In this document: piece by piece, positions 1 through 30,850 of the stretch
How the letters are laid out: each line of letters starts with the position of its first letter
Position numbering within the stretch: position 1 is the first letter of the stretch
IMG/VR virus record: IMGVR_UViG_3300037042_000209
Coordinates: 1 to 30,850 of that record
Strand: one strand, 5' to 3'
Length of the DNA: 30,850 nt
Source of the DNA: a virus
The notes under the pieces: model-generated
Told to the model about the DNA's origin: nothing
Databases searched by the model: none
Seen by the model: only the letters and a program-made list of their open reading frames with translations
Made by a program: the position numbers and the translations under genes

Positions 1-171
1 CGGTTCGCGATGGGGTTGGTGGTTCATGTTTCAGGAATGAATTTGTATGTGAAGGCAAAGCGTCTGCATCAGGCGTTTGTAGATGCGAAGGCAAAACGAG
101 TGATCACCGTATGCGGTGGTCTGATAATCGACAGCGAATCTGGAGAATGGAGCGACTATGTACCTGCTTAA
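1..171 (+). CDS. C-terminal end of an unrecognised phage protein (5' partial)
   Basis: Frame 1 is open from the window edge to TAA at 169-171, giving 56 residues that end in SGEWSDYVPA. The start lies upstream of the window, or at the ATG at position 10. The fragment has an alternating polar and hydrophobic pattern, with a basic stretch (VKAKRLHQAFVDAKAKR) followed by a short hydrophobic strand (VITVCGGLIID). I do not recognise a family. It overlaps the start of the helicase gene by 14 bases, an arrangement typical of this genome. The opposite-strand reading looks like a shadow. The overlap and compact context support a real gene; a random open frame cannot be excluded at this length. Confidence 0.5.
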   Translation, partial: RFAMGLVVHVSGMNLYVKAKRLHQAFVDAKAKRVITVCGGLIIDSESGEWSDYVPA

Positions 172-1108
172 CGAAGATATTGATTTCTCGCAATACATGG
201 AGGAGACCGACCACAAGCAGAAGATCAAGCCTGCCCAATTGTGGGTGACAGAGCTTGAGGAGGAGTTGGTCAATCCACCTATCGACCGTAGCGTTGCTAT
301 GCCGTGGCTAGAGACGCAAGGAACCTTTGCGTTTCGTCCCGGTGAGGTGACCGTCTGGGCGGGAGCCAATGGCGGCGGTAAGAGCCTGATGACAGGTCAG
401 GTTGCTATGGGTCTGATCAAGCAAGACCAGCGTGTTTTGATCGCAAGCTTTGAGATGAAGCCCAAGGTATCGATCAAGCGGATGATGCGCCAGTTCGCAG
501 GTAAGTCGCTGGAGTCGGTTAATTACCACGTTGCCCCAGACGCGCAGAAGCGTGAGGCTTACGGGCGGTTCAAGATATTTGCTGGCGAAAAGCTTTGGTT
601 CTATGATCAGCAGGGTACGGTCAATGCCAAGCAGATGGCGGCGGTCTGTCGCTATGCTGCGGTCGAGATGAACATGAACCATATCTTCATCGACAGTTTA
701 ATGAAATGCGTATCAGGAGAGGATGACTACAATGCTCAGAAAGCGTTCATCGATGAGCTTACTGCTATTGCCCGTGATCATGATATTCATATCCATCTCG
801 TGCATCATATTCGCAAACTACAAAGTGATGAAGCTCGTCCATCAAAGTTTGACCTCCGTGGGTCGTCGTCTATCACAGATCAAGTGGACAATGTTTTGAT
901 TCTCTGGCGCAACAAGGCCAAGGAACACGCGATCCAGCAGAACAAGGAAGTAGATATGAGCTTGCCTGACGCTATGCTACTGTGCGAGAAGCAGCGTAAC
1001 GGCGATGCAGAGGAGTGGTATTCGTTTTGGTATCACGGTGACAGCCAGCAATTTATAGACAGGCAGGGCGCTATGCCGATGGACTTCGATGCAAAGGGAG
1101 ATTTTTGA
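158..1108 (+). CDS. DnaB/Twinkle-type replicative helicase (RecA-fold ATPase domain only)
   Basis: This 316-residue protein has the RecA-fold ATPase core of DnaB-family helicases, which unwind DNA at the phage replication fork as hexamers. Walker A is GANGGGKS (residues 69-76). Walker B is HIFIDS with D179. The motif HLVHHIRK (213-220) matches the DnaB H3 region, and DLRGSSSITDQVDNVLILWR (232-251) matches the H4 region with its arginine finger area. The N-terminal primase-interaction domain of DnaB is absent: only about 50 residues precede the core, so priming must come from another protein. The start ATG at 158 has GGAG at 149-152, five bases upstream. RusA and Ref-like nuclease genes follow, consistent with a replication-recombination operon. 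A RepA-like or KaiC-like ATPase is less likely given the H4 match. Confidence 0.88.
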   Translation: MYLLNEDIDFSQYMEETDHKQKIKPAQLWVTELEEELVNPPIDRSVAMPWLETQGTFAFRPGEVTVWAGANGGGKSLMTGQVAMGLIKQDQRVLIASFEMKPKVSIKRMMRQFAGKSLESVNYHVAPDAQKREAYGRFKIFAGEKLWFYDQQGTVNAKQMAAVCRYAAVEMNMNHIFIDSLMKCVSGEDDYNAQKAFIDELTAIARDHDIHIHLVHHIRKLQSDEARPSKFDLRGSSSITDQVDNVLILWRNKAKEHAIQQNKEVDMSLPDAMLLCEKQRNGDAEEWYSFWYHGDSQQFIDRQGAMPMDFDAKGDF

Positions 1109-1334
1109 TGAGGGGCAAGGCACTGATGAGTTCCGGCATCGTTGCCTTGTCCGACAAGTTATCCGCTGGCGTGTTACTGACCGCGATCTTGCTCACCAAT
1201 TTCTCAATGGGTGGACGAAGGATGGCAAATGGGTTCCCGGCTGGAATGAGCTCCATCCGAAATCGATACTTGAACGTGATATTCGCGCCCAGTGGAAGCT
1301 TGGCAACCGTGGAGAGAATGGTGATTGGAAATGA
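1089..1334 (+). CDS. small conserved phage protein, DUF7696-like
   Basis: This 81-residue protein has a conserved-looking core: RHRCLVRQVIRWR, an aromatic middle (KDGKWVPGWNEL) and a basic end, RAQWKLGNRGENGDW. The CxVR start and QWxxGNRG end resemble small proteins labelled DUF7696 next to helicase and RusA genes in other phages. That assignment is from memory and not secure. Function is unknown. The start at ATG 1089 overlaps the helicase end by 20 bases and has only a weak ribosome binding site. The stop overlaps the rusA start as ATGA. A second frame (ATG 1108) has a better Shine-Dalgarno sequence, but its protein composition looks like a shadow (see findings). Confidence 0.7.
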   Translation: MQREIFDEGQGTDEFRHRCLVRQVIRWRVTDRDLAHQFLNGWTKDGKWVPGWNELHPKSILERDIRAQWKLGNRGENGDWK

Positions 1335-1672
1335 TTGTTGAGTTGCCGTTCCCGCCTAGCGTGAATACCTACTGGCGAATATTCCAAAACAGGATGATCA
1401 TCAGTAAGGCTGGGCGGGAGTATCGCAAGGCGGTGCAGGACTGCATCATGTTGCAGAAGGCGAACAAACACTTAGGCGGAAACATATCGATAGTGATCGA
1501 GGCGTTTAGGCCAGACAACAGGATCCGCGATCTTGATAATTTGCTTAAAGCTTCATTAGACGGACTGGTTCATTCGGGCGTGATAATGGATGATTCTCAG
1601 ATACAAGACTTGAGAATATTTTGGGCAAAAGATAAGGGTGGCAAGTTGCTCATAAGCGTAGAAAGAATATAA
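1331..1672 (+). CDS. rusA: RusA-family Holliday junction resolvase
   Basis: This 113-residue protein matches RusA, a dimeric endonuclease that cuts Holliday junctions symmetrically. In phages it resolves recombination or branched replication intermediates before packaging. The N-terminal signature PFPPSVNTYWR (6-16) is the substrate-loop strand of the family. The catalytic region is RDLDNLLKASLDGL, with D67, D69 and K73. GVIMDDSQI (83-91) supplies D87/D88. All expected acidic residues are present, and the length is close to E. coli RusA (120). I chose ATG 1331 over the upstream TTG 1325 because it forms an ATGA overlap with the preceding stop and has GGTGAT five bases upstream. Confidence 0.93.
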   Translation: MIVELPFPPSVNTYWRIFQNRMIISKAGREYRKAVQDCIMLQKANKHLGGNISIVIEAFRPDNRIRDLDNLLKASLDGLVHSGVIMDDSQIQDLRIFWAKDKGGKLLISVERI

Positions 1673-1687
1673 AGAAGGTGATCAATT

Positions 1688-1852
1688 GTGTTGGAAAAGA
1701 ATCAGGGGTCGGCAGTGCCGAAGTGGTGTACGAACTGCCAGCAGAGGAAGCCAGTTAGTGGCGGTGAGCAGGTAAAGTTTGCAAATGGTCTGAGACAGCG
1801 TTGGGTGTGCGAGCAATGCTTACAAAGGAAAAAACAAAATGGACGAATTTGA
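1688..1852 (+). CDS. small zinc-ribbon protein
   Basis: A 54-residue protein starting at GTG with a good Shine-Dalgarno (AAGGTG at 1675-1680, seven bases upstream). It has two CxxC pairs: WCTNCQ at residues 13-18 and VCEQCL at 40-45. The spacing is right for one structural zinc ribbon. The rest is basic and polar, ending in QRKKQNGRI. Such small zinc proteins are frequent in early phage regions, and some bind host RNA polymerase or nucleic acid, but nothing here fixes a function. It overlaps the next gene by 14 bases. Confidence 0.7.
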   Translation: MLEKNQGSAVPKWCTNCQQRKPVSGGEQVKFANGLRQRWVCEQCLQRKKQNGRI

Positions 1853-1946
1853 TTTAATGATAGCGGTAGCGGTAGCGATTTTTGGCGTGATTTGTATGTT
1901 CGCTGTATTTGGGTTGGCTCACGCTTTTCTTTTGTGGTTAGGTTAA
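1839..1946 (+). CDS. single-span small membrane protein
   Basis: A 35-residue peptide starting at ATG 1839, with AAGGAA (1825-1830) eight bases upstream. An acidic N-terminus (MDEFD) is followed by one continuous hydrophobic segment, residues 6-33, ending in LLWLG. It is predicted to insert in the inner membrane as a single helix. The start lies inside the end of the zinc-ribbon gene, and the stop falls just before the next ATG. Function unknown. The good ribosome site and the helix-only composition favour a real gene. Confidence 0.6.
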   Translation: MDEFDLMIAVAVAIFGVICMFAVFGLAHAFLLWLG

Positions 1947-1949
1947 GCC

Positions 1950-2303
1950 ATGAACGAAGATACCGTTGATCTGCCAAGAGACATCGATCCTCATAGAGCC
2001 GTTGATCGCATCATCATCAACAGCAAGAAGTACGCAAAGGCCAAGGCCGAGCGGATCTACATGGAAGAGTACCGCAAGAGCTTGAAGGCGATCATCATGA
2101 AGCGTTCGCTAGAGTCGAGCGTTAATGCCCAAGAGCGCGAAGCATATAGTGACCCAGAGTACACCGATTGGCTGAAGAAGCTCCGGATCGCTATTGAGGT
2201 CGAGGAGCAGTTACGCTGGGAGATGGTAGCGGCGCAGGCAAGGGTCGAGGTCTGGCGGTCGCAGGAGGCTAGCAATCGGGTTGAAGGGAAACTCACTCTG
2301 TGA
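1950..2303 (+). CDS. conserved phage protein that pairs with a Ref-like nuclease gene
   Basis: This 117-residue, mostly helical and charged protein carries the segments KKYAKAKAERIYMEEYRKSL (27-46), SSVNAQEREAYSDPEYTDWL (56-75) and WEMVAAQARVEVWRSQEASN (91-110). I recognise this pattern from small phage proteins commonly found directly upstream of a Ref/HNH nuclease, as here (GTGA overlap with the next gene). No enzymatic motif is visible. A role linked to recombination or DNA-end handling is inferred from position only. The helices suggest a coiled coil or DNA-binding scaffold. Confidence 0.8.
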   Translation: MNEDTVDLPRDIDPHRAVDRIIINSKKYAKAKAERIYMEEYRKSLKAIIMKRSLESSVNAQEREAYSDPEYTDWLKKLRIAIEVEEQLRWEMVAAQARVEVWRSQEASNRVEGKLTL

Positions 2304-2593
2304 ACAATAAGCTCAACGCAGCCGAACGCAAGCACCTCCTGCGGGTCAAGAGCCTGCCCTGTTCGGTTTGCAATGCCCCGCCCCCAAGCGCCGCCCACCA
2401 TATCAATCAAGGCCAACAGTACACCACCGTGGCGCTCTGCTACGACTGTCACCAAGGGTCGATGATGGGCTGGCATGGGAACAAGCGGGCATGGGCTATC
2501 CGCAAGATGGACGAGCTAGATGCCTTAAATGTAACTATCCAGCGGCTCCTGACCGATGGGATGTCGTTGGAGAGGGATACCGTACCTTTTTAA
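2300..2593 (+). CDS. Ref-like RecA-dependent HNH nuclease
   Basis: This 97-residue protein matches the Ref (recombination enhancement function) nuclease type first known from phage P1, where RecA filaments direct cutting. Zinc and catalytic residues are visible: LPCSVC (19-24), AHHINQG (32-38, with the HH pair), ALCYDCHQGSMMGWHG (45-60), and a family-typical tail, RKMDELDALNVTIQRL (67-82). The start is GTG 2300, overlapping the preceding stop as GTGA. It ends at TAA 2593, immediately before the first promoter cassette, so it is probably the last gene of the replication operon. A generic HNH endonuclease is the alternative. Confidence 0.8.
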   Translation: MNNKLNAAERKHLLRVKSLPCSVCNAPPPSAAHHINQGQQYTTVALCYDCHQGSMMGWHGNKRAWAIRKMDELDALNVTIQRLLTDGMSLERDTVPF

Positions 2594-2612
2594 ATTATTT
2601 TGCAAAAAGTTG

Positions 2613-2665
2613 TTGACAGGTCGTTTAAGCTCAAGTTACATTACGCCTACGGTCACTTGAGACCG
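2613..2665 (+). promoter_or_regulatory. promoter cassette 1: -35/-10 plus 5' terminal hairpin
   Basis: TTGACA (2613-2618), an 18-base spacer and TACATT (2637-2642) form a sigma70-type promoter. An AT-rich tract (taaattattttgcaaaaag) lies upstream like an UP element. Seven bases after the -10 a hairpin begins: CGGTC (2650-2654), a six-base loop, GACCG (2661-2665). It is followed by GACAGCGAAT and AAGGAG (2676-2681), then ATG at 2689. The same layout recurs three more times downstream (see findings). An alternative -10, TTACAT with a 17-base spacer, overlaps. Confidence 0.75.
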
Positions 2666-2688
2666 GACAGCGAATAAGGAGCGACACC

Positions 2689-2976
2689 ATGAAGAACGAC
2701 CTCAACACCATCGACACACTCGGCACACTCTTGGCTCAGATCGCCGATCTGGAAAAGCAGGCCAGCGCCATCAAGGACGACCTCAAGGATTCGGCTACTG
2801 CTCCCGGCGGCAGCAAAGTATTCGAGGGTGACCTGTTCAAAGCTACCGTGGTCGAGTCAAACCGCAGCACCATCGACTGGAAGCAGTTGTCTGCTGACCT
2901 CGGCATCAGCGCCGATGTACTCGCCAAGTACACCAAGACTGCTGCTGTCTTCGCTGTCAAAGTCACTTCACGTTAA
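2689..2976 (+). CDS. conserved small early phage protein
   Basis: This 95-residue protein begins with a coiled-coil-like helix (LGTLLAQIADLEKQASAIKD, 11-30). A beta segment (GDLFKATVVESNRSTIDWKQ) and a short helical end (LGISADVLAKYTKTAAVFAV) follow. I recognise the general pattern from small phage proteins of unknown function. The leading helix resembles those of host-nuclease-inhibitor-type small proteins, but that comparison is weak. It is the first gene after promoter cassette 1, with AAGGAG seven bases before the ATG, so high early expression is expected. The next gene starts 14 bases after its stop with a cassette-type ribosome site. Confidence 0.8.
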   Translation: MKNDLNTIDTLGTLLAQIADLEKQASAIKDDLKDSATAPGGSKVFEGDLFKATVVESNRSTIDWKQLSADLGISADVLAKYTKTAAVFAVKVTSR

Positions 2977-2989
2977 TCAGGAGCGAATC

Positions 2990-3307
2990 ATGGAAAACTT
3001 TCAAGCAATCTACGATGAGGCACTGGCTGCTGCTGTTAAGGCTGAAGCAGATTACATGGCGCAATACGGTGAGCCAATGTACTGCGGCTTTGCATGGGTC
3101 GAAATCCCAAATGGTCGCAGCAAGTTTGTGAACTGGTTGAAGAAAAACAAGATCGGTGACAAGCACTGGAAGAAGGGCTGGCAGATCTGGAACCCGGCAG
3201 GTAACTTCACCCAGTCGATGGACATCAAAGAAGCTGGCGCATATGCTTTCGTAAAAGTTCTGCGCTCGCATGGCATCGACGCAGTGTCGGCTTCCAGAGC
3301 AGACTGA
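2990..3307 (+). CDS. conserved phage protein of unknown function (CGFAWV family)
   Basis: This 105-residue protein contains the motif YCGFAWVEI followed by NGRSKFVNWLKKN, then WQIWNPAGNFTQSMDIKEAG and AFVKVLRSHGIDAVSASRAD. This order (CGFAWV, glycine-serine-lysine loop, small aromatic strand, helix, and a final GI..ASR segment) is familiar from many environmental phages as an unnamed compact alpha/beta protein. No catalytic set is evident. The start is ATG 2990, because the sequence CAGGAGCGAATCATG before it is the same ribosome-site block used in the promoter cassettes. Longer upstream readings in this frame would overlap the previous gene. Confidence 0.8.
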   Translation: MENFQAIYDEALAAAVKAEADYMAQYGEPMYCGFAWVEIPNGRSKFVNWLKKNKIGDKHWKKGWQIWNPAGNFTQSMDIKEAGAYAFVKVLRSHGIDAVSASRAD

Positions 3308-3315
3308 GGGGTAGC

Positions 3316-3642
3316 ATGAAACAATTCAAAGTCAATAAAATTACCGACGCGATTGATGATCTGTCGGTGAAAATTCAAAAAGAGGCAATGATGGAAAACG
3401 AACAAATGGAAGCGGCAGCGGTGGAAATTTCGATGTTCAACAGTGGTTGTGACTTAGTGCTTAGTCACATTGAAAGACGGATTGTTGAGTTGGAAAGTGA
3501 AAACGAGCCGGTCGCCGACAAATACGAAAAGCTCTTGCGGTTGATCGTAAAAATGCGGGCAACGGTGAGCAGGCATACCGCACCGAAGGCGGAGGAGCCA
3601 TCAATTATGGTTCCAGACCAGCAGATCATCATAGCCAGCTAA
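3316..3642 (+). CDS. hypothetical helical protein
   Basis: A 108-residue protein starting at ATG 3316, with GAGGGG a few bases upstream. Most of it is predicted helix with heptad-like spacing (DDLSVKIQKEAMMENEQMEA, and later HIERRIVELESENEPVADKY). The tail is flexible and proline-containing (APKAEEPSIMVPDQQ). I do not recognise a family. It sits eight bases after the previous stop, so it is probably co-transcribed from cassette 1. Coiled-coil oligomerisation is the only supportable property. Confidence 0.65.
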   Translation: MKQFKVNKITDAIDDLSVKIQKEAMMENEQMEAAAVEISMFNSGCDLVLSHIERRIVELESENEPVADKYEKLLRLIVKMRATVSRHTAPKAEEPSIMVPDQQIIIAS

Positions 3643-3756
3643 CTTGGGGGCGAAACTGATCACGGGAAGCCGTGAGCGACGAACGCCCAGCCGGAGGTGG
3701 CGTGTAACGCTGGCATGGGGGGTGGGGGATGTCTCCTGCCCCACCGAAAATAATTG
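3643..3756 (+). other. GC-rich structured interval between early genes
   Basis: This stretch lies between a stop codon and promoter cassette 2 and is dense in inverted repeats. These are CACGG/CCGTG (3661-3665 with 3670-3674, loop GAAG), GCGT/ACGC (3700-3703 with 3707-3710), CCAGC with GCTGG around it, and GGTGGGG/CCCCACC (3721-3727 with 3739-3745). A 38-codon frame from TTG 3644 to TGA 3760 is open but has no ribosome site. The interval may be the structured 3' end of the upstream transcript, a small RNA, or a decayed or very small gene. Confidence 0.4.
3721..3745 (+). terminator. candidate hairpin terminator without a clear U tract
   Basis: A seven-pair stem (GGTGGGG with CCCCACC) and an 11-base loop sit just before promoter cassette 2. 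The following bases are GAAAATAATT rather than a run of T, so intrinsic termination would be weak. Position between an upstream stop and a new promoter supports the call. Confidence 0.35.
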
Positions 3757-3806
3757 TTGACGAGGTCAAATAATCTAATATATAGTTACATCACTGCAAT
3801 GTGCAG
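3757..3806 (+). promoter_or_regulatory. promoter cassette 2: -35/-10 plus 5' terminal hairpin
   Basis: TTGACG (3757-3762), 18 bases, then TATAGT (3781-3786, five of six matches to consensus). Seven bases later the hairpin CTGCA (3794-3798), loop ATG, TGCAG (3802-3806). It continues with GACAGCGAATCAGGAGCGAATC and ATG at 3829. The conserved TACATCA block lies between the -10 and the hairpin. Confidence 0.8.
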
Positions 3807-3828
3807 GACAGCGAATCAGGAGCGAATC

Positions 3829-4683
3829 ATGGTTGACTTTGACGATCTGGAAACACCACTGGCAGCATTCAAGACTGCCTCCACCCCTACCAAGACGGTC
3901 TACGTCGAGAACTGCAAGAAGTGCAATGGCGCTGGTCGCGTGACCATCGGCTACATGAATCCCCGTAGCGTGGTCTGTTTCGGCTGCGACGGCGTTGGCA
4001 AGCACGAGTTCAAGACCTCCCCAGAGTACCGCACTAAGGCCAAAGCATCCGCCCAGAAGCGCAAGGAAGCCGCTCAGGACGCGATTACCGCTCAGGTGGC
4101 AGTCTGGGTCGAGCAGAACCCTGCGGAGGCCGCATGGATCGATTCTGAGGCTCCACGCTTTGAGTTTGCCCGCGCCATGCAGGATGCCCTCAACAAGTAC
4201 GGCTCCCTGACCGAGAAGCAGATGGCTACCGTCCAGCGCCTGACTGCTCAGTCTGCCGAGCGCCTTGCGAAGTGGGCTGCTGAGAAGGCCGCTACTACCG
4301 AGGCTGCTCCGACCGTGACCGTCGAGAAGATCGAACAGGCATTCACTAGCGCCAAGGAGAGCGGCATCAAGTACCCACGCCTGCGCCTCGACACATTTGT
4401 CTTCACTGCTGCCCCAGAAGCTGGCAAGAATGCAGGCGCTCTGTACGTCAAAGAAGGCGAGGAGTACCTCGGCAAGATCCTCGGCGGCAAGTTCCTCAAA
4501 GTCCGTTCCTGCGGCGCTGAGACCGAGTCCCGTGTTGTGGCTGCTGCCAGCAATCCAGAGGCTGCTGCTGTGGCCTACGGCAACCGTGTTGGCTCCTGCT
4601 CCTGCTGCGGCAAGACGCTGTCCAACAAGGCCAGCATCGACCGTGGGATTGGCCCCATCTGCGCCGACAAGTACGGCTGGTAA
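3829..4683 (+). CDS. two-zinc-site protein: DnaJ-type CxxCxGxG motifs plus C-terminal DUF6011-like finger
   Basis: This 284-residue protein has a DnaJ-like zinc site near the N-terminus: CKKCNGAG with C29/C32 and CFGCDGVG with C50/C53. A long alanine-, glutamate- and lysine-rich helical middle follows (about 65-180). The C-terminus is GSCSCCGKTLSN...GIGPICADKYGW, with C257, C259/C260 and C278; this fits the DUF6011-type zinc finger seen at protein ends in phages. The start is ATG 3829 because it sits at the cassette ribosome site; upstream in-frame starts fall inside the promoter. Function is unknown; a nucleic-acid-binding or host-interaction role is inferred. It is expressed alone from cassette 2. 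Confidence 0.8.
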   Translation: MVDFDDLETPLAAFKTASTPTKTVYVENCKKCNGAGRVTIGYMNPRSVVCFGCDGVGKHEFKTSPEYRTKAKASAQKRKEAAQDAITAQVAVWVEQNPAEAAWIDSEAPRFEFARAMQDALNKYGSLTEKQMATVQRLTAQSAERLAKWAAEKAATTEAAPTVTVEKIEQAFTSAKESGIKYPRLRLDTFVFTAAPEAGKNAGALYVKEGEEYLGKILGGKFLKVRSCGAETESRVVAAASNPEAAAVAYGNRVGSCSCCGKTLSNKASIDRGIGPICADKYGW

Positions 4684-4708
4684 AAATATTTAAAATATTT
4701 TGCGAAAA

Positions 4709-4764
4709 GGGGTTGACAGCCCCTGATCGTTTAACCTAAGATTACATCACTGACACGTTGTCAG
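4709..4764 (+). promoter_or_regulatory. promoter cassette 3: dyad over -35, -10 and 5' terminal hairpin
   Basis: TTGACA (4713-4718), 18 bases, TAAGAT (4737-4742). The -35 lies between GGGG (4709-4712) and CCCC (4720-4723), an inverted repeat that could be an operator or weak terminator. Seven bases after the -10 the hairpin CTGACA (4750-4755), loop CGT, TGTCAG (4759-4764) begins. GACAGCGAATTTAAGGAGCG and ATG 4789 follow. Upstream (4681-4708) is strongly AT-rich, like an UP element. Confidence 0.8.
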
Positions 4765-4788
4765 GACAGCGAATTTAAGGAGCGAATT

Positions 4789-5025
4789 ATGAACAAGCAA
4801 ATCACAATGTACGGCTGCGACATCAACGAATTTGTGGCCTCGGTCAAGGACGGCATCACCTACAAGCTGTCCGGCGCAAACATGGTCGTGGCTGGCCTGA
4901 TGTCCGACGCGCAGGAGATGATGGCTCACGGCGACACCGAGAGCGCCCGCCAGACCCTGAACCAAGCCAAGCACATCCTGTTCATGATCATGGACGGCGA
5001 ACTGGTCGGCACTGTCCCCCGTTAA
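4789..5025 (+). CDS. hypothetical small early protein
   Basis: A 78-residue protein directly behind promoter cassette 3, with AAGGAG seven to eight bases before ATG 4789. It looks like a short strand (QITMYGCDINEFVASV) followed by two amphipathic helices (GANMVVAGLMSDAQEMMAHG and ESARQTLNQAKHILFMIMDG). No known motif is visible. It is flanked on both sides by promoter cassettes, so it is a single-gene transcription unit expected to be strongly expressed early. Function unknown. Confidence 0.75.
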   Translation: MNKQITMYGCDINEFVASVKDGITYKLSGANMVVAGLMSDAQEMMAHGDTESARQTLNQAKHILFMIMDGELVGTVPR

Positions 5026-5039
5026 AAATATTTGCAAAA

Positions 5040-5094
5040 GGGGGTTGACACCCCCTAACTGTTTAACCTAAGATTACATCACTGCACTTCGCAG
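5040..5094 (+). promoter_or_regulatory. promoter cassette 4: dyad over -35, -10 and 5' terminal hairpin
   Basis: TTGACA (5045-5050), 18 bases, TAAGAT (5069-5074). The -35 is centred in GGGGG (5040-5044) and CCCCC (5051-5055). Seven bases after the -10 is the hairpin CTGC (5082-5085), loop ACTTC, GCAG (5091-5094). GACATTGAATAAGGAGCGAATC and ATG 5117 follow. From GTTTAACCTAAG to TACATCACTG it is nearly identical to cassette 3. Confidence 0.8.
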
Positions 5095-5116
5095 GACATT
5101 GAATAAGGAGCGAATC

Positions 5117-5566
5117 ATGTTGCACTTCCAAGTAAACGCAGAGAAAGAAATCGTCGCAGTAGCCACCGAGTACCCACAGGGCGAGAAGCAGTGGGCATCC
5201 AACAGCGCCGATGGTTCGGGCTGGATGACCCGCCACGACTTTAAGTCGCTGGATCACGCAGGCGAGATCGCTGCATCGGCTACAGAGGCCACAGGCAAGC
5301 TCTACCTGCCCGTTGACAGTGGTTCCGGTGTCTGGCCTCGCTTTGACGTTATCGAGGCTCCAATGGTCGGTGACAACGTCTCCTACGCCTTCAATGGCGA
5401 CTACTACCCATGTGGTCAGATTAAGTCGATCAGCGCCAGCTTCCGCCTGATCACCACGACCGAAGGCCAGAAGTTCTACCGTCGCAAGCAGTCTGCTAAC
5501 TGGAAGTACAACGGCGTATGGTCACTGGTTGACGGTCACCACAGCGAACTGAACCCGAGCTTCTAA
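5117..5566 (+). CDS. conserved phage protein with SH3-like C-terminal segment
   Basis: This 149-residue protein has a beta-rich C-terminal part: VGDNVSYAFNGDYYPCGQIK, then a ITTTEGQKFYRRKQSANWKY stretch and WSLVDGHHSELNPSF at the end. I recognise this tail from many environmental phages, alone or fused to other N-termini. It looks like a small SH3/Tudor-like beta barrel, which is an inference. The start is ATG 5117, matching the cassette ribosome site, rather than upstream in-frame codons in the leader. It is the last gene before a strong terminator. Function unknown. Confidence 0.8.
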   Translation: MLHFQVNAEKEIVAVATEYPQGEKQWASNSADGSGWMTRHDFKSLDHAGEIAASATEATGKLYLPVDSGSGVWPRFDVIEAPMVGDNVSYAFNGDYYPCGQIKSISASFRLITTTEGQKFYRRKQSANWKYNGVWSLVDGHHSELNPSF

Positions 5567-5573
5567 TCAACCC

Positions 5574-5596
5574 GCCCCGGTTCGCCGGGGCATTTT
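5574..5596 (+). terminator. intrinsic terminator with TTCG tetraloop
   Basis: GCCCCGG (5574-5580), TTCG, CCGGGGC (5585-5591), then ATTTT. A perfect seven-pair GC stem with a stable tetraloop, eight bases after the stop of the preceding gene. It separates the early cassette genes from the following operon. Confidence 0.85.
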
Positions 5597-5609
5597 CCGA
5601 AAACTCATC

Positions 5610-5741
5610 ATGAAAAATACAGCCCCAGTTTCTTTGACAGAACCCCCAAAAGATGTTGATTGGGAATTTGAGCGCCGCGAGGAAGCCCGCCTTGACGCTA
5701 TGTACGACGCACGTTGCGACCGGGAGGATGACGATGCTTGA
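5610..5741 (+). CDS. small acidic hypothetical protein
   Basis: A 43-residue open frame from ATG 5610 to TGA 5741: an N-terminal polar part (MKNTAPVSLTEPPKDVDWEF) and an acidic, arginine-rich helix (ERREEARLDAMYDARCDRED). No strong Shine-Dalgarno is visible upstream. Its end overlaps the next start by eight bases, and the next gene's ribosome site (GGGAGG) lies inside it, so it may provide translational coupling. Real-gene status is moderately supported by codon use and overlap. Confidence 0.5.
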   Translation: MKNTAPVSLTEPPKDVDWEFERREEARLDAMYDARCDREDDDA

Positions 5742-5958
5742 GTTCTGCGACTACATCATGAGCCTGATTCGCGATAACCTATCGCAATTTTGTGTCTTGG
5801 TAGCTAATGATGCCGACGAGCATAAGATGCTGAGGGTTGTTACGCGAATGAAATACGATTTGAACGAGGACGGCTCGCTGTCCAGCACAAGAAAGATCAT
5901 GCACGTTACCGATAATTACGGTACTCGCTACCGCATAACCGTAGAGGTAGAACGATGA
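5734..5958 (+). CDS. hypothetical small protein
   Basis: A 74-residue protein. I placed the start at ATG 5734 because GGAGG (5723-5727) lies six bases upstream; ATG 5728 and the further upstream TTG are worse placed. A helix (LEFCDYIMSLIRDNLSQFCV) is followed by a probable three-strand sheet (MLRVVTRMKYDLN, STRKIMHVTD, YRITVEVER). No family recognised. The stop overlaps the next start as ATGA, which indicates a coupled operon. Confidence 0.65.
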   Translation: MLEFCDYIMSLIRDNLSQFCVLVANDADEHKMLRVVTRMKYDLNEDGSLSSTRKIMHVTDNYGTRYRITVEVER

Positions 5959-6149
5959 ATAAGTTCTTCAGGATCCTGACTTTTATCCACTTGGCTATGG
6001 TGGTGGTCTTTACCATTGTGATGCTGTACTTCCTGACCCACTACCAGCCGCCGCCTGAGCGCAGGCTGTGTGGCTTGGAGGAAATCAGCCCAGACATTAC
6101 CCAGAAGGAGCGCGAGCAGTGCAGGCAGATGAGGGGGCATAAGTTATGA
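5955..6149 (+). CDS. single-span membrane protein
   Basis: A 64-residue protein with a short basic N-terminus (MNKFFR), one hydrophobic helix at about 7-28 (ILTFIHLAMVVVFTIVMLYF), and a polar C-terminal part rich in P, E, R and Q with cysteines at 39 and 56. The probable topology is N-in with the C-terminus in the periplasm. There is no lipobox, so it is not an outer-membrane spanin. It lies in an early or middle operon of coupled genes. Function unknown; membrane-associated interference with the host is possible but unproven. Confidence 0.65.
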   Translation: MNKFFRILTFIHLAMVVVFTIVMLYFLTHYQPPPERRLCGLEEISPDITQKEREQCRQMRGHKL

Positions 6150-6361
6150 CAGAAGACTTTAATAAGTGGTGGAACGCTGACCAAGGTTATGACGGGGTTA
6201 CGAATCCTTACCGCTCTGACTCTGCCGTTTATTGGGCATGGGAAGGATGGCAAGCAGGAGTGGAAGCAGAGCGCAAAAAGTTTTGCTCAGATTTGGCGGC
6301 ACTGCATGATGTGTATAGCTTGCAAAGCGTTAGCAGTATCCGCGCAAGGGGGCAGGGATGA
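6146..6361 (+). CDS. conserved phage protein with AYWAWEGWQA-type motif
   Basis: A 71-residue protein. The segment FNKWWNADQGYDGVTNPY followed by VYWAWEGWQAGVEAERKK matches a very common small phage protein type (W-rich, with a YWAWEGWQA core). Its function is unknown. It overlaps both neighbours: the start is in the previous stop (TTATGAC), and its final codons plus stop form one copy of a 21-base repeated junction with the next gene. The tail RARGQG is identical to the tail of the next protein. Confidence 0.75.
   Translation: MTEDFNKWWNADQGYDGVTNPYRSDSAVYWAWEGWQAGVEAERKKFCSDLAALHDVYSLQSVSSIRARGQG
6341..6361 (+). repeat. 21-base direct repeat at a gene junction, copy 1
   Basis: The run beginning CGCGCAAGGGGGCAGGGAT is identical to 6526-6546. 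It encodes the RARGQG end of the upstream protein, provides a GGGGG/GGG Shine-Dalgarno-like stretch, and contains the ATGA stop-start overlap. Confidence 0.85.
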
Positions 6362-6546
6362 CTGTCATAGACCTTGCCACAAAGCGACAACCCGTCACTT
6401 ACACCTTAGTGATTACGCATCACTGGGATGGGCATTTTGAATTTACAGTGCTTGATGTTGCTGATGATGAGCGCAGTCAGGAGGCGGTTGGGTACGCATT
6501 AAAACAAGCAGCAGCGGCATGGGATCGCGCAAGGGGGCAGGGATGA
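6358..6546 (+). CDS. hypothetical small protein
   Basis: A 62-residue protein whose ATG (6358) overlaps the previous stop. A beta region (VTYTLVITHHWDGHFEFTVL) is followed by a helix (SQEAVGYALKQAAAAWDRAR). No family recognised. The C-terminal RARGQG duplicates that of the preceding gene because both gene ends share a 21-base repeat. Confidence 0.65.
   Translation: MTVIDLATKRQPVTYTLVITHHWDGHFEFTVLDVADDERSQEAVGYALKQAAAAWDRARGQG
6526..6546 (+). repeat. 21-base direct repeat at a gene junction, copy 2
   Basis: Identical to 6341-6361. It spans the end of one gene and the start of the next, again with the ATGA overlap. Confidence 0.85.
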
Positions 6547-6731
6547 AATGCGACAGATGTGGCGAAAAGAATCCGGCTGAGATACATACTTGTACACCGA
6601 AACGCAAGTGGCAAGGGCTGACGGATGAGGAGTACGAAGCAATGTCGGAACACTATGTGACCAACTGCTATTTCGACACCTTAAAATATGCCAGAGCCAT
6701 CGAAGCCAAGCTGAAAGAAAAGAATGCTTAA
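6543..6731 (+). CDS. small zinc-binding protein
   Basis: A 62-residue protein starting at ATG 6543 within the second copy of the junction repeat. It begins MKCDRCGEKNPAEIHTC, with C3/C6 and H15/C17 as likely zinc ligands. A helical part, LTDEEYEAMSEHY to KYARAIEAKLKEKNA, follows. The layout (short zinc knuckle plus helix) is typical of small early phage proteins of unknown function. A longer in-frame reading from 6519 would start inside the upstream gene and lacks its own ribosome site. Confidence 0.7.
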   Translation: MKCDRCGEKNPAEIHTCTPKRKWQGLTDEEYEAMSEHYVTNCYFDTLKYARAIEAKLKEKNA

Positions 6732-6960
6732 AAAACCAAGGCATGACACGCACTGGGAGGCTACAATCAACGGCTACCGAATTGGCGTGATGCGGGTTAT
6801 CAACAGCATCAACAAGGGCGAGGTGGAAGAGGAGGAGCTTGAGAAGCTAAACAATTTCGCCCAGTTCGCGCTTGCATTAATGGAAATATCCGGCTCAGAG
6901 AAGTGGGAACGAGCTAAGATGAATGCCGAGATGATGAACTACCTGAAAGAAAAGCCATGA
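6724..6960 (+). CDS. hypothetical small helical protein
   Basis: A 78-residue protein starting at ATG 6724, eight bases inside the previous gene. It has a basic start (MLKKPRHDTHW), a short strand (EATINGYRIGVMRVINSI) and two helices (VEEEELEKLNNFAQFALALM and KWERAKMNAEMMNYL). No known family. The stop overlaps the start of the next gene (ATGA), so translation is probably coupled. Confidence 0.65.
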   Translation: MLKKPRHDTHWEATINGYRIGVMRVINSINKGEVEEEELEKLNNFAQFALALMEISGSEKWERAKMNAEMMNYLKEKP

Positions 6961-7589
6961 GCTACGTCATTGCCTCGCTGCCGCCAATCAAATGCTTTGT
7001 CCGCAGGGAGTTCCTGTACAACCACGAGAAGGGGCATGGCGAGCTTGAGCCAGCGATCTGGGTGAGCATCAAAGCCCTGCGTGGTCAGGTGTTCCGTATA
7101 GAGTCTCTATTGCCCCGCTATGGCGCTTTGTACGACAAGCTACCCATACACGCCTATGTGTGGAAAGAAGGGCATGGTGACCTTCCTATCGATTTCCTAC
7201 AGCTATGGGACTGCATGGGCTACCGCTTTACTGTCCACGAGAAGATCGGCCTGCGGAACTTGGGCGTGAAATTCTTGGGCAAGGACAAACAATGGCATCA
7301 TGGCAACTACTTGTTTACGGTGGACTTCTGCGCTGATGGCATGGAGGTGGACACTGGATTCACTGAGCAGGCTGAGGAGCATAAGAGCTTCAATTTCATT
7401 AAGCTGGAGAACGGGCAGTTTGCCACGCAGCCGAACAACCGTTGCTTGTGGTATGACCAGAGCCTTGTGCCGAGTAAGGTAAAGTTCCCCGACTTCCAAG
7501 CGGCGAGGGATTTCTACACGGTTGACGGGTCGAGGAAGTGGGCTGCGGGCGGTGATTGGTTCTACAATATTGAAGAAAAAATCGACTAA
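6957..7589 (+). CDS. conserved phage protein of unknown function (210 residues)
   Basis: A globular protein starting MSYVIASLPPIKCFVRREFL and containing KGHGELEPAIWVSIKALRG, GALYDKLPIHAYVW and LQLWDCMGYRF. Later it has QWHHGNYLFTVDF, EEHKSFNFIKLENGQFATQP and NNRCLWYDQSLVP. I recognise this set of motifs from a widespread but unnamed protein of environmental phages. The many H, W and acidic residues could form a metal site, but no known catalytic motif is evident. It is the last gene of the coupled operon from 5610 and is followed by the 450-base non-coding region. Confidence 0.8.
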   Translation: MSYVIASLPPIKCFVRREFLYNHEKGHGELEPAIWVSIKALRGQVFRIESLLPRYGALYDKLPIHAYVWKEGHGDLPIDFLQLWDCMGYRFTVHEKIGLRNLGVKFLGKDKQWHHGNYLFTVDFCADGMEVDTGFTEQAEEHKSFNFIKLENGQFATQPNNRCLWYDQSLVPSKVKFPDFQAARDFYTVDGSRKWAAGGDWFYNIEEKID

Positions 7590-7600
7590 TTACAGCCTGT

Positions 7601-7622
7601 TTGTCAAATACTGAGTTACAAT
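7601..7622 (+). promoter_or_regulatory. possible promoter for the structured RNA region
   Basis: TACAAT (7617-7622) matches the -10 consensus at five of six positions and lies five bases before the first helix at 7628, so +1 would fall at the base of that helix. TTGTCA (7601-7606) is present but only ten bases upstream, too close for a normal -35. The call rests on the -10 and on the positional match to the cassette promoters. Confidence 0.4.
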
Positions 7623-7627
7623 TATTC

Positions 7628-8027
7628 GGTTGTCGCGGGCGAGAGCAGTACGAAGCTACCCGGGTGGATGACTGTAGACGCGACAACCAACACGCATGGG
7701 TATTGGAGCCTGAGTCCGCAAGACTTGGTAGGCTCGCCAAATGAGAGCCAGCAGTCCTAGGAAACTCTGGATGAGGCGAGCTAGATAGCCAGTACCCAGC
7801 CGTGTTGGTGTTGCTTGGTATTAACTTAGCCATCGGACTATAGACCCCGAGAGAAGCCGCACCAACAACCAAGACGCATGAGGATTGGGAGATGCACCTC
7901 AAGCTATGCTCCAGTTTACCCTTGTGGACTAACTGGGTACTAGTCCTCAGCCGTGTTGGTTTGAATGCGCTTGTGGGTAATGACCGGAGGGCAACCGTTC
8001 GGGGCTAAGAGCCAACAACCAAAACAT
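7628..8027 (+). ncRNA. candidate tandem structured non-coding RNA or structured leader
   Basis: No credible gene covers 7590-8039. Clear helices are visible. Helix a: GGTTGTCGCG (7628-7637) with CGCGACAACC (7679-7688), ten perfect pairs. Unit A: ACCAACACG (7686-7694) with CGTGTTGGT (7801-7809), internal loop CAT/AGC, then GGGTATTGG (7698-7706) with CCAGTACCC (7789-7797). Unit B: ACCAAGACG (7868-7876) with CGTGTTGGT (7952-7960), the same CAT/AGC loop, then GAGGATTGG (7880-7888) with CTAGTCCTC (7940-7948). Between units, GTTGGTG (7804-7810) can instead pair with CACCAAC (7860-7866). Three ACAACCAA repeats occur at 7683, 7865 and 8015. The region could be a free RNA or the leader of the gene at 8040. 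I match it to no known RNA class. Confidence 0.6.
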
Positions 8028-8039
8028 AAGGAGATTGCC

Positions 8040-8285
8040 ATGAGCGGCAAACTGAAGGCGAACTACCAGACAGGCGAAGGGCGGGTACTCCTGCCATTTG
8101 AGTTCCACGACGCTGATGCCAAAATCCGTGAGGCTTTGCTCAAGGACTGGATCAACGGTCTGATCGACGAACTGAATCTATGCATGATCCCAGCGAAGCC
8201 GCAGGAAGATGTTGCGGAACTGGAAGACATCCCGCTGCCCCCGCACGATAAAATTACACAGACGCAAGTAGAGGCCGATAAGTGA
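8040..8285 (+). CDS. hypothetical protein upstream of terminase
   Basis: An 81-residue protein. The start is ATG 8040, because AAGGAG (8028-8033) is six bases upstream; longer in-frame readings run into the structured RNA region. The core FEFHDADAKIREALLKDWIN followed by a helix and an acidic, proline-rich tail (EDVAELEDIPLPPHDK) suggests a small helical protein. No family recognised. It overlaps the next gene (GTGA) and begins the packaging region. Confidence 0.65.
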   Translation: MSGKLKANYQTGEGRVLLPFEFHDADAKIREALLKDWINGLIDELNLCMIPAKPQEDVAELEDIPLPPHDKITQTQVEADK

Positions 8286-8503
8286 TTATCAACGAGACCG
8301 CAATATCCCAGATTGGGATCATCTACCATCTAAGGGTAGGCGAAGGCCGCTTTGAGGTGATAACCGGAATCAACTTCAAGGCAGGGATGCAGGACGAGTT
8401 GATCGCTGAAGACGGTAAGACAGTTGCCCAGATGCGCCGAGAGGATCTGCATCAGAAGCTGGACGCATGGCTAGATAGCGAATTAGTTGAAGATGCCTTA
8501 TAG
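8282..8503 (+). CDS. hypothetical small protein
   Basis: A 73-residue protein starting at GTG 8282 in the stop codon of the preceding gene. Beta-rich N-terminal half (SQIGIIYHLRVGEGRFEVIT), helical C-terminal half (MRREDLHQKLDAWLDSELVE). No family recognised. It lies directly upstream of the small terminase gene with a 29-base gap. Confidence 0.6.
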   Translation: MIINETAISQIGIIYHLRVGEGRFEVITGINFKAGMQDELIAEDGKTVAQMRREDLHQKLDAWLDSELVEDAL

Positions 8504-8532
8504 TTCTGGCAAACAAACTACCGGAGACTGAT

Positions 8533-9057
8533 ATGTCCGAGCCATCCGACGATATTGCGCCAAAGCAAGACAAACCCCGAAAGAAGATGGGGCGACCATC
8601 CAAATACGCACCAGAGATAGCCGCAGAGATATGCGAGAGACTAAGTGACGGAGAGCCATTAAGACAGATATGCCGTGATGAGCATATGCCAGCGTGGACG
8701 AGTATCTATGCTTGGGCTGCTGCCGATAAGGAACTATCTGAACGCATCGCGCAGGCGCGAGAGCAAGGCTACGACGCTATCGCCGAGGATCTGCTCCAGA
8801 TCGCTGACACGCCGCTGATAGGCGAGGAGGAGACGAGTAGTAATAATGGCCTGACGATTACCCGCAAGGATATGCTGGGTCACAGAAAGCTTCAGATCGA
8901 GACGCGCTTGAAGCTGTTGGCTAAGTGGAACCCCAAGAAGTACGGCGACCGCCAGATCGTTGCTGGTGATGCTGATAACCCGTTGACCGTGACACCAGAG
9001 GCATCGTTCTTCAAAGACCTGTTGACCAAGATGGAGCAGGCTGGGAGGGGTAAGTGA
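8533..9057 (+). CDS. terminase small subunit, Sf6 type
   Basis: This 174-residue protein resembles the Sf6-type small terminase that recognises phage DNA and feeds it to the large subunit. The N-terminal DNA-binding domain shows GRPSKYAPEIAAEICERLSD (20-39), then EPLRQICRDEHMPAWTSIYA (41-60), a helix-turn-helix with the usual P-A-W-T-SIYAW recognition helix. The middle has the oligomerisation helices (HRKLQIETRLKLLAKWNPKK) ending in the typical KKYGDR. ATG 8533 has GGAG at 8523-8526. It is separated from the large subunit by one small gene. Family call is firm. Confidence 0.9.
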   Translation: MSEPSDDIAPKQDKPRKKMGRPSKYAPEIAAEICERLSDGEPLRQICRDEHMPAWTSIYAWAAADKELSERIAQAREQGYDAIAEDLLQIADTPLIGEEETSSNNGLTITRKDMLGHRKLQIETRLKLLAKWNPKKYGDRQIVAGDADNPLTVTPEASFFKDLLTKMEQAGRGK

Positions 9058-9338
9058 CGGACGAGAAGATAGTCAGCCTATGGCTCAACTCTAACCATTG
9101 GGACATCACAGGCTTTAGCCGGACGATTGCTGACCTCCGCAGCTTCACCAGTACGGTAGTCAAGGCTGACCGTGAGGACGTTGCCCTGTTGGTTGAGCAG
9201 ATGGGCATCGAGGGCTACGGTACGCTGGCTATCGCTGCCGCCATCCGGTCAGGTGAGACCCCAAAGCCGGTGGAGACATCGTCGCCCGCCGAGAGCCGTC
9301 GCAAGGCGAACAGCCCTTGGACTGAGCCGGGATACTAA
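9054..9338 (+). CDS. small protein between terminase subunits
   Basis: A 94-residue protein starting at GTG 9054, overlapping the small terminase stop (GTGA), with a strong GGGAGGGG site at 9043-9050. A helical body (DLRSFTSTVVKADREDVALL, then YGTLAIAAAIRSGE) is followed by a disordered basic tail (ESRRKANSPWTEPGY). No known family. Its place between the subunits and the one-base overlap with the large subunit suggest a packaging accessory, by context only. Confidence 0.65.
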   Translation: MTDEKIVSLWLNSNHWDITGFSRTIADLRSFTSTVVKADREDVALLVEQMGIEGYGTLAIAAAIRSGETPKPVETSSPAESRRKANSPWTEPGY

Positions 9339-10804
9339 TGACTGACCTGAGCATCCTGAGTGACCCGGCAATTGTCGAGAAGTTCTCGATGCTGCCCCGT
9401 CCCCAGCAGGTTGCTTACAAGTGGCGCATGGAGTGGCTGGCAAAGGCTCACGCGCACCAGATCTTGCCGCCGGACGAGTGGTGGGCGATCTGGCTGCTGC
9501 TTGCAGGCCGTGGAGCCGGTAAGACCCGCGCCGCAGCCGAGCAGCTTGGCTGGTGGGCATGGACAGAGCCGAACACCCGCTGGCTGGTTGCCGCGCCGAC
9601 AAGCTCTGACGTATCGTCAGTCTGCTTTGAGGGTGAGTCCGGCCTCCTCAACGTGATCCCAGCGGATCTGATTTCAGACTACAAATCACAGAAGCAGGAG
9701 ATATACCTGATCAATGGATCGATGATTAAGGGCATCCCTGCATCCGAGCCTGAGCGGTTCCGAGGCCCACAGTTCCACGGCGGCTGGTTCGACGAGCTAG
9801 CAGCTTGGGACTACCTGCAAGAAGCGTGGGACATGATCCAGTTCGGTATGCGACTTGGCACAAGGGTGCGACAGATCGCCTCGACCACCCCGAAGCCCAA
9901 GGAATTGATCAAGCAGTTGATCAAGCAGGAGGGCAAGGACGTTGTCATCACCCGCGCCTCGACCTACGCCAACCTCGACAACCTCGCGCCCCAGTTCAAG
10001 GAGCAGATCCTCAAGTATGAGGGGACGAAACTCGGCAGGCAGGAGATTTACGCCGAGGTGATCAACCCTGAAGAGGACGGCATCATCAAGCGTAGCTGGA
10101 TCAAGGTATGGAAGGCTGACAAGCCGCTGCCTGAGTTTGAGTACATCATCATGAGCCTTGACACGGCGTTCACCGAGAAGACCGCAGACACCAAGGGCGA
10201 CCCCGACCCGAGCGCCTGCTCAGTCTGGGGCTATTTCAAGTATGACAAGAAGCCTGCCATCATCCTGCTTGACTGCTGGGAAGAGCATCTTGGCCTGCCT
10301 GACCTGATCACGAGGGTGAAGCAGGAGATGAACGTCCAGTACGGTCAGGGCGACATGAAGCCGGTGATCGCGCCGCTGGTTGGCCCCAAGTCATCCTATC
10401 TGGTCGGACGTAAGCCTGATCTGGTTTTGATCGAGGACAAGGGGTCAGGTATCAGCCTGCGCCAGATGCTGGCTCGTGAAGAGATCCTTGCTTACCCGTA
10501 CAATCCCGGTCGTGCTGACAAGCTTGCGCGACTGCATATGGTGTCGCACATATTTGCACATGGGTATGTTTGGGTGGTAGAGTCCGAGAAGCGACCGGGT
10601 CAGATCAAGACTTGGGCGGAGCCGCTTGTCTCGCAGCTTTGCAGCTTTACGGGTGAGAAGTCGATCAAGCACGATGACTTGATGGACTCGACTACGCAAG
10701 CGATCCGCTTCCTGAGCGACAAGAATATGCTGGCAATGACGGTTACGCAACCAGAGCCGTTGCCAAAGAGACAGAAGCAGTACACGAACCCCTATGCGAT
10801 TTAA
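9338..10804 (+). CDS. terminase large subunit (packaging ATPase and nuclease)
   Basis: This 488-residue protein drives DNA into the prohead and cuts it. In the ATPase domain, LLLAGRGAGKTRAAAEQL contains Walker A (55-63), Walker B with the catalytic acid is GGWFDELAAW (D152/E153), and the coupling motif is STTPKP (181-186). The C-terminal RNase H-like nuclease has its three acidic sites: MSLDTAF (D274), LVLIEDKGSG (E365/D366) and KHDDLMDS (D445/D446). Length and motif spacing fit the Terminase_6 type. It starts one base before the end of the previous stop (TAATG). The portal follows after nine bases, the canonical order. Confidence 0.96.
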   Translation: MTDLSILSDPAIVEKFSMLPRPQQVAYKWRMEWLAKAHAHQILPPDEWWAIWLLLAGRGAGKTRAAAEQLGWWAWTEPNTRWLVAAPTSSDVSSVCFEGESGLLNVIPADLISDYKSQKQEIYLINGSMIKGIPASEPERFRGPQFHGGWFDELAAWDYLQEAWDMIQFGMRLGTRVRQIASTTPKPKELIKQLIKQEGKDVVITRASTYANLDNLAPQFKEQILKYEGTKLGRQEIYAEVINPEEDGIIKRSWIKVWKADKPLPEFEYIIMSLDTAFTEKTADTKGDPDPSACSVWGYFKYDKKPAIILLDCWEEHLGLPDLITRVKQEMNVQYGQGDMKPVIAPLVGPKSSYLVGRKPDLVLIEDKGSGISLRQMLAREEILAYPYNPGRADKLARLHMVSHIFAHGYVWVVESEKRPGQIKTWAEPLVSQLCSFTGEKSIKHDDLMDSTTQAIRFLSDKNMLAMTVTQPEPLPKRQKQYTNPYAI

Positions 10805-10813
10805 GAGAGTGCT

Positions 10814-13318
10814 ATGGCTGATCCGATGAGTCCAGATGACGAAGCAGAAGACCCAGCGGGTCAGATGTTTCCGGTTGACGAAGATCCTGATGTGATCGAT
10901 ATGCCTGATGGCGGAGCGATAGTTCGCGTTGATGACAGTCCATCGATAGGCGACTCTGAGTTCTACGACAACCTTGCCGAGACGATGCCAGAGTCTGAAC
11001 TGGCTGCGATTGGCTCTGAGCTATCGGATCTGGTCGAGAAGGATAAGGAGTCACGCAAGAAGCGCGACGAGCAGTACGAAGAGGGTATCCGACGCACTGG
11101 TCTGGGTGATGACGCTCCCGGTGGCGCTAACTTCGTTGGTGCAAGTAAGGTCGTGCATCCGATGCTGACTGAGGCTTGCGTTGACTTCTCAAGCCGTGTG
11201 ATCAAGGAGATCTTCCCGCCCGGTGGCCCCGCCAAAGAGAAGGTCATCGGCAAGATGACGAGACAGAAGTACGAGAAGGCGCAGCGCCTGACCAACTTCA
11301 TGAACTGGCAGATGACTAAGCAGATGCCTGACTTCAGGGCAGAGCTTGAGCAGATGGCGACCCAGATGCCGCTCGGTGGTGTCCAGTACCTGAAGATCAC
11401 ATGGGATGCCAAGCGCAAGCGCCCGAACCCGACATTCGTCTCAGTCGATGATGTCTACCTGCCCTACGCCGCAACCAACTTCTACACCGCTGAACGTAAG
11501 ACCCACGTTCAATACATCACAAGGCTTGAGTACCAGCGCAGAGTCCAGAGCGGTATGTACCGTGATGTTGACCTAGTTGATGCCTCGCTGATCCCTGACC
11601 AATCTAAGGCGGAGCAGGCTAACGACAAGATCGAGGGTCGTAGTGGCGGCTCATACAACCCTGACGGGCTGCGGACGATCTTTGAGGTGGCTTGCTTCTA
11701 TGAGGTTGAAGACGAGATTCTGCCGTACATCATCACCATTGATAAATCCACTAAGCAGGTTCTGGCGATCTACCGTAACTGGGAAGAGGAAGACGAGCAG
11801 CAGGAAGAGATGATCTGGATGGTCGAGTTCCCGTTCTTGCCTTGGCGTGGAGCGTACCCGATTGGCCTGACGCACATGATCGGTGGCCTGTCGGCTGCGG
11901 CTACTGGCGCACTGCGAGCATTGCTTGACGCTGGTCACATCAACAACTTCCCCGGCCTCTTGAAGCTCAAGGGTGGCTCCGGTGGTCAGACCGACCGCAT
12001 TGACCCGACTGAGGTGCATGAGATCGAGGGCAGCTTTGGTCAGGATGACATCCGCAAGGTCATGATGCCGATGCCGTTCAACCCGCCTAGTCAGGTGCTG
12101 TTCACCCTGCTCGGCTTCCTTGTTGACTCGGCTAAGGGCGTGGTTCGTACCACGTTCGAGGATCTAGCAGACACCAATAACAACGTCCCAGTCGGCACGA
12201 CGCTCGCTCGCATGGAGCAGGGCATGGTCGTGTTCAGTTCGATCCACGCTCGCGTCCACTCAGCAATGGCTCGCTTGCTGGATGTCCTGTACCGGATTAA
12301 CCGGATGTACATGGACGAGCAGGACATCATTGACGAGACCGGCGAGCTATTGGCTTATCGCAAGGACTTTGAAGGCCCACTCGACGTTATACCAATCAGT
12401 GATCCGAACATCTACTCCGAGACCCAGCGGTTCGCGCAGGTTCAGGCGGTCATGCAGCGGTCGGATACGCACCCGCAGCTTTATGATCTGCGTAAGGTCG
12501 AGGAGATGTTCTTAAAGCAACTGAAGATCCCTGATGGGGACTCGTTGCTGATACCGAAGCCTGAAGTGCAGGAGATGAACGCTGTCAATGAGAACTTGGC
12601 TGCGACAATGGCTCGCCCAGTGGCTGCGTACCCTGAGCAGGATCACCTCGCTCACTTGCAGGCTCACCTTGACTTCCTCCAATCGCCTGTACTTGGGCAT
12701 AGCCGTATCGCTGCCCCGACTGCAATGCCGATCCTGCTGGATCATATCCGCGAGCATATGGTGCTTTGGTACGTTTCTCATTCGGTTTCGGTAGCATCAG
12801 AGGCCGCTGGCGTAGACATTTCGGGTATGTTCAAGGATCTATCGAAGGAAGAGCGCAAGGATTACGACAAGATGCTGGCTGCTGCAAGCCAGTCGGTCGT
12901 GAAAGAGGCAAACGAGGTGCTGAAAGCCATCCCGCCGATCTTGGAGGAGTGCATCCAGTACCTGCAATCGATCCAGCCGCCTACGCAAGACCCTGCCAAG
13001 GAAGCAGCGGCAGCAGAGACGCAGCGTCGTGCAGCGGCAGACCAACAGAAGGCGCAACTGGAAGCCCAGAAGATGCAAGCGCAGCAGGCAGAGAACGCTC
13101 AAGAAATCCAAGCGAAGATACAAGAGTTGCAAGTCCGACTCCAAGAGGCGAAAATGCGCGAAGATCGTGAGGATATGCGTACCCAGATGGAGGTCGCAGC
13201 CCGCATGAAGATGAACACAGACGATAACGACACCGCCAAGCGTCTTGCGGCACTGGAAATTGCGTCTGGCAATAAGGTTGCTGTGTCTACTGGCACTGGC
13301 ATCAACCCTAACCCGTAA
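10814..13318 (+). CDS. portal protein, SU10-like
   Basis: An 834-residue portal that would form the dodecameric DNA channel at one capsid vertex. Recognisable parts include GANFVGASKVVHPMLTEACV, FPPGGPAKEKVIG and MPLGGVQYLKITWD. Later motifs are FPFLPWRGAYPIGLTHMIGG and the wing and crown segments. The C-terminal 110 residues are a Q-, A- and K-rich coiled coil (for example KAQLEAQKMQAQQAENAQEI), corresponding to a barrel or tail extension. The acidic N-terminus (about 1-60) is probably disordered. I assign the SU10-like portal family from motif memory. Podovirus-type portals of this class are usually long, in line with the size here. Confidence 0.9.
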   Translation: MADPMSPDDEAEDPAGQMFPVDEDPDVIDMPDGGAIVRVDDSPSIGDSEFYDNLAETMPESELAAIGSELSDLVEKDKESRKKRDEQYEEGIRRTGLGDDAPGGANFVGASKVVHPMLTEACVDFSSRVIKEIFPPGGPAKEKVIGKMTRQKYEKAQRLTNFMNWQMTKQMPDFRAELEQMATQMPLGGVQYLKITWDAKRKRPNPTFVSVDDVYLPYAATNFYTAERKTHVQYITRLEYQRRVQSGMYRDVDLVDASLIPDQSKAEQANDKIEGRSGGSYNPDGLRTIFEVACFYEVEDEILPYIITIDKSTKQVLAIYRNWEEEDEQQEEMIWMVEFPFLPWRGAYPIGLTHMIGGLSAAATGALRALLDAGHINNFPGLLKLKGGSGGQTDRIDPTEVHEIEGSFGQDDIRKVMMPMPFNPPSQVLFTLLGFLVDSAKGVVRTTFEDLADTNNNVPVGTTLARMEQGMVVFSSIHARVHSAMARLLDVLYRINRMYMDEQDIIDETGELLAYRKDFEGPLDVIPISDPNIYSETQRFAQVQAVMQRSDTHPQLYDLRKVEEMFLKQLKIPDGDSLLIPKPEVQEMNAVNENLAATMARPVAAYPEQDHLAHLQAHLDFLQSPVLGHSRIAAPTAMPILLDHIREHMVLWYVSHSVSVASEAAGVDISGMFKDLSKEERKDYDKMLAAASQSVVKEANEVLKAIPPILEECIQYLQSIQPPTQDPAKEAAAAETQRRAAADQQKAQLEAQKMQAQQAENAQEIQAKIQELQVRLQEAKMREDREDMRTQMEVAARMKMNTDDNDTAKRLAALEIASGNKVAVSTGTGINPNP

Positions 13319-13328
13319 GGAGAGCGAC

Positions 13329-13499
13329 ATGGAAGCACTGAATTTGCACAAGGCAATGGCGATGGGCAAGGGCTACCCTACATCACAGGGCGGTAGCGGC
13401 AAGGATCCATCCCCAAAAGCACCGAAACCTAGCGGTGACGCTAAGAATCTTACCCGCATGAAATCCTTTGAGGCCAAGACCCCAAAGAGCGGAATGTGA
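13329..13499 (+). CDS. small basic protein after portal
   Basis: A 56-residue protein with AAGGAG (13317-13322) six bases before ATG 13329. It is glycine-, lysine- and proline-rich (GGSGKDPSPKAPKPSGDAKN) and probably disordered. No family recognised. It lies between portal and co-chaperonin genes and overlaps the next gene by four bases. A virion or assembly role is possible from position alone. Confidence 0.6.
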   Translation: MEALNLHKAMAMGKGYPTSQGGSGKDPSPKAPKPSGDAKNLTRMKSFEAKTPKSGM

Positions 13500-13696
13500 T
13501 TGAAAAGGTAATTGGTCGAATTAGGGCGGCGCAACAGCAGGCGGCACTCAATGCGGTGTCGCACCCTCCTGCGCCAGACCAGAATATTGAGTATTTGTAC
13601 GGTCAGAGGGTCGGTTATTACGCCGGACTAGACCGCGCCCTGCAAGAGATCAATGAGATCCTGCGGGACAGGGACGAGAAGGACGCAAAGCTTTAA
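13496..13696 (+). CDS. hypothetical small protein
   Basis: A 66-residue protein starting at GTG 13496 in the stop of the preceding gene. Two helices (IEKVIGRIRAAQQQAALNAV and GLDRALQEINEILRDRDEKD) are joined by a proline-containing loop. The segment YLYGQRVGYYAGLDRALQEI looks like small phage proteins near the portal. Function unknown. Confidence 0.6.
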   Translation: MIEKVIGRIRAAQQQAALNAVSHPPAPDQNIEYLYGQRVGYYAGLDRALQEINEILRDRDEKDAKL

Positions 13697-13719
13697 CAAC
13701 CCAGCATTGGAGAACGAAA

Positions 13720-14139
13720 ATGCTATTAGAAACGCCGTTGGAAATGGAATTTGACTCGCTAGAGGACGCTTTCCCAGAGGTTGAGTGTGGGATTGAGCCG
13801 ATGGGAAGCCGGGTGATTGTCCAGATCCGCAGAGCAAAGCAGCAAACAAAGAGTGGACTCTACATTCCAGAGGAAGCTCGCAAGACTGAGGCAAGCAACA
13901 CGCAAGTGGCGAAGGTTGTGGCGGTTGGTACGCTGGCATACCGGAACCGGAACACGATGGAGATGTGGCCTGAAGGCGCATGGTGCGCTGTTGGCGACTT
14001 TGTCCGCAGCCCAAAGTACGGCGGTGATCGCTGGACAGTCAAATTGGGTGACGAGGAGATCGAGTTTGCGATGTTTGATGACCTGAACATTCTTGGGCGC
14101 GTTAAAGGCGATCCACGGAAGATCAGAGCATTTATCTAA
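13720..14139 (+). CDS. GroES-like co-chaperonin (Cpn10 fold)
   Basis: This 139-residue protein matches the GroES fold. IEPMGSRVIVQIRRA corresponds to the first strand (GroES: PLHDRVIVKR). QTKSGLYIPEEARKTEAS is the mobile-loop region with a G-L-Y-I-P tip in place of GGIVL. QVAKVVAVGTLAYRN and GDFVRSPKYGGDRWTV continue the barrel. FAMFDDLNILGRV is the final dipped strand. Compared with GroES (97 residues) it has about 25 extra N-terminal residues and a short C-terminal tail. It should cap host GroEL to fold capsid protein, as gp31 does in T4. Its place between portal and scaffold supports that. Confidence 0.88.
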   Translation: MLLETPLEMEFDSLEDAFPEVECGIEPMGSRVIVQIRRAKQQTKSGLYIPEEARKTEASNTQVAKVVAVGTLAYRNRNTMEMWPEGAWCAVGDFVRSPKYGGDRWTVKLGDEEIEFAMFDDLNILGRVKGDPRKIRAFI

Positions 14140-14158
14140 CGGCTGAAAGGAGTCGATA

Positions 14159-15097
14159 ATGAGTACCAACACGAATGAGGCACTCGTCGAAGATGATGGC
14201 GACGAGGTAAAGGGTCAAGAATACGTTGCCGTTGAGGATGACGAGAAGTCTGGGGCTAGCGCCGAGGACAGTCGCCTTGATGGTGAGGACGATGGCGAAG
14301 ATGCAAGGCTAGATTCGGATAACGAAGACCGCGAAGACCTGCGCCGCCGTCGCCGTGAAGAGAAGGCAGAGCGTTCCCAGCGCCGCAAGGCTGCGATGGA
14401 GCGTGATAAGGCTGAGTTAGACCAGTTGCGCCGTGACAATGCCATGCTTTCCCAGAGAATGCAGGCAATTGAGCGTCGTTCGGCTAATTCTGATGCTAAC
14501 GCCTTGGAAGCCCGCTTGCGGGAGTCTGAGGAAGAGGTTAGAGCCGCTGAATATGTAATCTCGCAGGCCGTCAATGCTGGTAACGGTGAGGATGTAGCCA
14601 AGGCGATCCGTATCCGTGATGAGGCGATTGCCCGTTCCCGTGAGTTGACGGTCGCGCAGATGCAGATGAAGCAGCAGCGTCAGCCGCAGCAGCCTAAGCA
14701 GGAACAGGGCTTGCTGGATCCGATTGGTCACAGGCTGGCGCAGGATTGGGCAAAGATCAATTCTTGGTTTGACCCAGATGGTAAGGATGAGCGGTCGAAA
14801 GAAGTGATGAAAATTGACCAAGAACTGATAAATGATGGCTATAATCCTAACAGTCTAGAATATTGGAACGAACTGACCTCGTTGACTCGCAATCTGGCTC
14901 CTAACCGCCGCTCGCAATCTAAGGGTGGCCCACGGATGGGATCGGGCAACGAGAGAAGTCAAGGTTCAAGCCGTAACGAAGTTTATATTTCACCTGAGCG
15001 CAAGGCTGCAATGATTGAGGTTGGCGCATGGGAAGACCCCGTCCGTAGGCAGCGAATGCTAAAGCAATACGCTGAATGGGACAGGAACAATAAATAA
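14159..15097 (+). CDS. scaffolding protein
   Basis: A 312-residue, highly charged protein with the usual scaffold profile. An acidic disordered N-terminus (1-60) is followed by long coiled-coil segments rich in R, E and Q (about 62-165). A Q/P-rich linker leads to a C-terminal basic region (SRNEVYISPERKAAMIEVGA) that in scaffolds binds the capsid protein. The segments GLLDPIGHRLAQDWAKINSW and SLEYWNELTSLTRN are typical of capsid-assembly proteins beside this capsid type. Good ribosome site (AAAGGAG) before ATG 14159. No protease motif is seen, so it is probably expelled or cleaved by another protein. Confidence 0.82.
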   Translation: MSTNTNEALVEDDGDEVKGQEYVAVEDDEKSGASAEDSRLDGEDDGEDARLDSDNEDREDLRRRRREEKAERSQRRKAAMERDKAELDQLRRDNAMLSQRMQAIERRSANSDANALEARLRESEEEVRAAEYVISQAVNAGNGEDVAKAIRIRDEAIARSRELTVAQMQMKQQRQPQQPKQEQGLLDPIGHRLAQDWAKINSWFDPDGKDERSKEVMKIDQELINDGYNPNSLEYWNELTSLTRNLAPNRRSQSKGGPRMGSGNERSQGSSRNEVYISPERKAAMIEVGAWEDPVRRQRMLKQYAEWDRNNK

Positions 15098-15123
15098 TGC
15101 AACTCGCTGATAAGGAGTGAGAA

Positions 15124-15654
15124 ATGAGTGACGAAAGACTGAAGAAAATCGCAGACCCTGCCCGCCAATCGCGAGCCTCGCAGAATCGTGAGGTTACTGA
15201 GAATCGTGAGGTATCTGATGATGACCGAGTCGAGATGTTTAGGCATCAATTTTTTCAAAGCGCATTACCTGACTTACCGAAAATTGATGGGTATCACACT
15301 TGCTGGTTGACCACAACAAACCCACGCGACACGATTCAATCTCGTACTCGCCTTGGATATGAGCCTGTAAAGCCGGAAGACATTCCCGGCTGGGAATACG
15401 CCACCATTAAAACTGGTGAGTACGCTGGGTTCATCGGGGTCAACGAGATGCTGGCTTTTAAGCTTCCACTGCGTCTATATCAGATGTTTATGGAAGAGGC
15501 TCACTTTAATGCGCCTGCGCGTGAAGATGAGAAGCTAGTAGCCATGACTGAAGGTATGCGAGAGCAAGTCGAACGGGCTGGTGGGAAACTCATTGAGGGT
15601 GACGGTATGCAGGATTTGCGCTACGTTCCTGAGCGCCCTGTCTTTACTGATTAA
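15124..15654 (+). CDS. conserved protein between scaffold and capsid genes
   Basis: A 176-residue protein with a recognisable middle: FFQSALPDLPKIDGYHTCWL, TTNPRDTIQSRTRLGYEPVK, and PEDIPGWEYATIKTGEYAGF followed by IGVNEMLAFKLPLRLYQMFM. This is a common unnamed protein in the same position in other phages. The N-terminus is disordered and contains a tandem QNREVT/ENREVS duplication (NREV twice). A structural or assembly role is inferred from its fixed position between scaffold and capsid genes. No enzymatic motif seen. Confidence 0.82.
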   Translation: MSDERLKKIADPARQSRASQNREVTENREVSDDDRVEMFRHQFFQSALPDLPKIDGYHTCWLTTTNPRDTIQSRTRLGYEPVKPEDIPGWEYATIKTGEYAGFIGVNEMLAFKLPLRLYQMFMEEAHFNAPAREDEKLVAMTEGMREQVERAGGKLIEGDGMQDLRYVPERPVFTD

Positions 15655-15701
15655 TGATTAGGGTGCAAGGGTTTGATATGACATATTTTTAAGGAAATAT
15701 T

Positions 15702-16265
15702 ATGTCGAACACTGTTAATGCACCATTCGGGCTTCGTCCCGTGTACCACCCAAGTGGTTTCGTGCGTCCGCAGGCTTTCACAATGACTGATAGCTACAAT
15801 ACAACAATATTGCAGAATCAGCCCGTGAAACTCTCTGCTGACGGCGTAATCGTACCTGCGGCAATTGGCGATCCATTCATTGGTACTTTCCAAGGTATTG
15901 AATTCACCGATTCTGACGGTCGCCGTCGCGTATCCAATAAGCACATTGCAAACAATGTGGCTACAAACATTATTGCCTACGCAACTTCTGATCCGTTGAT
16001 TGTGTATGAAATTCAATCAAACGCTGCCATCAACGTAACCAATATCAGCAACCAATTCGACACAGGCACAATCACCGCTGGCTCTGCAGTCACTGGTCTG
16101 AGTGCTGTTGTGCTGGATGTTTCTACTGTTACTACGTCAGGTAGCGCACAATTGCGTCTGATCGGGATTACACCCGGCCCAGATAACGCATTCGGTGATA
16201 CTTATGTGATCTGCCAAGTTGAGATCTCTGAGCATCAATATGTTGCTGACAAAGTCGCATTCTAA
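15702..16265 (+). CDS. probable head decoration / minor capsid protein
   Basis: A 187-residue beta-rich protein beginning MSNTVNAPFGLRPVYHPSG, a start I associate with small virion proteins next to the major capsid gene. It has a run of short strands (VKLSADGVIVPAA, PFIGTFQGIEFTD, SAQLRLIGITPGPDN) and almost no helix, as in capsid cement proteins. Its gene is 12 bases before the major capsid gene. A terminator after that gene makes them one late transcript. Decoration function is inferred from fold type and position. Confidence 0.7.
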   Translation: MSNTVNAPFGLRPVYHPSGFVRPQAFTMTDSYNTTILQNQPVKLSADGVIVPAAIGDPFIGTFQGIEFTDSDGRRRVSNKHIANNVATNIIAYATSDPLIVYEIQSNAAINVTNISNQFDTGTITAGSAVTGLSAVVLDVSTVTTSGSAQLRLIGITPGPDNAFGDTYVICQVEISEHQYVADKVAF

Positions 16266-16277
16266 GGAGAGCGGATT

Positions 16278-17309
16278 ATGAATAAGTTCCTATCTACCGC
16301 TTTTTCGAAGGTTAGCGGCTTCGTCAAGAGTATTGGTCATAGCATTAATGATGCCCTGTTTGGCCTTATGGTCAAAAGCGGTCTCATCATGTGCGCTGTG
16401 CCAATGCGTTCCACCGACTTCCGCTCGATTGTTGAGCCGATTCTGAACGAAGAGTTCGACGGTATCTACGATCAACGCGCTGACGAGTGGAAACAAGTAT
16501 TTACCCAGCGTCAAGGCATTCCTCGTAATTACCACGAGGAACCAGTCCTGTACGGTTTTGGTGCTGCACCAGAACTGCCAGACGGTATGCCAGTGACGTA
16601 TCAGGCTGGTGGTGTTCTGTTTAACGCACGTTACGTTTACAAAGTCTTTGGCCTTGCATTTGCTCTGACCAAAGTCCTCGTAGAAGACGGCGACCACATC
16701 TCTATCGGTCAGACCTATGCCAAGCACTTGGCTCAGTCGCTGATTGAGACTAAGGAAACCCTGTGCGCTAACATCCTGAACCGTTCGTTTACTGGCGGCG
16801 CTTATGCTGGCGGTGACGGCGTGTCTCTGGTTAACACAGCACACCCAATTGCTGTTGGTACGTTCTCCAACCAGTTGACCACTCCTGCGGCTCTGTCGCA
16901 GACCTCGCTTGAGCAGATCCTGATTCAGATTCGCAACGCTGTTGACAACAACGGTAAGCGTATCCGCCTGAATCCTGAGAAGCTCGTTGTCAGCCCATCG
17001 AACGTCTTCCAAGCAGAAGTTCTGCTGAAGTCTGTTCTTCGTGCTGGTAGCGGCAACAACGACATCAACCCAGTTAAGTCAATGGGTATGTTGGGTGGCG
17101 GTCAAGCTAACCTGTCCCGTCTGACTTCGACTACCGCTTGGTGGATCAAGACTGACGCTAAGGTCGGTCTGCAACTGATGATGCGTCGTGCGCTTGAGAA
17201 ATCGATGGAAGGTGATTTCGAGACCGATTCGATGCGTTATAAAGCTACCGAGCGTTACATTCCGGGCTTTACTGATCCTCGTACCGTTTACGGTACAGCA
17301 GGTATCTAA
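16278..17309 (+). CDS. major capsid protein, HK97 fold
   Basis: This 343-residue protein is the main shell protein. Recognisable parts are the N-arm helix [20 protein letters not shown], the long spine-helix area ([20 protein letters not shown]), and [20 protein letters not shown] followed by LVNTAHP. The A-domain piece is [20 protein letters not shown]. Near the end, the [20 protein letters not shown] and [20 protein letters not shown] segments are typical of phage and Mu-type capsid proteins. It has a strong AAGGAG site (16264-16269). An unusual 42-residue hydrophobic N-terminal extension precedes the conserved start (see findings). The gene is closed by a strong terminator. Confidence 0.9.
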
Positions 17310-17315
17310 ACCTAG

Positions 17316-17340
17316 CTAGGGGCTTCGCGCCCCTAGTTTT
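17316..17340 (+). terminator. strong intrinsic terminator after the capsid gene
   Basis: CTAGGGGC (17316-17323), loop TTCGC, GCCCCTAG (17329-17336), then TTTTATTTT. Eight perfect pairs and a good T tract, seven bases after the capsid stop. Expected to shape the high capsid-to-tail transcript ratio. Confidence 0.9.
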
Positions 17341-17374
17341 ATTTTACTTTGTCAAGCTTTTCAAGGAGAAGACA

Positions 17375-18352
17375 ATGCCTCAGTTTTCAGATGACCTTTT
17401 TCTAGGTTCCGCTATCACTGTTCAGGGTACGGATGCTTACCCTACTGTTTCAACTTTTACTGGCTCAATTGCTACCACTACATTAACTGTCACCGAAATG
17501 CTTTCTGGTGACCCAATTACTGTTGGTATGTTTATTGACAGTTCAACGTCACTTACTAACGGAACCTACATTACCGCTTTCGGTACGGGTTCTGGCGGTA
17601 CAGGCACTTACACCGTAAGCGCTTCACAAACCGTAGCAAGCTCCACAATCGTTGGTTCTGGTAATGCTTTCTTGCAAAACCCGTCTCCAATGAGCGTAGG
17701 TGTTGGCCCACTAGGTCGCATTTATTTTTGGGACGTTGTGCCACAACCAAAACTGACAACCAATATTGTTGCCGCTGTCATTACAACTGCTACCACGCTC
17801 ACGCTTGCCGCAGGCGCAGGGGTGACATCAGTAACCACATATAGTGGCACAACAGGCTTGCAACTTGACTGCCCTCGTGCTGTTTCTACGACTACAGGTG
17901 CTGGTAGCCCAACTAGTGTCAACATTACTGTTTCTGGTTACGACTACTACGGTCAAGCCATGAGCGAGGTGATTGCGACAGGTACAGCGGCGTCAACAAC
18001 CGTTAATGGTAAAAAAGCCTTTTACCAAATTACCAGTGTTGTTTCTTCTGGCGCAAGCGTGGTAACTGTTGCGGTAGGTACAACCGACATCTTGGGTGCG
18101 CCATTGCGTATCACTGATAGGGGCTACGTCACTCGCGCTGGCTGGGACAATACCTTGGCTGAAGATGCTGGAACTATGACTGTTGCCGCTACCGCCACAG
18201 CAACCACAACCACTGGTGATGTGAGAGGTACTTATTTGCCCTCGTCAGCTTGTGACGGTATCAAGCGTCTCGTAATGGGGATAGGCTTGCCAGCAATTGC
18301 GGTTGGCCCAAATGCCACTCGCGTTGGCGCTCTTGGTGTGACTCAAGCGTAA
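17375..18352 (+). CDS. beta-rich structural protein with an inserted repeat module
   Basis: A 325-residue protein that is almost wholly T-, S-, V- and G-rich beta sequence. Residues 26-96 form a discrete module ending [18 protein letters not shown], which occurs again in the tail protein at 24693-25589. The remaining body ([18 protein letters not shown], later [14 protein letters not shown] and [15 protein letters not shown]) looks like a virion surface protein. It follows the capsid terminator with AAGGAG close to ATG 17375. A head fibre, head-tail completion or decoration role is possible; I cannot distinguish between them. Confidence 0.7.
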
Positions 18353-18358
18353 TTAGAC

Positions 18359-18383
18359 GGCGGGGGCTTCGGCTCCCGTCTTA
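18359..18383 (+). terminator. probable intrinsic terminator with TTCG loop
   Basis: GGCGGGGGC (18359-18367), TTCG, GCTCCCGTC (18372-18380), nine pairs including two G-T wobbles, followed by TTACTT. Weaker T tract than the capsid terminator. Confidence 0.65.
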
Positions 18384-18397
18384 CTTAGGAGCTATTA

Positions 18398-18796
18398 ATG
18401 GCAAACGTGCTTACAAGTCAAACCATCCTTGATGGAGAGCGTTTGGCTATTATTAAAGTTACTGGTCTGGTTGATACCGCAGAAACTGGTGTAATTAAAG
18501 TTGATGTGTCTACACTAAACCCTCAAGGTGCATTGGCCTGTACTGGGTGCAAGTTAAATAAAATTTGGTATCAAACTCATGGTTGTGAGGTGGAGTTGCA
18601 ATATGCTGCAACAACCTCTGTAATGATTATTGCCATCCCGCAAAATAATAGTTATTTTATGGATTACAGTATGTTTGGCGGTATTCCAAACAACGCTGGT
18701 GCTGGAAAGACTGGCGACATTACATTTACCACGCGAAATGTATCTGCTAACGATACATACTCAATCGTAATGGAAGTCATTAAGACTTACGGCTGA
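18398..18796 (+). CDS. small structural protein (hypothetical)
   Basis: A 132-residue beta-rich protein: LAIIKVTGLVDTAETGVIKV, CKLNKIWYQTHGCEVELQYA, SVMIIAIPQNNSYFMDYSMF, and GDITFTTRNVSANDTYSIVM. Strand after strand with few charges fits a small virion protein. It contains cysteines at 48, 51 and 63. TAGGAG precedes ATG 18398. It lies between a terminator and the long fibre-like gene. No family recognised with confidence. Confidence 0.65.
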   Translation: MANVLTSQTILDGERLAIIKVTGLVDTAETGVIKVDVSTLNPQGALACTGCKLNKIWYQTHGCEVELQYAATTSVMIIAIPQNNSYFMDYSMFGGIPNNAGAGKTGDITFTTRNVSANDTYSIVMEVIKTYG

Positions 18797-18798
18797 TC

Positions 18799-20811
18799 AT
18801 GGCATACATAACCATACCAGCGTTACCAGCGGGAACCGCGCTTACTGGCCTTGAGCAGTTTGAGTCAGTTCAATCATCGGTATCGGTCAAGCTGACCGCA
18901 AACCAGATGAAGACGTTTGTTTCTGTCAATCCGACATTTACTGTGTCCGATGCTGCGACTAATACGGTATCAAATGCAGCGATTTTCCAGCACGATACGT
19001 CGGGAACTGTTGCCGCTGGTTTTGGTACTGGCATTCAGTTTAATTCTGAGAATGCTGTTGGCGCTATTGTGGACAGTATGGACATTCAGTCTATCTGTAC
19101 AAACCCAGCATCAGCAGCGGAAGCTTTTGATTACGCATTAAGATTGATAGTTGCGGGTGCTTCGACTGAGGTTGCTCGCATTACTAGCACATATCGTCTT
19201 GGCTTAGGCACAAGCACTCCATCGGCTACTTTCCACGGCATTGCGTCTGACACCAATCTAAATACTGTCACCACTGGCTTGCGCTTAGAGCATCTGACAT
19301 CGTCTGGCTCTGCTGGTAACGGTATCGGTGTTGGCATTGACTTTGTTGCTGAGAATAACGCTGGCGTTGCAAAGCTTGGCGCAAACATTCAAGCGATTGA
19401 GGTAGACGTAGGTACTGGCGCTGAAGACTTTGACCTTGCATTTAATTTGATGCTAAACGGTGCGTCACCCACCGAGGTGATGCGTTTAAAAAGCACTGGT
19501 CGCGTTGGCATTGGTACAGCCAATCCAAACACTGAGCTTGAAGTTCTGTTTGAGGATGCGACAACTAATGCGGCAGTTACTGTTGCTAGGTTTACCCATG
19601 CAACAAGCGGATCCCCAGCGGTTGGTATAGGTACGGCAATCGACTTCTCTACCGAGACTTCGTCAAACGTCTTTAGGACTGGCGGCGCTATTTACTCGGA
19701 AGCCAGAAATGTTGGCTTAGGTGTTGAAGACTTTGATATGGCATTTGCCCTCATGATTGATGGCACTGCTGGTACTGAAGTCATGCGTATTACCAATGAA
19801 AAGTTCTTTGGCATTAATACCGCGACACCGACAACAAGTATTCAGGCGGTTAGAGAGGATGCGGCGACCAACACGGTCACGCCGATGCTGCGCTTGACGC
19901 ACACGACATCCAATACGCCAGCAATTGGTATCGGTACATCGATTCAGTTTGAGACGGAAACATCGAACGGCAACAGTGAGATTGGCGGCGTAATTGAGTC
20001 GGTGGCCTCAGTGGTCAGCGCCCTCACCGAAGAATTTAACATGGTCTTTAGGACTATGTCTGCTGGCGCTGCCGCAAGCGAAAAGCTGCGTGTTGGCGAG
20101 GTAATTTATACGCCCCAGCACATGGGTATTGGTGTAGTCCCTGACAATACTGCTTGGCTCCATACCGGCGCTGGCACTGCTACTACCGCTACGTTTGACC
20201 TTGACCCCGGCGTATTGTTGACTACGCCATTCACTGGTGCGTTTGAGTTTGAGGGTAAGTCTCTGTACTTCACGCCAAACGGCACTGAGCGGGCTGTATT
20301 GCAAGCAGCGCAGATGTATCAGCTTAATGCTGACCGCACTGGTAACGGCGCTATTACGACTATCCAGTCAATTTTTGGTAAGGCTGTGGCTGTGCAGGCG
20401 GGTACTCGTTATCAGTATGAAGTAAACGTCACCATCACCAATACGGCAGCTACTGCAAAGGCGCTGCAATATGCGCTGGCTACTGGCGCTACCTTAACGG
20501 CGCATGATTATGAGGTAATTTCAACTAACGCAACAACAGCAGTAACGCCAGCGTCCGCATCTGTAATGCAAAACCGTATAACTACCGGCTTTAATACTTT
20601 GGTCAACGTGACAGCCACATCCGGTGCTTCCGCAGTTGCTTTTACTGCTCGCATTCGTGGCTCATTTGATGTGAGCGTTGCCGGTACAGTTGACTTTAGC
20701 TTTGGTTTGACTGCGGTTGGTACGGCTGTGGCAATTGTCGCTGGCTCTAACGTAGCTCTGTGGCCTGTTGGCTCCTCTGCTGCTGATACTCAGATTGGTA
20801 ACTGGACATAA
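18799..20811 (+). CDS. fibre-like structural protein with four ~95-residue repeats
   Basis: A 670-residue protein. The N-terminus (MAYITIPALPAGTALTGLEQ) resembles virion-attachment segments of phage fibres. Four tandem repeats follow at about 48-143, 148-244, 250-345 and 352-449. Each has a D-A/T-T-N start, a GIGTxIxF strand, an acidic-aromatic EDFDxAF segment and an ExMRL..xGRxGIGTxxP ending. GIGTxxP is a common joint in phage tail fibres and intramolecular-chaperone proteins. The C-terminal 220 residues are a different beta domain. It is probably a head or tail fibre that contacts the host or stabilises the particle. Six bases separate its ATG from the previous stop codon region. Confidence 0.75.
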   Translation: MAYITIPALPAGTALTGLEQFESVQSSVSVKLTANQMKTFVSVNPTFTVSDAATNTVSNAAIFQHDTSGTVAAGFGTGIQFNSENAVGAIVDSMDIQSICTNPASAAEAFDYALRLIVAGASTEVARITSTYRLGLGTSTPSATFHGIASDTNLNTVTTGLRLEHLTSSGSAGNGIGVGIDFVAENNAGVAKLGANIQAIEVDVGTGAEDFDLAFNLMLNGASPTEVMRLKSTGRVGIGTANPNTELEVLFEDATTNAAVTVARFTHATSGSPAVGIGTAIDFSTETSSNVFRTGGAIYSEARNVGLGVEDFDMAFALMIDGTAGTEVMRITNEKFFGINTATPTTSIQAVREDAATNTVTPMLRLTHTTSNTPAIGIGTSIQFETETSNGNSEIGGVIESVASVVSALTEEFNMVFRTMSAGAAASEKLRVGEVIYTPQHMGIGVVPDNTAWLHTGAGTATTATFDLDPGVLLTTPFTGAFEFEGKSLYFTPNGTERAVLQAAQMYQLNADRTGNGAITTIQSIFGKAVAVQAGTRYQYEVNVTITNTAATAKALQYALATGATLTAHDYEVISTNATTAVTPASASVMQNRITTGFNTLVNVTATSGASAVAFTARIRGSFDVSVAGTVDFSFGLTAVGTAVAIVAGSNVALWPVGSSAADTQIGNWT

Positions 20812-20812
20812 T

Positions 20813-21112
20813 ATGGCGATCATTAAAGGCTGGCATTTTGCAAAGGGTGGTCAGGTCAACCTGACTGCCAAGCACAAGAACCCAGAGGGCGGGTTGAGTC
20901 AGGCTGGTCGTGATGCCTATAATAAGGCTACTGGAAGCAATTTGAAGCCTCCTGTGTCGAAAGACGCAGCGGCTAAGAGTCCAGCCAAGGCTGCGCGTCG
21001 TAGTTCCTTCTGCGCCCGTATGGAAGGCATGAAGTCTAAGTTGACATCGTCTAAAACCGCCAAAGATCCAGACTCACGGATCAACAAGGCACTACGCAAA
21101 TGGGACTGCTGA
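20813..21112 (+). CDS. DUF6321-like basic protein
   Basis: A 99-residue basic protein. Motifs: GWHFAKGGQVNLTAKHKNPE, GRDAYNKATGSNLKPPVS, SSFCARMEGMKSKLTSSKTA, and DPDSRINKALRKWDC. This order matches a small phage protein family I know as DUF6321, of unknown function. ATG 20813 is the family-type start. The high lysine content and the conserved FCARMxGM.. and DPDSRINK.LRKW.C segments suggest nucleic-acid or virion binding. It is the first of three consecutive genes sharing a GG(Q/K)V motif. Confidence 0.8.
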   Translation: MAIIKGWHFAKGGQVNLTAKHKNPEGGLSQAGRDAYNKATGSNLKPPVSKDAAAKSPAKAARRSSFCARMEGMKSKLTSSKTAKDPDSRINKALRKWDC

Positions 21113-21113
21113 C

Positions 21114-21311
21114 ATGATCGGACAAAAAATGGCATTTAAGCAGGGCGGCAAGGTCAAAGCACCTTGGGATAAAGACCGTCCTGATGACCTCCCGAAGCCT
21201 AAAAAGCTATCGTCCGGTCAGAAATCGGCTGCGAAGAAGGCTGCAAAAGCCGCTGGGCGACCCTATCCAAACCTTGTAGACAATATGCGCGTGGCGCAGA
21301 AAAGGAAATAA
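21114..21311 (+). CDS. small basic protein with GGKV motif
   Basis: A 65-residue lysine-rich protein (MIGQKMAFKQGGKVKAPWDK; then SSGQKSAAKKAAKAAGRPYP and NLVDNMRVAQKRK). The end GRPYPNLVDNMRAA-type segment is familiar from environmental phages. It is strongly positive, consistent with binding DNA or the acidic scaffold. It begins just after the stop of the preceding gene and shares the FxxGGKV start motif with its neighbours. Function unknown. Confidence 0.7.
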   Translation: MIGQKMAFKQGGKVKAPWDKDRPDDLPKPKKLSSGQKSAAKKAAKAAGRPYPNLVDNMRVAQKRK

Positions 21312-21313
21312 TC

Positions 21314-22540
21314 ATGGGAAACCCAAAGTACGGTGAATTCACCTTCTCAGCGCCAAACGCTCGTCCGACAGTAGCTGGTTACGCGCATGGTGGCAAAGTT
21401 GCGATGAAAAAGGGCGGAGCATCCAAAGTTAGCGTCAAATCTGCCAAATTAGTCGGCATGAAGATGGAGCCAGAGGCCACTGTTAAGAAGGAAGTGGCGC
21501 TTTTGAAGAAGGCTGGTGCGCCTGCCAAGCTTATCAAGCATGAAGAGCGTGAAGGCGCTCTGATGGGGCTGAAAAAGGGCGGCAAGCCCAAGGGTTACCA
21601 GCAAGGTGGCTCGGCTGAGGCTGATGCTATCTCTGGCTCTGGTCATGTATTCCGTGAGGTTGATGGCAAATATATGCACAACAACCAAGAGGTCAGCAAG
21701 CAGGAGTTTGACCGCCGTAAAGCAGGCGTTGACCAAAGAATTAAGACTATGCGTGGCCCAGACACCAGCAAGATGTCGCCTAGAGAGCGTTCCAAGTCCG
21801 CTTTTGACGAGCTAGATGCTGAAGTCCAGAAGAGCCGTGAGAAGCCGTACAAAAAAGGCGGCAAGGTTGGCTACGCTGATGGTGGTGCGCCTATGAGTGA
21901 CCGAGAGCGCATGATAATGGAAAGCAGAGATGGTCAGGACAGCGTTGTTTACCGCAAAAGTCCTTTTGATCGCAAAACGGTTGATATGCCGGGGGATTTT
22001 CAGGGCAATACCAAAAAAACCGAATTGGGTGAACGCATAGCAAAAGGCGGCAATAAGACTGACCCAATGTTCCGCTTTAAAAAGTTTTCTGAAAATGCCA
22101 ACGATCTAATCAAAGAAAAGAAAGAGGGCAGGTATTACAAGAAGGGCGGCAAGGTTGGCTATGCTGAGGGCGGTGGCGCTCAATCCGACAAAGAGCTTGC
22201 AGCAAAAGAAGATGCTCGTGCAGAGAAGGCTCTGCGTGACCAGCAAAAGGGCTACAAGGAGCATTACAAGCGTGAGGAGGCTGAGAACCGCGCTGACCGT
22301 AAGGCGGCTAAGGATGCCTTAATGTACATCCCACGCAAGATCGGTGAAGGCGCTCGCTCTGTTTACGATTCCGTCATGGGCAAGAAAGAGGGCGGGAAGG
22401 TGCATTCTGACGTTGCTATGGACAAGAAAGTTGTTCGTAAGGCTGTCCACAAGCACGAGGCTGCAATGCATCCCGGCAAGCCTATGACTAAATTGAAAAA
22501 AGGTGGTGTTCCTACCTTCAATCGCACACCTAAGTGCTAA
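21314..22540 (+). CDS. large basic protein with KKGGKVGYA repeats
   Basis: A 408-residue lysine- and glycine-rich protein, largely predicted disordered or helical. Repeated short motifs: HGGKV (25-29), KKGGKPKGYQQGG (88-99 area), KKGGKVGYADGG (180-191), KKGGKVGYAEGG (276-287), EGGKV (359-363) and KKGGV (395-399). Between them are charged helical spacers. Such proteins occur in environmental phages next to DUF6321-type genes. The pattern suggests a scaffold-like or DNA-condensing internal virion protein, which is inference. No enzymatic domain seen. Confidence 0.7.
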   Translation: MGNPKYGEFTFSAPNARPTVAGYAHGGKVAMKKGGASKVSVKSAKLVGMKMEPEATVKKEVALLKKAGAPAKLIKHEEREGALMGLKKGGKPKGYQQGGSAEADAISGSGHVFREVDGKYMHNNQEVSKQEFDRRKAGVDQRIKTMRGPDTSKMSPRERSKSAFDELDAEVQKSREKPYKKGGKVGYADGGAPMSDRERMIMESRDGQDSVVYRKSPFDRKTVDMPGDFQGNTKKTELGERIAKGGNKTDPMFRFKKFSENANDLIKEKKEGRYYKKGGKVGYAEGGGAQSDKELAAKEDARAEKALRDQQKGYKEHYKREEAENRADRKAAKDALMYIPRKIGEGARSVYDSVMGKKEGGKVHSDVAMDKKVVRKAVHKHEAAMHPGKPMTKLKKGGVPTFNRTPKC

Positions 22541-22550
22541 CTAAGCAATT

Positions 22551-22585
22551 TATAATGTAGTCCACCGAGATCGCTGATCCAGCGA
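22551..22585 (+). promoter_or_regulatory. possible promoter plus leader hairpin before the adaptor gene
   Basis: A perfect TATAAT (22551-22556) lies in a 69-base intergenic gap, followed by the hairpin TCGCTG (22571-22576), loop ATC, CAGCGA (22580-22585). No recognisable -35 is present, so host sigma70 alone might use it weakly. The gap also carries TAGGAG (22597-22602) for GTG 22610. Confidence 0.4.
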
Positions 22586-22609
22586 ACTGCGACTTATAGG
22601 AGATCCAAA

Positions 22610-23599
22610 GTGGCGGTTTCGGGAACAGTTTCGACAACGGTATTCAATACGCGCAAGGTTATTGACCATGCGTTTCGTAAGTGCCGCCTGCCTCCAGAGG
22701 GGGTGGGTGGTGAGCAGATGACTACGGCTCAGGAGACGCTGTATCTAATCCTGTCCATGCTCGCCAATCGCGGCCTTCAGCTTTGGTGCATCGAAAAGCT
22801 GATCTTGCCTCTCTATATAAACGAAGCTGCCGTCCCGGTGGGGAATGGCATCGTTGACCTGCTTAACACAAATTACAGAACAATGCAGTACCTGACCCCG
22901 GCTTCCGAAACGGCTGCGGTGGATAGGGTGACTTTTGTTTTTAGCACGACTGAGATTGTTACGACCGTAGGCATTAATTGGCTAGGCGCGTCGGCGGCTT
23001 TCAACCTGCAAATCAGCACCGATGGCGTGGTCTGGGAGACCGTCAAGAGCGTCAGCAACCCTAACCTGACGGCTGGTGAGTGGATATGGGTTGACATCGA
23101 TGGTAGCCTTGCCACCCAGTATTTCCGTGTACTGGCTCCCGGTGGCCTGCTTGATCAGGACACGGTACTGGTCGGCAACACCCCGAACGAGATCGTCATG
23201 GCGCGTCTAAACCGCGACAGCTACTCTAACCTGCCCAACAAGACGTTTACTGGTAAGCCGCTTCAGTTCTGGCTTGACCGTACCTTAAATGAGCCTGTGA
23301 TGTATATCTGGCCTGTGCCGAACGAGTCTCAGGCTCTGGGTCAGGTGGTGACCTACGTCAAGCGGTACATCATGGATGTTGGCTCGCTGACCGAGGAGAT
23401 CGAGATCCCTCAGCGTTGGTTTGAGGCGATTGTGTATCAGCTTGCTGCAAGGCTTGCTGAGGAGCTTCCGCAGGTTGACCCATCGATGTTGCCGGTGCTT
23501 GACCAGAAGGCTATGCGGTCGCTTAACGAGGCTGAGATGGAGGAGCGCGACAACTCCCCAATTTATTTCACTCCCAATATTGCGGTGTATACAAGATGA
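22610..23599 (+). CDS. head-tail adaptor (P22 gp4-like) with an inserted beta domain
   Basis: A 329-residue protein starting at GTG 22610 with TAGGAG seven bases upstream. The N-terminus (TRKVIDHAFRKCRLPPEGVG, then LYLILSMLANRGLQLWCIEK) and the C-terminal half (MARLNRDSYSNLPNKTFTGK; PVMYIWPVPNESQ; RWFEAIVYQLAARLAEELPQ) match the gp4-type adaptor. That protein sits below the portal in short-tailed phages. Residues about 100-190 do not belong to that fold. They read as a separate beta sandwich (RVTFVFSTTEIVTTVGINWL, then NLQISTDGVVWETVKS), similar to discoidin-type carbohydrate-binding domains. Confidence 0.75.
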   Translation: MAVSGTVSTTVFNTRKVIDHAFRKCRLPPEGVGGEQMTTAQETLYLILSMLANRGLQLWCIEKLILPLYINEAAVPVGNGIVDLLNTNYRTMQYLTPASETAAVDRVTFVFSTTEIVTTVGINWLGASAAFNLQISTDGVVWETVKSVSNPNLTAGEWIWVDIDGSLATQYFRVLAPGGLLDQDTVLVGNTPNEIVMARLNRDSYSNLPNKTFTGKPLQFWLDRTLNEPVMYIWPVPNESQALGQVVTYVKRYIMDVGSLTEEIEIPQRWFEAIVYQLAARLAEELPQVDPSMLPVLDQKAMRSLNEAEMEERDNSPIYFTPNIAVYTR

Positions 23600-23823
23600 G
23601 TATCTTTTACGACCCAACGGGTAAATCAACTTACGGCATCGGTATATGCGACCGTTGCAGTCGAAAGATGTCGATTGCGGATTTGTACTCTGATCCTAAC
23701 AGCCCCGGCTTACGGGTCTGCCTTGAGGATCTGGATGATCTCGATCCTTATCGATTGCCTGCAAGACAGACGGAAAATATTACTCTTCCGTTTACGCGCC
23801 CAGACACGCCTTTGGAGGCTTAA
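23596..23823 (+). CDS. small zinc-motif protein after the adaptor
   Basis: A 75-residue protein overlapping the adaptor stop (ATGA). GICDRCSRKMSIADLYSDPN followed by SPGLRVCLEDLDDLDPYRLP: C18/C21 and C42 are possible metal ligands. The DLDPYRLPARQTENITL tail is familiar from small proteins next to adaptor and fibre genes in environmental phages. Function unknown; likely a virion or assembly component by position. Confidence 0.75.
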   Translation: MSIFYDPTGKSTYGIGICDRCSRKMSIADLYSDPNSPGLRVCLEDLDDLDPYRLPARQTENITLPFTRPDTPLEA

Positions 23824-24681
23824 ATGGCAATAACGATTATCACAAAAAACAGCGCCGTAGCTGGACTAGCCCCATCCTCTGGACAGCTTGTTCAGGGTGA
23901 ATTAGCGGTCAACGTAACCGACAAAATTTTGTATACGTTGGATGCTGCCAACAATGTTGTGCTGCTCTCGTCGGGAAGTAACTTTACAACCCCAGTTACT
24001 GTAACTGTAAATAGCGCATCTACTGCCGTCGTTGTCACCCAAACTGGCTCTGGCGGTGGTATGCGGATCACCAATACGGGTGCTGGCAATTCGTTTGTCG
24101 TTGAAGACAGCGCAAACCCAGACAGTACGCCGTTTGTGGTTGATGCTTCAGGCAATGTTGGTATTGGAACAACATCTCCTTCACAAAAACTCACAATTGT
24201 TGGTGCGTTGACGGCTTCTTCTGATTCTTCGTTTACCTCTACGGGCGCTCTGTTGGTTAGCAAAGGCACGACCGCAGAGCAGCCGGGAACTTCAGTAACC
24301 GGGATGATTCGCTATAACATCACGACGAATCAGTTTGAAGGTTATAGCGGCTCCTCCCCGGCTTGGAAGTCGATTGGTGGATCGACACTTTCTAACGACA
24401 CCAGCACAGCAAGTAATCTGTTTCCGGTCTTTGCAGGGGCTACGAGTGGTACGGCTGAGAGCCTGTTTACCTCTAATACAAAGTTGCTCTATAAGCCTTC
24501 TACGGGTGAATTTAGCGCATCTGTTCCTAGAGCCTCTAATGGTATTTTTGCAAGTAGCGCGACAATTACAACGAGCTACACGGTAGCGGCTGGTGATAAC
24601 GCGATGTCTCCGGGTGTCATTACGATTGCCGACGGTGTCGTAGTAACAGTATCTGACGGTTCGCGTTGGACGCTTGTGTAA
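23824..24681 (+). CDS. tail fibre-like structural protein
   Basis: A 285-residue protein. The N-terminus (SAVAGLAPSSGQLVQGELAV, NVTDKILYTLDA) is a common phage attachment segment in fibre proteins. FVVDASGNVGIGTTSPSQKL (104-123) is the GIGTxxP joint also used in the 670-residue repeat protein. TGMIRYNITTNQFEGYSGSS (153-172) is a widespread fibre-end motif. The C-terminus is a short beta tip (TTSYTVAAGDNAMSPGVITI). Function: likely part of the host-recognition apparatus. Confidence 0.75.
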   Translation: MAITIITKNSAVAGLAPSSGQLVQGELAVNVTDKILYTLDAANNVVLLSSGSNFTTPVTVTVNSASTAVVVTQTGSGGGMRITNTGAGNSFVVEDSANPDSTPFVVDASGNVGIGTTSPSQKLTIVGALTASSDSSFTSTGALLVSKGTTAEQPGTSVTGMIRYNITTNQFEGYSGSSPAWKSIGGSTLSNDTSTASNLFPVFAGATSGTAESLFTSNTKLLYKPSTGEFSASVPRASNGIFASSATITTSYTVAAGDNAMSPGVITIADGVVVTVSDGSRWTLV

Positions 24682-24692
24682 AGGGATAAAAC

Positions 24693-25589
24693 ATGGCAAC
24701 AATAATTAAAGCAGGTAACGTCGCATCTGGCGCACAGATAACGCCTGACGCTACCGGCATCCTACAGTTAAATACTGGTTCGGGCGCAGGTACGGCTGCA
24801 ATGACGATTGATGCGTCGCAAAACGTAGTGCTTGCTGGTACTGTTTCTTCCGGTGCTATCACTTCTTCTGGCGCTATTAATTCTTCTGGCACTATCACTT
24901 CCTCTACGGGGACTTTGTACCCACTTGTGTCGGCTACCGCAGTTTCAACTGCAACGACTTCGTTTACGGCTTCTATTGCTAGCACTACCATGACGGTCAC
25001 TGCTGTTGGCTCTGGAGTCATTGCAGTTGGTCAGTTAATTACAGGTACGGGTGTAACGGCTGGTACAACCATTCTTGCACAGCTTACAGGTTCAGCAGGA
25101 AGCACTGGAACTTATACAGTCAGCGCATCACAAACGGTTGCATCAACTACGATCACTGTTGTTGGTATAGATTTTTACAACATACCTAGTACGGCAAAGC
25201 GGATTACCGTGATGTTTGACGGTGTGAGTACAAACGGCACATCAAACCTGATTGTTCAACTTGGCGATTCTGGCGGTATTGAGACAACAGGTTATAACGG
25301 CGGCCACACTGCATTTTCAGCTTCGGGTGTTTCGGGTTCTTCACAGACAACTCATATTACTGTGTATAGCCAGACTACAGTGGCAGACACTTGTTCTGGT
25401 TCAGGAACTATATGTTTACTTAGCGGGAATACTTGGGCGGCTTCAGGTAATACATTCTCGCCAGCACCAAGGGGAACAATGTTTGCGTCGTCAAAAACTT
25501 TATCTAGCACGTTAGACCGCGTTCGTATTACAACAGGCAACGGCACAGATAACTTCGATGCTGGCTCAATTAACGTCATGTGGGAGTAA
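24693..25589 (+). CDS. tail fibre or tip protein with inserted module (paralogue A)
   Basis: A 298-residue protein. Layout: a serine/threonine-rich N-terminal repeat region ([18 protein letters not shown]), a junction [13 protein letters not shown] (74-86), an inserted beta module (about 88-158, ending [18 protein letters not shown]), then [20 protein letters not shown] and a C-terminal beta domain ending [20 protein letters not shown] and INVMWE. The C-terminal domain is clearly related to that of the next gene. The inserted module matches one in the protein at 17375-18352. A receptor-binding or tip role is inferred. Confidence 0.75.
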
Positions 25590-25592
25590 GAA

Positions 25593-26291
25593 ATGACCGC
25601 TGGAATAAAAGCAAACGTCGATGGTTCCGCAGCTATTCAGGTAGGTGGGTCAGACTACATCACGATTAGTTCTGCTGGTGCAGTAACTGTCCCACAAACG
25701 CTAGCCGTTACTGGCACAACCACCTTGACTGGCGCTACGACTGCTGGATCTCTTCAGGTTAGTGGGGCTGCTACCGCTGCGTCTCTTCAGGTTGGTGGCG
25801 TTGCTACAAATCTCTATCCGTTAGTGTCGGGTACAGCGGTAGCGTCTACGTCTGGTACTTCGATTGATTTTACCGGCATACCGTCGTGGGTTAAGCGCAT
25901 TACGGTGATGATAAGCGGTTTGTCTACAAACGGTACTTCAGATCCTTTAGTTCAGTTGGGAGATTCTGGAGGGATAGAAAACACAGGATATGTTGCTGGT
26001 GCGGCGGTTATGACCGGAAGTTCTGCTGGGTTTTCTTCAACCGCTGGGTTCCCTATTTCAGGTTCTTGGTCTGCGTCAGTATTGTTTAGCGGAATTATTA
26101 CTTTAGCATTGCAAGATGCAACAACTAATACATGGACAGCTAGTGTGGCTGGTGGCAGGACTGACACTTCTGGCGCTTTCTCCGGCGGCGGGTATAAACC
26201 ACTTTCCGCGACATTAGATCGTGTTCGTATTACAACCGTTGGCGGGGCAAACACTTTTGATGCTGGCACTATTAACATCATGTGGGAATAA
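25593..26291 (+). CDS. tail fibre or tip protein without the module (paralogue B)
   Basis: A 232-residue paralogue of the previous gene. The junction reads NLYPLVSGTAVASTSGTSID (73-92), followed directly by FTGIPSWVKRITVMISGLST and a C-terminal domain ending [20 protein letters not shown] and INIMWE. The N-terminal part uses repeated (A/T)xSLQV(S/G)G units. No inserted beta module is present at the place where paralogue A has one. The start ATG 25593 lies three bases after the preceding TAA. Together the pair may form a heteromeric or alternative recognition tip. Confidence 0.75.
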   Translation: MTAGIKANVDGSAAIQVGGSDYITISSAGAVTVPQTLAVTGTTTLTGATTAGSLQVSGAATAASLQVGGVATNLYPLVSGTAVASTSGTSIDFTGIPSWVKRITVMISGLSTNGTSDPLVQLGDSGGIENTGYVAGAAVMTGSSAGFSSTAGFPISGSWSASVLFSGIITLALQDATTNTWTASVAGGRTDTSGAFSGGGYKPLSATLDRVRITTVGGANTFDAGTINIMWE

Positions 26292-26293
26292 TC

Positions 26294-26464
26294 ATGCACA
26301 GAATCGTAGTGGACTGCCAAACAGGCGAAGTGACACAAGTGGAATACACGGTTGAAGAGCAAGCTGCATATGATGCTGCTATAGCGGCACAGGCAAAACC
26401 AGAGCCAGTAGTTGAGCCAACGCCAGAGCCTGTAGCAGAACCCGCACCTGAAGGAGAAGCATAA
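26294..26464 (+). CDS. small accessory protein with PEP-rich tail
   Basis: A 56-residue protein starting at ATG 26294, just after the previous stop: MHRIVVDCQTGEVTQVEYTV (1-20), then a helical EEQAAYDAAIAAQ and a proline-glutamate tail (EPVVEPTPEPVAEPAPEGEA). The TGEVTxVE(Y/L)T opening is common in small proteins next to phage fibre genes, some of which are chaperones or tail assembly factors. Function inferred from position only. It ends one base into the next ATG. Confidence 0.6.
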   Translation: MHRIVVDCQTGEVTQVEYTVEEQAAYDAAIAAQAKPEPVVEPTPEPVAEPAPEGEA

Positions 26465-26970
26465 TGCCCCTCGTACTAGACGGCACAAACGGAATTAGCG
26501 GAGTAGACGGAACTGTGTCTAACCCGTCTTATGAAGGCACAGACAGCAATACGGGCATCTTCTTCCCTGCTGCGGATACGATTGCCTTTGCCACGGGCGG
26601 CACAGAGGATATGCGTATCGACTCCACAGGGCGAGTTACGATACAAATGGCCTCCAATGGCGCACTGGTTGCTCTGACAAGCTCTGCTGCTTCAATTGCG
26701 GTCAATCTGAACCTAGCCAACAACTTCACGCATACTACGACGGAGAACACGACGCTAGCTAACCCGACCAACATGACGCCGGGTCAGTATGGTGTGATTG
26801 TGATTACGCAAGGCGCTACGCCACGCACGATGGCTTTTGGATCGTACTGGGACTTTTCTAATGGCGGTGTTCCAAGCCTGACTGCAACTGCTTCAGCGGT
26901 TGATGTTCTTGCTTTTTACGTTTCAAGCTCGACGAAGATTATTACCAACTTCTTGCCGGACGTTAAGTAA
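26464..26970 (+). CDS. tail fibre-like protein (168 residues)
   Basis: Starts MPLVLDGTNGISGVDGTVSN and continues NTGIFFPAADTIAFATGGTE with DMRIDSTGRVTI. This is a very common phage fibre opening in which a G-I-S-G-V loop and a GIF(F/Y)PAAD..A segment precede a GTEDMRI joint. The C-terminal part (NLANNFTHTTTENTTLANPT and GQYGVIVITQGATPRTMAFG) forms a small beta tip found at the ends of fibres. The stop overlaps the next start by one base. Confidence 0.78.
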   Translation: MPLVLDGTNGISGVDGTVSNPSYEGTDSNTGIFFPAADTIAFATGGTEDMRIDSTGRVTIQMASNGALVALTSSAASIAVNLNLANNFTHTTTENTTLANPTNMTPGQYGVIVITQGATPRTMAFGSYWDFSNGGVPSLTATASAVDVLAFYVSSSTKIITNFLPDVK

Positions 26971-29348
26971 TGAGCGTAATGATTGGAAGTTCATTGTTTC
27001 TCAATTCGGCTGGTTACCAGATCAGCCGTTCTGTGCGGCTGCGGTCAAGCGCGAGTGCGTATTTGAATCGGACGCTGACAACGCCCACCAGCGGTTCAAT
27101 CTGGACTTATTCGCTGTGGGTCAAGCGTGGAGCATTGAACAGCAATCAGCAACTACTGTCTGCTGGTGCGTCTGTATCAGATCAGATTTACTTTCAAGGT
27201 GGCGGCACAGACAAGCTGATCGTTTATCTCGGCGCATCGCAGACAACGACGCAGGTATTTCGCGACCCATCTGCTTGGTATCACTTTGTGTTTGCGGTGG
27301 ACACCACACAGGCAACCGCATCAAACCGACTGAAGATTTATCTCAACGGCAGTCAGATCACCGCATTTGATGCGACTGGCTACCCGACACAGAATTCAAC
27401 GACAAAGATCAACAGCGCAGTCGCGCATTACATTAGTCGGTATGCCGCGTCTGCATCTGATTATGTTGATGGCTACCTCACCGAGATCAACTTCATCGAT
27501 GGTCAAGCCCTGACACCAGCGTCATTCGGTCAAACTAATGGTACTACTGGCGTATGGTCACCTATTAAGTACACAGGCACATACGGCACAAACGGCTTCT
27601 ACCTGAATTTCAGCGACAATTCTGCGGCAACTGCTGCGGCTATCGGCAAGGACTACTCAGGCAACGGCAACAACTGGACACCGAACAACATCAGCGTGAC
27701 TGCTGGCGTGACGTATGACTCCATGCTGGATGTGCCGACGCAGTGGGCTGATGGCGGGAATGGGCGGGGGAATTACTGCACTGGTAACCCGTTAATTATG
27801 TATAACGGCGGCGGCGGTGCTGCCATCATCCCCAAGAACGGCAACCTTGATTTAATCGGCGGCGCTGGTTGGGCTATGGTTGGTTCAACAATCGCCGTAT
27901 CGACGGGTAAGTGGTACTGGGAGGCTACGTTTTTTAAACCCGGTAGCGGCGATGGTGTGCTTGGAATACATAAATCGAATACTTCATTATTTCAAATTGT
28001 TGGTTATTCTGGCGATCCAAACGGTTATAGTTACGCAGCAAATGGAAATAAACTAAACAACAGCACTGGCGTTGCCTATGGCGCAAGTTATACAAATGGC
28101 GATGTTATTGGTGTTGCGCTTGATTTAGACGCTGGAACGTTGACGTTTTACAAAAACAACACTTCTCAAGGAATAGCGTTTTCAAGTTTGTCTGGTGAAT
28201 TTTTCCCTGCCTTTTCTTCAGAGACAGCATACTTTCAAGCCAACTTCGGTCAGCGCCCCTTCACCTACACACCACCCACAGGCTTCAAAGCACTGAACAC
28301 GCTGAACCTGCCGACACCGACGATCCTGAAGGGCAATCAGTATTTTGATGTAAATCTGTGGACGGGTGACCAGTTGGCAAGAACCATCACTAATTCTGGT
28401 GGAATGCAGCCTGACTTCCTGTGGACGAAATGCCGCAGTTTCGCAGAAAGTCACCGTTTGAGCGATTCTGTTCGCGGTGGTAATGGTACTGTTTTGGGGA
28501 CTTTGTCGTCGAACTCTACAGACGCTGAAGCGTTCGACACCGATGTGACCGGGTTTACCAGTAGCGGTTTTAATATCCGTGCGGGAACCAACACGCCCAA
28601 CGTCACAGGACGCACCTACGTCGGCTGGACTTGGCAAGCTGGTGGTGCAGCGGTGACAAACACTGCTGGGAGTATTACATCACAAGTATCCGCTGGTGGC
28701 ACTCAAGGTTGTAGTGTCGCTACTTTTACATCAACTGGAGCGTCAGCTACTGTTGGTCATGGTCTTGGTGTTGCTCCAAGTATGATTATTTTGAAGTCTA
28801 GAAATAACATATCTGGGTGGAACAGTTTTCACATCAGCCTTGGCAACACACAGCAAATCAACTTGCAATCCACTGCCGCCGCAACATCAAGCATTGATTG
28901 GTGGAGAAACACCAGTCCAACATCAACTGTGTTTACTATTGGCGCAAATTTTCCCAATACATATACATGGGTTGCTTATTGTTTTGCTCCTGTCGCGGGC
29001 TTTAGCGCATTCGGCAGCTACACAGGCAACGGCAGCGCGGATGGGCCGTTTGTGTTCTGCGGGTTTAGGCCGAGGTTCATTCTAATAAAAGAATCAACTC
29101 CGAATGCTAGAGGATGGCGCATTTTTGATACCGCTAGAAGTCCATTTAATCAAGCTGGTTTAACTTTGTCACCTAACGCCGCCGATGTTGAAGACACTGG
29201 TTCAGGTTTGTACAACCAAATGGATATATTGTCGAATGGCTTTAAGCTAAGAGCAAGCACAAACTCTGAACCAACAAATGAAAGCGGAGCAACCTATATC
29301 TTTGCTGCCTTCGCCGAACACCCATTTAAGAACGCACTAGCGAGGTAA
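26970..29348 (+). CDS. LamG + SPRY + DUF7483-like tail protein
   Basis: A 792-residue modular protein. At about 20-185 is a LamG/concanavalin-like domain (VRLRSSASAYLNRTLTTPTS, SIWTYSLWVKRG, and DYVDGYLTEINFIDGQALTP). At about 297-437 is a SPRY/B30.2-like domain (VSTGKWYWEATFF, GVALDLDAGTLTFYKNNTS, FFPAFSSETAYFQANFGQRP). From about 455 to the end are two DUF7483-like repeats of the type PDFLWTKCRS and MIILKSRN/FILIKEST. Such proteins bind polysaccharide or protein surfaces, so this is probably the main adhesin or a fibre-distal protein. It is the longest tail gene here. Confidence 0.8.
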   Translation: MSVMIGSSLFLNSAGYQISRSVRLRSSASAYLNRTLTTPTSGSIWTYSLWVKRGALNSNQQLLSAGASVSDQIYFQGGGTDKLIVYLGASQTTTQVFRDPSAWYHFVFAVDTTQATASNRLKIYLNGSQITAFDATGYPTQNSTTKINSAVAHYISRYAASASDYVDGYLTEINFIDGQALTPASFGQTNGTTGVWSPIKYTGTYGTNGFYLNFSDNSAATAAAIGKDYSGNGNNWTPNNISVTAGVTYDSMLDVPTQWADGGNGRGNYCTGNPLIMYNGGGGAAIIPKNGNLDLIGGAGWAMVGSTIAVSTGKWYWEATFFKPGSGDGVLGIHKSNTSLFQIVGYSGDPNGYSYAANGNKLNNSTGVAYGASYTNGDVIGVALDLDAGTLTFYKNNTSQGIAFSSLSGEFFPAFSSETAYFQANFGQRPFTYTPPTGFKALNTLNLPTPTILKGNQYFDVNLWTGDQLARTITNSGGMQPDFLWTKCRSFAESHRLSDSVRGGNGTVLGTLSSNSTDAEAFDTDVTGFTSSGFNIRAGTNTPNVTGRTYVGWTWQAGGAAVTNTAGSITSQVSAGGTQGCSVATFTSTGASATVGHGLGVAPSMIILKSRNNISGWNSFHISLGNTQQINLQSTAAATSSIDWWRNTSPTSTVFTIGANFPNTYTWVAYCFAPVAGFSAFGSYTGNGSADGPFVFCGFRPRFILIKESTPNARGWRIFDTARSPFNQAGLTLSPNAADVEDTGSGLYNQMDILSNGFKLRASTNSEPTNESGATYIFAAFAEHPFKNALAR

Positions 29349-29350
29349 TT

Positions 29351-29776
29351 ATGTTTATGCTTAATGGATCGCCACTGGCGCTCGACACACCGTTTACATC
29401 AAACGACATTCAATACCCAGCCAACTGGCTGCGTATGACAACGATGGAGGAGAAGGAGGCTATCGGCATTACCGAAGTCGCCGAACCTGATCGTTATGAT
29501 GATCGCTACTACTGGGGCGTAGGTAACCCAAAAGACCTAGACCAGTGCAAGGCAAACATGGTTACGCAGATTAAAGCTGCGGCTGGCTCAATGCTGGCTC
29601 CGACTGATTGGAAAGTGATACGCGCCACAGAAACAGGAATCCCGCTAGATGCCGATATGCTGACTGCGCGAGCCAATATCCGCGCTGCGTCAAATACTAA
29701 TGAGGCTTCTGTAGCTGCTTGCACTACGGTAGATGAGCTTGCTGCCTTACAACTAAATTGGCCTGAGAGCAACTGA
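29351..29776 (+). CDS. tail-associated accessory protein (assembly-chaperone-like)
   Basis: A 141-residue protein following the adhesin gene by two bases. MFMLNGSPLALDTPFTSNDI, then QYPANWLRMTTMEEKEAIGI, YYWGVGNPKDLDQCKANMVT, and a helical C-terminal half with PLDADMLTARANIRAASNTN. The order (a strand at the N-terminus, a Y-W-G motif and a helical D/E-rich end) is like the small chaperones that lie immediately downstream of phage fibre genes. Function inferred from position and layout. Confidence 0.65.
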   Translation: MFMLNGSPLALDTPFTSNDIQYPANWLRMTTMEEKEAIGITEVAEPDRYDDRYYWGVGNPKDLDQCKANMVTQIKAAAGSMLAPTDWKVIRATETGIPLDADMLTARANIRAASNTNEASVAACTTVDELAALQLNWPESN

Positions 29777-29997
29777 TGGAACCTCAATTTTTAATTAATG
29801 TTGGATTTACTGTTACCGGTTTCTTTGGTGGCTGGATCTTGAATAGCCTTGCAAAATCAATAGCCCGTCTTGAAGACAAGATGTCTGATTTTACTTTGCT
29901 GTATGTGCAGAAGGAAGACTATCGTCGCGACATAGACGAGGTAAAAGATATGTTGAAGCAAATATTTAACAAGTTAGATAACAAGGCAGACAAGTGA
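29776..29997 (+). CDS. small membrane protein with coiled coil (holin- or spanin-like)
   Basis: A 73-residue protein: an N-terminal hydrophobic segment (QFLINVGFTVTGFFGGWILN, 4-23) followed by a coiled coil (RLEDKMSDFTLLYVQKEDYR to KDMLKQIFNKLDNKADK). One membrane span plus a charged helix fits small holin-associated or DUF2730-type phage proteins. It overlaps the preceding stop and lies next to two other membrane proteins, so it may belong to the lysis cassette. No endolysin is visible in the window. Confidence 0.65.
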   Translation: MEPQFLINVGFTVTGFFGGWILNSLAKSIARLEDKMSDFTLLYVQKEDYRRDIDEVKDMLKQIFNKLDNKADK

Positions 29998-29998
29998 A

Positions 29999-30709
29999 GT
30001 GGATCCACTTACTCTGCTTGCTGCTGCTAATGCGGCTGTCGCAGCCGTAAAAAAGGGTTGTCAACTTTATAAAGATATAAAAGGTGCAGCCGGGGAAGTC
30101 AAAGGTGTATTGGACGATTTGAAGTCGCAGTTTGGGAAGATTCAAAATCCCACAAATGCTCAGAAAATTCAATACAACGAAGAAGTAGTCCGAGTTCAGG
30201 AGATAGCCAAGGCCGATCCGAACAACGTGTTTCTCCAGATTGGTAATGATCTGGGTGCTTTAATGGATGCTTACGATGCAATAGGTCAGGCATTCTTGGC
30301 GCAGGAAGCAGAAGCAGCAAAGGTTTATACGGGTAAAGATTCGGTAGGAAAACGGGCGTTGAACCGGGTCATTATCCGGTCAAGACTAGATGCCATGTTT
30401 GCCGAACTACGGGAAACAATGGTCTACAAAGCACCGCCAGAGCTAGGCGACTTGTGGGGCAAGTACGAAAAGATGTGGAAGCAGATCGTCATTGAGCAAG
30501 ACGAAGCGCACAAGCGGGAGACTGCAAAGATTCAAATTGAAGCAGCGCAAAGACGCAAACGGCTAAGGAAAAGAAAAGAGGACGCAGCATGGGTTGGGGC
30601 AATCCTTTTCGTCGTGGCGTGGTACGTCGGAGTGTTAGTACTGATTCGGACGAGCCACACATACCGTGGAGCCTTCTCATCGCAGTGGTGGTCTTGTGTT
30701 TTGTGCTAG
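29999..30709 (+). CDS. conserved phage protein with C-terminal membrane span
   Basis: A 236-residue protein starting at GTG 29999: DPLTLLAAANAAVAAVKKGC and QLYKDIKGAAGEVKGVLDDL, then a long helical body (PTNAQKIQYNEEVVRVQEIA; RETMVYKAPPELGDLWGKYE), a basic patch (RRKRLRKRKED) and a hydrophobic segment (about 198-216, AWVGAILFVVAWYVGVLVLI). I recognise this as a common unnamed protein of environmental phages near the lysis region. A basic stretch before a C-terminal span predicts a cytoplasmic body tethered to the inner membrane. The last 121 bases overlap the next gene in another frame. Confidence 0.78.
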   Translation: MDPLTLLAAANAAVAAVKKGCQLYKDIKGAAGEVKGVLDDLKSQFGKIQNPTNAQKIQYNEEVVRVQEIAKADPNNVFLQIGNDLGALMDAYDAIGQAFLAQEAEAAKVYTGKDSVGKRALNRVIIRSRLDAMFAELRETMVYKAPPELGDLWGKYEKMWKQIVIEQDEAHKRETAKIQIEAAQRRKRLRKRKEDAAWVGAILFVVAWYVGVLVLIRTSHTYRGAFSSQWWSCVLC

Positions 30710-30840
30710 TGATCGCGCTGCCGGTCATGGGTATTATGTATATGGACATGAACAATGCGATGTACCGGGCTGAAGAAGAAACCCGCAAGATGAAGGAGTT
30801 GCGGTTAAAAGTTTTACGGGAAATGAGGGGTGAAGAATGA
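30589..30840 (+). CDS. membrane protein nested in the end of the preceding gene
   Basis: An 83-residue protein from ATG 30589, reading a different frame over the last 121 bases of the preceding gene. It has a basic N-terminus (MGWGNPFRRGVVRRS), one hydrophobic span (HIPWSLLIAVVVLCFVLVIA, then LPVMGIMYMDM) and a charged helix (RAEEETRKMKELRLKVLREM). An N-in single span with an external coiled coil is also the inner-membrane spanin layout, but the helix is short. The Shine-Dalgarno is weak (GAGGACGCAGC). It overlaps the next ATG (ATGA). Confidence 0.6.
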   Translation: MGWGNPFRRGVVRRSVSTDSDEPHIPWSLLIAVVVLCFVLVIALPVMGIMYMDMNNAMYRAEEETRKMKELRLKVLREMRGEE

Positions 30841-30850
30841 ATTGGTCGGA
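30837..30850 (+). CDS. start of a following gene (3' partial)
   Basis: ATG 30837 overlaps the previous stop as ATGA, with GAGGGG ten bases upstream, and reads MNWS before the window ends. Too short for any identity. Position suggests a further lysis or late gene. Confidence 0.45.

Follow-up and report, generated by a model that had tools for sequence, protein, structure and literature searches.

Tandem arrays of two alternating, putatively RNA-forming hairpin domains recur among phage genomes

We analyzed a 30,850-nucleotide stretch of DNA (the window), spanning positions 1 to 30,850 of the IMG/VR virus record IMGVR_UViG_3300037042_000209, which contains helicase, terminase, portal, and head genes. 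Positions 7628-8016 of the window hold two RNA domains that alternate in a tandem array; we call them hairpin I and hairpin II. The array and its immediate surroundings contain the following features:

7617-7622, + strand: -10-like TACAAT, five bases 5' of the opening helix
7628-7688, + strand: opening hairpin GGTTGTCGCG...CGCGACAACC of 10 bp, 7628-7637 pairing with 7679-7688
7687-7808, + strand: hairpin I copy A, with an insert of ~84 nt; covariance-model match
7804-7866, + strand: hairpin II copy A, GTTGGTG (7804-7810) with CACCAAC (7860-7866)
7867-7868, + strand: linker AA, after CACCAAC and before the next hairpin I
7869-7959, + strand: hairpin I copy B, with outer strand CCAAG; covariance-model match
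7955-8016, + strand: hairpin II copy B, GTTGGTT with AGCCAAC
8017-8039, + strand: AACC tail and leader of the downstream gene, with the AAGGAG ribosome site at 8028-8033
8040-8285, + strand: downstream ORF of 81 aa
8533-9057: small terminase gene, downstream of the ORF at 8040-8285
9338-10804: large terminase gene, downstream of the small terminase gene

An earlier note on this DNA had read the 450 bases before the gene at 8040 as a region without a gene, holding two helical units of a phage small RNA or structured leader. Both of its ACCAA-N-ACG/CGTGTTGGT outer helices are present, and the inner helices that it set apart (GGGTA/TACCC and GAGGA/TCCTC) indeed differ at two positions altered on both strands. 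The CAT/AGC internal loop also exists, but a 2x2 CA/GC loop with an adjoining U-A pair describes it better. We likewise found the three CAACCAA repeats that it listed, the third of which extends into the AAGGAG ahead of the gene at 8040, and TACAAT at its place five bases ahead of the 10-bp opening helix. The earlier note overlooked a second domain, tRNA-derived members, and module shuffling: the stretches between and after its units are second hairpins, not spacers.

In a folding check, the 456 bases at 7590-8045 were more stable than all 100 of 100 dinucleotide shuffles (z = -3.45). ARAGORN detected no tRNA genes in the array region of the window, and searches of this region against PHROGs and Pfam returned nothing; the ORF at 8040 also had no PHROG or Pfam match. 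Rfam gave no match in the region, in agreement with the proposal that the motif lies outside known RNA classes, and an E-value search yielded only a chance snoRNA match on the other strand. Further contigs and loci are identified below by L numbers. The opening hairpin is identical in L002 and takes a covarying form, GGTCATTGCA/TGCGATGACC, in L035. In hairpin I copy B, the outer CCAAG faces GTTGG with one G-G mismatch, and at the place of hairpin II copy B, L002 carries AACCAAC, an A-U pair replacing G-U.

Starting from loci around relatives of the small terminase, we found the same unit as in the window upstream of the terminase in several phages. A strict one-arm pattern, consisting of the right arm only and allowing any base at its three variable positions, matched at least 120 IMG/VR contigs, and among the matches listed a matching left arm lay beside 124 of 138 right arms. 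The matches represent at least 125 non-redundant loci. We estimate a total of about 480 contigs, a rough figure scaled from two rare variants that full scans recovered in 11 and 13 contigs, compared with 3 and 3 among the at least 120 listed. Across 84,980 bacterial and archaeal species, with one genome each, a single contig matched a two-armed pattern: a Halothiobacillus MAG contig (L206:6129-6216), without a hairpin II partner. We read this contig as prophage-like, with the match beside a short Arc-like repressor gene. The near-absence from cellular genomes indicates that the element belongs to phages. Blastn searches of named phages with the window or with L130/unit sequences gave chance matches only, and the relatives MW202545, GB2A, and Strzyga had no model match within the stretches fetched. 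Rfam 15 covariance models run on arrays from 12 sources detected only two ordinary tRNAs at gathering score.

Hairpin I has a constant frame, ACG-CA-UGGGGAUUG...insert...CAGUCCCCA-GC-CGU, which includes three variable base pairs. When arms were selected from sequence alone, 115 of 120 triplets were fully paired, whereas 2000 shuffles averaged 70 and reached 80 at most; this selection makes for a cleaner test than an alignment of 64 units chosen partly by pairing, in which both sides had changed in 27 cells, against 6.6 after shuffling (A4 score 0.138 versus 0.090). We also performed a blind test on 17 contigs fetched later solely for the right-arm triplets ACC or CGC. Sixteen of these had a left arm, and 14 of the 16 new hairpins carried the compensating triplet, though GGG is the usual one. 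Among variable-pair cells, G-T outnumbered A-C by 26 to 3, and this excess indicates that the strand reading toward the terminase genes is the folding strand. A covariance model (R1) also scored the + strand far above the - strand: it found unit A, which was outside its training set, at 54.1 bits (E = 2.7e-15) and unit B, which was in the training set, at 56.3 bits, while the next + strand match elsewhere in the window had an E-value of 2.8.

Open frames remained close to shuffled levels in both hairpins, bearing out the earlier report of no gene in the 450 bases, and the open-frame test revealed no conserved protein-coding frame. The conserved arms probably account for the single excess (49 versus 35). 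On the strength of these comparisons, there is a strong case that the region encodes a structured RNA. T-arm-like hairpins flush with the stem occurred in 15 of 105 hairpin I copies and in 16 of 105 shuffled ones, and we therefore rejected the idea that hairpin I in general is a tRNA. T-arm-like stretches are present in hairpin I of L182 and L198.

Hairpin II consists of a 7-bp stem, GUUGGUG...CACCAAC, followed by AAC; in 66 of 93 cases the bases 3' of this stem are AACC or AACT. When partners were identified from sequence alone, stem position 7 was paired in 65 of 73 copies (shuffle mean 47, maximum 56). The Rfam tRNA model RF00005, whose gathering score is 29, matched hairpin II in L160 (44 bits), L170 (40 bits), and L120 (34 bits), and the model ends fall exactly on GUUGGUG...CACCAAC-A, with CACUAAC in L170 and CUCCAAC in L120. 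L160 has 54 nt where the tRNA model has 18, L170 has 42 nt where it has 11, and L120 combines a short anticodon loop with an enlarged D loop; none of these three has a decoding anticodon arm with a 7-nt loop. These matches clearly point to a tRNA origin for some hairpin II bodies. A T-arm-like hairpin is absent from 57 of 93 hairpin II bodies, and the two bodies in the window do not resemble tRNAs and have no RF00005 match. Hairpin II is thus best described as an acceptor-like slot for varied bodies, some of them tRNA-derived.

Compared with tRNAs and phage tRNA arrays, hairpin II shares an acceptor-like stem of 7 bp with an A after it; the D and T arms are real in some copies, and true tRNAs follow some arrays. 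In contrast to tRNAs, the anticodon arm is replaced or enlarged or the D loop is enlarged, most bodies are not tRNA-like, the tail is AAC(C/T) rather than CCA, and hairpin II alternates with hairpin I. In one subtype, D-like and T-like arms have complementary loops (GCUGA/UCAGC, ACUGA/UCAGU). D/T loop kissing as a feature of all hairpin II copies was rejected (seen in 5 of 32; permutations gave a mean of 1.5 and a maximum of 5). Loci with GTTGGGAAAGC...GCGAGTACCAAC, including L001, carry a hairpin II subtype with a GAAA/GAGUA internal loop, which resembles the loop E (sarcin-ricin) motif.

Hairpin II opens with GUUGG, and these five bases double as the 3' strand of the hairpin I outer helix. 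Because this sequence is common to both hairpins, the two helices compete. The 5-nt outer strand of hairpin I matches GUUGG with at most one mismatch in 116 of 119 units (none in 42, one in 74), where nearby sequence gives an expectation of 17.5%. Computed energies of the two states, which ignore tertiary contacts, differ by a median of -0.3 kcal/mol and favor hairpin II in 42 of 90 modules. This near-balance in the folding model suggests a switch, or a hand-over during transcription, between hairpin I and hairpin II.

In five phages, one family of hairpin I inserts precedes a different hairpin II family each time, and the unit A insert of the window occurs in four contigs (the window, L002, L175, and L187) with four different partners. 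Such identical inserts with different neighbors indicate that modules are shuffled between phages. In L002, the unit A insert of the window is joined directly to hairpin II copy B of the window, a layout suggestive of the loss of one module through recombination in the shared CAGCCGTGTTGGT. A MAFFT alignment of L001-L003 with the entire region put modules in the wrong place, and we relied on it for the region ends only. L002 has no PHROG 3704 ('ferredoxin') gene at the place where the window carries one just upstream of the array (6957-7589), and its homology to the window starts at about position 7603.

In each of the 23 long contigs that had a match, out of 25 examined, the copies lie in one place; one long contig also has a match with two mismatches on the opposite strand, within 100 bp. 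Among downstream families the terminase large subunit is the commonest, followed by portal, and some arrays are followed by helicase, polymerase, or primase genes. The loci are mostly close to terminase or portal genes, the recurrence that the earlier note had named as support, but sometimes close to replication genes, and the array is not terminase-linked in every phage. Identity among downstream proteins falls to 11% in a mixed alignment, and the array lies on the strand of the downstream gene in most loci. Recurrence, covariation, and this position before terminase genes support the original reading of a phage small RNA or structured leader. In about nine loci, tRNA genes lie close behind the last unit. 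A tRNA-Met(CAT) follows shortly after the last unit in L092, L130, L138, L187, L192, L200, and others, sometimes accompanied by tRNA-Asn or tRNA-Pro.

Hexamers resembling TATAAT (at least 5 of 6 bases) peak 5-9 nt before the first hairpin, with 12 counts in 26 loci and at most 1 count at any other distance, and L035 keeps TTACAAT at the position of the window's TACAAT. In the window, we found no convincing -35 element and no sigma-70 pair at TACAAT. Judging from this spacing, the RNA likely starts near 7628, at the first hairpin, from its own -10-type promoter, with the opening hairpin (7628-7688) as its likely 5' end. At the other end, a ribosome site and start codon follow the terminal hairpin II within 75 nt in 34 of 74 cases (median 23 nt). 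Intrinsic terminators lie directly after 4 of 71 arrays (5.6%, versus 1.3% in controls), a weak association. The RNA probably stops at a terminator or else continues into the following gene or tRNA.

We consider it rather probable that the arrays represent, as a whole, a structured noncoding RNA family outside Rfam, built as a modular two-domain array. That the array mimics tRNA, and what such an RNA would do, is more tentative. One possible role is modular display, in which two constant frames, one of them related to an acceptor stem, would hold exchangeable inserts, the modules would act as two-state switches, and shuffling would probably stem from conflict with host RNA- or tRNA-directed defense. 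We regard as doubtful our own proposal that the array is a shuffled, tRNA-mimicking RNA handled by host tRNA enzymes or serving as a decoy. Under this proposal, hairpin I would hold the GUUGG strand until CACCAAC has been made, whereupon the tRNA-like domain would form. Host tRNA enzymes, RNase P first, are predicted to bind or cut at the junction between CCGU and GUUGGUG, as the geometry suggests. The varied bodies would then be decoys or targets in a conflict with tRNA-directed host defenses, and such a conflict would favor shuffling. Phage tRNAs are reported to counter tRNA-cleaving defenses (PMC13096335), and RNase P processes phage M3 RNA and C4 RNA (PMC11143913). Handling by host RNase P is thus reported for the P1/P7 C4 antisense RNA and M3 RNA, and only proposed for the array; we liken them to it from their naming as RNase P substrates in the literature.

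The main rival is a structured 5' leader and processing signal of the late operon, which within the downstream mRNA would protect the 5' end or serve as a cleavage site for RNase P or RNase III, setting expression of the packaging genes. The closely following ribosome sites and start codons, the prevalence of the terminase large subunit downstream, and the shared strand all fit such a leader, yet some arrays end at an intrinsic terminator or lead to tRNAs, the downstream genes vary, and neither exchangeable inserts nor tRNA-derived bodies are needed for a simple leader; we judge it unlikely on balance, without dismissing it. GOLLD and ROOL, large and elaborate phage-encoded RNAs often found near tRNA islands (PMC12286853), come nearest to the array in spirit, as large structured phage RNAs sometimes next to tRNAs. 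That the array is likewise an architectural RNA forming multimers or particles seems improbable: it too is phage-encoded, elaborate, and adjacent to tRNAs in some loci, but there is no Rfam covariance-model match, its length follows the number of modules, and its inserts are freely exchanged along the chain in place of a single conserved fold.

Two further explanations would have the element act as DNA. Integron attC sites have the boxes RYYYAAC...GTTRRRY. A site-specific recombination element that resembles an attC cassette site and folds in the form of single-stranded DNA would share with the array an imperfect inverted repeat of similar size, conserved ends, and a variable center, and the module-sized difference between the window and L002 and the shuffling of modules would suit it. 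However, the commonest 3' sequence, GTTGGTG, misfits GTTRRRY, the array is almost absent from bacterial genomes, no integrase is among the most frequent neighbor families, and the tRNA-derived domains and promoter placement point to RNA, so that we regard this explanation as very improbable. A mobile hairpin element of the MITE or IS200 type spreading as DNA would also have conserved ends and variable centers, but the single locus per contig, the lack of dispersed copies, and the strong compensatory changes largely refute it, leaving it hardly any credence. We also rejected a packaging (cos/pac) site, since the array is not always beside terminase and its strand bias and tRNA-derived bodies point to RNA, as well as a protein-coding region, given no conserved open-frame signal, and a known RNA family, given the negative Rfam results.

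Returning to the modular, putatively tRNA-mimicking RNA family, we found no description of this RNA in the open literature, which was the scope of our search. Within that literature we rate the architecture, which has neither a decoding anticodon arm (the test for a tRNA) nor an attC box, as new. An RNA family of several hundred phage genomes, by our estimate, and without an Rfam entry would add substantially to phage biology. Exchangeable inserts and tRNA-derived domains such as those of the array are as expected of a fast-evolving conflict element, and the array would provide a natural case of modular RNA evolution via recombination. It also makes clear predictions for the bench, namely the promoter, the 5' end, the RNase P site, and the bistable fold.

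We made several further observations on genes in and around the arrays. An ORF beginning MKKIVRIYESNFRDAAASLRRMADDIEAGSYGEVHGVAV lies inside the array in L114, on the - strand between hairpin I units, and in L116; it is apparently real, so that arrays can seemingly carry genes. Among its head genes, the window encodes a GroES-like co-chaperonin (13720-14139; Pfam Cpn10, E = 1.9e-10), and a chaperonin 10 gene is annotated at a comparable position in MW202545. A large protein encoded at 26970-29348 of the window contains SPRY and DUF7483 domains and is likely a tail or receptor-binding protein.
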